Origin: Streptomyces plumbidurans
Lineage (GTDB): Bacteria > Actinomycetota > Actinomycetes > Streptomycetales > Streptomycetaceae
Assembly: GCF_019857225.1 (NCBI RefSeq)
Contig: NZ_JAFJSY010000001.1
Coordinates: 186,001-250,000, forward strand
Direction of reading: 5' to 3'
Length of the DNA stretch: 64,000 bases
The translations under genes were made by a program, and so were the position numbers. The notes beneath the pieces are model-generated. The model had not been told where the DNA came from. It was given only the letters and a program-made list of their open reading frames with translations, and ran no database searches. Shown here piece after piece: positions 1 through 64,000 of this stretch. Numbering within the stretch: the stretch's first letter is position 1; the number at the start of each line of letters is the position of its first letter.

Positions 1-534
1 TCCCAGCCGCTGTTCACGGGGTACGCCGCCGAAGCGTTCCAGGGTGTCGTTGAGCCAGATGTAACGCAGCTCCAGGTCCATCACGGCCATGCCGACCGGG
101 GAGCGGGTGAGGAACCCGTCGAGCACGGTCTGGCCCACCGTCCACTGCGGCCGTCGCTCCCGCCCGGACAGCAGGAAGCAGTCCTGCCCGCCGAACCGGA
201 ACGACGCGGAGACCCGCAGGTCGACGTCGACGGCCCGGCCGTCGCTGTGCCGCAGCGTGACCACGCCGTTCCATCCCATGCCCGCGCGGCACCGCTCGAC
301 GACTCCGGCCACCCGGGCCGGGTCCCGGGGCATCGCCACCACCCGCGCGGCCGGGCCGCCGACCATCTCGGACGCGGGTCGGCCGAGCAGGGCCTCGGCG
401 CCCCGGGTCCAGCCGAGCACCACGCCCTCGCCGGACACGATCGCCGCCGCGTCCGTGGACGCGTCGAGAAAGTCGCGCGGTGCCGCGGGCGCAGAACCGT
501 CGGACGCGTCACGCGCGGAATCCTTGGGTGCCAT
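1..534 (-). CDS. PAS-domain sensory protein, C-terminus cut by window edge
   Basis: The frame starts at ATG 534 behind AAAGGACGG and runs open to the window edge (178 codons visible, no stop). The translated part shows a first PAS-like unit (GVVLGWTRGAEALLGRPA, residues about 37-55) and the start of a second PAS (SPVGMAVMDLELRYIWLN, near residues 150-168). This second part closely resembles the PAS region of the divergent phosphatase gene next door, so the missing part may well be a GAF plus SpoIIE phosphatase; that is inference. The two genes share a 145-base divergent control region. Other frames here are antisense shadows. The PAS call is good; the output domain is unseen. Confidence 0.8.
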   Translation of the reverse strand, partial: MAPKDSARDASDGSAPAAPRDFLDASTDAAAIVSGEGVVLGWTRGAEALLGRPASEMVGGPAARVVAMPRDPARVAGVVERCRAGMGWNGVVTLRHSDGRAVDVDLRVSASFRFGGQDCFLLSGRERRPQWTVGQTVLDGFLTRSPVGMAVMDLELRYIWLNDTLERFGGVPREQRLG

Positions 535-679
535 AGCATTCCGTCCTTTACAGCACCATGTTCCTGCTTGTCCGGCCATTGCGCACGGTTCCGGAGAAAC
601 AGGTCCCCGACCGCCTCTGCTTCCGCCCGGCGCGAGGCGGGGGCAGCATGGAAGGGCCACAGGTGGAGGTGGTCGCGAG

Positions 680-2863
680 ATGGCGGCAGATTCCTTCCAG
701 CCCGATTCTTCTGAGCCCAGTACTTCTGAGCACAGCTCTTCTGCGCACGGCTCTTCTGCGCACGGCTCTTCCGAGCCCGATTCCTCCGAGCCCGAGTCCG
801 TCCAGGACGACTCCGCCCCGCCCGGTTCCCTCCGGTCGGAAGCGGAGCCCCGGGTCACCGGTCTGCTGGATGTGCTGAGCGTGTCCGCGGTGGTCCTGGA
901 CACCGACGGGCGCATCGTCTTCTGGACCCCGCAGGCCGAGGAGTTGTTCGGCTACACCGCGCAGGAGGCACTGGGCACGTATGCGGCGCGGCTGTTCATC
1001 CACCCCGAGCACATGACGGCCGTGGTCAACCTGTTCACGGAGGTGCTGGAGACCGGCCGGAGCTGGGCGGGAGCCTTCCCCATCCGGCACAAGGACGGCA
1101 GCTCCCGGCTCATGGAGTTCCGCAACATGCGGCTCCAGGACGATCTCGGTGACGTCTACGCCCTGGGCCTGGCCGCCGACCACAATCTGCTCCAGCGCGT
1201 GGAGACCGACCTGGCCCTGTGCGAGCGGCTGATCAACCAGTCCCCGATCGGTCTCGCCCTGCTCGACCCCGACCTGCGGTATCTGCTGGTCAACCCGGCG
1301 CTGGCCCGGATCGACGGCATCCCCGCCGAGGACCATGTGGGCCGCACGCTGCGCGAGGCCCTGCCGCTGCCCGACGTTCACACCATCGAGTCCGCGCTGC
1401 GTCAGGTGCTGACCACCGGCACCCCGCTGCTCGACCAGTACCACGTGGGCCGGCCCCCGGCCGACCCCGAGAACGAGCACGCCTGGTCGCTGTCCTTCTA
1501 CCGGCTGGAGGACCCCGGCGGGCGTGTCCTGGGCGCGACCATCTCGGTCGTCGACGTCACCGAACGGCACCGCGCGGCCGCCGAGGCCGACCGGGCCCGG
1601 CGTCGGCTCGCCCTCATCGCCGACGCCTCGGTGCGGGTCGGCACCACGCTGGAGGTGGAGGACACCGCCCGGGAACTGGCCGAGATCGCCGTCCCGCAGC
1701 TCGCCGACGTGGTCGCCGTGGACGTACTCGACTCGGCGCTGGCCTGCCGGCGCTCGCGCAGACCGGACGACGGCCCGGAGCTGTTCCGTTCACTGGCCCT
1801 CAAGGCTTCCCACCCGACGGTGGCGCTGCGGGCCGCCGATCCGCCCGGCGGGCTCGCGGCCTACGACGGGGACCGCCTGGTCACGCTGTGCGTGCACTCC
1901 GGGCGGCCGGTTCTGGTACGCCATGTCGACGCCCAGGACCTGCCCCGGATCGCCCGGGACGCCGAGGCCGGGTCGCTGCTGGCGCGGGCCGGGGTGCACT
2001 CGTATCTCGCGGTGCCGCTGATCGCCCACGGCGAGGTGCTCGGCGCCCTCGACCTCAAGCGCACCCGCAATCCGCTCCCCTTCGACGAGGACGACGTCGT
2101 GCTGGCCGGCGAACTGGCGGGGCGGGCGGCCGTGGCCATCGACAACGCCCGCTGGTTCCAGAGCGTGCGCAACACCGCCCTCACGCTGCAGCGCAGCCTG
2201 CTGCCCGACCACCCGCCCGAACACTCGGGGCTCGAACTCGCCTCCCGCTACCAGCCCGCCCAGGCCACCAGCGAGGTCGGCGGCGACTGGTACGACGTCA
2301 TCCCGCTCAGCGACGACAAGACGGCCCTGGTCGTCGGCGACGTCATGGGCAACGGCATCGACGCCGCCGCCACCATGGGCCGCCTGCGCACCGCCACCTG
2401 CGCCTACGCGGACCTCGATCTCGCCCCGAGCGCCGTGCTCCAGCACCTGGACAAGATCACCTGCGATCTGGAGCACTACATCGTCACCTGCCTCTACGCC
2501 GTTTACGACCCCCGCACCCATCGGTGCCAGATCGCCAACGCCGGACACATGCCGCCCGCGCTGGCCGGACCGGGCCACTCCCCCGAACTGCTCGACCTGC
2601 CCACCGGTGCCCCGCTCGGTGTCGGCGGTGTCCCCTTCGAGGCGACCACGACCCGGCTCGGACCCGGCGAACTGCTCGTGCTGTACACCGACGGTCTCGT
2701 CGAGACCCGGCACCACTCCATCGACGACCGCCTGCACACCATGCTCGGCTTCCTCGACGAGCCGCTGCGCCCCCTGGAGGAGACCTGCGACCTCCTCCTC
2801 CACGGCCTGCGCCACCCCGAGGACCACGACGACGTGGCCCTGCTCGTGGCACGGGCGATGTGA
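680..2863 (+). CDS. PAS-PAS-GAF-SpoIIE (PP2C-type) serine phosphatase
   Basis: A 727-residue cytoplasmic signalling phosphatase. Order: Ser/Glu-rich tail (1-45), PAS (about 58-170), second PAS (about 178-300, SPIGLALLDPDLRYLLVN), GAF (about 310-490), and a SpoIIE/PP2C domain to the end with SEVGGDWYD, GDVMGNG, NAGHMPP, TDGLVE and DDVALLV metal-site motifs. Family members dephosphorylate anti-sigma antagonists or act as stress sensors. The start at ATG 680 is chosen because GGAGG lies about ten bases upstream and the first PAS is then complete; the open frame continues upstream but is antisense to the divergent PAS gene. No kinase or anti-sigma partner is adjacent. The N-terminal tail is built from 15-base DNA repeats encoding SSAHG-like units. 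Confidence 0.9.
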   Translation: MAADSFQPDSSEPSTSEHSSSAHGSSAHGSSEPDSSEPESVQDDSAPPGSLRSEAEPRVTGLLDVLSVSAVVLDTDGRIVFWTPQAEELFGYTAQEALGTYAARLFIHPEHMTAVVNLFTEVLETGRSWAGAFPIRHKDGSSRLMEFRNMRLQDDLGDVYALGLAADHNLLQRVETDLALCERLINQSPIGLALLDPDLRYLLVNPALARIDGIPAEDHVGRTLREALPLPDVHTIESALRQVLTTGTPLLDQYHVGRPPADPENEHAWSLSFYRLEDPGGRVLGATISVVDVTERHRAAAEADRARRRLALIADASVRVGTTLEVEDTARELAEIAVPQLADVVAVDVLDSALACRRSRRPDDGPELFRSLALKASHPTVALRAADPPGGLAAYDGDRLVTLCVHSGRPVLVRHVDAQDLPRIARDAEAGSLLARAGVHSYLAVPLIAHGEVLGALDLKRTRNPLPFDEDDVVLAGELAGRAAVAIDNARWFQSVRNTALTLQRSLLPDHPPEHSGLELASRYQPAQATSEVGGDWYDVIPLSDDKTALVVGDVMGNGIDAAATMGRLRTATCAYADLDLAPSAVLQHLDKITCDLEHYIVTCLYAVYDPRTHRCQIANAGHMPPALAGPGHSPELLDLPTGAPLGVGGVPFEATTTRLGPGELLVLYTDGLVETRHHSIDDRLHTMLGFLDEPLRPLEETCDLLLHGLRHPEDHDDVALLVARAM
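737..766 (+). repeat. 15-base tandem repeat in the phosphatase N-terminal tail
   Basis: Two identical 15-base units (tcttctgcgcacggc) lie back to back and encode SSAHG twice. Flanking diverged copies give SSEPD and SSEPE, so the low-complexity tail of the phosphatase looks grown by slippage. Confidence 0.8.
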
Positions 2864-2890
2864 GGGGGCAACGAACTGCACTCCACGCAG

Positions 2891-3535
2891 CTACGAGGAC
2901 GGGCTGAACTCCACGCTGTCAGGGCTTCGGCGTCGGCTCCCCACCCACTCGAACACCACCACCGAGCACACCGCCGCGAACGCGCACCAGGTCGAGACGA
3001 ACTCCAGTCGCCACAGGGCCCAGCAGACCAGCGCACCCGCACCGGCGAGCACCCCCAGCACGCGCACCCGGCGGTCGCCGGAGAGCAGCAACGCGCCGAC
3101 GGTGGCGAGGAGATAGCCCGCGACGAGCAGCTGTCCGTGCGGCAGGCCGATGACGTAGCCGACGGTGTGGCCGCGGATCTCGGCCCGGACGGTGCGGGTG
3201 GCGATGACGTACGCCAGCACGGCGCCGGTCACCAGGCCGGACAGCGCGGGAATCGCGAGCCGGGACCGGACCGGGCGGGGCTCGGCGCACACCACGGCCA
3301 GGGGCACCCACAGCGCCAGTAGGGGAAACGCGATCACGGTCCAGGCGATGACGGCCGGTCCGCTGCCGCCCTCGACCTGCCACACCCGTGCCTCGACCAG
3401 CTGATGGATGCCGAGCAGCAACGGCAGCGCGGCGAGCGGGAGATCCCCGATCCGCCGCACCCGCGCCACACAGGCGACACCGACGCAGGCGATCCCCGTT
3501 CCCGCGACCAGATCGGCCGTCGCACTCCAGCACAT
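2891..3535 (-). CDS. DUF6629-like small membrane protein
   Basis: A 214-residue hydrophobic protein beginning MCWSATADLVAG, an N-terminus I recall as typical of the DUF6629 family of actinobacterial membrane proteins (assignment from memory, not searched). It shows about six or seven hydrophobic segments (for example near residues 8-22, 33-48, 60-82, 92-110, 128-147, 152-170 and 175-190) and a charged, arginine-rich C-terminus (SRRRSPDSVEF). The frame is open 45 codons further upstream, but the MCWS start fits the family and avoids a poor proline- and glycine-rich leader. It ends 27 bases from the phosphatase stop (convergent). Function unknown. Confidence 0.75.
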   Translation of the reverse strand: MCWSATADLVAGTGIACVGVACVARVRRIGDLPLAALPLLLGIHQLVEARVWQVEGGSGPAVIAWTVIAFPLLALWVPLAVVCAEPRPVRSRLAIPALSGLVTGAVLAYVIATRTVRAEIRGHTVGYVIGLPHGQLLVAGYLLATVGALLLSGDRRVRVLGVLAGAGALVCWALWRLEFVSTWCAFAAVCSVVVFEWVGSRRRSPDSVEFSPSS

Positions 3536-3723
3536 GACCCCACCATGACACCCCCGCAGCGGGCACGGCGTGCGTGGCGGCGACGGGCGAGTACTGCACA
3601 TGCCACCCGAGGCGTCCCCCAAAGCGCGAAAGACCTCCGCCTTTGACATCGTTCCGGGCCTTTGCGGCAAGGCCGCCTACGGATTCGCCACTGTCTCACC
3701 CCCTTCAGAAGGAGGCACACCGC

Positions 3724-5100
3724 ATGGTCGCCAGACATGCTGTGGGCGCGCGCCGCGCCGCCCTGACCGCGCTCGGCGCTCTCGTCCTCACCCAGGTCCC
3801 GTCCGCAGCCGCGGCCCCGCCACCACCCGCGCCGGGCCCCGTCAGCATCGCCGCCCGCACCCTGGACACCGTCCGGCCGTCCGCGCAGATGCTGCAGGCG
3901 ATGCAACGCGACCTGGGCCTGACGCGGCAGCAGGCGAAGGCCAGGCTGACCAACGAGGCCGAGGCCGGCACCCGTGCGGGCCGCCTGCGCAACGCACTGG
4001 GCGGGCACTTCGCCGGCGCCTGGGTGCACGGAACGACCTCCGCCGAACTCACCGTCGCCACCACGCACGCGGCGGACGTGGCCGCCATCCAGGCGCAGGG
4101 CGCCAAGGCCGCGGTCGTCACCACACCGCTCAGCACCCTGCAGGCACTCAAGGAAAGGCTGGACGCGACCGCTCTGCACCGCCGTTCCCACGACACCCCG
4201 GTCTGGTACGTCGACGTACCGGCCAACCGGGTCGTCGTCCAGGCGACCAGGAAGTCGGCGGCCAGCGCCTTCGTCAAGGCCGCCGGCCTCGAAGGGCGGG
4301 GCGTGGTCATCCGGGTGTCGGCGGCGCGGCCCAAGCTGCGCGAGGACATCGTCGGCGGCGACGCCTACTACATCGACAACAGCGCCCGCTGCTCCGTCGG
4401 CTTCTCGGTCACCAAGGGCAGCCGGCAGGGCTTCGTCAGCGCGGGCCACTGCGGCAAGCCCGGCTCGACGACCACCGGGTACGACAAGACCGACCAGGGC
4501 ACCTTCCAGGCGTCCACCTTCCCCGGCAAGGACATGTCCTGGGTGGCCGTCAACAGCAACTGGACCGCCACGCCGGACTACAAGGGTCAGGGCGGCAAGC
4601 GGGCGCAGATCGCCGGCTCGGTCCAGGCGCTCGTCGGAGCGTCCGTGTGCCGCTCCGGCTCCACCTCCGGCTGGCACTGCGGCACCATCCAGCAGCTCGG
4701 CGCCACGGTCGACTACGAAGAGGGCACCGTCACCGGCCTGACCCGCACCAGCGTGTGCTCCGAACCGGGCGACTCCGGCGGGCCGTTCGTCTCCGGCGCG
4801 CAGGCCCAGGGCACCACCTCCGGCGGCTCGGGCGACTGCACCACCGGCGGAACCACCTTCTTCCAGCCGGTCAACCCGATCCTGAGCGACTTCGGCCTCA
4901 CCCTGAAGACCGCGGCCTCCCAGTCCGGCACGCAGGGCCCGCAGGACAACGCGGCCGACGCATGGCGGGCCGGGCGGGTCTACCAGACCGGTGACACGGT
5001 CAGCCACGCAGGCGTCCGCTACCAGTGCCTGCAGACCCACCAGGCACAGGCGGTCTGGACCCCGGACGGCACGCCGTCCCTGTGGCAGCGGGTGAAGTAA
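3724..5100 (+). CDS. Secreted streptogrisin-type serine protease with C-terminal chitin-binding domain
   Basis: A 458-residue pre-pro-protease. Signal peptide: residues 1 to about 30 (twin Arg, hydrophobic LTALGALVL, Ala-rich cleavage region). An alpha-lytic-type prodomain spans about 35-205. The mature S1A chymotrypsin fold starts near D208 (DIVGGDAYYIDN) with the triad H242 (SAGHCG), D270 (KDMSW) and S351 (GDSGGPF). The last 45 residues (AWRAGRVYQTGDTVSH...) form a CBM5/12-type chitin-binding module with the usual Trp/Tyr residues. This order matches streptogrisin C. ATG 3724 has GAAGGAGG at good spacing; earlier starts in the frame lack a ribosome site. Probably acts outside the cell on chitin-associated protein. 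Monocistronic, with a terminator just beyond. Confidence 0.93.
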   Translation: MVARHAVGARRAALTALGALVLTQVPSAAAAPPPPAPGPVSIAARTLDTVRPSAQMLQAMQRDLGLTRQQAKARLTNEAEAGTRAGRLRNALGGHFAGAWVHGTTSAELTVATTHAADVAAIQAQGAKAAVVTTPLSTLQALKERLDATALHRRSHDTPVWYVDVPANRVVVQATRKSAASAFVKAAGLEGRGVVIRVSAARPKLREDIVGGDAYYIDNSARCSVGFSVTKGSRQGFVSAGHCGKPGSTTTGYDKTDQGTFQASTFPGKDMSWVAVNSNWTATPDYKGQGGKRAQIAGSVQALVGASVCRSGSTSGWHCGTIQQLGATVDYEEGTVTGLTRTSVCSEPGDSGGPFVSGAQAQGTTSGGSGDCTTGGTTFFQPVNPILSDFGLTLKTAASQSGTQGPQDNAADAWRAGRVYQTGDTVSHAGVRYQCLQTHQAQAVWTPDGTPSLWQRVK

Positions 5101-5126
5101 CGGGTGGAGTAGGAGTACGGCATGTG

Positions 5127-5153
5127 CGGTGCGGGGACACGATCCCCGCACCG
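5127..5153. terminator. Hairpin terminator between convergent protease and hydrolase genes
   Basis: Inverted repeat CGGTGCGGGGA-CACGA-TCCCCGCACCG with 11-base arms and a 5-base loop. It lies between the protease stop and the hydrolase stop and could end transcription in both directions. No U tract, as is usual at high GC. Confidence 0.75.
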
Positions 5154-5178
5154 TTCGTGTGTCCGGGCCCTGGACCGC

Positions 5179-6294
5179 CTACGCCTCGGCCAGCAGCCGG
5201 TACGCCGTCGCCACGAAGGGGTCGTGGGCGCGGACGCGGCGTGTGCACAGGGCGACCAGGGCGGTGCCGGTGTCGGGGCGGAAGCCCAGGAAGGCCTGTT
5301 GGCCGAGGGTGGCGCCGCCGTGGAAGTACAGGGGACCGGTGTCGGTGGGGTGCCGGAACCAGGCCGTGGTGTGGACGTGGCGGTGCCCGAGTCCACGGCG
5401 TAGCACCGGTGTGCGGACCGCTCGCAGGGCGCCGGCCAGGCGGGTGTCGGGCGGGTCGAGGTGGGCTTCGAGGAAGGTGAGCAGGTCGTGCGGGGTGGCG
5501 CGGACGGCGCCCGCCGCCTGGAAGCCGCCCGCGTCGAAGGCGGGCACGGGGGTGCGGCCGTCCTTGCGGTGTCCGGCGGCATCGGTGCCCGGGCCGTGCG
5601 CGTGCAGGGCGGTGTCGTCGAGGTCCAGTGGGCGCAGGATCTGCTCGGTGAGCAGGTCCTCCCAGGCGGTGCCGGTCGCCGCCGCGACGGCGTGGCCGAG
5701 TACGGCGACCCCGAAGTTGGAGTAGCGCCAGCGGGTGCCTGGACGGGGTGCGGGGCGGCGGCGCAGGAAGGCGTCGATGACGCGTTCGGCTGGGTAGCGG
5801 GCGTAGGGCGTGGTGTGCCAGACGGGCAGGGAACGCGGGAAGAAGTCGGGTGGCAGGGCGGGCAGTCCGGAGGTGTGGGTGAGGAGGTGAGCGAGCGTCA
5901 CGGGGGTCGCGCCGCGGTGCCGGGCAGGGGCCAGGCAGACGGTGGCCGGCTCGCCCCCGGACAGCACGCCGCGCCGGATCAGCTGGGCCAGCAGCAGTCC
6001 GGTGAAGGTCTTGGAGGCGGAGCCGAGTTCGTAGCGCAGGTCCTGACGGGGCGTGGGTGGCGGCGGGGCGGTGCCGCCGCAGTGCAGGGTGCGGCGGCCG
6101 TGGCGGGAGACGGCGAGGACGACGTCGGGTGCGTCGACGGCGTCCACGGCCGCCTGCAGGCGCTGGCCCAACTCCTCGTCGTGCGCGGCCTGTTTGCGCT
6201 CCGTCTCCGCGGAGCGGCCCGCCCGAAAGTCGTCCGCGTCGTGCGGGTCGCCCGGCCAGGGCCCGGCCGAGGTGCTCAGGAGGAAGGTGTTCAT
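5179..6294 (-). CDS. Penicillin-recognising serine hydrolase (class C beta-lactamase/DD-peptidase fold), last gene of the peptide operon
   Basis: A 371-residue member of the beta-lactamase-related serine hydrolases. It has the SxxK motif (S92-A-S-K95), a YSN motif (WRYSNFG, near residue 195) and a third-box HGG (YFHGGATLG, near residue 325). The family includes DD-peptidases, esterases, D-amino-acid peptidases and peptide cyclases. There is no convincing signal peptide, so it is probably cytoplasmic, unlike cell-wall enzymes of the family. Its ATG overlaps the upstream stop (ATGA), so it is translationally coupled to the two paralogous unknown genes. In that setting it could process or cyclise the small peptide encoded at the head of the operon; this is inference only. 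Confidence 0.88.
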   Translation of the reverse strand: MNTFLLSTSAGPWPGDPHDADDFRAGRSAETERKQAAHDEELGQRLQAAVDAVDAPDVVLAVSRHGRRTLHCGGTAPPPPTPRQDLRYELGSASKTFTGLLLAQLIRRGVLSGGEPATVCLAPARHRGATPVTLAHLLTHTSGLPALPPDFFPRSLPVWHTTPYARYPAERVIDAFLRRRPAPRPGTRWRYSNFGVAVLGHAVAAATGTAWEDLLTEQILRPLDLDDTALHAHGPGTDAAGHRKDGRTPVPAFDAGGFQAAGAVRATPHDLLTFLEAHLDPPDTRLAGALRAVRTPVLRRGLGHRHVHTTAWFRHPTDTGPLYFHGGATLGQQAFLGFRPDTGTALVALCTRRVRAHDPFVATAYRLLAEA

Positions 6295-7211
6295 GAGGTG
6301 ACGTGCGCCATCTCGGACAGGGCGCGGGAGGTGGCCAGCACGGAGGCGAAGGCGGCGACGAGGGTGGGGTGGTAGACCAGGTCGAACACCTCCTCGGGCT
6401 CGCCCTCGGGCATGGTGCGTACGGCGGGCATGGCACCGTCGGGCTGCTGCGCCGCGGCGAACGCCTGCCAGGCCCGCTCGTCGAGGGTGGGGCGGGGCAG
6501 ACAGGCGTCGACGACGAGGAGTTCGCCGAGCAGGTCCCAGCGCTCGAGGTCCAGCCAGTCGTCGATCCACACCGGCAGCCAGGTGGCGAGGTAGTCGGCG
6601 ATGCGCGGCGGCAGGCCCTCGGGACGCTCTCCCCAGTCGGTCAGGTGGAACACCGCGTGGGTGATGTCGTAGGCGATGTGCCCGCCGACCGTCCAGGGTT
6701 CGGGAGTGCGGCCCAGCCAGGTGTTGCCGACGATGTCGGCCTCCGGTGGGCGGGGCGTGAGGCCGTAGCGGCGCTCGAAGGCGGACAGGCCGAGGCGGCG
6801 GGTGGGGTGCAGTTCCAGCGCGGACCAGCTGGTCAGCCGGTGGTAGAGGGCGGTGGCGCGTTCCACCTCGGGCTCGCTGTAGCCGAGTTCCCGGTAGGGC
6901 CGGTACACCTCGAAGGGGATGGGCGAGAGCGGTTCGATGCGCTGGCCGCGCACCAGCGCGCGGCCGCCGTCCAGGGTGTCGCGCCAGGTGTGGTCCACCA
7001 ACCGGCGTGCCAGTTCGGCCTGTTGTGACCCGGCCACGCCCTCGCGGAACAACACGCCGCAGATCAGGGCGAGTTCGCCGACCGGTTTGAACCGCTCCAG
7101 GAAGCCCACTTCCGGATCGACGTCGGGTTCCAGGCGGAAGCCGTCGCGGTGGGCCCACAGCCAATCGAGGGCGCGGACGCCGACGGTGTGCAGCAGACGG
7201 GTGTCGGTCAT
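6291..7211 (-). CDS. Conserved protein of unknown function, paralogue B of the peptide operon (possibly DUF6895)
   Basis: A 306-residue, mainly helical, Trp-rich soluble protein clearly homologous to the next gene upstream along its whole length. Shared blocks include TWLG-(2)-PEPWT, THxVFHLTDWG, a D/E-rich WDL-(2)-ELL segment, the LPRP turn and a C-terminal YHxTL motif. I do not recognise a catalytic motif. The conserved THxVFH might bind a metal or be structural. I tentatively recall such proteins as DUF6895, from memory. ATGA overlaps join it to both neighbours. It may form a heterodimer with its paralogue acting on the operon's peptide; this is unproven. Confidence 0.8.
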   Translation of the reverse strand: MTDTRLLHTVGVRALDWLWAHRDGFRLEPDVDPEVGFLERFKPVGELALICGVLFREGVAGSQQAELARRLVDHTWRDTLDGGRALVRGQRIEPLSPIPFEVYRPYRELGYSEPEVERATALYHRLTSWSALELHPTRRLGLSAFERRYGLTPRPPEADIVGNTWLGRTPEPWTVGGHIAYDITHAVFHLTDWGERPEGLPPRIADYLATWLPVWIDDWLDLERWDLLGELLVVDACLPRPTLDERAWQAFAAAQQPDGAMPAVRTMPEGEPEEVFDLVYHPTLVAAFASVLATSRALSEMAHVTS

Positions 7212-8134
7212 GCCGGTACTCCCTGTGTCAGAGCCGCGGCGAAGGCCAGCATGAGGGTGGAGTGGTAGCCGTGGACGAAGCCCGGCTCCGGGTCGGCCGC
7301 GTCGGTGTGCGCGGGGTCGGGGGCCACCAACGGGAGTGCGCCGGAGGGGTGTTGGACCCGCGCGATCCGCGTCCAGGCGTCCCGCAGCGTGGCCGCGTCG
7401 ATCGGGCGGGGCAGGCTCGCGGCCACGATCAGCAGTTCGCAGGCGAGGTCCCACATCCCGGCGTCCAGGCAGGTGTCGAGCCAGGGCGGCAGCCAGTCGG
7501 TCAGATAGGCGGCCAGTTCGGCGGGGACGTCCTGGGCGGTGCGGCCCCAGTCGGTGAGATGGAAGACGACGTGGGTGAGGGCGTAGCCGGAGGCGCGCTC
7601 GAAGGTCCACGGTTCCGGCAGTCCGCCGAGCCAGGTGCGGCCGAGCGCCTGCGTGAACGGCTCCGGACGGTGGATGTCGCTGCGTCGCTCGGCGTTCAAC
7701 AGGCCGAGCCGCCGGGTGGGTTCCTGCTCGGTGAGGCGCCAGCCGCGGCTGCGCGCGACCGTGGCGGCCGCCGCCTCGTACCCGGCGTGCCGCAGTCCGG
7801 CGCCCGCGAAGACGGAGTACACCTCCAGCGGGTACGTCGCGAACGGCTCGGTGCGCTGCAGGCGCAGGAACAGCTCGCCCCGGACCGTCTGCTGCCAGGC
7901 GAAGTCCAGCAGGTCGGACGCGCAGGCGTGCAGCGGGTCCGAGGGCGGGGTGCAGCGGCGCACGCTCACGCAGGTCTGGGCCAGTTCGCCGAGGGGTTTC
8001 CAGGTGAGGTCGACCGGGCCGTCGGTGGTGAGGGCGTCCGCGCCCAGCGCGAAGTCGCCGCGGTGGGCGGACACCCAGCCGAGCGCGGCGACCGCCACGT
8101 CCCGGATCAGCCGGGTGTCCACGGCGGTCGTCAT
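7208..8134 (-). CDS. Conserved protein of unknown function, paralogue A of the peptide operon (possibly DUF6895)
   Basis: A 308-residue protein paralogous to the downstream gene (TWLGGLPEPWTFE, THVVFHLTDWG, ELLIVAASLPRP, YHSTLMLAFA). It lacks a signal peptide, membrane segments and any nucleotide-binding or radical-SAM motif. It differs from its paralogue most in the first 120 residues, where it carries three cysteines (CVSVRRC and HACAS) absent from the other copy. It starts at ATG 8134, overlapping the stop of the gene before it (ATGA), and its own stop overlaps the next start. Retention of both copies in one operon suggests subunits of a complex. Confidence 0.8.
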   Translation of the reverse strand: MTTAVDTRLIRDVAVAALGWVSAHRGDFALGADALTTDGPVDLTWKPLGELAQTCVSVRRCTPPSDPLHACASDLLDFAWQQTVRGELFLRLQRTEPFATYPLEVYSVFAGAGLRHAGYEAAAATVARSRGWRLTEQEPTRRLGLLNAERRSDIHRPEPFTQALGRTWLGGLPEPWTFERASGYALTHVVFHLTDWGRTAQDVPAELAAYLTDWLPPWLDTCLDAGMWDLACELLIVAASLPRPIDAATLRDAWTRIARVQHPSGALPLVAPDPAHTDAADPEPGFVHGYHSTLMLAFAAALTQGVPA

Positions 8135-8826
8135 ACGAGCGCTCCGGCCCGGCGCATCGCGCGTGCCGCCGCCACCTGGAGGGCGACCCGGGGGTCGCTG
8201 CCGCCCATCAGCTCCACGAAGTCGAGGCCGCCGTCGAGGCCGAGCGTGTCCGGCACCCCGTCCAGCAGGGTCAGCCAGCGGCCGGCGCCCGCGGCCTGCT
8301 GCCAGTCCCTGCGGCGCACCGCCCTGACGAAGCCGCGGGCGACGTCGACCGGGCGGCTGCGCGCGGCGCGCGCCACCGCGCAGTCCGCGCCGGGCACCGC
8401 GAGCGGTGCCAGGACGGCGAGTTGATGGGTGAGGTACTGCCAGCTCGCGCCGTCCAGCCAGGCGCCGTCGGGCTCCGGTCCCTCCTCGGCCGCGGGCGTG
8501 GAGTCCGGGGGCTGCTCGAAGTGGCGCAGGGTGCGCCGCATCGCCCAGTGGCTCCATACGACGGTGGGGGCGGCGTCGGTGCGGGGCGGGAAGGCGCTGA
8601 CCGTCTGCCGGAGCGTGTCGAGCGTGTCCGGGGGCGGCGGGGTGCGGGCCAGGAGGTGCGGCAGCAACAGGTCCGCGCCCAGAACGCGTACGGCCGCGAC
8701 GGTGATGCCGTCCTCGGGGCCGCCGGTGACCGGGGCGTGGCCCCCGCCCCGAAGGGCGGAGGCCACGTCCGACGAGAGGTCCTGCACCGCGCCCTGCAGG
8801 AGGGCGCCCGTGCCTGACTGCTCCAT
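8131..8826 (-). CDS. Unknown protein, second gene of the peptide operon
   Basis: A 231-residue soluble protein that I do not recognise. Visible features: an N-terminal helical stretch, a Gly-rich turn (ALRGGGHAPVTGG), a hydrophobic segment (VLGADLLLPHLLA), a proline-rich linker, a central WSHWAMRRTLRHFE helix, and an Arg/Ala-rich C-terminus (ALQVAAARAMRRAG). There is no signal peptide or enzyme signature. It begins 22 bases after the small peptide gene with GGGAG as ribosome site, and its stop overlaps the next start, so it is co-translated with the paralogous pair. The position directly after a small peptide gene is where RiPP systems often place a partner or maturation protein. Confidence 0.78.
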   Translation of the reverse strand: MEQSGTGALLQGAVQDLSSDVASALRGGGHAPVTGGPEDGITVAAVRVLGADLLLPHLLARTPPPPDTLDTLRQTVSAFPPRTDAAPTVVWSHWAMRRTLRHFEQPPDSTPAAEEGPEPDGAWLDGASWQYLTHQLAVLAPLAVPGADCAVARAARSRPVDVARGFVRAVRRRDWQQAAGAGRWLTLLDGVPDTLGLDGGLDFVELMGGSDPRVALQVAAARAMRRAGALV

Positions 8827-8848
8827 TCAGCTGCTCCCGTCGGCTCGC

Positions 8849-9037
8849 TCAGCCCTTCTTCGGGCGGGGGGTCGGCGGGGAGAGCAGCAGTGAGGTGGTT
8901 CCGGAGGTCAGCGCGAGTGCGGCGCACTCGCGGCTGTCACGGTAGACGCCGTCGGGCTCGGCCGGGTCGAGTGCCGCCTCGATATCGACGCTCTGGATCT
9001 CCGTGAGTTCCGCGACCGTCTTGTCCGTGGAAGGCAT
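8849..9037 (-). CDS. 62-residue peptide, candidate precursor or signal peptide heading the operon
   Basis: A small protein starting MPSTDKTVAELTEIQ behind a strong ribosome site (AGAGGAG, 8 bases). Residues 1-30 are acidic and look like a leader (helical VAELTEIQSVDIEAALD, then PAEPDG). Residues 31-62 are different: VYRDSREC, a Ser/Thr/Leu stretch (LALTSGTTSLLL), then SPPTPRPKKG. There is one cysteine (C38) and no signal peptide. This leader/core-like split and its place at the head of a five-gene operon suggest a ribosomally made, modified peptide, but no recognised RiPP enzyme is encoded nearby. A longer in-frame start (GTG 9115, 88 residues) exists but lacks a comparable ribosome site. Confidence 0.65.
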   Translation of the reverse strand: MPSTDKTVAELTEIQSVDIEAALDPAEPDGVYRDSRECAALALTSGTTSLLLSPPTPRPKKG

Positions 9038-9057
9038 ACGACCATCTCCTCTGGGTG

Positions 9058-9074
9058 TACGAACAGCCTTCGTA
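9058..9074. promoter_or_regulatory. Palindromic operator candidate TACGAA-N5-TTCGTA before the peptide operon
   Basis: A perfect 6-5-6 inverted repeat 21 bases upstream of the peptide start and just downstream of a possible -10 box (TATGGT). Its place at or just after the likely transcription start fits a repressor site. No regulator gene is linked to the operon. Confidence 0.5.
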
Positions 9075-9083
9075 ACCCAGGTC

Positions 9084-9089
9084 ACCATA
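9084..9089 (-). promoter_or_regulatory. Possible -10 box of the peptide operon
   Basis: TATGGT on the minus strand in an AT-richer stretch (9080-9130). No good -35 match lies 16-18 bases away, so this is only a candidate. It places transcription initiation next to the TACGAA palindrome. Confidence 0.3.
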
Positions 9090-9111
9090 TGCGCACAAAG
9101 CATGCAAACCG

Positions 9112-9126
9112 TCACAAAGTTCTCAT
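9112..9126 (-). other. Mini-ORF of four codons (MRTL) with a strong ribosome site
   Basis: GAAGGAG sits 6 bases before ATG-AGA-ACT-TTG-TGA. The TGA overlaps a GTG that opens the long version of the peptide frame. It may be a leader ORF, a remnant, or chance. Confidence 0.3.
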
Positions 9127-9149
9127 TGGTAACTCCTTCAACAACCCGC

Positions 9150-9755
9150 TCAGGCCAGGTATTCGGTCGCCGCGTCCAGCAGCCAGTCCGTCAGATAGCC
9201 GGCGAAGGAGGAGCGCACCAGCACCCAGAATCCGGCGCGTGGTTGGTCCCGGGCGACCAGGACGACCTGGGTGCGGGCCAGCGTCGTCTGGGCGCAGCGG
9301 CCGGCGCCGAACACCCGCGGGTGCAGGTCGAGCGAGCAGCCGTGGGCCAGCAGGTCGCGGGCGCGGGGGCCGGCGACCAGCAGCGTGGTGCGCTGGGCGG
9401 AGACGTCGGTGACGGAGACGTGCTCGTCCCCGGCCGCCTCCCGGATGCGGGCCTCCACGGCCGCCTGGCTGCCCGGCGCCCCCACCACCAGCCATTCGTC
9501 CGGGCCGAGCCAGACCGCGGTCAGCTCCCCGGTCCGTACGACCGTGTTGGGTTCCAGGGGCAGTTGCAGTCCCAGCGCGAGCCCGACCGCGTCCGCCGCC
9601 CCTCCCTTGGCGTCCAGGCGGACGTTCACCTGGGCCAGGAAGGGCAGCTCGGCCAGCCGGATCGCGCCCCGGGAGGCGCGGGTCGCGGCGGCCAGGCGGT
9701 GGGCGTCGTGTGCCAGGGGGCTGCGGGGCGGGGCGGAAAGCGCGGTGTCAGCCAT
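9150..9755 (-). CDS. soxG: Sarcosine oxidase, gamma subunit
   Basis: A 201-residue gamma subunit of heterotetrameric sarcosine oxidase, which oxidatively demethylates sarcosine to glycine and yields methylene-tetrahydrofolate and H2O2. Typical features are the RLAELPFLAQVNVRLD start, the WLGPDEWLVVG core (about residues 82-92) and the C-terminal RSSFAGYLTDWLLDA helix. It has the weak GcvT-like fold of the family and no catalytic residues of its own. It overlaps the alpha-subunit gene by 8 bases and ends the large betaine-catabolic operon. No hairpin is visible after it. Confidence 0.93.
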   Translation of the reverse strand: MADTALSAPPRSPLAHDAHRLAAATRASRGAIRLAELPFLAQVNVRLDAKGGAADAVGLALGLQLPLEPNTVVRTGELTAVWLGPDEWLVVGAPGSQAAVEARIREAAGDEHVSVTDVSAQRTTLLVAGPRARDLLAHGCSLDLHPRVFGAGRCAQTTLARTQVVLVARDQPRAGFWVLVRSSFAGYLTDWLLDAATEYLA

Positions 9756-12700
9756 CGCGGTGGGCTCCCTCGGGGTCGTAGAGGACGGGGCTTGCGACGG
9801 TCACCGGGACCAGTCGGCCGCCCACGGGGGCGTACAGCCGCTCGCCGATGCGGTCCCGGCCGCCCTTGACCAGGGCCAGCGCGAAGGTCCGGCCCAGGGC
9901 GGCGCTGCGGTAGCTGGAGGTGACATGGCCGAGCATCGGGACCGGCGGGGCGGGCAGCACGCTGTCGGCCACCAAGTGGGTGCCCTCGGGCAGGAAGGTG
10001 CCGGGCTCCTCCGTCAACAGGCCGACCAGGTGCTTGCGGTCGGGGCGGGCGGTGTCGGCGCGGGCGTAGGAGCGCTTGCCGATGAAGTCGGGCTTCTTCT
10101 TGGACACCGCCCAGCTCATGCCGAGGTCCTGCGGGGTGACCGTGCCGTCGGTGTCCTGCCCGACGATCGGGTAGCCCTTCTCCGCCCGCAGCACATGCAT
10201 GGTCTCGGTGCCGTACGGGGTGATGCCGTACGGGGCACCGGCCTCGCACAGCGCCTCCCACAGGGCGAGCGCCTCCCACGGCGATACGTTGATCTCGTAG
10301 GCGAGTTCACCGGAGAAGCTGATCCGGCACACGCGCGCGTCGAGCCCTGCGACTGTCGTCTCTCGCCAGGCCATGAACGGGAAGTCCTCGTTGGCGACGG
10401 CCAGTTGGGGTGCCAGCGAGCCGAGGACCGCGCGCGACTTGGGGCCGACCAGGGCAACGGTGGCCCACTGCTCGGTGACCGACGTGCAGTGGACGCGCAG
10501 TTCGGGCCACTCGGTCTGCAGCCACTCCTCCATCCAGTCCAGTACGGCGGCGGCGTTGCCCGTGGTCGTGGTGACCAGGAAGCGGTCCTGGGCGAGACGC
10601 ATGACCGTGCCGTCGTCGAAGACCATGCCGTCCGGGCGGCACATGACGCCGTAGCGGATCATGCCGGTCTTCAGGGTGCTGATCATGTTGGTGTACAGCC
10701 GGTCGAGGAAGAGTGCCGCGTCCGGGCCCTGCACGTCGATCTTGCCCAGCGTGGAGGCGTCCATGAACGCGACGCCCTCGCGGGCGGCCGCGCACTCGCG
10801 CAGCACGGCCGACTCCATGTCCTCGCCGTCCTGCGGGTAGTACCAAGGACGCTTCCACTGGCCGACGTTCTCGAACAGCGCGCCGTGCGTGACATGCCAC
10901 GCGTGCAGGGCCGTCGTACGCACCGGGTCGCTCAGTCCGCCCCGGTCGCGGCCGGCGAGCGCGGCGAAGGAGACCGGGACGTAGGGCGGTCGGAACGTGG
11001 TCGTGCCGAGCGCGGAGATGTCCACACCGAGCAGCTCGGCGACCACCCCGCTGGCGAGCACGCCGGAGGTCTTGCCCTGGTCGTTCGCGGTACCGGCGGT
11101 GGTATAGCGCTTGGTGTGCTCCACCGAGCGCATGCCGGCCGCCGTGGCGCGGGTCAAGTCGTCGACGGTGACGTCCCGTTGGAGGTCCACGAAGCGCGGG
11201 GCGCCCTCGCGGCCGGGGACGGTGAAGACCTGCATCGGCGGGGTAGGCCGCGGCTGTGCCGGTACGGCCGGGAGGGCGGGGGCCTGCGCCGCGTATCCCT
11301 CGGCCTCCAGCGCACGGACACCCGCCGCCGCACCCTGCGCCAGGACCCCGGCCAGGTCGAGAACACCGCTCGCACTGCCCGCGACCTCGACGGCCTGACG
11401 GCAACTGTCCGGCACGAAGGTGCCGAGCGTTTCGTCGTGGCGGAGCCTGCCGCCGGCCTGGCTGAACAGGTGCGCCACCGGGTTCCAGCCGCCTGAGACC
11501 AGGAGGAGGTCGGCGGTGAACTCCCTTTGTTTTTCGGTCCTTCCGTACGTGGAGACGGTGACCGAGGTCAGGCGGGTGTCGCCGTCCGTGCCGGTGACCG
11601 CGTGGCCGGGCAGCACCTCGATGCCTGCCGTGCGGGCACGCTCGGCCCACTCCCCCGCATCGTCACGGGTGTCGACGATCGCGGCGATCTCCACGCCCGC
11701 CGCGGCGAGGTCCAGTGCGGCGGCGTAGGCGCTGTCGTTGGTGGTGAACACGACGGCGCGGCGGCCGGGCAGGACGCCGTACCGGTTGGCGTAGGTGCGG
11801 GCCGAATGGGCCAGCATCACGCCGGGACGGTCGTTGTCGGCGAAGGCGAGGGAACGCTCGTGGGCGCCGGTGGCGAGCACGACGCGGCGGGCGCGGATGC
11901 GGTGGACGCGTTCACGGGCGACGTTGGGTGGGGCGGCGGCGCCTAGGTGGTTGGTGCGGCGCTCCACGGCGAGGAGGTGGTTGTCGTCGTAGTAGCCGAA
12001 GACGGTGGTGCGGTGAAGGACGCGGATGTCCGGCGATGTGGTCAGCAGCCGGGTCGTTTCGCTTACCCAGGTGGGGAGTTCGCCGGTGCCGAGGAGGCTG
12101 CCGCCGAGTTCCGGCTGGTCGTCGGCGAGGATGACGCGGGCGCCCGAGCGAGCTGCCGCTGCGGCTGCGGCGAGGCCTGCGGGGCCCGCGCCGACGATCA
12201 GTACGTCGCAGTGGTCGTGAACGGCGTCGTAGCGGGCCGGGTCCGGTTCGGTGGCGAGGCGGCCCTGGCCGGGGAGGCTGGTGGCGACGAGGCCGTCGTA
12301 GAGCTCGACGGTGGTGGCCGGGAGCATGGGCTCCGGGAAGGGTTCTTCTATCTGGATGACGGCGTTGGGTTCCTCTGCGCCGGCGGAGAAGATGCCGCGG
12401 GGGCGGCCGAGTTTGATACTTGTGGCGGCTTGGATGACGCCGTTGGCGAGCAGGGCGGAGGCCAGGGTGTCGCCTTCTCGGCCCTGGTATTCGGCGCCGT
12501 CGAACGTGAAAGTCAAGGTGCGGGTGTTTGTGCGGGTGCGGGTGCGTGCTGGGGGCTCTGCCCCCAGACCCCCGATCGGCCCCGAAAGGGCCTCGTCCTC
12601 AAACGCCGGACGGGCTGAATACAGCCCACCCCGCTCAGCCGTTGCGGGACGCTCCTCCCCCACTCGGTACACCGTCAGGATCTCGTTCGTCGATGTGTCC

Positions 12701-12912
12701 CGTACCGCGTTGAACCAGCGGCGGCATCCCGCCGTGTGGTTCCAGCGTTCGGCGAAGGGGCCCTTGGGGTTGTCGCGGAAGAAGAGGTAGCGGGCCCATT
12801 CCTCGTCGGTGAGGGCCGACGGGTCGTCCGGGTAGGGGATGTGGGCCTGGCCGCCGTAGTGGTACTCGGACTCGTCGCGGGGCCCGCACCACGGGCAGGG
12901 GATGAGCAGCAT
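9748..12912 (-). CDS. soxA: Fused sarcosine oxidase delta-alpha subunit
   Basis: One open frame of 1054 residues. Residues 1-90 are a complete delta subunit (zinc-binding CPWCGPRDE; FRDNPKGPF; WNHTAGCRRWFNAVRDT). Residues about 132-1054 are the alpha subunit: a ferredoxin-like N-domain (FTFDGAEYQGREGDTLASAL), an NAD/FAD-binding domain with GAGPAGLAAA, and a GcvT-like folate domain at the C-terminus. In other actinobacteria I know these are two genes, soxD and soxA. Here no stop or credible second start separates them; the linker (91-131) is encoded by an intergenic-type repeat. A TTG at the LTFTFDG segment could start alpha alone but has no ribosome site. It starts 12 bases after soxB. A frameshift error at the join cannot be excluded. 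Confidence 0.9.
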   Translation of the reverse strand: MLLIPCPWCGPRDESEYHYGGQAHIPYPDDPSALTDEEWARYLFFRDNPKGPFAERWNHTAGCRRWFNAVRDTSTNEILTVYRVGEERPATAERGGLYSARPAFEDEALSGPIGGLGAEPPARTRTRTNTRTLTFTFDGAEYQGREGDTLASALLANGVIQAATSIKLGRPRGIFSAGAEEPNAVIQIEEPFPEPMLPATTVELYDGLVATSLPGQGRLATEPDPARYDAVHDHCDVLIVGAGPAGLAAAAAAARSGARVILADDQPELGGSLLGTGELPTWVSETTRLLTTSPDIRVLHRTTVFGYYDDNHLLAVERRTNHLGAAAPPNVARERVHRIRARRVVLATGAHERSLAFADNDRPGVMLAHSARTYANRYGVLPGRRAVVFTTNDSAYAAALDLAAAGVEIAAIVDTRDDAGEWAERARTAGIEVLPGHAVTGTDGDTRLTSVTVSTYGRTEKQREFTADLLLVSGGWNPVAHLFSQAGGRLRHDETLGTFVPDSCRQAVEVAGSASGVLDLAGVLAQGAAAGVRALEAEGYAAQAPALPAVPAQPRPTPPMQVFTVPGREGAPRFVDLQRDVTVDDLTRATAAGMRSVEHTKRYTTAGTANDQGKTSGVLASGVVAELLGVDISALGTTTFRPPYVPVSFAALAGRDRGGLSDPVRTTALHAWHVTHGALFENVGQWKRPWYYPQDGEDMESAVLRECAAAREGVAFMDASTLGKIDVQGPDAALFLDRLYTNMISTLKTGMIRYGVMCRPDGMVFDDGTVMRLAQDRFLVTTTTGNAAAVLDWMEEWLQTEWPELRVHCTSVTEQWATVALVGPKSRAVLGSLAPQLAVANEDFPFMAWRETTVAGLDARVCRISFSGELAYEINVSPWEALALWEALCEAGAPYGITPYGTETMHVLRAEKGYPIVGQDTDGTVTPQDLGMSWAVSKKKPDFIGKRSYARADTARPDRKHLVGLLTEEPGTFLPEGTHLVADSVLPAPPVPMLGHVTSSYRSAALGRTFALALVKGGRDRIGERLYAPVGGRLVPVTVASPVLYDPEGAHRDG
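12548..12625. repeat. Streptomyces-type intergenic repeat translated as the soxD-soxA linker
   Basis: Contains two hairpin units: CTGGGGG-CTCTG-CCCCCAG and GGCCC-CGAAA-GGGCC, followed by the segment read on the minus strand as CCGTCCGGCGTTTGAGGACG. I recall this as part of a very common intergenic repeat in Streptomyces genomes. It encodes residues 98-122 (YSARPAFEDEALSGPIGG...) of the fused subunit. Confidence 0.7.
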
Positions 12913-12924
12913 GGGTTGGGCTCC

Positions 12925-14157
12925 CTAGTGGGCCACCGCGGCGGCGCCGTGTTCGTCGACGAGCGCGCCGGTGGTGAAACGGTCGAGCGAGAAGGGGGCG
13001 TTGAGGGGGTGGGGGGTGTCGTGGGCGATGGTGTGGGCGTAGACCCAGCCGACGCCGGGGGTGGCCTTGAAACCGCCCGTGCCCCAGCCGCAGTTGAGGT
13101 AGAGGTTGTCGACGGGGCTGAGGCCGACGATGGGTGAGGCGTCGGGGCTGACGTCGACGATGCCGCCCCAGGTGCGCAGGACGTGGGCGCGGGCGAAGAC
13201 CGGGAAGAGCTCCAGGGCCGCGGACATCTGGTCCTCGATGATGTGGAAGGCGCCGCGCTGGGTGTAGGAGTTGTAGGCGTCGATGCCCGCGCCCATCACC
13301 AGCTCGCCCTTGTGGGCCTGGCTGACGTAGACGTGGACGGCGTTGGACATGACGACCGTCGGGTGGACCGGCTCCAGGAGTTCGGAGACCAGGGCCTGCA
13401 AGGGGTGGCTCTGGACGGGGAGTTCGATGCCCGCCATGGCGGCGAGGACCGAGGTGTGGCCCGCCGAGCACAGGGCGACCTTGCCCGCCGCGATGGGGCC
13501 CAGATTGGTCTGGACGCCGACCACGCGGTTTCCGACCACGTCCAGGCCGGTGACCTCGCAGTTCTGGATGATGTCGATGCCGGCGGCATCGGCGGAGCGG
13601 GCCAGGCCCCAGGCGACGTGGTCGTGCTTGGCGATGCCCGCGCGCGGCTGGTAGGTGGCGCCGAGGACGGGATAGCGCACGTCCTGGCTGATGTTGACGA
13701 TCGGGCAGACTTCCTTGACCTGCTCGGCGTCGAGGTACTCCGCGTCGACTCCGTTGAGCCGGTTGGCCTCGACGCGGCGCACGCTGTCGCGGACGTCCTG
13801 GAGGCTGTGGGCGAGGTTCAGCACGCCGCGCTGGGAGAAGAGGATCGGGTAGTCGAGGTCGTCGGCCAGGCCCTCCCAGAGCTTGAGGGCGTGCTCGTAG
13901 ATGCCGGCGCTCTCGTCCCAGAGGTAGTTGGAGCGGATGATCGTGGTGTTGCGGGCCATGTTGCCGCCCGCGAGCCAGCCCTTCTCCAGTACGGCGACAT
14001 TGGTGATGCCGTGGTTCTTGGCGAGGTAGTGCGCGGTGGCCAGGCCGTGTCCGCCGCCGCCGACGACGACGACGTCGTACGAGCGCTTCGGCTCGGGTGT
14101 GCGCCACAGGAAGTCGGGGTGTTCGGGCAGCTCGGCGCCGGGGGTGCGGGGGCTCAT
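12925..14157 (-). CDS. soxB: Sarcosine oxidase, beta subunit
   Basis: The 410-residue flavin-binding catalytic beta subunit. It has an N-terminal dinucleotide-binding motif ([17 protein letters not shown], residues about 30-46), the [16 protein letters not shown] block following the first domain, and a C-terminal [12 protein letters not shown] motif. Family members oxidise sarcosine at an FAD/FMN pair shared with alpha. The ATG overlaps the glyA stop (ATGA), so sarcosine oxidation is translationally linked to serine hydroxymethyltransferase. It ends with TAG, 12 bases before the fused delta-alpha gene. Confidence 0.95.
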
Positions 14158-15521
14158 GCGGTGTCTCCGGCTTCTGTTGCCGCCTGTGACAGGGATGCCG
14201 CCTGTGACAGGGATGCCGCCTGTGACAGGGATGCCGCCTGTGACGGGGATGCTGCCTGTGACAGGTGCGGGTAGAGCGGGTGCCGGGCGGCCAGGGCCCG
14301 GGTGCGGGCGCGCAACGCGGCGGTGTCGGGGGCGGGTTGGAGGGCCAGCGCGATCACGTCGGCGACCTCGGTGAAGTCGTCCTCGGTGAAGCCGCGGGTG
14401 GCGAGCGCCGGGGTGCCGATGCGCAGGCCCGAGGTGACCATGGGCGGGCGCGGGTCGAAGGGCACGGCGTTGCGGTTGACGGTGATGCCGATGTCGTGGA
14501 GGAGGTCCTCCGCCTGACGGCCGTCAAGGTCTGAATCGCGCAGGTCGACCAGGACCAGGTGGACGTCCGTGCCGCCGGTGAGGACCTTCACGCCGGCAGC
14601 CGCCGCGTCGGCCTGGGTGAGGCGATCGGCGAGGATGCGGGCGCCGGCCAGGGTGCGGGCCTGGCGGTCGGCGAACTCCGGTGAAGCGGCGACCTTGAAG
14701 GAGACCGCCTTCGCGGCGATGACGTGTTCCAGCGGGCCGCCCTGCATCCCGGGGAACACCGCCGAGTTGATCTTCTTGGCGAGGTCGGCCTCGTTGGTGA
14801 GGATGACGCCGCCGCGCGGGCCGCCGAGGGTCTTGTGCGTGGTCGTGGTGGTGACATGGGCGTGCGGCACGGGGTTGGGGTGCAGTCCGGCGGCGACCAG
14901 GCCCGCGAAGTGCGCCATGTCGACCATGAGCAGCGCGCCGACCTCGTCGGCGATGCGGCGGAAGGCGGCGAAGTCCAGCTGCCGGGGGTACGCCGACCAG
15001 CCCGCGATGATCATCTTGGGGCGGTGTTCCTTGGCGAGGCGCTCGACCTCGTCCATGTCGACCAGGTTGTCGGCCTCGGAGACGTGATACGGCACGACGT
15101 TGAGCATCTTGCCGCTGTAGTTGATGCGCATGCCGTGGGTGAGATGACCGCCGTGTGCGAGGTCGAGGCCGAGGACGGTGTCGCCGGGCTGCAACAGGGC
15201 GAAGAAGACGGCCGTGTTCGCCTGGGCGCCGGAGTGCGGCTGGACGTTGGCGAACCCTGCCCCGAACAGGGACTTGATCCGCTCGATCGCCAACCGCTCG
15301 GTGACGTCGACGTGTTCGCAGCCGCCGTAGTAGCGGCGGCCGGGATAGCCCTCGGCGTACTTGTTGGTGGCGACCGAGCCCTGCGCCTCCATCACGGCGG
15401 TGGGCGCGAAGTTCTCGGAGGCGATCATCTCCAGGGTGGACTGCTGGCGGTGCAGTTCGGCGCGCAGGGCGTCGTGGACCTCGGGGTCCAGCTGGGCCAG
15501 CGGGGTGTTCAGCGCGTTCAT
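14154..15521 (-). CDS. glyA: Serine hydroxymethyltransferase with repetitive C-terminal tail
   Basis: A 455-residue PLP enzyme converting glycine plus methylene-THF to serine. It has the standard start ([11 protein letters not shown]), the [10 protein letters not shown] substrate region and the PLP lysine motif [14 protein letters not shown]. The last 35 residues ([17 protein letters not shown]...) are not part of the enzyme fold and come from 18-base tandem repeats. It is placed between folD and soxB with overlaps at both ends, so glycine and C1 units from sarcosine oxidase can be used directly. ATG 15521 overlaps the folD stop. Confidence 0.95.
14179..14265. repeat. 18-base tandem repeat in the glyA 3' end
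   Basis: Four full copies of gccgcctgtgacagggat (the fourth with one change) and a partial fifth copy. Each unit encodes six residues of the pattern SQAASL. It lies wholly inside glyA and keeps the frame, so it is an in-frame slippage array, not a CRISPR. Confidence 0.9.
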
Positions 15522-16378
15522 ACCGGGTTCGCGTTCCTCTCGGCGGCCTCGACGACGTTGGCGAGCAGCATGGCGCGGGTCATGGGGCCCACTCCCCCGG
15601 GCATCGGCGCGAGCCGTCCGGCGACCGAGGCGGCCTCCGGGTGCACGTCGCCGACCAGCCCCTGCTCGGTGCGGGTGATGCCGACGTCCAGGACGGCCGC
15701 GCCGGGGCGCAGCATGTCCTTGGTGATCAGTCCGGGCGACCCGGCGGCCGAGACGACGATGTCCGCCTCGCAGGTGTGCCAGGCCAGGCCCTTGGTTCCG
15801 GTGTGGCAGAGGGTCACGGTGGCGTTCTCCGACCTGCGGGTCAGCAGCAGGCCGATGGGGCGTCCGACGGTGATGCCGCGCCCGATCACGCACACCCGTG
15901 CGCCCGCGAGGGGCACGTCGTGGCGGCGCAGCAGCTCCACGATGCCGCGCGGGGTGCACGGCAGCGGCGCCTCGACGCCCAGCACGAGCCGGCCGAGGTT
16001 GACGGGGTGCAGTCCGTCGGCGTCCTTGGCCGGGTCCATCCGTTCCAGTACGGCGTTGGCGTCCAGGTGTGCGGGGAGCGGCAGTTGGACGATGTAGCCG
16101 GTGCAGGCAGGGTCGGCGTTGAGCTCGTCGATCACGTCCTCGACCTGGCTCTGCGAGGCGTCGGCGGGCAGATCCCGGCGGATCGACGCGATCCCCACCT
16201 GCGCACAGTCGCGGTGCTTGCCACCGACGTAGGCCCGGCTGCCCGGGTCGTCGCCGACCAGGACCGTGCCAAGCCCCGGCGCGCGGCCGGTGGTGGCTGC
16301 CAACTTGGCCACGCGCTCGGCGAGTTCGCTGCGGATGTCGGCGGCAGTCGCCTTGCCGTCGAGGAGTTGTGCGGTCAC
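15518..16378 (-). CDS. folD: Bifunctional methylene-THF dehydrogenase/cyclohydrolase
   Basis: A 286-residue enzyme oxidising 5,10-methylene-THF to 10-formyl-THF. It shows the catalytic YVGGKHRDC segment (family YxxxK, residues about 50-58), QLPLPAHLD and the C-terminal signature [14 protein letters not shown]. It starts with GTG behind AAGGAA, and its stop overlaps the glyA start. Placed after dimethylglycine oxidase, it disposes of the C1 groups released on THF by the two demethylating oxidases; PurU, encoded elsewhere in the island, can then release formate. Probably a second folD beside a housekeeping copy (inference). Confidence 0.95.
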
Positions 16379-16414
16379 CGGTGGTGTTCCTTTCCTCGGA
16401 TGCGACGCGGAGAG

Positions 16415-19069
<2,655 letters not shown>

Positions 19070-20032
19070 TCACTTGACCCAGGCGTCCACCTTGTCCTTG
19101 TTGGCGTCGACCCATTTCTTGGCCGCCGCGTCGGGCGTCATCTTGTCCACCGCGATGTACTTGGCCACGGTGTTCTGGTCGTCGTTGGTCCAGTGGAACT
19201 TCTTCACCAGGTCGTAGGCGGGACTGCCCGACTTGGCGAACTTGGCGCTGACGATCTTGTCGAGGTCGTAGACGGGATAGTCACAGGCGATCTTGGCCGC
19301 GTCCGCGTCGCAGCCCTTCTTGTAGGCGGGCAGGGCGACCTTCTTCAGCGGCACCTCGGACATGAACCACTGCGGCTCGTAGAAGTAGCCGATCACCCAT
19401 TCCTTGTCCTTCTCGGCCTTGCGGTAGGCCTGGATGAGCGCGGTCTCGCTGCCCGCGTACACCACCTTGAAGTCCAGCTTCAGATTCTTGACGAGGGCGG
19501 CGTCGTTGGTGACGTAGGAGGGGTCGCCGTCCAGGAGCTGGCCCTTGCCGCCGGACTCCGACGTCTTGAACTTGTCCGCGTACTTGTCGAGGTTTCTGTA
19601 GTCGAGGATGTCGGGGTGCGCCTTGGCCAGCCACGGCGGCACGTACCAGCCGATGACGCCCTTGTTGCCGGTGGAGCCGGCTTCGACGGCGGTCTTCTGA
19701 CCGGTGATGTACTTCTTCTTCAGGTCGTCGTGGCCCCAGTTCTCCAGGACGGCGTCGATCTCGCCGGTCCCGAAGCCCTGCCAGGCGATCTCCTCCTTGA
19801 GGTCCTTCTTGTTGACCGTGCAGCCCAGGTCGTGCTGGGCGACGTAGGCGACGACCGCCGCGTCCGCCTCGTAGCCCACCCACGGGTTGACGGCCAGGTT
19901 GAAGGTGCCGCACTTGCCCGAGCTGCCGCCCGAGCCCGCGGAGTCGTCGCCGACCTTCGCACCTCCGCACGCGGTGAGGGTGAGGCCGAGGACGGCCAGG
20001 CCGGCCGCGCCGGCTCGCCAGGTTCTTGCCAT
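19070..20032 (-). CDS. Glycine betaine ABC transporter substrate-binding lipoprotein
   Basis: A 320-residue OpuAC/ProX-family binding protein. It has a lipoprotein signal with lipobox LTAC (Cys near residue 22), then a GDDSAGSGGSSG linker. The mature domain starts FNLAVNPWVGYEADAAV, a hallmark of quaternary-amine binders, and has aromatic residues in VIGWYVPPW and FYEPQWF that would build a betaine cage. ATG 20032 follows AAGGAG. It is last in the order betB, ATPase, permease, binding protein. It probably delivers betaine for catabolism and possibly osmoprotection. Confidence 0.93.
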   Translation of the reverse strand: MARTWRAGAAGLAVLGLTLTACGGAKVGDDSAGSGGSSGKCGTFNLAVNPWVGYEADAAVVAYVAQHDLGCTVNKKDLKEEIAWQGFGTGEIDAVLENWGHDDLKKKYITGQKTAVEAGSTGNKGVIGWYVPPWLAKAHPDILDYRNLDKYADKFKTSESGGKGQLLDGDPSYVTNDAALVKNLKLDFKVVYAGSETALIQAYRKAEKDKEWVIGYFYEPQWFMSEVPLKKVALPAYKKGCDADAAKIACDYPVYDLDKIVSAKFAKSGSPAYDLVKKFHWTNDDQNTVAKYIAVDKMTPDAAAKKWVDANKDKVDAWVK

Positions 20033-20045
20033 GGTGTCCTGCTCC

Positions 20046-22046
20046 TTATGCACCGGTGCGTCGCGCCGCAGCCTGAGTGATCCGGTCGAACATGACTCCG
20101 AGCAGTACGATGGCGAGCCCCGCCGCCAGCCCCTTGCCGTACAGCTCTCCCTGCGAGAAGCCGGCCACGACGTCGTAGCCGAGGGCGCCCGCGCCCACCA
20201 GGCCGCCCACAACAACCATCGACAGCACGTAGATCAGGCCCTGGTTGGTCGCGAGGGTCAGGGCGCTGCGTGACATCGGCAGCTGGACCTTGGTGATGAT
20301 CTGCCGGGTGTTGCTCCCGGCGGAGGTGGCCGCCTCCACGGTGGCCTCGGGCACCGCCCGTACACCGTCCGCGATGATCTTTATGGCGACGGGTGCCGCG
20401 TAGACGACGGCGGCGACGATGGCCGTGAAGCGGGTCGCGCCGAACAGCGCCAGGAACGGCACCAGATACACGAACGGCGGCATGACCTGGGCCGCGTCCA
20501 GGGTGGGCCGCACCAGCCGGTCCACCAGCATGCTGCGGCCCATCCACACCCCGAAGACGATGCCGAGCACCATCACCAGGACCGTCGCCACCAGCGTGGA
20601 GGCGGTCGTGGTCATGGCGTCCGACCACACGCCGGTGCCGACCAGCAGGCCCACGCACACCGCGGTGGTGACACCGGCCTTCCAGCCGCCGAGCACCACG
20701 GCGAGCGCGACCAGCACCAGGCCGACCAGCCACCAGGGCGAGTCGGTCAGCAGCGACTGGAACGGGTTGAGCAGCACGTTGGTGATCACGTCGCGGATCG
20801 CGTTGGTCAGACCGGAGAGGTTGTCCTGCGCCCAGTTGGTCACGCTGTCGGCGGCACTGGCGATATGGCTGCCGACGGTGCCGTCGCCGGGGAAGTCGGC
20901 CGCCCACACATAGGTGTGCGACAGATAGATCAGTACGGCGGCAACGACTGCGCCGGCGCCGAGCAGCGGGTTGCGCCACTTCAGGAAGCGGTTCTTGGAG
21001 CGGCGGGCGTTCTCCTCACGGGTGCTGGCCGCAGTGGTCACACGGTCGAGCACGATCGCCATGACGACGATGGCGAGGCCCGCGTTGAAGGCGGTGCCGA
21101 CGTCGAGGGACTGCAGTGCCTGCACGACGGTCTTGCCGAGGCCGGGCGCGTCGATCAGGGCGGCGATGGTGACCATGGCCAGGGCGGCCATGATGGACTG
21201 GTTGACGCCCATCACCACGGTCCGCTTGGACATCGGCAGCAGGACCTTCTGCAGCGTCTGCCGCCGGGTCGCGCCGAGGGAGTCGGCCGCCTCCGCCGTG
21301 GTCTCGGGTACGGAGCGGATGGCGTGCGCGGTGATGCGGATCGCGGGCGGGGCCGCGTAGATGACGGTGGCGATCGTCGCGGAGGCCGGTCCGATCAGGA
21401 AGATCAGGGTCAGCGGGGCGAGATAGACGAAGGTCGGCATCGTCTGCATGAAGTCCAGGAACGGCGTCACGATCCCGTTGAACCGGTCGGACAGTCCCGC
21501 CCAGATGCCCAGCGGGATGGCGAACAGCAGCGCCACGAACACCGCGGAGATCGTCAGGGCCAGGGTGTCCATGGACTCCTGCCACAGGCCCTGCAGCCCG
21601 AAGAAGGTGAAGCCGGCCACGGCGAGCAGCGCCACGCGCCAGTTGCCCACGGCCCAGGAGACATAGCCCGCGATGCCGACCACGCCGAGCCAGCCGATCT
21701 GCGGGAGGGGACGGCCGGGCGGCGGCTGGGAGATCAGATGCTGTACGAAGGTCACCAGGTTGTCGATGACCAGCCGGATCTCGTTGAAGAAGTACAGGAA
21801 GAGCGGGTTGGAGTTGCGGTTGGCGCCGACGGAGTCGTTGACGTCGTTGAACCACCGGTGCAGATCGGTGAGATCGGCCGTGGCGAGCGTGAGCGTCTGC
21901 TTGCCGCGCAGCACGAAGAACAGCACCAACCAGGCGACCAGGATGCCCGCGACCACCGTGGTCCGGTTGACCTTGCGCACCTCCCTGGCGGGCGCCTCGG
22001 GTGCGGCCGGGCCCGTGGTCTCGGGTTTCTCGATGGCGACGGTCAT
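20046..22046 (-). CDS. Glycine betaine ABC transporter, two permease domains in one polypeptide
   Basis: A 666-residue membrane protein with two tandem binding-protein-dependent permease domains. Each has the EAA-type loop (AEAADSLGATRRQTLQKVLLP near residue 270; VEAATSAGSNTRQIITKVQ near 570) and about five to six membrane segments. OpuA/ProW systems normally use two copies of one permease; the repeats here are diverged halves of a fusion. GTG 22049 and ATG 22046 are adjacent start options; ATG is chosen for its 7-base spacing from GGAAGG. It overlaps the ATPase stop. Confidence 0.92.
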   Translation of the reverse strand: MTVAIEKPETTGPAAPEAPAREVRKVNRTTVVAGILVAWLVLFFVLRGKQTLTLATADLTDLHRWFNDVNDSVGANRNSNPLFLYFFNEIRLVIDNLVTFVQHLISQPPPGRPLPQIGWLGVVGIAGYVSWAVGNWRVALLAVAGFTFFGLQGLWQESMDTLALTISAVFVALLFAIPLGIWAGLSDRFNGIVTPFLDFMQTMPTFVYLAPLTLIFLIGPASATIATVIYAAPPAIRITAHAIRSVPETTAEAADSLGATRRQTLQKVLLPMSKRTVVMGVNQSIMAALAMVTIAALIDAPGLGKTVVQALQSLDVGTAFNAGLAIVVMAIVLDRVTTAASTREENARRSKNRFLKWRNPLLGAGAVVAAVLIYLSHTYVWAADFPGDGTVGSHIASAADSVTNWAQDNLSGLTNAIRDVITNVLLNPFQSLLTDSPWWLVGLVLVALAVVLGGWKAGVTTAVCVGLLVGTGVWSDAMTTTASTLVATVLVMVLGIVFGVWMGRSMLVDRLVRPTLDAAQVMPPFVYLVPFLALFGATRFTAIVAAVVYAAPVAIKIIADGVRAVPEATVEAATSAGSNTRQIITKVQLPMSRSALTLATNQGLIYVLSMVVVGGLVGAGALGYDVVAGFSQGELYGKGLAAGLAIVLLGVMFDRITQAAARRTGA

Positions 22047-23134
22047 CACGCGCCGCCTTCCTGCCCGGCCACCACGGAGAGGATCTCCTCGTCGCCGACG
22101 ATGCCGAGCAGCTTGCCGTTCTCGACGACCTTGACCGGCCTGTGGGCGGCCAGCACGGTCCGGGTGGCTTCCCGTACGATCACGTCGGGGCCCAACTCCG
22201 GCCCGTCCAGGGCGTCTTGGTCCTCCGGTGCGCGCATGATCCAGCGCAGGGTGAGGACTTCGCCGCGCGGCACGTCCTTGACGAACTCGCTGACGTAGTC
22301 ATCGGCCGGTGCGCCGACGAGTTCGTCGCCGGTGCCGCACTGGACCATCTTGCCGTCGCGCATGATCAGGATGCGGTCGCCCAGCTTGAGCGCCTCGGAG
22401 AGGTCGTGGGTGATGAACACCATGGTCTTGCCGACCTCGTGGTGCAGCCGGATGACCTCGTTCTGCATGTCGCGGCGGATCAGCGGGTCCAGCGCGGAGA
22501 ACGGCTCGTCGAAGAAGAGCACGTCCGGATCGCCCGCCAGGGCGCGGGCGAGGCCCACCCGCTGCTGCATACCGCCGGAGAGCTGGTCGGGGTAGGAGTT
22601 CTCGTAGCCGGACAGGCCGACCAACTCCACCACTTCCAGGGCCCGTTTGGTCCGCTCGGCGCGGCCCATGCCGCGGATCTCCAGGCCGAAGCACACGTTG
22701 TCGACGACCCGGCGGTGGGGCAGCAGCCCGAAGTGCTGGAAGACCATGGAGAACTTGCTGCGGCGCAGGTCGCGCAGCCGTTTGTCGTCGGCCTGGCGGA
22801 TGTCCTGGCCCTCGAAGACGACCTCGCCCGCGGTGGGTTCGATCAGCCGGGTCAGACATCGCACCAGCGTGGACTTGCCCGAGCCGGACAGGCCCATGAC
22901 GACGAAGACCTCGCCGGGCGCCACGTCGAAGCTGACGTCGCGTACGGCCGCGGTGCAGCCCGTGCGGTCCATGAGCTCGCGGCGGGTCAGGCCGCACAGT
23001 TCCTCGGAGTCCGGCACCCGGTCCGCCTTCGGTCCGAACACCTTCCACAGTTTGCGCACGGATATGACCGGAGTCCCGTCCGACTCCTCGGGCGTGCCGC
23101 GCCGCTGCGCCACCTCGGTCTGAGTTGGGGTCAC
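22046..23134 (-). CDS. Glycine betaine ABC transporter ATP-binding protein with CBS region
   Basis: A 362-residue OpuAA/ProV-type ATPase: Walker [11 protein letters not shown]-loop FQHFGLLPH, signature [15 protein letters not shown], Walker [14 protein letters not shown]-loop FITHDLSEA. The C-terminus (about 280-362) has a CBS-like segment ([22 protein letters not shown]), which senses ionic strength or nucleotides in relatives. The N-terminal 60 residues, up to the TAAVRDVSF segment, contain an insert with two cysteines. It starts at GTG 23134 behind AAGAGGT, 20 bases after the betB stop, so uptake and aldehyde oxidation share one transcript. Confidence 0.93.
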
Positions 23135-23154
23135 GATCGACCTCTTTTCGGCGT

Positions 23155-24624
23155 TCAGCCGCTGAACCAGCGCTGCGGCCGGGGTTGGATGTTCTGCCAG
23201 ATGTGCTTGGGCTCCCGGTACTCGTCCAGGCCGCTGCGGCCCAGCTCCCGGCCCACGCCCGAGTGTCCGAAGCCGCCCCATTCCGCCTGGGGTACGTAGG
23301 GGTGGTAGTCGTTGATCCACACCGTGCCGTGGCGCAGCCGCCGGGCGACCCGCTGGGCCCTGCCCGCGTCCTGCGTCCAGACGGCGCCGGCCAGACCGTA
23401 GTCGGTGTCGTTGGCGATGCGTACGGCATCGTCCTCATCGGTGAAGCGTTCCACGGTCAGCACGGGCCCGAAAGACTCCTCGTGCACCACGCTCATGTCC
23501 TGCGTGCAGGCGTCGAGGACGGTCGGCGGATAGTAGTGGCCGTTCGCCAGCGCGGGGTCGTCCGGGCGGGTGCCGCCGCAGCGCAGCACGGCGCCCTCGG
23601 CGATGCCTGCCGCGACGTAGGCCTCGACCTTCGACAGGTGCTGCGCGGAGATCAGTGCCCCGGTCTCGGCGTCGGGGTCGAAGGGGCCGCCGAGGCGGAT
23701 GAGGCGGGCGCGGCGCACGACCTCGTCGACGAAGCGGTCGTGCAGCGCGTCCTCGACGATGAGCCGGGCACCGGCCGAGCAGACCTGCCCGGAGTGCAGG
23801 AAGACGGCCGTCAGCGCGAAGTCCACGGCCGCTTCGAAGTCGGCGTCGGCGAAGACGACGTTGGGGTTCTTGCCGCCGAGTTCGAGGGCCACCTTCTTCA
23901 CCGTGGCGGCGGCGGAAGCCATGATCCGCTTGCCGGTCTCCAAGCCGCCGGTGAAGGAGACCAGGTCGACGTCGGGGTGCTCGGACAGCGGGGCGCCCAC
24001 CTCGGGGCCGGTGCCCAGGACGAGGTTGGCGGCCCCGGCCGGCAGGCCCGCCTCCTGAAGTGCCTTCATCAGCAGGACGGAGGTGGAGGGGGTGAGCTCG
24101 CTGGGCTTGAGGATGATGGTGTTGCCGGCCAGGAGCGCCGGGGCGACCTTCCAACTGGCCTGCAGCAGCGGGTAGTTCCAGGGTGTGATCAGTCCGCAGA
24201 CGCCGACGGGTTCGTAGACGACGCGGCTCACGGCGTCGTCGCGGCCGGTGTCGATGACGCGTCCGGCGTCGGTGCCGGCGATGCCGCCGTAGTGGCGGAA
24301 GCAGGCGACGACGTCCGCGATGTCGTACTCGCTCTCCACCAGCCGCTTGCCGGTGTCCAGCGACTCGGCGCGGGCGAACTCCTTGGCGTCGCGCTCCATC
24401 AGGTCGGCGGTGCGCAGCAGCAGTGCGCCGCGCTCGCGTTCGGGGGTGCGGGGCCAGGGCCCCTCGTCGAAGGCCCGGCGGGCCGCGGCGATCGCGGCCT
24501 CCGTGTCGGGGCGCGTCCCTTCCGCCACGGTCGCGACGAGCGTGCCGTCGGCGGGGCAGCGGATGTCGCGCTGCCCTTTCGCCACCGGCTCCCGCCATTC
24601 GCCGTCCACATACAGGTGTGCCAC
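23155..24624 (-). CDS. betB: Betaine aldehyde dehydrogenase
   Basis: A 489-residue NAD(P)-dependent aldehyde dehydrogenase. It has the [19 protein letters not shown] cofactor segment, catalytic Glu in [10 protein letters not shown] (near residue 253), catalytic Cys in SGQVCSAG (near 288), and EESFGPVL. GbsA/BetB members oxidise betaine aldehyde to glycine betaine; the context with choline dehydrogenase and a betaine transporter supports that substrate. It starts at GTG with GAAGGGC upstream. It heads the betB-transporter operon. Gamma-aminobutyraldehyde-type substrates cannot be ruled out from sequence alone. Confidence 0.9.
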
Positions 24625-24649
24625 GCGCCAAGCCCTTCAGCCGAAATGC

Positions 24650-24666
24650 GTTGCGCATCGTGCATT
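24650..24666. promoter_or_regulatory. Degenerate GTTGC-N7-GCA operator before betB
   Basis: GTTGC-GCATCGT-GCATT matches the island's 17-base operator in the left arm and three of five positions in the right arm. It would lie about 10-30 bases after the predicted betB transcription start. Confidence 0.4.
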
Positions 24667-24685
24667 CGATTGCTTGTGGTGGAAC

Positions 24686-24714
24686 ACAGTGGCGAAAGCG
24701 CCGACGCCCGTCAA
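24686..24714 (-). promoter_or_regulatory. Possible betB promoter
   Basis: Minus strand TTGACG, 17-base spacer, CACTGT. The same form (TTGACR-N17-CANNNT) is seen before dimethylglycine oxidase and the Rieske genes. Confidence 0.4.
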
Positions 24715-24844
24715 GTGGTTGGCGGATGACGATTTGGCCATGTGGCCCATTACCGGGCCACCCCTTGACCGCAGCCGCACGACGAGCCGACCATGTTGCG
24801 CATCGCTCACCTTGTTGTGCAATACGCACCGACGGAGGCCGCCC

Positions 24845-25717
24845 ATGTCCCCTCGTCCGCAGCCCGGCCGCAGTTACGTGCTCACGCTCTCGTGTCCCGA
24901 CAGCGCGGGACTGGTCCATGCCGTCAGCGGCTTCCTGGTCCGCAACTCCGGCAACATCCTGCAGAGCCAGCAGTTCGACGACCGCCTCCAGGACCGCTTC
25001 TTCATGAGGGTCCACTTCGACGTGTCCGATCCCGACGCGGATCTGCAAACACTGCGTTACCGCTTCGGCCCGGTCGCCGAGGCCCACCGCATCTCCTGGA
25101 CCCTGCACGACGCCTCGACCCCGACCCGGACGCTGATCATGGTGTCCAGGTTCGGGCACTGCCTCAACGACCTGCTCTTCCGCTGCCGCACCGGCGCCCT
25201 CAACATCGAGATCCCGGCCATCGTCTCCAACCACCGCGACTTCGAGGGCCTGGCGCAGACGTACGGCATCCCCTTCCACCACGTCCCGGTCACCAAGGAC
25301 ACCAAGCCCGAGGCCGAGGCACGGCTGCTGGAGCTGGTACGGGAGCTGGACATCGACCTGGTGGTGCTGGCCCGCTACATGCAGATCCTCTCCGACGACC
25401 TCTGCAAGCAGCTCGAGGGTCGCGCCATCAACATCCACCACTCCTTCCTGCCCAGCTTCAAGGGGGCACGACCCTACGAACAGGCCTACGCCCGCGGCGT
25501 GAAGCTGGTCGGCGCCACCGCGCACTATGTGACGCCCGACCTGGACGAGGGCCAGATCATCGAGCAGGACGTGGTCCGCGTCGACCACTCGCTCGACCCC
25601 TCCGAACTGGTCACGGTGGGCCGCGACGTGGAGGCGCAGGTGCTGGCGCACGCGGTGAAGTGGCACAGCGAGAACCGCGTGATGACGCACGGCAACCGCA
25701 CGGTGGTCTTCCGCTGA
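24845..25717 (+). CDS. purU: Formyltetrahydrofolate deformylase
   Basis: A 290-residue enzyme that hydrolyses 10-formyl-THF to formate and THF. An N-terminal ACT domain (YVLTLSCPDSAGLVHAVSGF) is followed by a formyltransferase-fold domain with the active-site segment INIHHSFLPSFKGARPY and the D/H residues (VGATAHYVTPDLDEG). Length and the ACT domain separate it from Fmt and PurN. ATG 24845 follows GGAGG. It is divergent from betB, with partial GTTG...GCA motifs in the gap. It recycles THF when the demethylases overload the C1 pool. Confidence 0.95.
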   Translation: MSPRPQPGRSYVLTLSCPDSAGLVHAVSGFLVRNSGNILQSQQFDDRLQDRFFMRVHFDVSDPDADLQTLRYRFGPVAEAHRISWTLHDASTPTRTLIMVSRFGHCLNDLLFRCRTGALNIEIPAIVSNHRDFEGLAQTYGIPFHHVPVTKDTKPEAEARLLELVRELDIDLVVLARYMQILSDDLCKQLEGRAINIHHSFLPSFKGARPYEQAYARGVKLVGATAHYVTPDLDEGQIIEQDVVRVDHSLDPSELVTVGRDVEAQVLAHAVKWHSENRVMTHGNRTVVFR

Positions 25718-25731
25718 GCGGGACGTGAGCT

Positions 25732-25761
25732 ACGGGCGGGCCGGACTTCCGGCCCGCCCGT
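25732..25761. terminator. Hairpin terminator between purU and metF-like genes
   Basis: ACGGGCGGGCCGG-ACTT-CCGGCCCGCCCGT, 13-base perfect arms and a 4-base loop between convergent genes. It is followed at 25764-25775 by a separate 12-base palindrome, TTCGTATACGAA. Confidence 0.85.
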
Positions 25762-25782
25762 CCTTCGTATACGAATGCGGCG

Positions 25783-26628
25783 CTACGGCGACAGGGCCCC
25801 GAGCCGCGCCAGCAGCGCCCGGCGCCAGCGCTCCGTCTCGGCGATCTGGTTGAAGGTGAACAGGTGCAGACCGGCCACCCCCGCCGAGGGAGCGGTCAGC
25901 GCCCGCTCGCTGCGGGACAGGAACCGCTCGGGCGCGTAGCCGCCCGGTGCCGCGAACCGCCAGAACCAGGACGCGTGCCTGGTCAGAAAGCGCGTCGACT
26001 CCCCCACCCCGATCTTCGTCGCCACGGCCAGCAGCTTCGCCCGCTGCACCGGCCCGGCGACGCCCACGTACAGGGGCAGGGTGACGCCCCGCCGCCGTAT
26101 CCGGGCGATCCACTCGTCCAACACCCGAGGATCGAAGCAGAGGTTGCTGACGATGTAGTCGGCGTGGGCCTGCTTGTCCCACATCGCCTGGACCGTGAGG
26201 TCGTCGTGGAGGAGCGGATGGCTCTCGGGATAGCCGGTGATGCCCACGCGGGCGAACGGCTTGCCCAGTTCGCTCAGCCGGCGCAGCACCGGCAGCGCCC
26301 CGTCGTAGGGCCCGGCCGGCGGGTCCGCGTCGCCCGCGGGCACGAAGACGTCGTCCACGCCCGCACCGCGCAGCCGTTCCACGACCTCCTTGAGGTGGAC
26401 GTCGTCGCGCAGCAGCCGCGCGGGCACGTGCGGCACGACCCGGTAGCCGTGCGCGGTGAGCCGGCCTGTGAGGTCGAGCGTCGGCTCCAGGCCCTTGACC
26501 GGCGACGCCGTGACGGTGATCGCGACGTCGCGCGGGACATGGGCGAGGACCTTCTCCTCGGTCGCCCGCGCGGGCAGCACTTCGTAGCGGACGCTGCCGA
26601 GCAGCGCCCCCAGTCCTGCGGCACCCAA
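25783..26628 (-). CDS. Methylenetetrahydrofolate reductase-like protein
   Basis: A 281-residue MTHFR-family TIM-barrel protein (VRYEVLPARATEEKVL start; VTASPVKGLEPTLDL; GVDDVFVPAGDADPPAGPYDGA; FDPRVLDEWIARIRRRG; TFNQIAETERWR). It could reduce methylene-THF to methyl-THF or work in the reverse, demethylating direction. It is somewhat shorter than housekeeping MetF and probably specialised. The only start in this frame downstream of the betA stop with reasonable spacing is TTG 26628, four bases after that stop, so it seems translated by coupling. Place in the island is clear; direction of the reaction is inference. Confidence 0.82.
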   Translation of the reverse strand: MGAAGLGALLGSVRYEVLPARATEEKVLAHVPRDVAITVTASPVKGLEPTLDLTGRLTAHGYRVVPHVPARLLRDDVHLKEVVERLRGAGVDDVFVPAGDADPPAGPYDGALPVLRRLSELGKPFARVGITGYPESHPLLHDDLTVQAMWDKQAHADYIVSNLCFDPRVLDEWIARIRRRGVTLPLYVGVAGPVQRAKLLAVATKIGVGESTRFLTRHASWFWRFAAPGGYAPERFLSRSERALTAPSAGVAGLHLFTFNQIAETERWRRALLARLGALSP

Positions 26629-26632
26629 GGTC

Positions 26633-28321
26633 TCACCCCGTCTGCTTCTGGGCGTCGCGCTGCTTCCTGGCGTCGGGGTGGCGGTAGTACGCGGCCTTGG
26701 ATGCGGGCAGCGGCTCCTTGCCCAGGATCAGGTCGGCGGCCTTCTCGGCGACCATCATGACCGGGGCGTAGATGTTGCCGTTGGTGACGTACGGCATCAC
26801 CGACGCGTCCACCACGCGCAGGCCCTCCAGTCCGTGCACCCGCATGCTGGTGGGGTCGACGACGGCCATCTCGTCGGTGCCCATCTTGCAGGTGCAGGAG
26901 GGGTGCAGGGCGGTCTCGCCGTCCTTGGCGACCCAGGCGAGGATCTCCTCGTCGCTCGCCACGGACGGTCCGGGAGAGATCTCGCCGCCGTTGTAGGGGG
27001 CCAGCGCGGGCTGGTTGAGGATGTCGCGCGCGACGCGGACGGCCTCGACCCACTCCCGTCGGTCCTGCTCGGTGGAGAGGTAGTTGAAGCGGAGCGCCGG
27101 CTTCACGTTCGGGTCCCTGCTCTTGATCTTCACTGAGCCGAGGGCGTCGGAGTACATGGGGCCCACGTGGACCTGGTAGCCGTGGCCGCCCGCGGGCACC
27201 GAGCCGTCGTAGCGGACCGCGATCGGCAGGAAGTGGAACATCAGGTTGGGGTAGTCGACGTCCTCGTTGCTGCGGGCGAAGCCGCCGGCCTCGAAGTGGT
27301 TGGTCGCCGCCGGGCCCTTCCTGAACAGCCATTGCAGGCCGATGAGGGGCGCCCGCCACTTCGCCAGGTACGGCTGCATGGAGACGGGCTGCTTGCAGGC
27401 GTACTGGATGTACACCTCCAGGTGGTCCTGCATGTTCTCGCCGACGCCCGGCAGGTCGTGCACGACGTCGATGCCGAGGGCACGCAGCTCCTCGGCGTTG
27501 CCGACGCCCGAAAGCTGCAGCAGCTGCGGGGAGTTGATCGCGCCGCCGCAGAGGATGACCTCCTTGGCGCGGACCTGCTGCACGGCGCCCTTGCCGCGCC
27601 GGAACTCCACGCCGACCGCCTTCTTGCCCTCGAACAGGACGCGGGTGACCAGGGTGCGGGTCTTCACGGTGAGGTTGGGCCGCTTCATGGCGGGCTTGAG
27701 GTAGGCCTTCGAGGCCGACAGCCGGCGTCCGCGGTGGACGTTGCGGTCGAACTTGGCGAAGCCCTCCTGCCGGTAGCCGTTGACGTCGTCCGTGGGGGCG
27801 TAGCCGGCCTCCTCGGTGGCCTTGAGGAAGGCGCCGAAGAGCGGGTTGGTGGCCGGGCCGCGCTCCAGGACGAGGGGGCCGTCGTGGCCGCGGAACTCGT
27901 CGTCCGGGTCGGCCGCGAGGCAGTTCTCCATCCGCCGGAAGTACGGCAGGCAGTGCGCGTAGTCCCAGTTCTCCATGCCTGGGTCGGCGGCCCAGCGCTC
28001 GTAGTCCATGGGGTTGCCGCGCTGGAAGATCATGCCGTTGATGCTGCTGGAGCCGCCCAGCACCTTGCCGCGGGCGTGGTAGACGCGGCGGCCACCCATG
28101 TGGGGCTCGGGTTCCGACTCGTACTTCCAGTCGTAGAAGCGGCTGCCGATCGGGTAGGTCAAAGCCGCCGGCATGTGGATGAAGACGTCCCACGGATAGT
28201 CGGACCGGCCGGCCTCCAGGACCAGCACGCGGTGGGCCGGATCGGCGGAGAGTCGATTCGCCAGTGCACTGCCGGCCGAACCGCCGCCGACGATGACGAA
28301 GTCGTATTGCAGTGGAGCCAT
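26633..28321 (-). CDS. betA: Choline dehydrogenase-type GMC flavoenzyme
   Basis: A 562-residue GMC oxidoreductase: FAD motif [17 protein letters not shown] (about 9-25), GMC signature 1 [13 protein letters not shown] (about 85-97), signature 2 in [17 protein letters not shown] (about 258-274), and the C-terminal [10 protein letters not shown] and [16 protein letters not shown]. It fits BetA, which oxidises choline to betaine aldehyde at the membrane or cytosol. ATG 28321 has GAGG upstream. It is followed by the metF-like gene. Its upstream region has the best example of the GTTGC-N7-GCAAC operator. Confidence 0.9.
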
Positions 28322-28358
28322 GGTGCCTCGTCTCGCTCGCGCCGTCGATGTGCGACGC

Positions 28359-28387
28359 ATGCTAGCGCCGTACCGCGATGCGCACCA
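28359..28387 (-). promoter_or_regulatory. Possible betA promoter
   Basis: Minus strand CTGGTG (28387-28382), 17-base spacer, TAGCAT (28364-28359). The -10 is good and the -35 weak, as for an activated or tightly controlled promoter. The operator abuts the -35. Confidence 0.4.
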
Positions 28388-28406
28388 GGTTGCGAACAAC
28401 GCAACC
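28386..28406. promoter_or_regulatory. Perfect operator AGGTTGCG-N5-CGCAACCT before betA
   Basis: Eight-base arms around AACAA. The core 28388-28404 is GTTGC-N7-GCAAC, identical in plan to sites before dimethylglycine oxidase and the Rieske operon. It lies between the divergent betA and STAS genes. Confidence 0.75.
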
Positions 28407-28535
28407 TGACGGCCGTTGTGGGCCACGGCATCCGCGACGGCGTGACTGATTCGCATGACATACGGCGGCCTGGGCAGGCGAGAACCCGAAGGGCTCTGCC
28501 TGCGGGTGGCCGGGCCGGCGAGGCGGGAGGCGGAT

Positions 28536-28901
28536 ATGGAGGGGCAGCCCTTGCGGCTCACGCCTCGCTGGATGGATGCCCACCTGCTGGTCGTCGAGGC
28601 GGAAGGGGTGTTCGACGCCGAGTCGGCGCCCCTGTTGTGCGGGCCGCTGGTCCGGATGCTGCGGGTGGGACACCGCCAGTTCGTGATCGACTTCCAGCGG
28701 GTGACGCGCTTCGACAACGCCGGCATCCAGCTTCTGGCGGCGGCCCGGCGCACCATCCGCGCCGAGGGCGGCATGCTCACGCTGGTCGCGGGGCCGGATG
28801 CGCGCAGCGCCTTCAACACCGCGGACCTCGGCCGTCCGGCCTTTCTGTACGGCAGTGTCGTCGAGGCGTCGCGGGCATGCAGAGCCGCACGTCAGGACTG
28901 A
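28536..28901 (+). CDS. STAS-domain protein (anti-sigma factor antagonist type)
   Basis: A 121-residue single STAS domain ([49 protein letters not shown]). The phosphorylatable Ser of SpoIIAA relatives would fall in FDNAGIQLL, where Asn-Ala replaces the common D-S, so classic phosphoregulation looks unlikely. ATG 28536 is preferred because GGGAGG precedes it by five bases; the frame opens earlier at ATG 28455 without a ribosome site (148 residues). It lies between betA and the IclR gene and has no partner kinase nearby. It seems unrelated to betaine breakdown unless regulatory. Confidence 0.75.
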
Positions 28902-28964
28902 GATGCCTGCGCAACGGTCCACAAACCGGCTACCGACAGGTAACAACTTGTGCCGTAGTGCGCG

Positions 28965-28970
28965 TATAGT
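28965..28970 (+). promoter_or_regulatory. -10 box of the leaderless IclR gene
   Basis: TATAGT ends 6 bases before the GTG start codon, so transcription would begin at or next to the G of GTG. There is no ribosome site in between. Confidence 0.5.
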
Positions 28971-28976
28971 TTCGCT

Positions 28977-29774
28977 GTGAGCAACCATAGTGAAGAAGCC
29001 GAAACGTCCCATGCACCGGCCGGTGGAGTGCAGTCGGTCGATCGCGCCATCAGCGTCCTGGAGATCCTCGCGCAGCGTGGTGAGGCGGGCGTGAGTGAGG
29101 TGGCCGGTGAGATCGACGTCCACAAGTCCACCGCCTTCCGCCTGCTCGGCGCGCTGGAGTCGCGCGGACTGGTGGAGCAGGCGGGCGAGCGGGGGAAGTA
29201 CCGGCTCGGCTTCGGCATCGTGCGCCTCGCCGGAGCGGTCACGGGCCGTATCGACATCACGCAGCAGGGCCGCCCGGTGTGCGAGCGGCTCGCCGAGGAG
29301 CTCGGCGAGACCGTGAACATCGCGGTCATGCAGGAGCACTACGCGATCAACCTCTACCAGGTGCGCGGCCCCGGTGCGATCACGGCCCACAACTGGGTCG
29401 GCCAGCTGACCCCGCTGCACGCCACCTCCAGCGGCAAGGTCCTGCTCTCGCACCTGCCGGCCAAGGACCGGTCCGCGCTGCTGGCCGAGACCGGTCTGAA
29501 GAAGGTCACCGCGCGCACCATCACGGCGAAGACGAAGCTGGAGAAGAGCCTGGCCGAAGCGCGCGAGCGCGGGTACGCCTGGACCCTCGAGGAGTTCGAG
29601 ATCGGGCTGCACGCCATGGCGGCGCCGGTGCGCAACCGCGACGGCCAGGTCATCGCCGCGCTGAGCGCCTCCGGCCCGGCCTACCGCTTCACCGAGGGCC
29701 GCATGCACGAGCTGGCGCCGGTCCTGCTCAAGGGCGCGGAGGAGATCAGCCACCGGATGGGATACCTGGGCTGA
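28977..29774 (+). CDS. IclR-family regulator, likely controller of the betaine island
   Basis: A 265-residue regulator with a winged helix (VQSVDRAISVLEILAQRGEAG through VHKSTAFRLLGALESRGL, residues about 18-70) and an IclR effector domain (about 95-260: TPLHATSSGKVLLSHLP; GYAWTLEEFEIGLHAMAAPV). It starts at GTG 28977 directly after a -10 box, so it is probably leaderless. It is the only regulator in the 9-34 kb island and lies between betA and the Rieske oxygenase gene. IclR proteins bind short palindromes near promoters, so the repeated GTTGC-N7-GCAAC is its likely target (inference). The ligand could be betaine, dimethylglycine or choline. It ends nine bases from the convergent oxygenase stop. 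Confidence 0.9.
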   Translation: MSNHSEEAETSHAPAGGVQSVDRAISVLEILAQRGEAGVSEVAGEIDVHKSTAFRLLGALESRGLVEQAGERGKYRLGFGIVRLAGAVTGRIDITQQGRPVCERLAEELGETVNIAVMQEHYAINLYQVRGPGAITAHNWVGQLTPLHATSSGKVLLSHLPAKDRSALLAETGLKKVTARTITAKTKLEKSLAEARERGYAWTLEEFEIGLHAMAAPVRNRDGQVIAALSASGPAYRFTEGRMHELAPVLLKGAEEISHRMGYLG

Positions 29775-29783
29775 ACCGTTCGG

Positions 29784-30917
29784 CTACCGAGGCTGCCGGG
29801 TGCCCAGGCGCTCGTGCACCCAGTCGTGGAACGCGCCGATGTGGTGCTCGCTCGGCACCAGTACGCCTCCCTTGGCGTACAGCCGGGAGCTCATCGCGGG
29901 CTGGGTGCGCTCGCAGGCGTCGAAGTCCTGGCGGTTGACCCGGTCGAAGAGCTCCACGGACCGGCTGACGTCCTTCCCGCTCTCCACGACGTGCGGCAGG
30001 TAGAGCCAGTCGCACTCGACGATCGTGCGGTCGACGGACACCGGGTACATCCGGTGGAAGATGACATGGTCGGGGACGAGGTTGATGAACACCTGCGGCC
30101 GTACGGTGATCGCGTAGTAGCGGCGGTCCTGGTCGTCCGCGACGCCCGGGATGCGGTCCAGCCCCTCCGAGCCGTCGACGGTGAACCCCTTGACGTCCTC
30201 GCCGAACTCCGCGCCGTGCCCGACGTAGTACTGGGCGGCGTATCCGTCCGCGAACTCCGGGAGCACTTCCGTGAGTTCGGGGTGGATGGTGGCGCAGTGG
30301 TAGCACTCCATGAAGTTCTCGATGATGAGCTTCCAGTTGGCCTTCACGTCGTAGACGATCCGCTTGCCGACGGAGAGACCGGCGATGTCGTAGTGGTCGA
30401 TCGCCTCGACGTCCCCGAGGCGGGCGACGACGTCCCCGATGACCTCCTCCTCGAAGGAGGGCGGGTCCTCGGCGAGGCAGACCCAGACATAGCCGAGCCA
30501 TTCGCGCACGGCCACGTTCACCAGGCCGTACTCGGTGCGGCCGACGTCCGGCATCTTGGTCAGATTGGGCGCGGCGACCAGCTTGCCGTCCAGGCCGTAG
30601 GTCCAGGCGTGGTACGGGCACTGGAAGGCCCGCTTGACCTCACCGGACTCCTCGGTGCACAGCCGCGCGCCGCGGTGGCGGCACACGTTGAAGAACGCGC
30701 GGACCGAGCCGTCGCGCGAGCGGGTCACGAGAAGGGACTCGCGGCCCACGTCGACGGTCCGGAACGCGCCCGGCTTGGCGAGATCGGACGAGCGCACGAC
30801 ACAGAACCACATGCTCTCGAATATGCGCTCCTGCTCCTGGGCGAAGATCGCCGGGTCCGTGTAGGAGGAGCCGGGAAGGGTGGCGATCAGGCTGTCCGGC
30901 AGACTGGTCGAGGTCAC
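29784..30917 (-). CDS. Rieske oxygenase large subunit, probable glycine betaine demethylase
   Basis: A 377-residue aromatic-ring-hydroxylase-type alpha subunit: Rieske site CRHRGARLC...CPYH (residues about 84-106) and mononuclear iron site ENFMECYHCATIHPEL (about 203-218) with the Glu/His ligands. Relatives demethylate glycine betaine (GbcA) or other betaines such as stachydrine and carnitine. Dimethylglycine and sarcosine oxidases in the same island argue for betaine. GTG 30917 follows GAGGAG. It is last in the order ferredoxin, reductase, oxygenase, after a 97-base gap that holds an intergenic repeat. The product would be dimethylglycine plus formaldehyde. Confidence 0.88.
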   Translation of the reverse strand: MTSTSLPDSLIATLPGSSYTDPAIFAQEQERIFESMWFCVVRSSDLAKPGAFRTVDVGRESLLVTRSRDGSVRAFFNVCRHRGARLCTEESGEVKRAFQCPYHAWTYGLDGKLVAAPNLTKMPDVGRTEYGLVNVAVREWLGYVWVCLAEDPPSFEEEVIGDVVARLGDVEAIDHYDIAGLSVGKRIVYDVKANWKLIIENFMECYHCATIHPELTEVLPEFADGYAAQYYVGHGAEFGEDVKGFTVDGSEGLDRIPGVADDQDRRYYAITVRPQVFINLVPDHVIFHRMYPVSVDRTIVECDWLYLPHVVESGKDVSRSVELFDRVNRQDFDACERTQPAMSSRLYAKGGVLVPSEHHIGAFHDWVHERLGTRQPR

Positions 30918-30938
30918 GGTGCACTCCTCGGGGGACGA

Positions 30939-30991
30939 GCGCCCCGTAGGGGCGCGGGGAACTGCGCGAGCAACCACAACGGCGCCGCGCA
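30939..30991. repeat. Streptomyces-type intergenic repeat inside the Rieske operon
   Basis: Hairpin GCGCCCC-GTA-GGGGCGC (30939-30955) followed by ggggaactgcgcgag and a caaccacaacggc segment. I recall this unit as very frequent between Streptomyces genes. It separates the reductase from the oxygenase gene and could attenuate the last gene. Confidence 0.65.
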
Positions 30992-31014
30992 CAGACAACA
31001 ACCCATGTCGGCGC

Positions 31015-32175
31015 TCACAGCGAAGCGGCAAGCCTCTTGCGCCAGCGCATGAACATCCGCGGCTGGTTCATTCCGAGCACCGCAACCGGGACGCCGGCAC
31101 GCCGATAGACGGCCAGGACGTTGCGGTCGTCCACGGCGCCCTCCTCGACGGTCAAACTGTCGGCGCCCGCCGCATGCCCGGCGAACTGGATCTTCACGCC
31201 GTACTGGTCCGACCAGAAGTACGGCGGCCGGGGCACACCCGGCTCCACCGCCCCGCCGGCCAGCAGGGTGGCGATCGCGGCGTCGGGGCGCTCGCGGGCG
31301 CCGGTCCAGTGCTCGACCCGGCGGTGGGTGCCCGCGCGGGGGTCGTACCAGTTGGCGCAGTCGCCGACCGCGACCACCCCGGCCAGGCTGGTGCGCCCGT
31401 CGGCGCCGCACTTGACGCCGTTGTCGAGCTGGACGCCGGAGCCCTCCAGCCACTCGACACAAGGGCGGGCGCCGACCCCGACGACCACGATGTCCGCGGG
31501 GACGGTGCGACCGTCCTCCAGCAGTACGGCCTCGACCTGGCGCTCACCGCTGAGGCCCTTGACGCCCACCCCGCACAACAGCCGTACGCCGTGGTCCGCA
31601 TGGAGTCCGGAGACGACGGCGCCCATGGTCTCGCCGAGCGGTCCGGCGAGCGGGGTCGGGGCCGCCTCGATCACCGTCACGTCCAGTCCCAGGGCGCGGG
31701 CGGTGGAGGCGACCTCGGCGCCGATGAAGCCGCCGCCGATCACCACCAGCCGTCCCCCGCGGGCCAGTTCGTCCCGCAGGGCGCGGGCGTCGTCCAGCGT
31801 GCGCAGGGTGTGCACTCCGGCCAGGCCCTCGGAGCCCGGCAGGCCGCGAGCGGCGGCGCCGGTGGCGATGACGATGCCGTCGGCGCGGACCTCGCTCCCG
31901 TCGGCGAGGCGGACCGCGCGCCGTGCCGGGTCGAGTCCGGTGGCGCGGGCGCCGAGCAGCCACTCGGCTTCCAGGTCCTCGTCGTCCGTCTCCAGGACGA
32001 GGTCGGCCTCGCCGATGGTGCCGGCCAGGAACTCCTTGGACAACGGCGGCCTGTCGTACGGGCGGTGGGGCTCGTCGCCGATGAGGACGAGCCGTCCGTC
32101 GTAGCCCCGCTTGCGCAGGCAGCGGGCCGCCGACAGACCGGCCAGCGAGGCGCCGACCACGGCGACCGTCCTCAC
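31015..32175 (-). CDS. FAD-dependent ferredoxin reductase of the Rieske oxygenase
   Basis: A 386-residue pyridine-nucleotide-disulphide-type reductase: FAD motif VAVVGASLAGLSAARCL at the N-terminus, NAD motif VVIGGGFIGAEVAS (about 145-158), and VVAVGDCANW near residue 275. It is of the class that passes electrons from NAD(P)H to Rieske or 2Fe-2S ferredoxins. The GTG start overlaps the ferredoxin stop (GTGA), so the two form one electron-transfer unit. No fused ferredoxin domain is present, which explains the separate Rieske ferredoxin gene. Confidence 0.9.
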   Translation of the reverse strand: MRTVAVVGASLAGLSAARCLRKRGYDGRLVLIGDEPHRPYDRPPLSKEFLAGTIGEADLVLETDDEDLEAEWLLGARATGLDPARRAVRLADGSEVRADGIVIATGAAARGLPGSEGLAGVHTLRTLDDARALRDELARGGRLVVIGGGFIGAEVASTARALGLDVTVIEAAPTPLAGPLGETMGAVVSGLHADHGVRLLCGVGVKGLSGERQVEAVLLEDGRTVPADIVVVGVGARPCVEWLEGSGVQLDNGVKCGADGRTSLAGVVAVGDCANWYDPRAGTHRRVEHWTGARERPDAAIATLLAGGAVEPGVPRPPYFWSDQYGVKIQFAGHAAGADSLTVEEGAVDDRNVLAVYRRAGVPVAVLGMNQPRMFMRWRKRLAASL

Positions 32176-32534
32176 GCGATACCCCCGGCGAGGCGGGCGG
32201 CGATGCAGGGCGGCAGGTTCGGGGCGTCCGTGGACACCCGCACGTAGACCGTGCCGTCCTCGATCACGACCTCGTGCGTCCGCACCGGGAGCCGGGCGGG
32301 CGGGGCGTCGACCGCGCCGGTCCTGAGGTCGAACTTCGAGGCGTGCAGCGGGCATTCCACCTCGCGGCCCTCCAGCCAGCCGTCGGCGAGCGAGGCGTCC
32401 TGGTGGGTGCAGGTGTCGTCGATGGCGAAGACCTCGCCGTCGTCGGTGTGGAACACCGAGACCGGTGGATCGATGTCGAGCCTGAAGGCCTCACCTCGCG
32501 GGAGATCCGCGAGACGGCACGCGGGAATCATCAT
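32172..32534 (-). CDS. Rieske-type ferredoxin
   Basis: A 120-residue single Rieske domain with ligands in CTHQD (about 44-48) and ECPLHASKFD (about 63-72). It carries electrons from the overlapping reductase to the oxygenase. The start is one of two consecutive ATG codons (32534 or 32531) behind GAGGTG; the open frame reaches further up but contains the promoter and operators. First gene of the betaine demethylase operon. Confidence 0.92.
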   Translation of the reverse strand: MMIPACRLADLPRGEAFRLDIDPPVSVFHTDDGEVFAIDDTCTHQDASLADGWLEGREVECPLHASKFDLRTGAVDAPPARLPVRTHEVVIEDGTVYVRVSTDAPNLPPCIAARLAGGIA

Positions 32535-32562
32535 GACACCTCGGGTGCGTATAACGAAACGG

Positions 32563-32579
32563 ATTGCGGTAAGCGCAAC
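32563..32579. promoter_or_regulatory. Operator ATTGC-N7-GCAAC at the Rieske operon start site
   Basis: ATTGC-GGTAAGC-GCAAC; the inner TTGCG-N5-CGCAA is a perfect palindrome. It covers the predicted transcription start, as the dimethylglycine oxidase palindrome does. Confidence 0.7.
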
Positions 32580-32582
32580 ATC

Positions 32583-32611
32583 AGTCTGGGGTCGCCCAGA
32601 ACCGCTGTCAA
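32583..32611 (-). promoter_or_regulatory. Promoter of the Rieske ferredoxin-reductase-oxygenase operon
   Basis: Minus strand TTGACA (32611-32606), 17-base spacer, CAGACT (32588-32583). The start falls in the adjacent operator. Confidence 0.5.
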
Positions 32612-32645
32612 GGCGTTCCGGGAGCAGGTTTATGGCCCGAACGGA

Positions 32646-32662
32646 GTTGCTCCATATGCAAC
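32646..32662. promoter_or_regulatory. Second operator GTTGC-N7-GCAAC upstream of the Rieske promoter
   Basis: GTTGC-TCCATAT-GCAAC, perfect five-base arms, about 80 bases upstream of the first site. A pair could support looping or cooperative binding. Confidence 0.7.
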
Positions 32663-32693
32663 TTGCAGCAACATGAGAAACAACGGAAGCATG

Positions 32694-32745
32694 GGCAAGC
32701 CCGCCTTTCCGTCCGGTGCGCACCGGACGGAAAGGCGGGCTTGCC
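32694..32745. terminator. 52-base perfect palindrome, terminator of the formaldehyde dehydrogenase operon
   Basis: Two 26-base arms with no mismatch and no separate loop, centred between 32719 and 32720. It lies 25 bases past the stop of the metallo-hydrolase gene and just upstream of the Rieske control region, so it also insulates that promoter. Confidence 0.85.
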
Positions 32746-32769
32746 TGCGGCAACGGCCCCGCTCAGCCC

Positions 32770-33402
32770 TCAGAAACCGCGGTCGATCCACTCCTGCAGA
32801 TGAGGCGCCTCGGCGCCGACGGTGGTCGTGTCCCCGTGGCCGGTGTGCACGGTGGTACCGGCGGGCAGCGTGAGCAGCCTTTCCCGGATGGACTCGACGA
32901 TGGTCGGGAAGTCGCTGTACGACCTTCCCGTGGCCCCCGGCCCGCCCGCGAAGAGGGTGTCACCGCTGAAGAGCGCCCCGAGGGCGGGCGCGTACAGGCA
33001 TACGGCTCCGGGCGCGTGGCCGGGCGTGTGCAGCACGGTCAGTTCTACGCCGGCCACCGTCAGGGTCTGCCCGTCGGCCAGGTCGGCGTCGGGCGTCCGG
33101 TCGGGATGCGTCTGCTTCCACAGCGGCAGGTCGTCCGGGTGCAGCAGGACCGGTGCGCCGGTGCGGGCGGCCAGTTCGGGGGCGGCGTTGACGTGGTCGT
33201 CGTGGGCGTGGGTGCAGACGACGGCTCGCAGGGCGCGGTCGCCGACGGCCTCGGCGATCGCGTCCGCGTCGTGCGCGGCGTCCACGACGATCACCTCGTG
33301 GTCGTCGCCGACGATCCAGACGTTGTTGTCGACGTCCCAGGTGCCGCCGTCCAGCGAGAACGTGCCCGAGGTGACGAGGCGTTCGACGCGCACGGCGGCC
33401 AT
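32770..33402 (-). CDS. Metallo-beta-lactamase-fold hydrolase paired with formaldehyde dehydrogenase
   Basis: A 210-residue glyoxalase II-like hydrolase with the metal motif THAHDDH (about 60-66), HTPGHAPG (about 124-131), SGDTLFAGG and GHGDTT. Its start shares one base with the dehydrogenase stop (TGATG). In actinobacteria this pairing suggests hydrolysis of S-formylmycothiol, the product of the dehydrogenase, to formate and mycothiol. That assignment is from context. A general thioester hydrolase role is the alternative. Confidence 0.87.
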   Translation of the reverse strand: MAAVRVERLVTSGTFSLDGGTWDVDNNVWIVGDDHEVIVVDAAHDADAIAEAVGDRALRAVVCTHAHDDHVNAAPELAARTGAPVLLHPDDLPLWKQTHPDRTPDADLADGQTLTVAGVELTVLHTPGHAPGAVCLYAPALGALFSGDTLFAGGPGATGRSYSDFPTIVESIRERLLTLPAGTTVHTGHGDTTTVGAEAPHLQEWIDRGF

Positions 33403-34487
33403 CAGAACACCACCACCGAGCGCAGCACGTCGCCGCCGTGCATCCGCTCGAACGCCTTCTCCACCTCGTCCAGCTCGATCGTCTCGGTGACGAACGTGTC
33501 CAGCGGCAGGCGGCCCTGGAGGTAGAGGTCGATCAGCATCGGGAAGTCGCGGGAGGGCAGGCAGTCGCCGTACCAGGAGGACTTCAGGGAGCCGCCACGG
33601 CCGAAGACGTCCAGCAGCGGCAGCTCCAGCTTCATCTCCGGGGTGGGCACGCCGACCAGCACCACGGTCCCGGCGAGGTCGCGGGCGTAGAAGGCCTGCT
33701 GGTACGTCTCCGGGCGGCCGACCGCCTCGATGACGACGTCGGCGCCGAAGCCGCCGGTCAGTTCGCGGATCGCCTCGACCGGGTCGCCCTCGCGGGAGTT
33801 GACGGTGTGGGTGGCGCCCAGCTTCCGCGCGGTGGCCAGTTTGCGGTCGTCGATGTCGACCGCGATGACCTTGGCGGCGCCCGCGAGGTTCGCGCCGGCG
33901 ATCGCCGCGGCTCCGACGCCTCCGCAGCCGATGACGGCGACGCTGTCGCCGCGGCCGACACCGCCGGTGTTGATCGCCGCACCGATGCCCGCCATGACAC
34001 CGCAGCCGAGCAGACCGGCGGCGGCCGCGGACGCCTTCCGGTCGACCTTGGTGCACTGCCCGGCCGCGACGAGGGTCTTCTCGGCGAACGCGCCGATGCC
34101 CAGCGCGGGCGACAGCTCGGTGCCGTCGGTCAGGGTCATCCTCTGCTTGGCGTTGTGGGTGTTGAAGCAGTACCAGGGGCGGCCGCGCAGACAGGCCCGG
34201 CACTGACCGCACACGGCACGCCAGTTGAGGATCACGAAGTCGCCGGGGGCCACATCGGTGACGCCCTCCCCCACGGACTCCACCACGCCCGCCGCCTCGT
34301 GGCCGAGCAGGAAGGGGAAGTCGTCGTTGATGCCGCCCTCGCGGTAGTGCAGATCGGTGTGGCACACCCCGCACGCCTCGATCTTCACCAGCGCCTCGCC
34401 CGGGCCCGGGTCGGGCACGATGATCGTTTCCAGGCTGACGGGGGCACCCTTGCCCCGCGCGACGACGGCGCGGACCTGATGGGTCAT
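33402..34487 (-). CDS. Mycothiol-dependent formaldehyde dehydrogenase (S-hydroxymethyl-mycothiol dehydrogenase)
   Basis: A 361-residue zinc alcohol dehydrogenase of class III type: catalytic zinc in CGVCHTD, structural zinc cysteines in [18 protein letters not shown] motif [13 protein letters not shown]. The [22 protein letters not shown] region and length match the mycothiol-using group. It would oxidise formaldehyde released by the Rieske oxygenase, which explains its place here. ATG 34487 is used; the frame also opens slightly upstream. A GTTGC half-site and a GCAAC half-site lie upstream. Confidence 0.9.
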
Positions 34488-34538
34488 GGCGACTCCTCGG
34501 CTGTGAAGAACTCGAACGTGGAAGCCAGTCGGAACTGA

Positions 34539-34574
34539 GTTGCTCAATACGGCACGTATCTCGTGTGTCGCAAC
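34539..34574. promoter_or_regulatory. Split GTTGC/GCAAC half-sites before formaldehyde dehydrogenase
   Basis: GTTGC at 34539-34543 and GCAAC at 34570-34574 are too far apart for the 17-base operator. GTTGC-N7-GGCAC is a weak match. A TTGACC at 34605-34600 could be the -35. Listed as a possible weak member of the regulon. Confidence 0.25.
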
Positions 34575-34614
34575 ACAGCATCATGGAGCGCGGACCGTGG
34601 GTCAAGACGCGAAA

Positions 34615-34648
34615 CGGCCCCGGCACGGCAGAAGCCGTACCGGGGCCG
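34615..34648 (-). terminator. Terminator of pyruvate carboxylase
   Basis: CGGCCCCGG-C-ACGGC-AGAA-GCCGT-A-CCGGGGCCG: 14 base pairs with one C/A mismatch and a 4-base loop, 22 bases past the pyc stop. Confidence 0.85.
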
Positions 34649-34670
34649 CCCCATCGGGTCAGCGCCGGGA

Positions 34671-37600
34671 TCACCCGATCTCGACGAGCAGGTCACCGCC
34701 CTCGACCTGCTGGATCTTGGTGATCGCCAGCCGGGAGACGCGGCCCGCCTTCGGGGCGGTGATCGCGGCCTCCATCTTCATGGCCTCGATGGTCGCCACG
34801 GTCGCCCCGGCGTCCACCTCGTCGCCCTCGGCGACCGCGAGGGTGACCACACCGGCGAACGGTGCGGCGACATGGCCCGGGTTGGACCGGTCGGCCTTCT
34901 CCGTCACCGGGATGTCGGAGGCGGCGGAGGTGTCGCGCACCTGGATCGGCCGCAGCTGGCCGTTCAGGGTGGACATCACGGTGCGCATGCCGCGCTCGTC
35001 GGCCTCGCCGACGGCCTCCAACTCGATCAGCAGCCGGACGCCGGGCTCCAGGTCGACGGTGTACTCCTTGCCCGGACGCAGACCGTAGAAGAAGTCCTTG
35101 CTGTCGAGCACGCTGGTGTCGCCGTAGGCGTGCCGGTGGTTGTCGAAGTCCCGGGTCGGGCTGGGGAACAGCAGCCGGTTGAGCGTGGCGCGCGGCTCCT
35201 TCGCCAGGCCCTCGCGGTCCTCCGCCGTCAGCTCCTGGACCGGGCGGGGCTCGGCGCGGCCTTCAAGTGCCTTGGTGCGGAAGGGTTCCGGCCAGCCGCC
35301 GGGCGGGGTGCCCAGCTCGCCGCGCAGGAATCCGATGACCGAGTCGGGGATGTCGTAGCGGTTCGGGTTCGCCTCGAAGTCGGCCGGGTCCACGCCGGCG
35401 CCCACCAGGTGCAGCGCGAGGTCGCCGACCACCTTGGAGGACGGGGTGACCTTCACCAGGCGGCCCAGCATCCGGTCGGCCGCCGCGTACATCGCCTCGA
35501 TGTCCTCGAAGCGGTCGCCGAGGCCGAGCGCGACGGCCTGGGTGCGCAGGTTGGAGAGCTGGCCGCCGGGGATCTCGTGGTGGTAGACGCGGCCGGTCGG
35601 GGAGGCGAGGCCCGCCTCGAAGGGGGCGTAGATCTTGCGGACGCTCTCCCAGTACGGCTCCAGGTCGCCGACGGCCTGCAGATCCAGTCCGGTGGGCCGC
35701 TCGGAGTGGTCGGTGGCGGCGACGATCGCCGACAGGGAGGGCTGCGAGGTCGTACCGGCCATGGAGGCGACCGCGCCGTCCACCGCGTCCGCGCCCGCCT
35801 GGATCGCGGCGAGGTAGGTGCCGAGCTGGCCGCCTGCGGTGTCGTGGGTGTGCAGGTGCACCGGCAGGTCGAACTCACGGCGCAGCGCGGAGACGAGGGT
35901 CGCGGCGGCCGGGGCGCGCAGCACACCGGCCATGTCCTTGACGGCCAGGACGTGGGCGCCGGCCTCGACGATCTGCTCCGCCAACCGGAGGTAGTAGTCC
36001 AGGGTGTAGAGGCGCTCGTTCGGGTCGGACAGGTCCGCGGTGTAGCAGAGGGCGACCTCGGCGATCGCGGTGCCCGTCCCTCGTACGGCGTCGATGGCGG
36101 GGCGCATCTGGCCGACGTCGTTGAGGGCGTCGAAGATGCGGAAGATGTCGATGCCGGTGGCCGCGGCCTCCTGCACGAAGGCGTCGGTCACCTCGGTCGG
36201 GTACGGGGTGTAGCCGACGGTGTTGCGGCCGCGCAGCAGCATCTGCAGACAGATGTTGGGCACGGCCTCGCGCAGCGCGGCCAGCCGCTCCCACGGGTCC
36301 TCGGCGAGGAAGCGCAGCGCCACGTCGTAGGTGGCGCCGCCCCAGCACTCCAGGGACAGCAGCTCGGGCAGGGTGCGGGCGACCACCGGGGCGACCGCGA
36401 GGAGGTCCTTGGTGCGCACCCGGGTGGCCAGCAGCGACTGGTGCGCGTCGCGGAAGGTGGTGTCCGTGATGCCGATGGTCGGCGACTCGCGCAGCGCGCG
36501 GGCGAAGCCCTCCGGGCCCAGCTCGACGAGCCTCTGCCGCAAGCCCGCGGGTGGCTCACCGGCGGGCAGCGCGGGCAGCTTGGAGGTCGACTCGATCAGG
36601 TGGGGGCGCTCGCCGTGCGGCTTGTTGACGGTGACGTCGGCCAGGTAGGTGAGCAGCTTGGTGCCGCGGTCGGCGGAGGAGCGGGCGGTCAGCAGATGCG
36701 GCCGCTCCTCGATGAACGACGTCGTCACCCGCCCGGCCCGGAAGTCCGGGTCGTCCAGCACGGCCTGCAGGAACGGGATGTTGGTGGCCACACCGCGGAT
36801 ACGGAACTCGGCCACGGCACGCCGGGCCCGGCCGATCGCGGACGGGAAGTCCCGGCCCCGGCAGGTCAGCTTGACCAGCATCGAGTCGAAGTGGGCGCTG
36901 ATGTCCGTACCGGCGTGGGTGGTGCCGCCGTCCAGCCGGATGCCCGAGCCGCCGGGCGAGCGGTAGGCGCTGATGCGGCCGGTGTCCGGGCGGAAGCCGT
37001 TGGCCGGGTCCTCGGTGGTGATACGACACTGCAGGGCCGCGCCGTGCAGCCGCACCGTCTCCTGCGACAGGCCCAGGTCGGCCAGGGTCTGGCCGGAGGC
37101 GATGCGCAGCTGGGACTGGACGAGGTCGACGTCGGTGACCTCCTCGGTGACCGTGTGCTCGACCTGGATGCGCGGGTTCATCTCGATGAAGACGTGGTTG
37201 CCGTCGCGGTCGAGCAGGAACTCCACCGTGCCCGCGTTGCGGTAGCCGATGCCGCGCGCGAAGCGCACCGCGTCGGCGCAGATGCGGTCGCGCAGCTCGG
37301 GGTCGAGATTGGGCGCCGGGGCCATCTCGATGACCTTCTGGTGGCGGCGCTGCAGGGAGCAGTCGCGCTCGAAGAGGTGGATGACGTTGCCCTCGCCGTC
37401 GGCGAGGATCTGCACCTCGATGTGGCGGGGGTCGACGACGGCCTTCTCCAAAAAGACGGTCGGGTCGCCGAAGGCGGAGGCCGCCTCGCGGGACGCGGCC
37501 TCGATGGACTCGCGCAGCGCGGCCGGGTCCTCGACGCGGCGCATACCGCGCCCGCCGCCGCCCGCGACCGCCTTCACGAACACCGGGAAGCCGATCTCCT

Positions 37601-38045
37601 CGGCGGCGCGGACGAGTTCGTCGATGTCGTTGGAGGGTTCGGAGGAACCGAGGACGGGGACACCGGCCGCACGGGCGGCGGCCACGGCGCGCGCCTTGTT
37701 GCCGGTCAGTTCCAGGGTCTGCGCGCTGGGGCCGACGAACGTGATGCCCGCCTCCTCGCAGGCGCGCGCGAGCTCCGGGTTCTCGGACAGGAAGCCGTAG
37801 CCCGGGTAGACCGCGTCGGCGCCCGCCTCGCGCGCGGCGCGGACGATCTCCTCGACGGAGAGGTAGGCCCGCACGGGATGCCCCTGCTCACCGATCTCAT
37901 AGGCTTCGTCGGCCTTGAGCCGGTGCAGCGAGTTGCGGTCCTCGTACGGGAAGACGGCGACGGTCCTCGCACCCAGCTCGAACCCGGCGCGGAACGCCCT
38001 GATCGCGATCTCACCACGGTTGGCGACCAGCACCTTGCGGAACAT
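34671..38045 (-). CDS. pyc: Pyruvate carboxylase
   Basis: A 1124-residue, full-length enzyme making oxaloacetate from pyruvate, bicarbonate and ATP. Order: biotin carboxylase with ATP-grasp (1-450; KAVAGGGGRGMRRV, EMNPRIQVEHTVTEE), carboxyltransferase (about 530-800; TFRDAHQSLLATR, VLAVKDMAG), PYC regulatory domain, and a biotinyl domain with the acceptor lysine in EAMKME near the C-terminus. ATG 38045 follows GAAGGGAG. It lies downstream of the galactose operon, which yields pyruvate, but has its own 83-base gap and a terminator, so joint control is uncertain. Confidence 0.97.
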   Translation of the reverse strand: MFRKVLVANRGEIAIRAFRAGFELGARTVAVFPYEDRNSLHRLKADEAYEIGEQGHPVRAYLSVEEIVRAAREAGADAVYPGYGFLSENPELARACEEAGITFVGPSAQTLELTGNKARAVAAARAAGVPVLGSSEPSNDIDELVRAAEEIGFPVFVKAVAGGGGRGMRRVEDPAALRESIEAASREAASAFGDPTVFLEKAVVDPRHIEVQILADGEGNVIHLFERDCSLQRRHQKVIEMAPAPNLDPELRDRICADAVRFARGIGYRNAGTVEFLLDRDGNHVFIEMNPRIQVEHTVTEEVTDVDLVQSQLRIASGQTLADLGLSQETVRLHGAALQCRITTEDPANGFRPDTGRISAYRSPGGSGIRLDGGTTHAGTDISAHFDSMLVKLTCRGRDFPSAIGRARRAVAEFRIRGVATNIPFLQAVLDDPDFRAGRVTTSFIEERPHLLTARSSADRGTKLLTYLADVTVNKPHGERPHLIESTSKLPALPAGEPPAGLRQRLVELGPEGFARALRESPTIGITDTTFRDAHQSLLATRVRTKDLLAVAPVVARTLPELLSLECWGGATYDVALRFLAEDPWERLAALREAVPNICLQMLLRGRNTVGYTPYPTEVTDAFVQEAAATGIDIFRIFDALNDVGQMRPAIDAVRGTGTAIAEVALCYTADLSDPNERLYTLDYYLRLAEQIVEAGAHVLAVKDMAGVLRAPAAATLVSALRREFDLPVHLHTHDTAGGQLGTYLAAIQAGADAVDGAVASMAGTTSQPSLSAIVAATDHSERPTGLDLQAVGDLEPYWESVRKIYAPFEAGLASPTGRVYHHEIPGGQLSNLRTQAVALGLGDRFEDIEAMYAAADRMLGRLVKVTPSSKVVGDLALHLVGAGVDPADFEANPNRYDIPDSVIGFLRGELGTPPGGWPEPFRTKALEGRAEPRPVQELTAEDREGLAKEPRATLNRLLFPSPTRDFDNHRHAYGDTSVLDSKDFFYGLRPGKEYTVDLEPGVRLLIELEAVGEADERGMRTVMSTLNGQLRPIQVRDTSAASDIPVTEKADRSNPGHVAAPFAGVVTLAVAEGDEVDAGATVATIEAMKMEAAITAPKAGRVSRLAITKIQQVEGGDLLVEIG

Positions 38046-38128
38046 CACCGCTCCCTTCAGCCTGCCGATGACGTGCACCATGGTGTCGGTCACGATCCCG
38101 TCACGCCATGTGAGCCGGGCCACTCACA

Positions 38129-39217
38129 TCAAGATGTGCTCTCGGTTGCCGCATTCCTGATTGCCTCGCGTGTGCCGGGGTAGCTGCCGCGGCGGCCCAT
38201 GTTCTCGGTGCGATGGATGTCCTCGTCGTGACGGGCCTCCGACGACCACTCCTCGTCGCCGAGGTCGAGCAGTGCCGCGATCGTGTCGGTGTCCGGCAGT
38301 GGGCCGTGGTCCCCCGTCACGCGGAGGGCCGACGAAGCGGTGATGTGGCCGAGGCGCAGGGACCGTCGCAGGGCCTCGCCGCGCAGCAGGCCCGCCAGGA
38401 AGCCGGCGGCGAAGGCGTCGCCCGCGCCCACGGGCTCGACGACCTCGGTGCGCAGGGCCGGAACCGTGCACGCTTCTCCGTCCGCGAAGGCGTGGGCCGC
38501 CACCCCGCCGTCCTTGACGACCAGGATGCGCGGGCGGGCCAACAGCCGTCGTACGTCGGCCGGTTGGAGGTCGGCGCCCCACAACTCCTGTGCCTCGTCG
38601 AGGCCGACGAAGGTGATGTCGGCGTGGTCGGCCAGGTCGCGCAGCACCGTGGCGGCCGTGCCGTCGGGCCAGAGGGCGGGGCGGTGGTTGACGTCGAAGC
38701 TGACGGCGTGGGGGCGGTCGCCGGGCGGGGTGCCGAGGGCGGCTTCCACGAGTTTCCGGCAGGACGGGGAGAGGGCCGGCGTGACTCCGGTGAGGTGCAC
38801 CAGGGCGGCCGACCGCACGCGTTCGTCGTCCAGCGTCTCGGGCCCCAAGGCCGAGGCCGCCGAGCCGCTGCGGTAGTAGTGCACGCGGGTCCGGTCGCGG
38901 CCCGGGTCCTTCACCAGCAGGCCGGTGGGCCGCTCCGGATCGGTCCGTACGCCCCTGACGTCTACGCCCGCGGCAGCCACGGCCGCCCGCACCCGCCGCC
39001 CGAAGGCGTCGTCGCCGAGAGCGGAGAGCCAGGAGACGCTGCGGCCCAGATCGGCGAGGTACATGGCAACGTTCGACTCGGCTCCGGCCACTGACAGCCG
39101 CAGATCCTCGGCGGTGTCGAGGGGCACGGGCGGGGTGGGCGCCAGGGCGGCCATGGTCTCGCCGATGCAGACGACACTGCCGTCCGACGGGAACGGAACA
39201 TCGAGGACGCCGTTCAT
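38129..39217 (-). CDS. PfkB-family sugar kinase, probable 2-keto-3-deoxygalactonate kinase
   Basis: A 362-residue ribokinase-fold kinase (CIGETMAAL start; GAESNVAMYLADLG; FDVNHRPALW; catalytic VEPVGAGDAFAAGFLAG, about residues 260-276). By context it phosphorylates 2-keto-3-deoxygalactonate before aldol cleavage. The last 45 or so residues (EEWSSEARHDEDIHRTEN...) are a charged tail beyond the usual fold. ATG overlaps the preceding stop (ATGA). The stop lies within a small hairpin (CACATC-AA-GATGTG). Last gene of the galactose operon. Confidence 0.85.
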   Translation of the reverse strand: MNGVLDVPFPSDGSVVCIGETMAALAPTPPVPLDTAEDLRLSVAGAESNVAMYLADLGRSVSWLSALGDDAFGRRVRAAVAAAGVDVRGVRTDPERPTGLLVKDPGRDRTRVHYYRSGSAASALGPETLDDERVRSAALVHLTGVTPALSPSCRKLVEAALGTPPGDRPHAVSFDVNHRPALWPDGTAATVLRDLADHADITFVGLDEAQELWGADLQPADVRRLLARPRILVVKDGGVAAHAFADGEACTVPALRTEVVEPVGAGDAFAAGFLAGLLRGEALRRSLRLGHITASSALRVTGDHGPLPDTDTIAALLDLGDEEWSSEARHDEDIHRTENMGRRGSYPGTREAIRNAATESTS

Positions 39218-40104
39218 GACACCTCCGAAGAGGGGCGGTACGCGGCCGCCGGCGTGCCCGGCACGTCGACCCGGGCGGTGAACACGGCGCCGTCGTGCGG
39301 GCCGGGCGCGGTGAGGCCGACGCGGGCGGTCGTGATGTGCAGGACGTCCTCCCGCAGACAGACCCCCGCGGGCTGCCTCGCGGGCAGACGGAGGGTGCGG
39401 TCGAGTCGGCCGTCGGACAGATACCGGCGTACGGTCCCGGTGCCCCACACCGCGATCCAGACGGCGCCCTCGGCATCGACCGTCATGCCGTCGGGGCTGC
39501 CGTCGTCCACGGTCAAGAAGGTCTCCGGCGCGCCGAGTTCACCCGTCGCCGGGTCCACGGGATAGCGGCGGACGAGCCCGCGTGCGCTGTCGGCGAGGTA
39601 CATCGCCGTGCCGTCCGCCGTGAACGCGGGCCCGTTCGGCACGGTGATGCCGTCGAGGACCCGGGTCACCGTGCCGTCGTGGTCGACCCGGTAGAGCGAA
39701 CCCGCTCCCTCGTCGGCGTCGTAGGCCATGCTGCCCGCCCAGAACCGGCCGGAGGGGTCGGCGGCCGCGTCGTTCATCCGCATGGCGACCGGGGCGCCGT
39801 CCTCGGGCCGCGCCAGCCACGTCGTCTTCCCGTCGGGGGCGAGCAGGCAGATGCCGGTGCCCGCGGCGGCGATCCAGGTGCCGGGGCGGTCGGCGACGGG
39901 CGCCACCGCGCCCAACGGGAAGGGCAGGTGGGCCAGTTCCCGTAGGGGGGCGGTGGGATCGTCGGGCGCCGAGAGCAGGCGGCCGGCCAGGATGTCGACC
40001 AGGACCATCCCCTCATCGGTCCAGCGGATGCCCTCGCCGAGTTCCAGACGGTCGGGGCGCAGGGGCTCGTCGGGTAGCAGATCGCTCACTGCGCTGACAG
40101 TCAC
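39214..40104 (-). CDS. SMP-30/gluconolactonase-family lactonase
   Basis: A 296-residue six-bladed propeller protein with metal-site segments (ELGEGIRWTDEG; MNDAAADPSGRFWAGSMAYD; PNGPAFTADGTAMYLADS; PDGMTVDAEGAVWIAVW). The family hydrolyses sugar lactones; here galactono-lactone to galactonate would follow the dehydrogenase step. GTG start overlapping the aldolase stop (GTGA). Confidence 0.88.
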   Translation of the reverse strand: MTVSAVSDLLPDEPLRPDRLELGEGIRWTDEGMVLVDILAGRLLSAPDDPTAPLRELAHLPFPLGAVAPVADRPGTWIAAAGTGICLLAPDGKTTWLARPEDGAPVAMRMNDAAADPSGRFWAGSMAYDADEGAGSLYRVDHDGTVTRVLDGITVPNGPAFTADGTAMYLADSARGLVRRYPVDPATGELGAPETFLTVDDGSPDGMTVDAEGAVWIAVWGTGTVRRYLSDGRLDRTLRLPARQPAGVCLREDVLHITTARVGLTAPGPHDGAVFTARVDVPGTPAAAYRPSSEVS

Positions 40105-40733
40105 TGGTCGAACTCCCCCACCACGGCCCGGAACGCGCGGGCGCGCTCCCGCAGGTCCGCGATGCTGCCGCCGTCCGCCGCGTCGCCGATGAGCGGCGAG
40201 CCGACACCGACCGCGATCGCACCGGCGGCCAGGTACTCCCGCGCGGCGGCCTCGTCGACCCCGCCCACCGGCACGAAGGGGGCATCGGGGAACGGCCCGC
40301 GCAGCGCCTTGAGGTAGCCGGGGCCGCCCGCCTGCGACGCGGGGAAGATCTTCAGCGCGGCGGCGCCGAGGCCACGCGCGGCCACGATCTCGGTCGGGGT
40401 CATCACCCCCGCGAGGACCGGCATGCCCAACTCCTGTGCGGCGCCGACGCCTTCGCCGAGCGCCGGGGTGACGGCGAAGTCCGCCCCCGCCCGGTGCGCG
40501 ACCCGCGCGTCGTCGGCGGTCAGGACCGTACCGGCGCCGAGCGGGCGGTCGGGGCCGAGGGATTGCCGGGCCTGCTCGATGACGGTGAGGGCGTCCTTGC
40601 CGGTCAGCGACACCTCGATCAGCTCGATGCCCTCGGCGGCCAGGGCCAGGACGGTGCGCAGGGCGGCGTCGGGGTCGTTCCCCCGCACGATGGCGACGAG
40701 ACGGTGGGCGGCCAGGGCCGCTCGCAGATCCAT
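40101..40733 (-). CDS. KDPG/KDPGal-family aldolase
   Basis: A 210-residue class I aldolase: LVAIVRGNDPDAAL (catalytic-site arginine), Glu in ELIEVSLTG, and Schiff-base Lys in AALKIFPASQ (near residue 133). It cleaves 2-keto-3-deoxy-6-phosphogalactonate (or gluconate) to pyruvate and glyceraldehyde 3-phosphate. ATG 40733 with GGAG upstream. It follows the epimerase-like gene after a 26-base gap, the longest within this part of the operon apart from the gap before the dehydrogenase. Confidence 0.9.
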   Translation of the reverse strand: MDLRAALAAHRLVAIVRGNDPDAALRTVLALAAEGIELIEVSLTGKDALTVIEQARQSLGPDRPLGAGTVLTADDARVAHRAGADFAVTPALGEGVGAAQELGMPVLAGVMTPTEIVAARGLGAAALKIFPASQAGGPGYLKALRGPFPDAPFVPVGGVDEAAAREYLAAGAIAVGVGSPLIGDAADGGSIADLRERARAFRAVVGEFDQ

Positions 40734-40759
40734 GAACACAGGCTCCAATGCGTACGGTT

Positions 40760-41566
40760 TCAGGGGCAGTTGCAGGCCGCGGTCACGGTGAGCCGCCAGC
40801 GCACCTCGCCGGACGCGGGCACCTCGGCTGCGTCGCCCGGACCCGCCTCGGCGAGGTCGAAGACTCGGCCGAGCATGGGCTCGACGCCTGTGCTGCGGTA
40901 GGGGCCGGTGTCCGGGAAGCCGCCGAGGTTGCGCCACAGGGCGATCGACACGGGCTGAGCCGCACCCCCGAATACTTCGAGCGCGAACGACAGGCAATCC
41001 TCGTCGTCGTGGACGCACGCACGGGCCGCGTCCACGACCGCTCCGACCGCGGTGCCGTCGTCCGGTCCGAAGCGGTCCAGGCGCGTTCCGGCGGGCGTGG
41101 GCCAACTGCCCCGCATCCAGGGCCCGTTGGCCGTCGGATACAGCCGCGTATCCGCCCCCTCGGGCAGCTGCACGACCGCCCGCGACGAGAGGTCCAGCAG
41201 CGCGTGCGCGGCCCACACGAACCGGAAGCCGGGGTCGGCCGACAGGACGTAGTCGACCCTGCCGCCCTCCCCCACCGTCCGGTGCAGCGAGAACCGCTCG
41301 CAGCGCACGCTCTCCGTGCCGGCCCCGTCGCTGGTCCACGCCCGCGACCAGGCCTCACCGTGATCGGGCGTGCCCCGCACGGTCGGCACGCACTCCTCCA
41401 GCCCGCCCGCGTCGACGAAGGCGTCGCCGGGAGACACCCGCTCGCGCCCCACACCGTCGCGTCGCCACAGCCACTCGCGGCCGCCGGCACTCAGTGACGT
41501 CCAACGCCCGCCGTGCGCCGGGTCGGTGACGATCTGCAGCGCGCCCACCGTCGCCCCTTCCGTCAC
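40760..41566 (-). CDS. Aldose 1-epimerase-like protein
   Basis: A 268-residue galactose-mutarotase superfamily protein (GGRWTSLSAGGREWLW; GGLEECVPTV; RFSLHRTVGEGGRVDYVL; FRFVWAAHALLDL with a possible active His; RNLGGFPDTGPYRSTGVEPM). It is likely to interconvert anomers of galactose so that the dehydrogenase can use it. Shorter than GalM, and some catalytic residues cannot be placed with confidence. GTG start overlapping the dehydratase stop. Confidence 0.8.
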   Translation of the reverse strand: MTEGATVGALQIVTDPAHGGRWTSLSAGGREWLWRRDGVGRERVSPGDAFVDAGGLEECVPTVRGTPDHGEAWSRAWTSDGAGTESVRCERFSLHRTVGEGGRVDYVLSADPGFRFVWAAHALLDLSSRAVVQLPEGADTRLYPTANGPWMRGSWPTPAGTRLDRFGPDDGTAVGAVVDAARACVHDDEDCLSFALEVFGGAAQPVSIALWRNLGGFPDTGPYRSTGVEPMLGRVFDLAEAGPGDAAEVPASGEVRWRLTVTAACNCP

Positions 41567-42708
41567 CACTCCGCGAACGACCCGTCCGCATGCCGCCACA
41601 CCGGATTGCGCCACGCATGCCCGGTCCGGTCGGCCGCGCGCACCGCCGCCTCGTCGATCGTGACCCCGAGCCCGGGTGCGTCGCCGCGCGGCGCGTACCC
41701 GTCCACGAACCGGAACGGCTCGGTGTCGACGACGTAGGAGAGGAGATCCGCGCCCTTGTTGTAGTGGATGCCGCGACTCTGCTCCTGGATGAGGAAGTTC
41801 GGCGTGGCGAAGGCGACTTGGAGGCTGGCCGCCAGGGCGATCGGGCCGAGGGGGCAGTGCGGGGCGAGCTGGGCGCCGTAGGTCTCGGCGAGTGAGGCGA
41901 TGCGGTGGACCTCGGAGATGCCGCCGGCGTGCGAGAGGTCGGGCTGGGCGACGGCGACGCCCGCGGCGAGGACGGGCAGGAACTCCGAGCGCGAGTACAG
42001 GCGTTCGCCGGTGGCGAGCGGCACCGAGGTCGAGGTGACGAGGCCCGGCAGCAGATGGCTCTGCTCGGGCAGGACCGGTTCCTCCACGAACAGCGGGTGC
42101 AGCGGGGCGAGTTCGGCGAGGACGCGGCGGGAGGCGGCGGCGCTGAATCGGCCGTGGAAGTCGACGGCGACGTCCCGGTCCGGGCCGAGGGCCTCGCGGG
42201 CGGCGGCGACGCGGGCGACGACGGCGGCGGTCTCGGAGACGGTGGAGACGGGCGAGGTGGCTCCGGCGCCGTTCATCTTGACCGCGGTGAAGCCGGCCTC
42301 CACCTGTTCGGCGATCTGCTCGCCGAGTGCGGCGGGTTCGTCGCCGCCGACCCAGGCGTAGACCCGGACCCGGTCGCGTACGGGGCCGCCGAGCAGGGCG
42401 TGCACCGGGGCGCCGTAGGTCTTGCCCGCGATGTCCCACAGGGCCTGGTCGATGCCGGCGACGGCGCTGGAGAGGATGGGGCCGCCGCGGTAGAAGCCGC
42501 CCTTGGTGAGGACCTGCCAGTGGTCCTGGATGCGCAGCGGGTCCTGGCCGATCAGGTATTCGGCCAGGACGTCCACGGCGGCGCGGACGACCTCGGCGCG
42601 GCCCTCGACGACGGGCTCTCCCCAGCCGACCACGCCGTCGTCGGTCTCGACGCGGCAGAACAGCCAGCGCGGCGGGACCAGGAACGTCTCGATTCGGGTG
42701 ATCTTCAC
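41563..42708 (-). CDS. dgoD: Galactonate dehydratase (enolase superfamily)
   Basis: A 381-residue mandelate racemase/enolase-superfamily dehydratase. The start KITRIETFLVPPRWLFCRVE is typical of DgoD. Metal and base residues sit in VAVDFHGRF (about 182-190), FVEEPVLPEQ (about 209-218) and ATGERLYSR (about 234-242), with the C-terminal general base His in APHCPLGPIAL (near 285). It converts galactonate to 2-keto-3-deoxygalactonate. GTG start overlapping the regulator stop (GTGA). Confidence 0.92.
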   Translation of the reverse strand: MKITRIETFLVPPRWLFCRVETDDGVVGWGEPVVEGRAEVVRAAVDVLAEYLIGQDPLRIQDHWQVLTKGGFYRGGPILSSAVAGIDQALWDIAGKTYGAPVHALLGGPVRDRVRVYAWVGGDEPAALGEQIAEQVEAGFTAVKMNGAGATSPVSTVSETAAVVARVAAAREALGPDRDVAVDFHGRFSAAASRRVLAELAPLHPLFVEEPVLPEQSHLLPGLVTSTSVPLATGERLYSRSEFLPVLAAGVAVAQPDLSHAGGISEVHRIASLAETYGAQLAPHCPLGPIALAASLQVAFATPNFLIQEQSRGIHYNKGADLLSYVVDTEPFRFVDGYAPRGDAPGLGVTIDEAAVRAADRTGHAWRNPVWRHADGSFAEW

Positions 42709-43442
42709 TGGGTGGGGGTGCCTTCCGTCTCGTCGGCGGTGCCGATCCGGTCCAGGTCGCGGCCGGCCTGTTCGAGCAGGGCACGCATGGCGGCCTCGGC
42801 GGCCACGGGGTCCTGGTCGCGTACGGCGTCCAGGACGGCGCGGTGGGCCGGTATCGGGTCCTGGCTGTGGGGGGAGCTGTGCACGATGCGGTCGCGGTGG
42901 GCGAGACCGGACTCGATCACCATTTCCATGCGTTCGAGGAGTTCGTTGTGGGTGGCGGTGAGCAGGGCGCGGTGGAAGGCGAGGTCGGCCTCGACCGCGT
43001 GCGACGCCCCGGCGTCCTCCTGCCCCATCGCGGTGATCGCCGCGTCGAGGGCGACCAGGTCGGCGTCGGTGCGGCGCTGCGCGGCCAGGCGCACCGCGGC
43101 GGGTTCGATGATGGCGCGGACCTCGGCGAGGTTCTGCAGCAGCGCCCGGTCGGCGTCGCCGGTGCGGCCGCCCTCGAACTGCCAGCGCAGCACGTCGGCG
43201 TCGAGCAGGTTCCAGTCGGCCCGCGCGCGGACGAAGGTGCCGCGTTTCTGGCGGGCGTCGACCATGCCCTTGGCGGCGAGCACCTTCAGGGACTCGCGCA
43301 GCGCGGTGAGGCTCACGTCCAGCTCGCTCTGCAGCGCCACCAGGTCGAGCGTGGCCCCCTCGGGGATGTCACCGCCCAGGATGCGGCGCGCGAGGGCCTC
43401 GACGGTCTGGCCGTGCACACCTCGGCGGGCGTAGGGGGTCAT
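42705..43442 (-). CDS. FadR-subfamily GntR regulator of the galactose operon
   Basis: A 245-residue regulator: winged helix (GQTVEALARRILGGDIPEGATL through SLTALRESLKVLAAKGMVDARQKRGTFV, residues about 10-72) and an FCD effector domain with metal-site His/Asp residues (DADLVALD; EADLAFHRALLTATHNELL; AHRAVLDAVRDQD). DgoR-type proteins of this group respond to galactonate. It is embedded in the operon it probably controls. Its ATG overlaps the stop of a 24-codon ORF and its stop overlaps dgoD. Confidence 0.9.
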   Translation of the reverse strand: MTPYARRGVHGQTVEALARRILGGDIPEGATLDLVALQSELDVSLTALRESLKVLAAKGMVDARQKRGTFVRARADWNLLDADVLRWQFEGGRTGDADRALLQNLAEVRAIIEPAAVRLAAQRRTDADLVALDAAITAMGQEDAGASHAVEADLAFHRALLTATHNELLERMEMVIESGLAHRDRIVHSSPHSQDPIPAHRAVLDAVRDQDPVAAEAAMRALLEQAGRDLDRIGTADETEGTPTQ

Positions 43443-43513
43443 GTCGTAGAGCCTTTCTGCTGCTTCGTCTGCTTCACGACGGGCGTCCTCTGCTTCACGA
43501 TGGGCATCCTCAT
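43439..43513 (-). CDS. 24-residue ORF wedged between dehydrogenase and regulator genes
   Basis: A small ORF encoding MRMPIVKQRTPVVKQTKQQKGSTT in two parts: a repeated (PIVKQRT/PVVKQTK) unit and a KQQKGSTT end; very basic and Gln-rich. Its ATG overlaps the dehydrogenase stop (ATGA) and its TGA overlaps the regulator ATG (ATGA). GAAGG lies 7 bases before the start. It fills an otherwise unexplained gap in a run of overlapping genes and may be a coupling peptide or a real microprotein. The repeat comes from a 21-base DNA duplication. No homologue is known to me. Confidence 0.5.
   Translation of the reverse strand: MRMPIVKQRTPVVKQTKQQKGSTT
43469..43510. repeat. Two adjacent 21-base direct repeats before the regulator gene
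   Basis: 43469-43489 and 43490-43510 match at 19 of 21 positions (ctgcttcacga-y-ggg-y/r-form). They encode the doubled PxVKQ unit of the 24-residue ORF and could also be protein-binding sites for the adjacent GntR regulator. Confidence 0.75.
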
Positions 43514-44283
43514 GCCGAGGCCTTCACAACGCTCCAGCCACCGTCCACCACGAGACTCGTCCCGGTGATGTAGGACGCCTCGTCGGCGGCGAGGAACGCG
43601 ATGGCCGCGGCCACCTCCTCGGGTGTCCCGAACCGCCGGGCCGCGGTCTCCGCGACGCTGCGCTCCCGCTCGTCCTCGGGCACCCTGTCCCACGCGCCGG
43701 TCAGGATCGGCCCCGGTACGACGGCGTTGACGCGCACCTCGGGCCCGTACTCGACGGCGAGCTGCCCGCACAGGGAGAGCAGGGCGCCCTTGGAGGCGGC
43801 GTAGGCGGGGTGTCCGGGCAGGCCGCGGTGGGCGTGCACGGACGAGGTCAGCACCACCGCGCCCTGCCGCTCGCGCAGATCGGGCAGGAAGGCCCGAACG
43901 CCCAGGAAGCTGCCGGTCAGGTTGACGTCGAGCTGGCGCTGCCAGGACGGCAGGGTCATCTCGTGGGCGGGCGTGACGTCGACCGTGAAGGCGTTGCTGA
44001 CCAGGACGTCCACGGGCCCGTAGGCGTGCGCGGCGGCGGCGATGCGGGACCAGTCCTCCTCGCGGGCGACGTCGGCGGTCACGAACCGGGCCCGGCCGCC
44101 GTCCTTGCCGATGCGCTCCGCCACGGCCTCGCCGCGCTCCTCGGCGACGTCGGCGAGCACGACGTGGGCGCCCTCCTCGGCGAGGCGTGCGGCGGTCGCG
44201 GCTCCGATGCCGGAGGCCGCTCCGGTGACCACGGCCGTGCGGCCGGTGAAGCGGCTGCCGTGCCGTCGTGCGGGCTGGTCCAT
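43510..44283 (-). CDS. SDR-family dehydrogenase, probable galactose (or fucose) dehydrogenase
   Basis: A 257-residue short-chain dehydrogenase: cofactor motif VTGAASGIGAA (about 17-27), D in LADVAEE (NAD preference), SNAF replacing NNAG, catalytic Ser in TSSVHAHRG, YAASK (about 160-164), and C-terminal VVDGGW. By operon context it oxidises galactose to galactono-lactone. ATG 44283 follows AAGGAG at a rather long 12 bases. The alternative is GTG 44343, which overlaps the GH36 stop (GTGA) like most junctions here and adds 20 residues. Confidence 0.88.
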   Translation of the reverse strand: MDQPARRHGSRFTGRTAVVTGAASGIGAATAARLAEEGAHVVLADVAEERGEAVAERIGKDGGRARFVTADVAREEDWSRIAAAAHAYGPVDVLVSNAFTVDVTPAHEMTLPSWQRQLDVNLTGSFLGVRAFLPDLRERQGAVVLTSSVHAHRGLPGHPAYAASKGALLSLCGQLAVEYGPEVRVNAVVPGPILTGAWDRVPEDERERSVAETAARRFGTPEEVAAAIAFLAADEASYITGTSLVVDGGWSVVKASA

Positions 44284-44339
44284 CGTGGAATCCGACTCCT
44301 TCGCGGGAAAGGGCTTGCTCGAAAACATACGGGGCTCAT

Positions 44340-46448
44340 TCACGTGTCACCCGACGAGGTTCGCGTATCGGCACGAGCGGGTTCACGGGTCAGTACGACC
44401 AGGTCGGCGTCGTGCCCGGCGCTCCAGGCGAACGGCAGCCCGTAGTGCAGCAGATGGGCCCCGCCGTACGTCGTCCCGGTCGCCGTGTCGCGGTAGCGGG
44501 CCGCCGGGTCGAGTCCGCGCAACCGCAGCCGGTCGGGGCGGCCGGGCAGCAGCGGGGCGCCGTCGAGGCGGCCGGTGCTCAGCGCCGCGACGACGGTGCG
44601 CCCGCCGGCGTCGTACTGCACTCCGCAGGTCGGGTTTTCGGGGCTGCCGAGCAGCCGCGCCTCCCCGTGGTGGATGACGTCGCGCACCTCCTTGTAGCGG
44701 GCGATCCAGTGCGCGGCCTCGGCCCGCTGCTCCGGGCTCCAGGTCCGCAGGTCGGCGCCGATGCCCAGGACCCCGCACATGGCGTTGACGAAGCGGAAGG
44801 CGAGGCTGCGCGGGCGCGGGTCGAAGACGCCGGGGGCGTCGGTGACCCAGGAGCTCATGACGTGCGGAGCGTGTGCGTGCAGGAAGCCGTGCTGAATGGC
44901 GAGGCGGTCCAGCGGGGCGGTGTTGTCGCTGGGCCACACGACGTCGGTGCTGGCGATCGTCGCGTGTTCGACGCGTCCGCCGCCGCCCGCGCAGCCCTCG
45001 ACGGTGACGCCGGGGTGGGCGGTGCGCAGATGGTCCAGGACGCGCAGGTAGCCGGCGACGTGCTCGGCGTCCAGGTCGAGGCGGTCGGCGGGCCCGGCGC
45101 CGGGGCGGCCGCGCTCCGTGGGCGGGCGGTTCATGTCCCACTTCAGGTAGCTGATCTCGTGGGCGCCGAGGAGCCGGTCGAGCGTGCCGATCACGAAGTC
45201 CTGGACATCTCTGCGGCCGAGGTCGAGCAGGAGCTGGTTGCGGACCAGGCGGGCCGGGCGCCCCTCGATCCGGTACGCCCACTCGGGGTGCTCGGCGTAC
45301 AGCCGGCTGCCGGGGCTGACCGCCTCGGGCTCGACCCACAGGCCGAAGTCCAGGCCCAGGGCCCGTACGTCGGCGACGAACCGGTCGAAGCCGTCCGGGA
45401 AGGCGGCCGGGTCGGGGTACCAGTCGCCCAGTCCCCCGGTGTCGTCGTGCCGCCCGGTGAACCAGCCGTCGTCGACGACGAACAGCTCGGCGCCGATGTC
45501 GGCGGCCACCTTGGCCAGCTCCAACTGCCCGGCGGCCTCGACGTCGAAGCCAGTCGCCTCCCAGGAGTTGTAGAGCACCTTGCGGGGGCGGTGCAGGCGA
45601 TCGCCCGTCAGCAGGCGTTCGTAGCGGTGCCAGACGCGGGAGAGGCCGTCGAGCCCGTCCGGGCTGAAGGCGCAGGTCAGGCGGGGCGTGACCAGGGTGT
45701 CGCCGGGCGCCAGGAGGACGGCGCCCTCGTGCGGGACGCGCCCGGCGCGCACGCGCACGCTGCCGCCCGGCTCGGCCTCCGCCGTGATGTGCCAGTTGCC
45801 GGGCCACTCCAGGGCGACGCCGTAGGCGGCCTCTTGGTCCTGCACGGCGAGCCAGGGCGCGTACGCGTGTCCGGGCGCCCCCTGTCGGCTGCCGATGCCG
45901 AACGTGCCTCGGGGCAGCTCGAGTTGGGTGCGCTGGAACTCCTGCGACCACTGCCCGCTCAGATACGTCAGCCGGGCCGCCGCCCCCGCCACGGGGATGT
46001 TCACCGCTGCCGAGTCGAACCGCTCCAGCCTCAACTCCCGGTCTCGGGCAGTGTGTTCGGTCCAGCGCAGTAGTACGTCCGTGCCGGGCACGGTCTCGTA
46101 GCACAGGACCGTGCGCAGGCCCAGCAGTTCGTCGGCGAAGGCGAGCCGCAGGCTTCCCGGGCCCTCCTCGGCGCCGTCGAACTCCCACCACACTCCCCGC
46201 TCGCCGCCCGGCCCGGCCGCCACCAGCTCTGCGCCGGTGAACGGCCGCAGTCCGTACGGCAGATACTCGGCGGGCGCGGCGTCGGCGGGCGTGATGAAGT
46301 GGGTGCGGTGCGACCAGTCCAGGGCGGAGGGACCGTCCTCCACGCCGAGCGGACCCCAGGCGTCCAGCTCGGCCCACGGGCCGTCCGGGGAGAGGCGCAC
46401 CGTGTAGCTGGTGTGCTCGGTGCGCAAGGTCCAGCGCCGGTGGGTCAC
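44340..46448 (-). CDS. Cytoplasmic GH36 alpha-galactosidase
   Basis: A 702-residue enzyme with an N-terminal beta-supersandwich (TEHTSYTVRLSPDG...), a catalytic barrel from about 300 to 640 and a C-terminal beta domain. The nucleophile Asp is in YLKWDMNRPP and the acid/base Asp in VVWPSDNTAP; WVEPEAVSPGSRLY and ELFVVDDGWF are classic GH36 blocks. No signal peptide, so it cleaves imported alpha-galactosides (melibiose, raffinose family). GTG start overlapping the permease stop (GTGA). Confidence 0.93.
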   Translation of the reverse strand: MTHRRWTLRTEHTSYTVRLSPDGPWAELDAWGPLGVEDGPSALDWSHRTHFITPADAAPAEYLPYGLRPFTGAELVAAGPGGERGVWWEFDGAEEGPGSLRLAFADELLGLRTVLCYETVPGTDVLLRWTEHTARDRELRLERFDSAAVNIPVAGAAARLTYLSGQWSQEFQRTQLELPRGTFGIGSRQGAPGHAYAPWLAVQDQEAAYGVALEWPGNWHITAEAEPGGSVRVRAGRVPHEGAVLLAPGDTLVTPRLTCAFSPDGLDGLSRVWHRYERLLTGDRLHRPRKVLYNSWEATGFDVEAAGQLELAKVAADIGAELFVVDDGWFTGRHDDTGGLGDWYPDPAAFPDGFDRFVADVRALGLDFGLWVEPEAVSPGSRLYAEHPEWAYRIEGRPARLVRNQLLLDLGRRDVQDFVIGTLDRLLGAHEISYLKWDMNRPPTERGRPGAGPADRLDLDAEHVAGYLRVLDHLRTAHPGVTVEGCAGGGGRVEHATIASTDVVWPSDNTAPLDRLAIQHGFLHAHAPHVMSSWVTDAPGVFDPRPRSLAFRFVNAMCGVLGIGADLRTWSPEQRAEAAHWIARYKEVRDVIHHGEARLLGSPENPTCGVQYDAGGRTVVAALSTGRLDGAPLLPGRPDRLRLRGLDPAARYRDTATGTTYGGAHLLHYGLPFAWSAGHDADLVVLTREPARADTRTSSGDT

Positions 46449-47293
46449 TTGACCGCTCCCAGGTTGAGGCCCGCCACGAAGTGCCGTTGGAAGCGCAGGA
46501 AGACGGCGACCGTGGGGGCGGCGGCGATGACCGAACCGGCGGCGATCACGTTCCACATCGACACGTACTGGCCCTGCAGTCCGATGAGGGCGGCGGTGAT
46601 CGGCATCTTGGTGTCGCTGCGCAGGACGGTGATCGCCCAGAGCAGGTCGTTGAAGATCCAGGTGAAGGACAGGGCGCTGAGCGCGGCCAGGGCAGGGCGG
46701 GTCAGTGGGAGGATGATGCGCCAGAAGATCTGCCAGGGCCCGGCGCCGTCGACGACCGCGGCCTGCTGGATCTCGGTCGGGATGGACCGCATGAAGCCGT
46801 GCAGGACGAAGACGTAGAAGCCGACGCCGAAGCCGATCTGCACGCCGATCAGCGCGGGCAGGGTGTCGTAGACGCCCATCATCTCGCTGAGCTTGGAGAC
46901 CGGGATGAGCAGGATCTGCGGCGGGAGCAGGTTGCCGCCGAGCATCAGCAGCAACAAGGCGCGGCGGAACGGGAGTTCGTAGCGGCTGAGGGCGAACGCG
47001 GCCATCGCGGCGAGCGCGAGCGTGACGATGACGCAGGGAATGGTCACGATCAGGCTGTTGATCAGGGCGCGTTGCTGGCCGCCGTCGTTCCATGCCTGGC
47101 CGAAGTTGGACAGGGTGAAGGAGTGCGGCCAACTGCCCAGGCCGTGGGCGGCGATGTCGTCGAAGGAGCGCAGGCTGGTCACCAGGACCAGCAGGATGGG
47201 CAGCAGCCACAGCAGGGACAGGGCGCCGGCGCCGAGGTGGAATCCGGCCGTCGCGGCCCTCCTGCGGCGTACCGCCGTGGAGTTGGCGGACAT
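46445..47293 (-). CDS. Sugar ABC transporter permease (MalG type)
   Basis: A 282-residue, six-segment permease with the EAA loop (QQAAVVDGAGPWQIFWRII) and the C-terminal LGAVK end usual in MalG/LacG proteins. It pairs with the overlapping MalF-type permease (TGATG) to form the membrane channel for alpha-galactosides. No ATPase gene is present, so a shared MsiK-type ATPase elsewhere is expected, as is common in Streptomyces. Confidence 0.93.
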   Translation of the reverse strand: MSANSTAVRRRRAATAGFHLGAGALSLLWLLPILLVLVTSLRSFDDIAAHGLGSWPHSFTLSNFGQAWNDGGQQRALINSLIVTIPCVIVTLALAAMAAFALSRYELPFRRALLLLMLGGNLLPPQILLIPVSKLSEMMGVYDTLPALIGVQIGFGVGFYVFVLHGFMRSIPTEIQQAAVVDGAGPWQIFWRIILPLTRPALAALSALSFTWIFNDLLWAITVLRSDTKMPITAALIGLQGQYVSMWNVIAAGSVIAAAPTVAVFLRFQRHFVAGLNLGAVK

Positions 47294-48228
47294 CAGTCGG
47301 CCTCCCGGAACGCGCGGACGAGGTAGGAGCAGATGACGCCGAAGGCCAGCACGAAGATGACGACGGCGAGGGCGGAGCCGTAGCCGAGGCGCAGGGACTG
47401 GAAGGCGGTCGAGTACATGTAGGTGCTCAGCAGCTCGGACGAGTGGTAGGGGCCGCCGCGGGTCAGGGACCACACGACGTCGAAGGAGCGCAGCGAGTCG
47501 ATGATGATGACGGACAGAACGACCGCGTTGACACTGCGCAGTTGGGGCAGGGTGACATGGCGGAAGCGCTGCCAGGCACTCGCGCCGTCGACCTTGGCGG
47601 CCTCGTACAGCGCGGGGTCGATGCCCTTGAGGCCGGCCAGGTACAGGACCATGACGTAGCCGATCTGCCGCCACAGCGCGGGCACGATCACCGCGTACAG
47701 GGCGGTGTCCTGGTCGGCGAGCCAGGGGTGTTGGAGGCTGCCGAGGCCGACCGCGTCCAGGAGGCGGTTGAGGACGCCGTCGGGCTGGTAGATCGCCTGC
47801 CAGACCAGGGCGGTCGCGACCAGGGAGAAGACGACGGGCAGGAACAGGGCGGCGCGGTAGAAGCCGACGCCGCGCCGTTCCTGCTGGAGCAGCAGGGCGG
47901 CGGCGAGGCCGAGGACGGCGGACAGGCCGCCGAAGACGACCAGCCACAGCACGGTGTGGGCGGCCGCGCTGCGGAAGACGTCGTCGTTCGCCATCTCCCG
48001 GAAGTTGTCCAGGCCGACGAACTGCGGTGTCGAGACGCCGTCCCATTTGGTCAGGGCGAGGTAGAAGCCCTGCAGGGCGGGCCAGAAGACCCACACGGAC
48101 TCGGCGAGCAGCGGGACCAGGACGAAGGCGAGGACGAGGGGTGGGGTGCGCCGGGGGCCCCGGGCCCGCTTGCCGCCTGCGGGCGTGCGGGCCGGGGACT
48201 TCCGTTCGGGTGCGGTCAGGACGGCCAT
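47293..48228 (-). CDS. Sugar ABC transporter permease (MalF type)
   Basis: A 311-residue permease with six hydrophobic segments, the EAA loop EAAKVDGASAWQRFRHVTLP (about 210-229), and a basic N-terminal tail (KRARGPRR). Start ATG one base after the binding-protein stop. Confidence 0.93.
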   Translation of the reverse strand: MAVLTAPERKSPARTPAGGKRARGPRRTPPLVLAFVLVPLLAESVWVFWPALQGFYLALTKWDGVSTPQFVGLDNFREMANDDVFRSAAAHTVLWLVVFGGLSAVLGLAAALLLQQERRGVGFYRAALFLPVVFSLVATALVWQAIYQPDGVLNRLLDAVGLGSLQHPWLADQDTALYAVIVPALWRQIGYVMVLYLAGLKGIDPALYEAAKVDGASAWQRFRHVTLPQLRSVNAVVLSVIIIDSLRSFDVVWSLTRGGPYHSSELLSTYMYSTAFQSLRLGYGSALAVVIFVLAFGVICSYLVRAFREAD

Positions 48229-48229
48229 C

Positions 48230-49522
48230 TCAGGCGTTCCAGATCTTCTCGGCGTCGCGTTGCCAGTCGGTCAGGATGGAGCCGATCTGCTGGGGCTTGG
48301 CCAGGAACTTGGTGAGCGCGGTGTCGGCGGTGGGCTGGAGCGCGTCGCTGGAGTCGCGGTTGAAGAACTGGGTGATCTCGGTGGCCGAGGCGACGTGTGC
48401 CCGGCCCTTCTTGACCAGCGCGGTCCCGGCGTCCTTGGCGTCGGGGTTGCAGGGCAGGACGGTGCCGGAGGAGCCCTTGATGTAGGTCTCCTGGGCCTCG
48501 ACGGTGGCGAGGTAACGCATCAGGTCGTAGACCTGCTCGCGGCGGCCGGTGCGGGCGCTGGCGAAGTAGCCGTCGACGGGGGCCTCTTCGGCGAGCGGGA
48601 CCTTGGCGTCGATGATCGGGAAGCGGAAGAAGTCGATGTCGTCCAGGGCGTTCTTGGGTGCCGAGTCGGCGAAGAAGGTGCCGATGAGCATCATGCCGGT
48701 CTTGCCGTTGAGCAGGGCGGTCGTGGCGTCCTGGAAGGCGAGGGCGGTGCCGTTCGGGTCGAAGTAGCGATGCACCTCCTGCCAGCGGTCGAAGACCTTG
48801 CGCACCTCGGGGTCGTCGAACCGGTGCTTCCCGGCGAGGAGTTCACGGTGGTACTGGGCGCCGTTGATGCGGATGTCGAGGTAGTCGAACCAGGCGGAGG
48901 CCACCCACGGGGTGTTGCCGCCGGCGCCGAGCCCGATCGGGGCGATGCCCTTGCTCTTGAGCTTGTCGCACAGGTCGAGGAAGTCGTCCCAGCTCTTGGG
49001 GAGTTCACGCACGCCCCACTTGGCGAAGTTGGACTTGCGGTAGAACATGCCCCACCAGTAGTAGGTGGCGGGCACGAAGACCTTCTTGCCGGCGCTGGAG
49101 GTGCACAGCTTGTTCTGTGCCTTGGAGTAGCGCTTGAGGTCGTGCGAGGAGTTCCACACCTCGTCGAGGTCGAGCAGCAGGTTCTTCTTGGCGTACGCGT
49201 CCGCCACCGAGCCGGGGTACCAGGTGTAGACGTCCGGCGGGTTGGCCGAGGTGAGATACGTCGGCAGCTGGGTGCGGAACGTCTCGGCGGCGACGGTGTT
49301 GAGGCTCGCCTTGCCTGAGCCCTTCTTGGCGTAGGCGGCGACGATGTCCTCCATCGCCGTCTTGGCCTGCGGGGCCGAGAGGTTGGACTGGAGCGTCACA
49401 TTGCCCTTGGAGGAGCTCTTGCCCGAGGAGGTCGAGGTGACGCAGCCGCTGAGCAGTGCCGCTGTCCCGGCGGCACCGAGTCCGCCGAGGAACCGGCGTC
49501 GGCTGGGCTGAAGGTTGGCCAT
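48230..49522 (-). CDS. Sugar ABC transporter substrate-binding lipoprotein
   Basis: A 430-residue family 1 binding protein. The N-terminus SRRRFLGGLGAAGTAALLSGC combines a twin-arginine motif with a lipobox (Cys27), so Tat export and lipidation are both likely. A Ser-rich linker precedes the mature domain (NPPDVYTWYPG; PATYYWWGMFYRKSNF; GLGAGGNTPWVASAWFDYL). Linked to alpha-galactosidases, its ligands are probably melibiose or raffinose-type sugars. Starts 14 bases after the GH27 stop. An AT-rich 14-mer supplies its ribosome site (AGGA). Confidence 0.92.
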   Translation of the reverse strand: MANLQPSRRRFLGGLGAAGTAALLSGCVTSTSSGKSSSKGNVTLQSNLSAPQAKTAMEDIVAAYAKKGSGKASLNTVAAETFRTQLPTYLTSANPPDVYTWYPGSVADAYAKKNLLLDLDEVWNSSHDLKRYSKAQNKLCTSSAGKKVFVPATYYWWGMFYRKSNFAKWGVRELPKSWDDFLDLCDKLKSKGIAPIGLGAGGNTPWVASAWFDYLDIRINGAQYHRELLAGKHRFDDPEVRKVFDRWQEVHRYFDPNGTALAFQDATTALLNGKTGMMLIGTFFADSAPKNALDDIDFFRFPIIDAKVPLAEEAPVDGYFASARTGRREQVYDLMRYLATVEAQETYIKGSSGTVLPCNPDAKDAGTALVKKGRAHVASATEITQFFNRDSSDALQPTADTALTKFLAKPQQIGSILTDWQRDAEKIWNA

Positions 49523-49527
49523 GATTG

Positions 49528-49541
49528 ATTCCTAATTTATT
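49528..49541. promoter_or_regulatory. AT-rich 14-mer ATTCCTAATTTATT, copy 1 (before the binding-protein gene)
   Basis: Identical 14 bases recur upstream of the GH27 gene (51681-51694). On the coding strand it reads AATAAATTAGGAAT and its AGGA can serve as the binding-protein ribosome site. TTAGGAA resembles half-sites I recall for ROK-family sugar regulators. Confidence 0.45.
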
Positions 49542-51639
49542 TGAATTGGGTCCGGTGCACGTAGCCGTCGACTCCGCGGAACACCGCGTCGACGGCTCCG
49601 TCCGGTCCGGCGACCGCGCCGAGCGCACCGTCGAGGGCGGCGCTCGGGAACTCCTCCCGCTTGCTCCAGCCCTGCCAGGCGCCGTCGGCGTACCGCTGCT
49701 GCCAGAGCGTGTAGTCGGCGGCCCGCGCGTACAGCACGACCGCGTCCCCGGTGGCGACCAGCGTCGGACTGCCGCTGACGGTCCCGCCGAGCGAACTCCA
49801 CGCCGACCACTGGCCCGACGCGTCCCGGGTGCGGGTCCAGATCTCGTCGGCGGCGGTGCGCACGGCGACATGGACGCGGCCCGCGCTGTCGACGACGGCG
49901 GACGGACGGCCGTAGGTCTGCTTGTCACCGGGCAGTCCGAGCGACATCCAGCCGGTCGCGGGGCCGCGCTGCACCACCGCGCCGTCGGCGCCGCGCGCGA
50001 ACAGTGTCCAGTGCGCCGGGTCGGTGAACACCACGGACGGCGCGTCGGTCAACTCGCCGCCCAGCGACTGCCATTGAGCCCAGTGGCCGTGGTCGTAGCT
50101 GCGCCGGTAGGCGCGGTCGTCGGTGCCCCGCACGAAGACGTCGATACGGCCGTCGGCGGAGGCGTACGCGGCGGGCTGGCCAACGAACTTCCCGTGGGTC
50201 GGGCCGCCGAGATCACGCCGCCCGTTGTCGTTCGCGGCGACGAGCGAGCCGTGCGGGCCGCGGAAGAAGGTGGTCAGGCCGGAGCCCTCGCGCACCACGG
50301 CCGGGCTCGCCGAACTCTTCTCCCCCAGGCTGGTGCCGGGCGCGGCGTCAGTGCCGGTCAGCTTCAGGAACGCGGTGCCGTGCGCGGGGACCTCGACGGT
50401 GTACGAGCCGGTGTGCGTGCCCCGGTCGGCGCGCGCCCGCAGGTCGCGGACCTGGACCTTTCCGCCGAGGCCGGCGTCGGCGAAGCGCACGGTCCGCTCG
50501 GCGGGTCTGTCGGAGCGGTTGAGCAGGACGACCGCGCGGCGGCCGTGGCCCGTGAGGACCTTGCTGTAGACGTCGCCGGTCGCGTCGGTCGCCACCCGGA
50601 CGCCCTGGACGGCCAGCGGGTCCTGGTCGACGGCGATGATCTCCGGGTTGCGGAGCGTCCTCAGCATGGATTCGGACAGGGTGCGCGGGTCGGAGCCCAG
50701 CATCAGCGGCGAGCCCATCTCGGCCCACATCACGAACTGGCTGGTGGACTCCTCCTGCGTCAGCTCGTACGTCCCGTCGGTCATCTTCCGCATGGGGATG
50801 AGGTAGTCGGGGTCGTTGTGGTGGCCGGGGCCCTGTGCCTCGGGGTGCCAGGCGTTGGCGTCCATGTTGCGCAGGATGTTGGGCCACTGGCCGGGGCTCG
50901 GGGTGCCCCAGGCGATGTCGGTGCCGGTGCGCCAGGAGTCGGCGGTCGTCGGGCCGTAGACGTAGGTGTTGTGCGCGTCCTGCTCGGGGGTGTGCGGCAG
51001 GCCCCAGTCGTCGGTGAGCGGGTTGCACAGGTTCAGCAGCATCTTCCGGCCGGACTTGGCGACCGCGTCGCTGAACTCCTTGAACGCGGGCCCCGGATCG
51101 AGCTTGGCGCCGATGCCGCACAGGAAGTCGACCTTGACGGCGTCGAACTTCCAGGCCGCGAACTGCTTGGCGTCCTGGTCGTAGTACCCGCGGCTGCCGA
51201 GGCCGCAGCTCTTGCCGCCGTCGTAGGTGCCGGCGTCGGTGTAGATGCCGGCGCGCAGCCCTCGCTTGTGCAAATAGGAAACCAGCGCCGGGATGCCGGA
51301 GGGGAAGCGCTCCGGGTTGGCGGTCAACCGCCCCTGTGCGTCACGGGGGTTGTCGGCCTGCCAGCCGCCGTCGAGCCACACGATGTCGTAACCGGCGTCG
51401 CGCAGGCCGCTGCTGACCAGCTTGTCGGCGACGGCGCGCACCTCCGTCTCGGTGGGCGCGCCGATGCCGTAGTAGGTGTTCCAGCCCATGTAGGGCGTTG
51501 GTGCGAGACCGCTGTCGTAGTACGCGGGAGCGCCCTGGTCCACGGCGCCCTGCGCGGTGGCCGTGGGAGCGGCGGTCACGGTGAGAACGGTCGCGACGGC
51601 GGCTGTCGCCGCCAAGCCTTGCAGGGGTGAAGTCGTCAC
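49537..51639 (-). CDS. Secreted GH27 alpha-galactosidase with C-terminal lectin-like propeller
   Basis: A 700-residue protein. Signal peptide 1 to about 30 (LAATAAVATVLTVTAAPTATA). GH27 barrel from about 45 to 330 (PTPYMGWNTYY; WLDGGW; nucleophile in FDAVKVDFLCG; acid/base in HHNDPDYLIP) and a beta domain to about 425. The rest consists of five or six repeats of the PLL/tectonin type (DVFVRGTDDRAYRRSY; WQSLGG; WSSLGG), a sugar-binding propeller. GTG 51639 begins the signal peptide directly after a promoter, so the message is probably leaderless. It frees galactose outside the cell and binds polysaccharide. Confidence 0.92.
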   Translation of the reverse strand: MTTSPLQGLAATAAVATVLTVTAAPTATAQGAVDQGAPAYYDSGLAPTPYMGWNTYYGIGAPTETEVRAVADKLVSSGLRDAGYDIVWLDGGWQADNPRDAQGRLTANPERFPSGIPALVSYLHKRGLRAGIYTDAGTYDGGKSCGLGSRGYYDQDAKQFAAWKFDAVKVDFLCGIGAKLDPGPAFKEFSDAVAKSGRKMLLNLCNPLTDDWGLPHTPEQDAHNTYVYGPTTADSWRTGTDIAWGTPSPGQWPNILRNMDANAWHPEAQGPGHHNDPDYLIPMRKMTDGTYELTQEESTSQFVMWAEMGSPLMLGSDPRTLSESMLRTLRNPEIIAVDQDPLAVQGVRVATDATGDVYSKVLTGHGRRAVVLLNRSDRPAERTVRFADAGLGGKVQVRDLRARADRGTHTGSYTVEVPAHGTAFLKLTGTDAAPGTSLGEKSSASPAVVREGSGLTTFFRGPHGSLVAANDNGRRDLGGPTHGKFVGQPAAYASADGRIDVFVRGTDDRAYRRSYDHGHWAQWQSLGGELTDAPSVVFTDPAHWTLFARGADGAVVQRGPATGWMSLGLPGDKQTYGRPSAVVDSAGRVHVAVRTAADEIWTRTRDASGQWSAWSSLGGTVSGSPTLVATGDAVVLYARAADYTLWQQRYADGAWQGWSKREEFPSAALDGALGAVAGPDGAVDAVFRGVDGYVHRTQFK

Positions 51640-51646
51640 GGCGAAG

Positions 51647-51675
51647 ACTGTGGCCCGTGGCCGGAACCCTGTCAA
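51647..51675 (-). promoter_or_regulatory. Promoter of the leaderless GH27-galactose operon
   Basis: Minus strand TTGACA (51675-51670), 17-base spacer, CACAGT (51652-51647), then 7 bases to the GTG start. No ribosome site is present, so transcription likely starts at the codon. Confidence 0.5.
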
Positions 51676-51680
51676 TATTA

Positions 51681-51694
51681 ATTCCTAATTTATT
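51681..51694. promoter_or_regulatory. AT-rich 14-mer ATTCCTAATTTATT, copy 2 (before GH27)
   Basis: Lies 5 bases upstream of the -35 of the GH27 promoter, inside an AT-rich block of about 25 bases that stands out against the GC-rich genome. Exact match to copy 1. Confidence 0.55.
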
Positions 51695-51724
51695 CAAACA
51701 CCCAGGATCCCGCTGTCACAGGTC

Positions 51725-51753
51725 TTGACACCCACCCCACCCAGGTGCACTGT
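51725..51753 (+). promoter_or_regulatory. Promoter of the GH2 gene
   Basis: TTGACA, 17-base spacer, CACTGT; transcription would begin near 51760, inside the LacI-type palindrome. Confidence 0.5.
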
Positions 51754-51754
51754 T

Positions 51755-51768
51755 TGGCAACGTTGTCA
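51755..51768. promoter_or_regulatory. LacI-family operator before the GH2 gene
   Basis: TGGCAACGTTGTCA differs by one base from a perfect 14-base palindrome centred on CG. This is the classic form for LacI/GalR-family sites in Streptomyces glycosidase genes. No LacI gene lies in the window. Confidence 0.6.
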
Positions 51769-51800
51769 GAGGCCAATGTCGCTGATCGGAGCCGCAGTTC

Positions 51801-54800
51801 ATGTCGGACCAGTCCCTCAGACCTTCGCGTCGCACCCTGCTGTCCACCGGGTCCACGCTCCTCGCAGGTTTCGGCCTCGGCATGGCCCTCCCCGCCGATG
51901 CCCTTGCGTCGAGTTCCGGGTCGCCGGACCGGCCCGCCGCACCCGGCGAACTCGCCGCCTACCGCCCCGTCGAGGTCTCCTCCACCGACTACGCGCCCAC
52001 GCCCGCCGAGTTCGCCGTCGACGGCGTCCCCGCGGCGGGCGTGCGCGGCACCGGCTGGCGCGCCGCGGACGGCGACCCGCAGTGGATCTCCGTCGACCTC
52101 CAGGCCCTGTGCGAGGTCGAGTCGGTCCACCTCACCTTCGAGGCGACCTCGGACGACCCGCCCTTCGTCGGCTCCTCCGGCAGCAACCCGCGCACCGACA
52201 CCACCGGCCAGGAGATCCTCTCCAGCTGCGCGGTGGACTACGTCGTCGAGACCTCGCGCGACCACAAGAGCTGGACGCAGATCTACAGCACCACCTCCGG
52301 CAAGGGCGGCGCCGTCGAGATCGCACCGGCGAAGCCGGTCACCGCCCGCTGGGTCCGCATGACCGTGCACAAGCGCTCCAACACCAACCCGCTCGGCCTC
52401 AACGGCTTCCAGGTCTACGGCACCTGCCGCACCGAGCGCCCGCATGTCACCGGCTGGACCGACTGGGGCACCCACCACCGCACTCCCCCGGCCCTGAAGG
52501 TTGCCGCGGACGGCACCGTGCCGCTGGAGTCCGGCTGGGACCTGACCATGGACGACTGGGCCGACGGGGACGGTGCCGCGCTGTCGAAGCCGGCCCTGGA
52601 CACCAGCGGCTGGCTGCCCGCGACGGTGCCCGGCACGGTGCTCACCTCGCTGGTGGACCAGGGCAAACTGCCCGAACCGGTGGCCGGCTTCGGCAACCTC
52701 CATGTCCCGGAGGCCCTTTCGCGCCACTCCTGGTGGTACCGGCGCGGCTTCCGCCTCCCCAAGGGCGTGCGCACCGGCGCCGGACGCCGTCTCTGGCTGG
52801 AGTTCGACGGGGTCAACCACAAGGCCGAGGTGTGGCTGAACGGCAGCCGGGTCGGAGAGGTCACCTTCCCGTTCGCGCGGGCCGCGTTCGACGTGACGAG
52901 CCTGATCGGCGACGGCGGCAGTGACAGCGGCAGCGGCAGCGGCGGTGAGCAGGCGCTGGCCGTGAAGATCACGCCCATGCCGTTCCCCGGCAGCCCCGCC
53001 GACAAGGGCCCGGCGGGCTCGTCGTGGGTCGACGCCGGGGCGAACATGATGAACCGCAACTCGCCCACCTACCTGGCCTCTTCGGGCTGGGACTGGATGC
53101 CCGCGGTGCGCGACCGCGCGGCCGGCATCTGGAACCACGTCCGGCTGCGCTCGACGGGCGCCGCCGTCCTCGGCGACCCCCGCGTGGACACCCGCCTGCC
53201 CGACCTGCCCGACACCGGTACGGCCGAGCTGACCATCCTCGTCCCGGTGCGCAACGCGGACCCCGACGACCGGCGCGTGACCGTCTCCGCGTCCTTCGAC
53301 GGCATCCGGCTGTCCCAGACGGTCACGATCCCAGGCGGCAAGACGGCCGACGTCACCTTCACACCCGCCGACCACTCGCAACTGAGGCTCAAGAACCCCA
53401 AGTTGTGGTGGCCCAACGGCTACGGCGACCCGGCCCTGCACGACCTCACCCTCACCGCCACGGTCAACGGCGCACAGAGCGACCGGCGCACCACCCGCTT
53501 CGGGATACGCCAGTTCGGCTACGAGTCGGAAGTGCCGCTCACCTTCCAGTCCGGCAGCGACGCCTACGCGCAGAAGGTGACCTTCACCCGCCGCACGGCC
53601 CGCTACGTGCGCATCATGTGCCGTACGCGGGCGACGAGTTGGGGCTCGTCGATGTGGGCCCTGTCGGTCACCGACAGCTCGGCTCCCGGCACCGACCTCG
53701 CCCTGCACAAGGACGCCACGTCCTCCTCCGTGGACGATCCGGGGAACAAGCCCGGCAACGCCACCGACGGCGACGACGGCACCCGCTGGTCCTCCTCCTT
53801 CGAAGACGACCAGTGGATCCGGGTCGACCTCGGCTCGTCCGTCTCCTTCGACGCCGTGACCATCACCTGGGAGCAGGCCTACGCCCGCACGTTCACCGTC
53901 CAGGTCTCGGACGACGGCGACAACTGGACGGACGCTGCCGACGTCGACAACACGGCGGTCCCGCTGCCGTTCCGCAGCAGCGGCTCGGCGGCGCTGCAGA
54001 CGGTGGACTTCACCGCGCGGACCGCCCGGCATCTGCGGATCAACTGCCATGACCGCGCCACCAGTTGGGGCTCGTCGATGTGGAGCCTGTCGGTCCTGGA
54101 CAGCTCCGCTCCGGACAAGGACCTGGCCCTGCACCAGCAGGCCACGGCCTCGTCGGAGGACGAGGACGACCACAAGGCGGGCAACGCCACCGACGGCGAT
54201 CCCAACTCCCGCTGGTCCTCCGTCTACGAGGACGACCAGTGGATCGCGGTCGACCTCGGCTCCTCGGTGACGTTCGACCGCGTGGCGATCCTGTGGGAGA
54301 CGGCGTACGCGAAGTCGTTCACGATCCAGGTCTCCGACGACGGCACGACGTGGACGGACGTGAAGTCGGTCGACAACAGCACCGTGCCGCTGAAGATCAG
54401 CGTCAACGGGGTGCGGGTCTTCTGCCGCGGCGGCAACTGGGGCTGGGACGAACTGCTGCGCCGCATGCCGGCCTCGCGCATGGACACGGCGGTGCGGATG
54501 CACCGGGACATGAACTTCACGATGATCCGCAACTGGGTGGCAAGCTCCAACCGCGAGGAGTTCTACGCCAGTTGCGACGAGCACGGACTGCTGGTGTGGA
54601 ACGACTTCCCCAACGCCTGGGGCATGGACCCGCCGGACCACAAGGCCTTCCTCGACCTGGCCGAGGACACCGTGCTCCGCTACCGCATCCACCCCAGCGT
54701 CGTCGTGTGGTGCGGCGCCAACGAGGGCAACCCGCCCGGACCGGTGGACGACGGCATGCGGGCGGCGGTGCGCGCCCAGGCGCCGGACGTGCTCTACCAG

Positions 54801-55877
54801 AACAACTCGGCGGGCGGGATCGTCTCCGGCGGCGGCCCCTACAGCTGGGTGGACCCCGAGCGCTACTACTCCGCCTCCACCTACGGCAGCGGCAGCTTCG
54901 GCTTCCACACCGAGATCGGCATGCCGGTCGTGCCGACCGCGGAGTCCATGCGCAACCTCGTCGGCGACGAGCCCGAGTGGCCGATCGGCGGCGCCTGGTA
55001 CTACCACGACTGGAGCACCAAGGGGAATCAGGCGCCGCAGAACTACCGCGCGGCCATCGAGACCCGGCTCGGCACGGCGAAGGATCTCGACGACTTCTGC
55101 CGCAAGGCGCAGTTCGTCAACTTCGAGAGCCACCGCGCCATGTTCGAGGCCTGGAACGCCAACCTGTGGGACGACGCGAGCGGGTTGATGCTGTGGATGT
55201 CCCATCCCGCCTGGTACAGCACGGTGTGGCAGACCTACGACTACGACTTCGACGTCAACGGCGCCTACTACGGCGCCCGCAAGGCCAGTGAACCCGTCCA
55301 TGTGCAGGTCGGCCCCGACGGCCGGGTCATCGCGGTCAACCACACCCCGCACGCGCTGACCGGCGCCACGGTCTCCGCCCGCCGCTACGACCTCGCAGGC
55401 CACGCCCACGGCCCCGAGCAGCGGGGGTCCGTGGACGTCGCGCGCTCCTCGACCGCGGACGCGTTCACCCTGGACGACCAGGACGGCCTGCCGGCTCTGC
55501 ACCTGCTGCGGCTCCGACTGGCCGACGCACACGGTCGGTTGTTGTCGGAGAACACCTACTGGCAATACGGCAAGCCCGAGGACATGCAGGCGCTCACCGC
55601 CCTCGAACTGTCCCGGGTGTCGGTCGACACCTCCGGCACCCGCACCTCGGGCGGCCGCCGCGAGCTGTCGGCACGGCTGCGCAACCGCGGCTCCTCGGTG
55701 GCGGCGATGGTCCGCGTCTCCCTCGTCGACGCGAAGGGCCACCGGGTGCTGCCCGCGCAGTACAGCGACAACTACCTGTGGCTGCTGCCCGGCGAGTCCC
55801 GCACCCTCACGGTGTCCTGGCCCGCCGACGCGCCGGCGACGGCACGGCTGAAGGTGGAGCCGTACAACGCCCGCTGA
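51801..55877 (+). CDS. Secreted GH2 glycosidase with three CBM32-like domains, two inserted in the catalytic fold
   Basis: A 1358-residue protein. Tat signal (PSRRTLLSTGSTLLAGFGLG). A discoidin/CBM32-like domain at about 50-205 is followed by the GH2 sugar-binding jelly roll and beta-sandwich (about 235-575; WLEFDGVNHKAEVWLNG, KLWWPNGYGDP). Two near-identical CBM32-like repeats follow at about 580-865 (SWGSSMWALSVTDSS; NATDGDDGTRWSSSFEDDQW and its copy). The barrel resumes with SVNGVRVFCRGGNWGWDE and holds acid/base Glu in WCGANEGNPPG and nucleophile Glu in FHTEIGMPVVP. Closest in plan to exo-beta-glucosaminidase or mannosidase enzymes; substrate not certain. Alone on its transcript. Confidence 0.88.
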   Translation: MSDQSLRPSRRTLLSTGSTLLAGFGLGMALPADALASSSGSPDRPAAPGELAAYRPVEVSSTDYAPTPAEFAVDGVPAAGVRGTGWRAADGDPQWISVDLQALCEVESVHLTFEATSDDPPFVGSSGSNPRTDTTGQEILSSCAVDYVVETSRDHKSWTQIYSTTSGKGGAVEIAPAKPVTARWVRMTVHKRSNTNPLGLNGFQVYGTCRTERPHVTGWTDWGTHHRTPPALKVAADGTVPLESGWDLTMDDWADGDGAALSKPALDTSGWLPATVPGTVLTSLVDQGKLPEPVAGFGNLHVPEALSRHSWWYRRGFRLPKGVRTGAGRRLWLEFDGVNHKAEVWLNGSRVGEVTFPFARAAFDVTSLIGDGGSDSGSGSGGEQALAVKITPMPFPGSPADKGPAGSSWVDAGANMMNRNSPTYLASSGWDWMPAVRDRAAGIWNHVRLRSTGAAVLGDPRVDTRLPDLPDTGTAELTILVPVRNADPDDRRVTVSASFDGIRLSQTVTIPGGKTADVTFTPADHSQLRLKNPKLWWPNGYGDPALHDLTLTATVNGAQSDRRTTRFGIRQFGYESEVPLTFQSGSDAYAQKVTFTRRTARYVRIMCRTRATSWGSSMWALSVTDSSAPGTDLALHKDATSSSVDDPGNKPGNATDGDDGTRWSSSFEDDQWIRVDLGSSVSFDAVTITWEQAYARTFTVQVSDDGDNWTDAADVDNTAVPLPFRSSGSAALQTVDFTARTARHLRINCHDRATSWGSSMWSLSVLDSSAPDKDLALHQQATASSEDEDDHKAGNATDGDPNSRWSSVYEDDQWIAVDLGSSVTFDRVAILWETAYAKSFTIQVSDDGTTWTDVKSVDNSTVPLKISVNGVRVFCRGGNWGWDELLRRMPASRMDTAVRMHRDMNFTMIRNWVASSNREEFYASCDEHGLLVWNDFPNAWGMDPPDHKAFLDLAEDTVLRYRIHPSVVVWCGANEGNPPGPVDDGMRAAVRAQAPDVLYQNNSAGGIVSGGGPYSWVDPERYYSASTYGSGSFGFHTEIGMPVVPTAESMRNLVGDEPEWPIGGAWYYHDWSTKGNQAPQNYRAAIETRLGTAKDLDDFCRKAQFVNFESHRAMFEAWNANLWDDASGLMLWMSHPAWYSTVWQTYDYDFDVNGAYYGARKASEPVHVQVGPDGRVIAVNHTPHALTGATVSARRYDLAGHAHGPEQRGSVDVARSSTADAFTLDDQDGLPALHLLRLRLADAHGRLLSENTYWQYGKPEDMQALTALELSRVSVDTSGTRTSGGRRELSARLRNRGSSVAAMVRVSLVDAKGHRVLPAQYSDNYLWLLPGESRTLTVSWPADAPATARLKVEPYNAR

Positions 55878-55898
55878 CCATCAGGGAGTTCGCTGGCA

Positions 55899-55936
55899 TG
55901 GTCAGCCCTCGGTCGCACTCGACCGAGGGCTGACCA
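55899..55936. terminator. Bidirectional terminator overlapping the response-regulator 3' end
   Basis: Seventeen-base perfect arms (TGGTCAGCCCTCGGTCG and complement) with a CACT loop. The stop codon and last codons of the regulator lie in the stem, so the hairpin doubles as coding sequence. It separates the convergent GH2 and regulator genes. Confidence 0.85.
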
Positions 55937-56585
55937 GTCCCGTCTCGTACGCCACCACCACCGCCTGGGCGCGGTCGCGCAGGGAGAGCTTGGTGAGGAT
56001 GCGTGAGACGTGGGTCTTGACGGTGGCCTCGGAGAGGTGGAGGCGGGCGGCGAGGTCGGCGTTGCTCAGGCCCTGCGCGAGCAGCCGCAGGACGTCGAGT
56101 TCACGGGGTGTCAGGGCGCTCAGGTCGCGGTGCAGGGCGGTGGTGCCGGGGTCGCTGCGGGCGAAGCGCTCCACCAGGCGGCGGGTGATGGCCGGTGCGA
56201 GCAGCGCGTCGCCCGCGCGGACCGTGCGCACGGCCGCGACGAGCTGCTCGGGCGTGACGTCCTTGAGCAGGAACCCGCTGGCTCCGGCGGTCAGGGCGGC
56301 GTAGACGTAGTGGTCGAGGTCGAAGGTGGTGAGCATGACGACGCGGGGTGCGTCGGGCGGCGCGTCGGCGAGGATGCGGCGCGTGGCCTCCAGGCCGTCC
56401 ATCTCCGGCATCCGGATGTCCATCAGCACCACGTCGGGCCGGGTGCGCCGCACCGCCGCCACGGCCTGCTCGCCGTCGGTGGCCTCCGCGACCACGTCGA
56501 TGCCGTCGGCGCCGAGGATCAGCCGGAATCCGGTGCGCACCAGGGCCTGGTCGTCGGCGACGACGACGCGCAGCGGAGGGTTCAC
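55902..56585 (-). CDS. NarL-family response regulator
   Basis: A 227-residue regulator: receiver (VVVADDQALVRTGF; phospho-Asp in VVLMDIRMPEMDG near residue 56; conserved Lys in FLLKDVTPEQL) and a LuxR-type HTH (LTPRELDVLRLLAQGLSNADLA through VKTHVSRILTKL). GTG start overlapping the kinase stop (GTGA). Probably regulates the divergent ABC exporter. Confidence 0.95.
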   Translation of the reverse strand: MNPPLRVVVADDQALVRTGFRLILGADGIDVVAEATDGEQAVAAVRRTRPDVVLMDIRMPEMDGLEATRRILADAPPDAPRVVMLTTFDLDHYVYAALTAGASGFLLKDVTPEQLVAAVRTVRAGDALLAPAITRRLVERFARSDPGTTALHRDLSALTPRELDVLRLLAQGLSNADLAARLHLSEATVKTHVSRILTKLSLRDRAQAVVVAYETGLVSPRSSATEG

Positions 56586-57847
56586 GAGTGCTCCAACTCT
56601 TCGGTACGCACGGGGATCCGGGCCTGGACGCGGTAGCCGCCGAGCGGGCGCGGTCCGGTGCGCAGGGTGCCGCCGTAGACGGCGAGCCGCTCGCGCAGGC
56701 CGATGAGTCCGCGGCCGTTCCCGGTGGCCGCGCCGGGCCCTGGCGGGCCGCCGGTGTCGGTGACCTCGACGTCGAGGCCATGGTCGTCGTAGGCGATCCG
56801 GACGCTCGCCCTCGCGCCGGTCGCGTGTTTGACGGTGTTGGTGAGGGCTTCCTGGACGACGCGGTAGGCGGCCAGTTCGGCGCCTGGTGACGGGAGTTGG
56901 CGGGGTGTGCCGGTGACGGTCAGTTCGACCGGCAGCCCGGCGGCGCGCATCCGGCCGACGAGGGCCTTCAGTTGGCCGAGTCCCGGCTGCGGGGTGAGGG
57001 CGTCGGCGGTGTCGGTGTCCGGGGTGAGCAGCCCCATCACATGCCGCAGCTCCCCCATCGCGGCCCGGCCGCCCGCCTCGACCGCGAGAAGCGCCTCCCG
57101 TGCCTCCTCGGGCGACTTCTCCATGATCTTGCGGGCGGCCCCGGCCTGGATGACCATGACGCTCACGTTGTGCGTGACGACGTCGTGCAACTCCCTTGCG
57201 ATCCGGGCGCGTTCGTGCTCGACGGCCCGGCGCAGCACCTCGCTCTGCTCGCGCTCCACGGTCGTCAGCCGCGTCCGCGCCTCGGCGGCCCGCCGCCGCC
57301 AGGTCCGCAGTCCCACGGCGGCCATCACGACGGGCACGGAGACCAGCAGAGGCACGTACTGGGTCGGGACCGTGGGCTCGAAGTAGCCGTAGGGCGACCG
57401 GGGTGTGTCGGGCCGGCCGATCAGTCCGACCGCGACGGCGAGGCTCGCCAGCGTGGCCGGACGGTAGGGGCTGTAGGCGGCGGCCGAGTAGGCGGCGATC
57501 ACGCAGTGGTAGAAGGTGATCCGCTCGACGCTGTCCGGGGTCAGGGCCGTGGCGAGCAGTACGGTCCACAGCACGGCGAGGGGGTAGCGGCGCCGCCAGG
57601 CCAGCGCCGCCGACGCCAGGAACGCCAGGTCCCACAGGCCCACGATGCTGTGCGCATGGGCCTGCTCGTATCCGTCACCCATCGTGAAGCCGGCCGAGAG
57701 CGCGGCCAGCAGCAGAGCCAGGCCCGCGTCGAGGAACCGGCCGCGCCGCGTCGGCACGGGCAGCGGCCCGGTCGGACGCAGTAACGCCCCGGCCGCCTCA
57801 CGCATACGGTCCAGGACTCCCTCTCGCGTGTACCGCCACACCGTCAC
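56582..57847 (-). CDS. NarL-type sensor histidine kinase
   Basis: A 421-residue kinase with four to six N-terminal membrane segments (about 40-175), a coiled region, a HisKA_3 dimerisation box with phospho-His in RIARELHDVVTHNVSVMVIQ, and an HATPase domain (VVQEALTNTVKHA; GNGRGLIGLRERL). GTG 57847 behind CGGGAG is preferred to ATG 57922, which lacks a ribosome site. The arrangement with a divergent ABC-FtsX pair resembles systems sensing membrane-active antibiotics, by context. Confidence 0.92.
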   Translation of the reverse strand: MTVWRYTREGVLDRMREAAGALLRPTGPLPVPTRRGRFLDAGLALLLAALSAGFTMGDGYEQAHAHSIVGLWDLAFLASAALAWRRRYPLAVLWTVLLATALTPDSVERITFYHCVIAAYSAAAYSPYRPATLASLAVAVGLIGRPDTPRSPYGYFEPTVPTQYVPLLVSVPVVMAAVGLRTWRRRAAEARTRLTTVEREQSEVLRRAVEHERARIARELHDVVTHNVSVMVIQAGAARKIMEKSPEEAREALLAVEAGGRAAMGELRHVMGLLTPDTDTADALTPQPGLGQLKALVGRMRAAGLPVELTVTGTPRQLPSPGAELAAYRVVQEALTNTVKHATGARASVRIAYDDHGLDVEVTDTGGPPGPGAATGNGRGLIGLRERLAVYGGTLRTGPRPLGGYRVQARIPVRTEELEHS

Positions 57848-58052
57848 CGCCCCATTCTCCCGGGCGGCCGCGGCGCCGGGAATCCCTCCTGAGACCGGCT
57901 CGCGTACATCCCGCGCGTACATCTCAGGGATGACGCTCCACGGCCTCCTCCCGCTGCGGTACGGCGATTACCCCCGTGGGCCGTCGTGCCGCCCCCGGTG
58001 GCGTTCCTAGCGTCGAGGCACCCAGTCGATGCGCCCGACCGAGGAGACCGGC

Positions 58053-58799
58053 ATGACGACGCCACTGATCGAACTGCGGGACGTGAGCCGCCGCTACGAC
58101 ACCGGACCGCCCGCGCTGCGGGACGCGTCGCTGACCGTGAACGCCGGGGAGGCCGTCGCCGTCCTCGGCCCCTCGGGCAGCGGCAAGTCGACGCTGCTGA
58201 ACCTGGTCGCGGGACTGGACCGGCCGGATGCCGGGACGGTCACGGTGGACGGGGTGCGGGTGGACCGGCTCGGCGAGGCCGCCGCCGCGCGCTACCGGCG
58301 GGCGAAGATCGGCATGGTGTTCCAGTTCTTCAATCTGCTCGACGACTTGAGCGTCCTCGACAACGTGGTCCTGCCCGCACGCCTGGCGGGCCTCGGGCGG
58401 CGCGAGGCGCAGCGGCGTGCGGAGGCCCTGCTGCAGTCGCTCGGCATCGACCGGCACGCCCACGCCTTTCCGGGCCGCCTGTCCGGCGGCGAACGGCAAC
58501 GTGTCGCGGTGGCCCGCGCCCTGATGAACCGCCCGCCCCTGCTCCTGGCGGACGAGCCGACCGGAGCCCTCGACTCCGCCTCCGGCCAGGACGTCGCCCG
58601 CCTGCTGAAGGAACTCAACGACGACGGCCAGACGATCGTGGTCGTCACCCACGACCTGCAACTGGCCCGGGCGTGCACGCGCCGCACGGTGCGACTGGCG
58701 GACGGATGCGTCGCGGGCGACACCGACACGGCTGCCGGCGCGAGCACAGCCTCCGAAACGGCGACCGGCGCGAGCACCGACACGGAGCCGGTCCGATGA
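58053..58799 (+). CDS. MacB/LolD-type ABC ATPase
   Basis: A 248-residue ATPase: Walker A GPSGSGKST, Q-loop FQFFNLL, signature LSGGERQRVAVARAL, Walker B LLLADEPTGALD, H-loop VVTHDL. The C-terminal 25 residues are a Ala/Ser/Thr-rich repeat (GASTASETATGASTDTE). ATG 58053 behind GAGGAG; an earlier ATG at 58029 is less well placed. Stop overlaps the permease ATG. Confidence 0.95.
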   Translation: MTTPLIELRDVSRRYDTGPPALRDASLTVNAGEAVAVLGPSGSGKSTLLNLVAGLDRPDAGTVTVDGVRVDRLGEAAAARYRRAKIGMVFQFFNLLDDLSVLDNVVLPARLAGLGRREAQRRAEALLQSLGIDRHAHAFPGRLSGGERQRVAVARALMNRPPLLLADEPTGALDSASGQDVARLLKELNDDGQTIVVVTHDLQLARACTRRTVRLADGCVAGDTDTAAGASTASETATGASTDTEPVR

Positions 58800-61150
58800 G
58801 CGCGCTCTTGCGGGTCGTCGGCGCGGGAACGGCCCGTCGCCGGGTGCAGGCGCTGGTGATCGGGCTGGCCACGCTGATCGCGGTGACGGCATCTGTGCTG
58901 GGCGGGTCGTTGCTGGTGGCGTCGCGGGCGCCGTTCGACAAGGCGTTCGCGCGGCAGCACGGGGCGCATCTGAGCGCGCAGTTCGACGCCGGGCGGGCCA
59001 CGTCGGCGCAGGTGGCGGCGAGTGCGCGGGCCGCCGGGGTCGGTGCAGCGTCCGGTCCGTTCCCGACCGCCTCTCCCGTCATGGGCTTAGGCGGACAGGC
59101 CGTGGCGTCGCTGTCCGTCGTCGGGCGGGCCACGCCCGGTGGAGCCGTCGACCGGGTCGACCTGACCGAGGGCCGCTGGGTCCGCAAGGCCGGGGAGATC
59201 GTCGTGTCGGCGGACACCGGACCGGCCGTGCCCCTCGGCCGCCGACTCTCCTTCCCCGACCTGCCCGGCAGCCCCTCGTTGACGGTGGTCGGCGTGGCCC
59301 GCTCGGTCAGCCGTACGGCCGACGGCTGGGTGCTGCCGTCCGAGATCCCGGCGCTCAGCGCGTCCGGCCGGGCCGAGGGCTACCAGATGCTGTACCGGTT
59401 CACGCACGCGGCGACCTCCACCGAGATGAGCCGGGACCGGGCCGCGGTGGAGTCGGCGGTGCCCGGCAGCTCGCTGACGGGCGCCCAGTCCTGGCTGTCC
59501 GTGCGGAAGGTCGCCACCCGCAGTACCTCGCTGTTCGTGCCCTTCCTGGTCGCGTTCGGCGTCCTGGGCCTGGTCATGTCGGTGCTGATCGTCGGCAACG
59601 TGGTCGCCGGCGCGGTCGCCACCGGACGCCGCCGGATCGGTGTCCTCAAGGCGGTCGGCTGCACACCCGGCCAGGTCGTACGGGCCTGCGCGGCCCAGGC
59701 GTTGCTGCCCGCCGCGCTCGGGGCGGTGCTCGGCACGGTCGCGGGCCAACTGCTCGCCGTACCGCTGCTGTCGGACACCGAGGACGCGTACGGCACCGCA
59801 GGGCTCGGCGTCGAGCTCTGGCTGGATGCCGCCGTGGCCGGCGGGGTGCTGGCCGTGGTCGCCGTGACCGCATGCACCGCCGCCTGGCGAGCCGGACGCC
59901 TGCGCACAGTGGACGCGCTCGCCGTCGGCCGCACCCCCGCCCCCGGCCGAGGCCGACGGGCGGCGCGCCTCGCCGCCCGACTCCCGCTGCCCCGACCGGT
60001 CGGCCTGGGCCTGGCCCGGCCGTTCGCCCGCCCGGCGCGCACGGCCTCGATGGTCGCGGCGGTCGTATTCGGCGCGGCGGCGGTCACCTTCGCCACCGGT
60101 CTGTCCGGCTCCCTGGGCGAGGTGATCGCGGCCAAGAACCACAACGCCGCCGATGTCACGGTCGGCGAGGCCGTCCCAGGACCGGGCGGACCGCACACGC
60201 GTCCGGGCGGTGGCCGCCAGACGCCCGCCGATCCCGCCGCGATCACCAAGGCGATCGAGGACACGGACGGCACCCGCAGGTACTACGGCACCGCCACCGC
60301 GCAGGCGGCCCTGGCCGGTGTCTCCGGGGAGATCAGTCTGGTCGCGTACGACGGGGACGCCTCCTGGGGCGGCTTCCGGATGGTCTCGGGACGTTGGGTC
60401 CACAAGCCGGGTGAAGTCGTCGTCGCGTCATCGGTGCTGACCCTCGCCGGAGCGAAGGTCGGCGACACGATCACGCTCCGAGTGCACGGCAAGCCCGTGC
60501 CGGTGCGGATCGTCGGAGAGGTCTTCGACACCGGCGACGACGGCACCCGCGTCTTCACCGACGCGGCCACCCTGTGGTCCGCCCTGCCGGACCTGAAGCC
60601 CACGACGTACGCGATCGATCTGACGGCGGGCACGGACAAGGACGCCTATGTGAAGGCGCTCGACTCGGCGTTGCAGCCGCTGGGCACCAGTGCGACCGGC
60701 GAGAAGTACGTCAACGGCAGCGACAGTGTCACGGTCATCGACGCCCTTACCGCGTTCCTCACGGCGCTGCTGATCTGCGTGGCCGCGCTCGGCGTGCTGG
60801 GCGGCGTCGTCCTCGACACCCATGAACGCATCCGGGACCTCGGCATCCACAAGGCGCTGGGCATGACGCCCCGTCAGACCGTCACGCTCGTCATCACCTC
60901 GGTGCTGCTGCCCGGCATCGTGGGAGGCGCGCTGGGCGTGCCGCTCGGGGTCGCGGTGCACGACGCGGTGGTACCGGCCATGGGCCACAGCGGCGGACTG
61001 CGGCTGCCCGAATCAGTGCTCGCCGTATACGGCACGCCCGAACTGGTCCTGCTCGCCCTGTCCGGCGCGGCCGTGGCCGTCCTGGGCTCGCTGCTGCCGG
61101 CGGGCTGGGCGGCCCGCATCCGCACCGCGACCGCGCTGCGCGCGGAGTGA
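58796..61150 (+). CDS. FtsX-family ABC transporter permease
   Basis: A 784-residue membrane protein with two FtsX domains and large extracellular parts: membrane segment 18-40, extracellular region to about 240, three segments (about 245-375), a fourth near 410, second extracellular region, and three C-terminal segments. IGVLKAVGCTPGQV and LGIHKALGMTPRQTV are the paired coupling motifs after each first segment. With the ATPase it probably exports or releases a lipid, peptide or antibiotic from the membrane. Coupled by ATGA overlap. Confidence 0.92.
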   Translation: MSALLRVVGAGTARRRVQALVIGLATLIAVTASVLGGSLLVASRAPFDKAFARQHGAHLSAQFDAGRATSAQVAASARAAGVGAASGPFPTASPVMGLGGQAVASLSVVGRATPGGAVDRVDLTEGRWVRKAGEIVVSADTGPAVPLGRRLSFPDLPGSPSLTVVGVARSVSRTADGWVLPSEIPALSASGRAEGYQMLYRFTHAATSTEMSRDRAAVESAVPGSSLTGAQSWLSVRKVATRSTSLFVPFLVAFGVLGLVMSVLIVGNVVAGAVATGRRRIGVLKAVGCTPGQVVRACAAQALLPAALGAVLGTVAGQLLAVPLLSDTEDAYGTAGLGVELWLDAAVAGGVLAVVAVTACTAAWRAGRLRTVDALAVGRTPAPGRGRRAARLAARLPLPRPVGLGLARPFARPARTASMVAAVVFGAAAVTFATGLSGSLGEVIAAKNHNAADVTVGEAVPGPGGPHTRPGGGRQTPADPAAITKAIEDTDGTRRYYGTATAQAALAGVSGEISLVAYDGDASWGGFRMVSGRWVHKPGEVVVASSVLTLAGAKVGDTITLRVHGKPVPVRIVGEVFDTGDDGTRVFTDAATLWSALPDLKPTTYAIDLTAGTDKDAYVKALDSALQPLGTSATGEKYVNGSDSVTVIDALTAFLTALLICVAALGVLGGVVLDTHERIRDLGIHKALGMTPRQTVTLVITSVLLPGIVGGALGVPLGVAVHDAVVPAMGHSGGLRLPESVLAVYGTPELVLLALSGAAVAVLGSLLPAGWAARIRTATALRAE

Positions 61151-61219
61151 GGCGGCGGCCGAGTGGGGCGGCCCCGGCGTGCAACCCTCTCGCAACCTTG
61201 CCCGTGCTGCCCTGGAGGC

Positions 61220-61597
61220 ATGGCTGAGCAGAATCCGCAGTACGAGGACATCCCGCGCGTCGAACTCACCCCCGCGGCCGCCGATCTGTTGCGCCGGCTG
61301 CGCGCCACGCACGGCCCGCTGATGTTCCACCAGTCCGGTGGCTGCTGCGACGGCAGTGCGCCCATGTGCTACCCGGAGGGCGAGTTCCGTACCGGCGGCT
61401 CGGACGTCCTGCTGGCGGAGCTGCAGGTCGAGGGAGTGGTGGAGCCGGTGACGTTCTGGATGTCGCGCAGCCAGTACGAGGTCTGGAGCCACACCCGGCT
61501 GATCGTGGACGTGGTGGAGGGCCGCGGCAGCGGGTTCTCGCTGGAAGCCCCCGAGGGGGTGCGTTTCCTCACCCGTTCTCGCGTTGTCGACGCATAG
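61220..61597 (+). CDS. DUF779-family protein
   Basis: A 125-residue protein with the cysteine-rich family motif FHQSGGCCDGSAPMCYPEGE (residues about 38-57) and the RGSGFSLEAPEGVRFLTRSR C-terminus. The three Cys and His suggest metal binding; the family is often found next to aldehyde dehydrogenases, but not here. ATG 61220 is used; GGAGG is only one base from it, so the true start may be the earlier ATG 61163 or expression may be weak. Confidence 0.85.
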   Translation: MAEQNPQYEDIPRVELTPAAADLLRRLRATHGPLMFHQSGGCCDGSAPMCYPEGEFRTGGSDVLLAELQVEGVVEPVTFWMSRSQYEVWSHTRLIVDVVEGRGSGFSLEAPEGVRFLTRSRVVDA

Positions 61598-61672
61598 CCA
61601 TCCCATTGATCACCCCGATCTGCTGCACTTCCCCTGAGGCCCGAGGCACTTGACGTTCTCTCAGGGGGCAAT

Positions 61673-62962
61673 GTGACGCATCGTCAGAGGCGTGTTGCGG
61701 CAACCGGATCGGATATGGGGGTGACCAAGCCGGAAAGAACGGTTCGAGCGTCGGTGAGATCGGCACTGACGCTTCTCACGGCATTCGGCGCGCTGGCCGG
61801 TGCGGCCCTGGTGGGGGCGGCACCGGCCAGCGGCGTGCAGAGCTCCACGTCGATCGCGCCGGGGGTCACCTACCGGCAGTTCGACATCCAGGGCGCCAAG
61901 GGACCGGCCCACGCCCATGTGATCACCGTCGACCTGCGCGACAGCCATGTCCGCCTGGGCCTGCTGTACCCGGGAGCCGTGGCCGCGCGGGCGCCCGTCT
62001 CCCAACTGGCCGACACCCAGGGCGCCGTCGCGGGTGTCAACGGCGACTTCTTCAACATCACCGAGACCCAGCACCCGGGCGTCGAGGCGACCGGCTCGAC
62101 CGACGGCCCGGCGATCGCGAACGGCCATGTGCTCAAGGCAGCGGTGCCCGACGGGCAGCGCTTCGGCCCGGCCCTGCCGCCCGGCACCAGCACCCGGGAC
62201 GTGCTCGGCGTGGGCATCGACCGCAGGGCCCGCCTGGACGCCCTGAGCCTGACCGGCTCGATCCGTACGCCGGCGGGACGGCTGCCGCTCGGCGGGCTCA
62301 ACCAGTACGCGCTGCCGGTGGATTCGATCGGCGCCTTCACCTCCGACTGGGGCGGTGTCTCCCGGATCCGCGCCACCTGCGGCACCGACACCGACCGGGC
62401 CGCGCCCTGCAGCACGGACACCTACGAGGTGACCGTCCGGCGCGGCCGGGTCGTCGCCACCTCCGACACCCCGGGCAACGGCGCCATCGCCGCGGGCACC
62501 ACGGTGCTCGTCGGACGGGAGGCGGGAGCGCAGAGGCTGCGGAAGTTCTTCGAGGGCGAGCCGGTGAAGGTGACGCACCGGCTGGTCGCCGCCCGCTCCA
62601 GGATCCCGTACAGCTTCGCGCTCGGCGGCTACCCGGTTCTGAGGGACGGGCGTCCGCTCGCGGGTCTGGACGACGCGACCGCGGCCGTGCGCACGGCCGT
62701 CGGCTTCGCGGACGGCGGGAAGCGGGTGTTCCTGTTCGCGCTGGACGGTGCGCCCGCGTACCGCACCGGCCTGACGATCGCCGAAGTGGCCTCCGCCATG
62801 CGGTCGTTGGGTTCGACCGATGCCTTCAGCCTGGACGGCGGCGGCTCGACGACGCTGGTCGCCCGCGCGCCGGGGGCCTCGGCCGTGTCGGTGCGCAACC
62901 ACCCGTCGGTCGACCCGGAGCGCCCGGTCGCCAACGGGATCGGGGTGTTCAGCGGGCGGTGA
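61673..62962 (+). CDS. Secreted phosphodiester glycosidase-domain (NAGPA-like) protein
   Basis: A 429-residue exported protein. Signal-type hydrophobic stretch near residues 31-50 (LTLLTAFGALAGAALVGAA). The catalytic-like domain shows GVNGDFFN (about 121-128), FALGGYPVLRDG, and the hallmark SLDGGGSTTLV near the C-terminus. Family members remove GlcNAc-phosphodiester caps or act on exopolysaccharide. GTG 61673 follows AGGGGG at four bases; ATG 61715 would give a shorter, more usual signal peptide. No operon partner. Confidence 0.87.
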   Translation: MTHRQRRVAATGSDMGVTKPERTVRASVRSALTLLTAFGALAGAALVGAAPASGVQSSTSIAPGVTYRQFDIQGAKGPAHAHVITVDLRDSHVRLGLLYPGAVAARAPVSQLADTQGAVAGVNGDFFNITETQHPGVEATGSTDGPAIANGHVLKAAVPDGQRFGPALPPGTSTRDVLGVGIDRRARLDALSLTGSIRTPAGRLPLGGLNQYALPVDSIGAFTSDWGGVSRIRATCGTDTDRAAPCSTDTYEVTVRRGRVVATSDTPGNGAIAAGTTVLVGREAGAQRLRKFFEGEPVKVTHRLVAARSRIPYSFALGGYPVLRDGRPLAGLDDATAAVRTAVGFADGGKRVFLFALDGAPAYRTGLTIAEVASAMRSLGSTDAFSLDGGGSTTLVARAPGASAVSVRNHPSVDPERPVANGIGVFSGR

Positions 62963-62986
62963 TCCCCAACAGTCCTGACCCGGCCG

Positions 62987-63181
62987 TCACGGACGCAGAC
63001 TGCTGACGATGTCCGCCGTCGCGCTGACGCCGCTGTGAATGGTGGGCGCGATGTTCGTGCCGGCGAGATAGAAGCCGAGCAGCGCGCACACCAGCGCGTG
63101 GGAGACCTTCAGGCCTCCGTTGCGCAGGAAGATCACCGCCAGGATCAGTAGCAGCAGCACCACAGAGATGGAAATCGCCAT
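62987..63181 (-). CDS. 64-residue single-pass membrane protein
   Basis: A small protein with an N-terminal membrane helix (AISISVVLLLLILAVIFL), a basic turn (RNGGLKVSHALV), a second hydrophobic stretch (CALLGFYLAG) and a polar end. I recall similar tiny membrane proteins as widely conserved in Streptomyces but know no function. GGAGGAGG precedes the ATG, and part of it is in the arm of an upstream hairpin. Confidence 0.8.
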   Translation of the reverse strand: MAISISVVLLLLILAVIFLRNGGLKVSHALVCALLGFYLAGTNIAPTIHSGVSATADIVSSLRP

Positions 63182-63190
63182 TGTCAGCCT

Positions 63191-63251
63191 CCTCCGCTAC
63201 GCCGCCACGTCCGTTTCACGGCGTTCGGCGGCAAGTGTGGCGTAGCGGAGG
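63191..63251 (-). promoter_or_regulatory. Stem-loop covering part of the small membrane protein ribosome site
   Basis: CCTCCGCTACGCC and GGCGTAGCGGAGG form 13-base arms with a 35-base loop. On the minus strand the 3' arm ends in GGAGG of the GGAGGAGG ribosome site, so folding would hide it. It could equally be the terminator of the phosphodiesterase gene. Confidence 0.5.
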
Positions 63252-63292
63252 GTTCGTCCGGGCGGCTGACCTGTCCTCCGAACGTGTGGTGT

Positions 63293-64000
63293 CTACGCCG
63301 CTTTGTGCGCGTCCAGGAAGGCTTCGAGTCCTGCCAGGTCGTCGGTGTTGAGGTAGTCGACGTCGGCCGCGAGCAGCTCGCCCCACAGGGCGTCGCGCGC
63401 CGGTCCCGCCAGGTCGGGCGTGTTCCAGAAGCGGACCTTCTGTCCGCGGCTGTGCGCCCGGGCGATGATGTCGCGCAGCTTCTGCCGCTCGGCGTCCGGG
63501 AACGCGCCCTCGCCGAGCCAGGTGAAGTTGAGCTGCCAGTCGTCGCTGATCAGCGGGACGAAGGAGGCGGGCGCCGCGGTGCCGAGGTCGGTGAGCCGGC
63601 CGTCGTAGAAGGCGCGCCGTACGGTCTGGGCCTCCATCGGGGTACGCGCGGCACGGTCGCCCGAGATCACGTTGGTGACGGCGCCGGGATACACGCGGCC
63701 GTGGGCGTACGTGGTGAACAGGTGCCGGTAGCGCCGCAGATGGCGGTCGAGTTCGAGATAGGTCGACGAGCCCTCGGTCTTGATGTCGATGAGCAGCTGC
63801 AGCGGCCTGCGCTCCCCCCGGTACACGGAGCCGTGGTTGGCCCTGACGATCCTGGCGAGCGGGTCGAGGTAGAGGGACTCCAGGGTGCGCGTGGGGTCCA
63901 GGTCGTCGGCGGTGTGGCCGATCAGGAGCTGGTCGCCGACGAGGAAGATGTCGGCCTCGACACTGCCGAACCGGTGGTCGAGGGCGTCGAAGAGGGGGCG
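63293..64000 (-). CDS. Glycerophosphodiester phosphodiesterase/PI-PLC-like protein, N-terminus cut by window edge
   Basis: The frame is open to the window edge (235 residues visible). It begins in the window with RPLFDALDHRFGSVEADIFL, where E-A-D and the later GHTADDLD match the metal and His region of GDPD/PLC-type barrels; QLLIDIKTEG and VRFWNTPDLAGPA (about residues 66-76 and 193-205) fit the later strands. The first catalytic His lies outside the window. Probable substrate: glycerophosphodiesters. Confidence 0.82.
   Translation of the reverse strand, partial: RPLFDALDHRFGSVEADIFLVGDQLLIGHTADDLDPTRTLESLYLDPLARIVRANHGSVYRGERRPLQLLIDIKTEGSSTYLELDRHLRRYRHLFTTYAHGRVYPGAVTNVISGDRAARTPMEAQTVRRAFYDGRLTDLGTAAPASFVPLISDDWQLNFTWLGEGAFPDAERQKLRDIIARAHSRGQKVRFWNTPDLAGPARDALWGELLAADVDYLNTDDLAGLEAFLDAHKAA

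Follow-up and report, generated by a model that had tools for sequence, protein, structure and literature searches.

A conserved five-gene Streptomyces operon with a short peptide, DUF6895 proteins and an S12-type hydrolase: a candidate RiPP-type pathway

We describe a five-gene operon in which a short peptide gene (pep) precedes genes for a helical protein of 231 residues (P231), two paralogous DUF6895 proteins (D1 and D2) and an S12-type serine hydrolase, and in which the peptide itself is under protein-level selection. The operon seems to stand for a kind of peptide natural product or signal that has yet to be described. We lean, if only slightly, towards a RiPP-type pathway in which the DUF6895 proteins epimerise the tail of pep and the hydrolase trims or cyclises it. 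If this is true, Streptomyces would have a common peptide pathway for whose precursor and P231 the Pfam and NCBIfam versions used have no family model; an epimerase family and a D-specific-type hydrolase acting on a ribosomal peptide would be a compact way of making D-residue peptides; and harmless, tractable bacteria would supply a conserved candidate signal for testing.

Operon layout and occurrence across Streptomyces

In the window (the whole stretch of 64,000 nucleotides that was analysed), all five minus-strand open reading frames were recovered with their expected lengths:

9038..9062, minus strand: pep leader, purine-rich ribosome-binding site GAGGAGATGG
8849..9037, minus strand: pep, 62 aa, putative precursor peptide; no Pfam or NCBIfam match at E<=1
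8131..8826, minus strand: P231, 231 aa, helical; no Pfam or NCBIfam match at E<=1
7208..8134, minus strand: D1, 308 aa, DUF6895, putative peptide epimerase, first paralogue; PF21836, 287.8 bits
6291..7211, minus strand: D2, 306 aa, DUF6895, putative peptide epimerase, second paralogue; PF21836, 285.4 bits
5179..6294, minus strand: serine hydrolase, 371 aa, S12-type, beta-lactamase fold; PF00144, 187.6 bits

A gap of 22 nt separates pep from P231, and the P231-D1, D1-D2 and D2-hydrolase junctions are ATGA overlaps, which reproduces the five-gene layout of the preliminary description in every detail. Neither a transporter nor a regulator is among the five genes. A known anti-phage defence system was rejected, as the five proteins matched none of the PADLOC families at E<=0.1, and an Rfam search of window positions 5000-9800 returned no structured RNA at the gathering threshold. 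Beyond the hydrolase, an S1 protease gene adjoins the operon in 73 of the 75 named loci that have a gene at that position; because its orientation in the window is opposite to that of the operon, we treat it as synteny, while a functional role is possible.

Of the 246 Streptomyces genomes sampled, 104 (~42%) contain P231, and its co-occurrence with DUF6895 across genomes has a hypergeometric P of 2e-58. One carrier of the operon is S. coeruleorubidus ATCC 13740 (locus L037). All 104 loci have a DUF6895 gene adjoining P231, 101 are accompanied by the hydrolase gene and 100 carry a short peptide gene just upstream of P231. The four loci lacking this peptide comprise two with no upstream sequence, one with an early-stop peptide remnant and one that is decayed; among the named loci, the upstream peptide occurs in 78 of 80 and the other two are truncated by contig ends. 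The expectation that a short peptide gene would always sit upstream in homologous operons is therefore borne out wherever an intact locus allows it to be observed, and operons devoid of such a gene were not found. This is the general arrangement of RiPP loci, with a conserved short precursor gene beside processing genes across genomes. Peptides of types I, II and III are strongly divergent, though the accompanying enzymes remain homologous. Type I peptides go with tandem DUF6895 genes (72/73), and those of types II and III with one (27/27).

Selection on the peptide

Uncorrected pN/pS values over 56 peptides of 62 aa divide pep into modules: a constrained block at residues 33-43 (0.095), an unconstrained linker at residues 44-49 (1.06) and a near-invariant tail at residues 50-62, LLLSPPTPRPKKG (0.065), with residues 2-16 at 1.03. 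The peptide thus has a leader/core-like modularity under selection, with two constrained blocks on either side of an unconstrained linker, and we infer that the tail is the one that serves as core. The tail of type I peptides is nearly invariant. A Ser/Thr-rich core, as previously suggested, does not agree with this pattern: residues 44-49, which are rich in Ser/Thr, make up the unconstrained linker, and the conserved parts are the C-terminal tail and residues 33-43.

Among 11,337 six-frame ORFs from the 104 sampled loci, peptide HMMs matched at E<=0.01 in 100 cases upstream of P231 on the same strand and in one case elsewhere, the latter being an in-frame fusion of a peptide with P231 (locus L259); since the training peptides came partly from the same genomes, these positions show location and are not independent discovery. 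In the open-access literature searched, DUF6895 is mentioned in one paper and the pep tail sequences and PF21836 in none, and the portions covered by searches on RiPP, beta-lactamase and epimerase, and on decRiPPter (PMC7794033), contained no matching system.

Proteins encoded with the peptide

D1 and D2, which are 42% identical, both belong to Pfam DUF6895 (PF21836), exceeding the curated cut-off of 23.8 bits; similarity to DUF6902 was below its cut-off. A reference title in PMC13352647 (Shi et al., ACS Catal. 2026) presents DUF6895 as a lasso-peptide epimerase family, the label being taken from that title. On the strength of this membership, the pair is likelier to modify the peptide than merely to bind it, two roles that had previously been left side by side, and we regard D1 and D2 as putative peptide epimerases. 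Across 67 diverse DUF6895 members, H185 and D226 (D2 numbering) are invariant, and H281, E46 and E230 are conserved in ~94%; these His, Asp and Glu positions of D2 are present in D1 as well. An AlphaFold2 model of D2 (pLDDT 92.5) has alpha/alpha-toroid-like matches. Hydrolases and cyclases tie with epimerases among the fold matches, and Foldseek returned none at E<=0.001, so the fold does not show the function of D2. In the DUF6895 tree, D2 and the single DUF6895 enzymes each form one supported group, and D1 does not (two changes; a single clade in 6% of bootstraps); the tree does not establish one single duplication.

The predicted structure of P231 is all helical (pLDDT 80.7), and its model had no Foldseek match at E<=0.001; armadillo-like rows reached Z 8.3 over ~100 residues, which is within the range common for helical repeats. 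A RiPP recognition element would be a winged-helix domain with strands; the P231 model is all helical with no confident fold match, and the model and fold searches showed no known recognition domain. We rejected P231 as a diverged DUF6895 protein (profile comparison probability 0.3%), and the P231 and DUF6895 profiles each gave one weak, partial and unconvincing row against PDB sequences. P231 is a probable peptide-binding partner or scaffold.

The hydrolase is an S12-type member of PF00144 (187.6 bits against a cut-off of 27) with SASK from residue 92, YSN at 191 and HGG at 325, and the S..K, Y.N/T and H.G motifs are retained in 99 of 99 aligned sequences. Within residues 1-45, the best 12-residue Kyte-Doolittle mean is 0.47, compared to a median of 1.94 for the secreted S1-protease neighbour family, this being a crude measure and not a signal-peptide predictor, with a few homologues scoring ~2. 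Both the SxxK/YSN/HGG motifs and the apparent lack of an export signal thus stand as first described, the latter by that crude measure. A class C beta-lactamase identity was rejected (best NCBIfam match 71 bits, curated cut-off 415). The S12 family includes D-stereospecific peptidases, while PF00144 also comprises esterases and beta-lactamases. PDB relatives of the hydrolase include alkaline D-peptidase, ClbP and D-Ala-D-Ala carboxypeptidase, all from families that act at D-residues, and its best PDB match is IS11, which carries no D-peptidase annotation. PBP-type thioesterases cyclise nonribosomal peptides with a D-residue. The hydrolase is a putative D-specific peptidase or cyclase.

Proposed pathway, alternatives and known systems

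We hypothesize that pep is a precursor in which residues about 17-43 would be recognised, likely with P231 as the binding partner, residues 44-49 would act as a spacer and the C-terminal LLLSPPTPRPKKG would form the core. D1 and D2 would use conserved His and acidic residues in the toroid cavity as acid/base catalysts to invert the alpha-carbon of at least one residue around the conserved Leu-Leu-Leu-Ser. The cytoplasmic S12-type hydrolase would next act beside the D-residue, whereby the tail may be released or closed on its acyl-enzyme. Tandem DUF6895 proteins would process the type I tail, and a single one would be enough for types II and III. The earlier idea of a RiPP or peptide-signal system is largely supported by the conserved upstream peptide gene and the selection on the peptide, and the accompanying statement that no modifying enzyme could be recognised is out of date given DUF6895. 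More tentatively, and with more doubt than confidence, Streptomyces may harbour a widespread, unreported class of D-residue ribosomal peptides in which the tail is a conserved signal, not a diversifying antibiotic, made by a toroid epimerase pair and a cytoplasmic D-specific peptidase or cyclase, with DUF6895 as a general RiPP epimerase family serving lasso, radical-SAM and pep pathways.

Among the alternatives, we think it rather unlikely that the unit is a RiPP-type or signal operon whose DUF6895 proteins are not epimerases (e.g. bind or otherwise modify the peptide), with the hydrolase as an ordinary leader peptidase or an immunity or degradation enzyme. Linkage and peptide selection are independent of the chemistry, the DUF6895 fold resembles many non-epimerases and DUF6895 adjoins radical-SAM genes too; however, the title cited above names a DUF6895 protein an epimerase, as far as a title can tell, and possible acid/base residues are retained in D1, D2 and distant members. 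Less probable still is a non-biosynthetic operon in which P231, D1 and D2 form a cytoplasmic complex and pep serves it as a small, conserved subunit or regulator: a near-invariant type I tail would fit a docking motif, helical proteins would suit a scaffold and no exporter is encoded, but the three peptide types diverge while their enzymes stay homologous, a catalytically intact hydrolase is found at 101 of 104 loci, and DUF6895 adjoins other small peptides elsewhere.

Small molecules are frequent substrates of PF00144 proteins, which would suit an operon that tailors such a molecule, with pep an ORF that arose by chance or has a regulatory role; we consider this very improbable, given that pep is constrained at the protein level and found in 100 of 104 loci. 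A lasso-peptide cluster like the published DUF6895 case has next to no credibility, despite the Pfam family that D1 and D2 share with the lasso epimerase named in that title. The source genome (G000) gave 0 matches to Transglut_core3 (PF13471, lasso B2) with 43 candidates scored, for which lasso-peptide membership was rejected, and pep has no evident lasso core. PF13471 occurs somewhere in 44 of the 77 DUF6895 genomes searched and, among the matches listed, the closest to DUF6895 on one contig lies ~157 kb away (G453; coordinates compared by eye, a comparison that is incomplete for fragmented assemblies and for matches beyond those listed).

The epimerase-hydrolase pathway that we prefer resembles several known systems in part. 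ClbP, alkaline D-peptidase and D-Ala-D-Ala carboxypeptidases have fold and catalytic motifs in common with the hydrolase, a fold-level likeness only (E about 1e-11 to 1e-14), and unlike them the hydrolase has no evident export signal. PBP-type thioesterases offer a model for a beta-lactamase-fold peptide cyclase, but they work on NRPS products, and the hydrolase would join them by analogy. The DUF6895 lasso epimerase (Shi et al. 2026, as titled in PMC13352647) and D1/D2 fall in the same Pfam family, PF21836; compared to that lasso pathway, as far as the title conveys it, the source genome has no lasso B2 gene, the peptide is different and the pep operon adds P231 and S12-type hydrolase partners, often with tandem DUF6895. 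MslH, the lasso-peptide epimerase of MS-271, epimerises a C-terminal Trp in a lasso precursor, according to the abstract of PMC10406935. Provided that the epimerase reading of DUF6895 is right, D1 and D2 would catalyse a comparable reaction on a ribosomally made peptide; no search here matched MslH.

In 6 of the 10 genomes that have DUF6895 but lack P231, the gene for a radical-SAM/SPASM protein lies between two DUF6895 genes; its best NCBIfam match is the RiPP maturase family TIGR04463 (E 1.9e-33, under its cut-off). A 37-39-aa peptide adjoins at these loci, one of which (L176) has an aroma-sacti domain protein above its cut-off. L176 and the five other clusters resemble the pep operon in combining two DUF6895 genes with a very short peptide gene, but they carry a radical SAM protein, an MFS transporter, a prolyl oligopeptidase and a glycosyltransferase-like gene in the absence of P231, and no S12-type neighbour was seen. 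These loci are a second RiPP-like setting of DUF6895, which favours the epimerase-hydrolase reading, although DUF6895 could have another role there.

Organization and conservation of the operon

The operon comprises five minus-strand genes (window 9037-5179), and its layout as preliminarily described, with a 22-nt gap between pep and P231 and ATGA overlaps at the remaining three junctions, is borne out by ORF coordinates and junction sequences.

Genes of the operon, upstream to downstream
pep: first gene, minus strand, 62 aa; no Pfam or NCBIfam family at E<=1
P231: second gene, minus strand, 231 aa; no Pfam or NCBIfam family at E<=1
D1: third gene, minus strand, 308 aa; Pfam DUF6895, 287.8 bits (cut-off 23.8)
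D2: fourth gene, minus strand, 306 aa; Pfam DUF6895, 285.4 bits (cut-off 23.8)
serine hydrolase: fifth gene, minus strand, 371 aa; PF00144

No DUF6895 genes other than D1 and D2 were found in the 8.64-Mb assembly that includes the window (G000). In an alignment of up to 27 sequences, the DNA preceding pep (window about 9040-9175) has blocks in common with other loci, among them GTTGAA and a ribosome-binding region with GGAGATGG. The operon is immediately preceded (9150-18838, minus strand) by sarcosine oxidase subunit-like, glycine hydroxymethyltransferase-like and FolD-like genes, identified by eye from translations. Convergent to it (3574-5100, plus strand) is a secreted trypsin-like protease with an alpha-lytic prodomain and CBM5/12; the same protease family follows the hydrolase in 73/75 named loci.

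A D2 search of genome contigs confirmed 155 relatives, of which the best 80, all titled Streptomyces, were taken as named loci; the closest named D2 among the relatives listed is from Streptomyces spinosisporus (96% identity). The short peptide gene with which the preliminary description opened the operon recurs upstream in its homologs: pep is present at 78 of these 80 loci, the two others (L064 and L072) being on contigs that begin inside P231, and a peptide gene precedes P231 in 100 of 104 loci from an even sample of 246 Streptomyces genomes (73 type I, 25 type II and 2 type III by sequence class), a count not independent of training because the HMMs were trained partly on sampled loci (type I, the 78 named loci; type II, 12 peptides, 8 in the sample; type III, 3 from other genera). 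Among the four misses, L258 and L272 have 1-2 upstream bases, L209 has a type-II-like start and then an early stop, and L274 is decayed. To control for location, the HMMs were run against 11,337 six-frame ORFs from the sampled loci: 100 matches lay upstream and one elsewhere, the latter a peptide fused in frame to P231 (L259). At one named locus, L060, pep occurs in two copies (3693-3875 and 4171-4353), separated by a short remnant of P231.

DUF6895 was matched in 114 of the 246 genomes (113 over the cut-off) and P231 in 104, each represented by one locus (15 from loci collected beforehand, the window included, and 89 added). DUF6895 adjoins P231 on the same strand in all 104, accompanied by the hydrolase as two copies in 71, one in 29 and three in 1; the hydrolase is missing from one locus with two copies and two with one, of which L237 and L252 stop at contig ends and L274 is decayed with a fragmentary P231. 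There is strong support for reading the operon as a dedicated peptide system.

Peptide architecture and a proposed pathway

Peptide classes
Type I: ...DSRECAALAL-linker-LLLSPPTPRPKKG
Type I subgroup: ...RDTREC-hydrophobic-LLLISPPTPRPK...
Type II: ...EPEA..SDAP.....-hydrophobic-LLSPKEPK.K.
Type III: ...AALLS..P..GEP...VVQNLA.A.AF

Tandem DUF6895 accompanies type I peptides in 72/73 loci (the exception, L252, ends at a contig end), and a single DUF6895 accompanies types II and III in 27/27. Seven tail positions (P, P, P, R, P, K, K) are each invariant in 78/78 named peptides, with differing synonymous codons, and the Ser of LLLS is kept in 77/78. Across 56 equal-length type I peptides, pN/pS is 1.03 for residues 2-16, 0.41 for 17-32, 0.095 for 33-43, 1.06 for 44-49 and 0.065 for 50-62, compared with 0.31 for D2 genes. 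By this pattern, pep consists of a putative recognition block and a fixed tail separated by a spacer. The Ser/Thr-rich stretch of the preliminary description is the unconstrained spacer (44-49). A tail this fixed would suit a conserved signal better than an antibiotic.

The title of a 2026 article (cited in PMC13352647) names DUF6895 a lasso-peptide epimerase family. Our D2 model (81 sequences, pLDDT 92.5, pTM 0.91) matches alpha/alpha toroids along its whole length, namely lanosterol synthase (Z 16.4), GH105 (Z 16.3) and cellobiose 2-epimerase (Z 15.9), with rmsd 3.4-3.7 over 259-269 residues; because common helical arrangements can by themselves yield Z 14 and a Foldseek search with the model gave no match at E<=0.001, we regard the fold as a probable toroid. 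H185 and D226 (D2 numbering) occur in 100% of 67 diverse DUF6895 proteins, K42 in 97%, and H281, E46 and E230 in about 94%, all being present in D1; the two histidines and acidic residues could provide acid/base catalysis for epimerization. All 52 operon-type DUF6895 proteins fall on one branch (100/100), where D2 and the single enzymes each form one group and D1 is not resolved as one.

P231 has 17 residues invariant across types I-III, and its model is helical and of moderate quality (pLDDT 80.7), with no confident fold match in structure searches; from gene position and fold class, our guess is that it binds the peptide. The PF00144 motifs of the hydrolase are intact in 99/99 aligned sequences. 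By sequence, its top PDB relative is IS11 (E 1.4e-17); among the others are alkaline D-peptidase (1.9e-14), ClbP (1e-13) and D-Ala-D-Ala carboxypeptidases, families that act at D-residues. The location of an apparently cytoplasmic enzyme of this family beside putative epimerases suggests action after the DUF6895 step, with an alternative order or an immunity role possible.

As the leading single mechanism we propose, at slightly better than even chances, that DUF6895 epimerizes pep and that the hydrolase then acts on the epimerized product. The main rival is a RiPP-type or peptide-signal operon in which DUF6895 does something other than epimerize; the peptide gene's recurrence fits either reading, and the hydrolase relatives that act at D-residues are among the points in favor of the epimerization reading. 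Together, the two readings make a RiPP-type pathway likely.

DUF6895 in other settings

DUF6895 was matched in 32/394 genomes of a class-level sample and 7/396 of a phylum-level sample. Peptide, P231, DUF6895 and hydrolase occur together in five genomes from four other genera of one other family (L146, L148-L151); the search for P231 itself covered the genus Streptomyces only. At L147 and L152, also in other genera, a single DUF6895 gene sits beside a Methyltransf_24-type gene of divergent sequence, which at L152 has a Pfam match; L152 also has a P450-like neighbor.

Ten of the 246 sampled Streptomyces have DUF6895 without P231. One, G499, has a sub-cut-off match only, and three (L180-L182) encode long DUF6895 proteins (522-593 aa), as does L164 from another genome; a small LDDVAGYVLAWERYVLVV-like ORF lies ahead of the long gene in L164, L180 and L182, with none called in L181. 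The remaining six (L176-L179, L183 and L184) carry a radical-SAM/SPASM-like protein gene between two DUF6895 genes, a gene for an acidic peptide of 37-39 aa containing a single Cys, a glycosyltransferase-like gene and, after the DUF6895 genes, genes for an MFS transporter and a prolyl oligopeptidase; another radical-SAM gene lies close by. The radical-SAM protein between the DUF6895 genes of L176 is similar to the RiPP maturase TIGR04463 (E 1.9e-33, below cut-off), and a 92-aa neighbor has an aroma-sacti domain over the cut-off. Like the window operon, these radical-SAM clusters combine a DUF6895 pair with a short peptide gene; they differ from it in being without P231.
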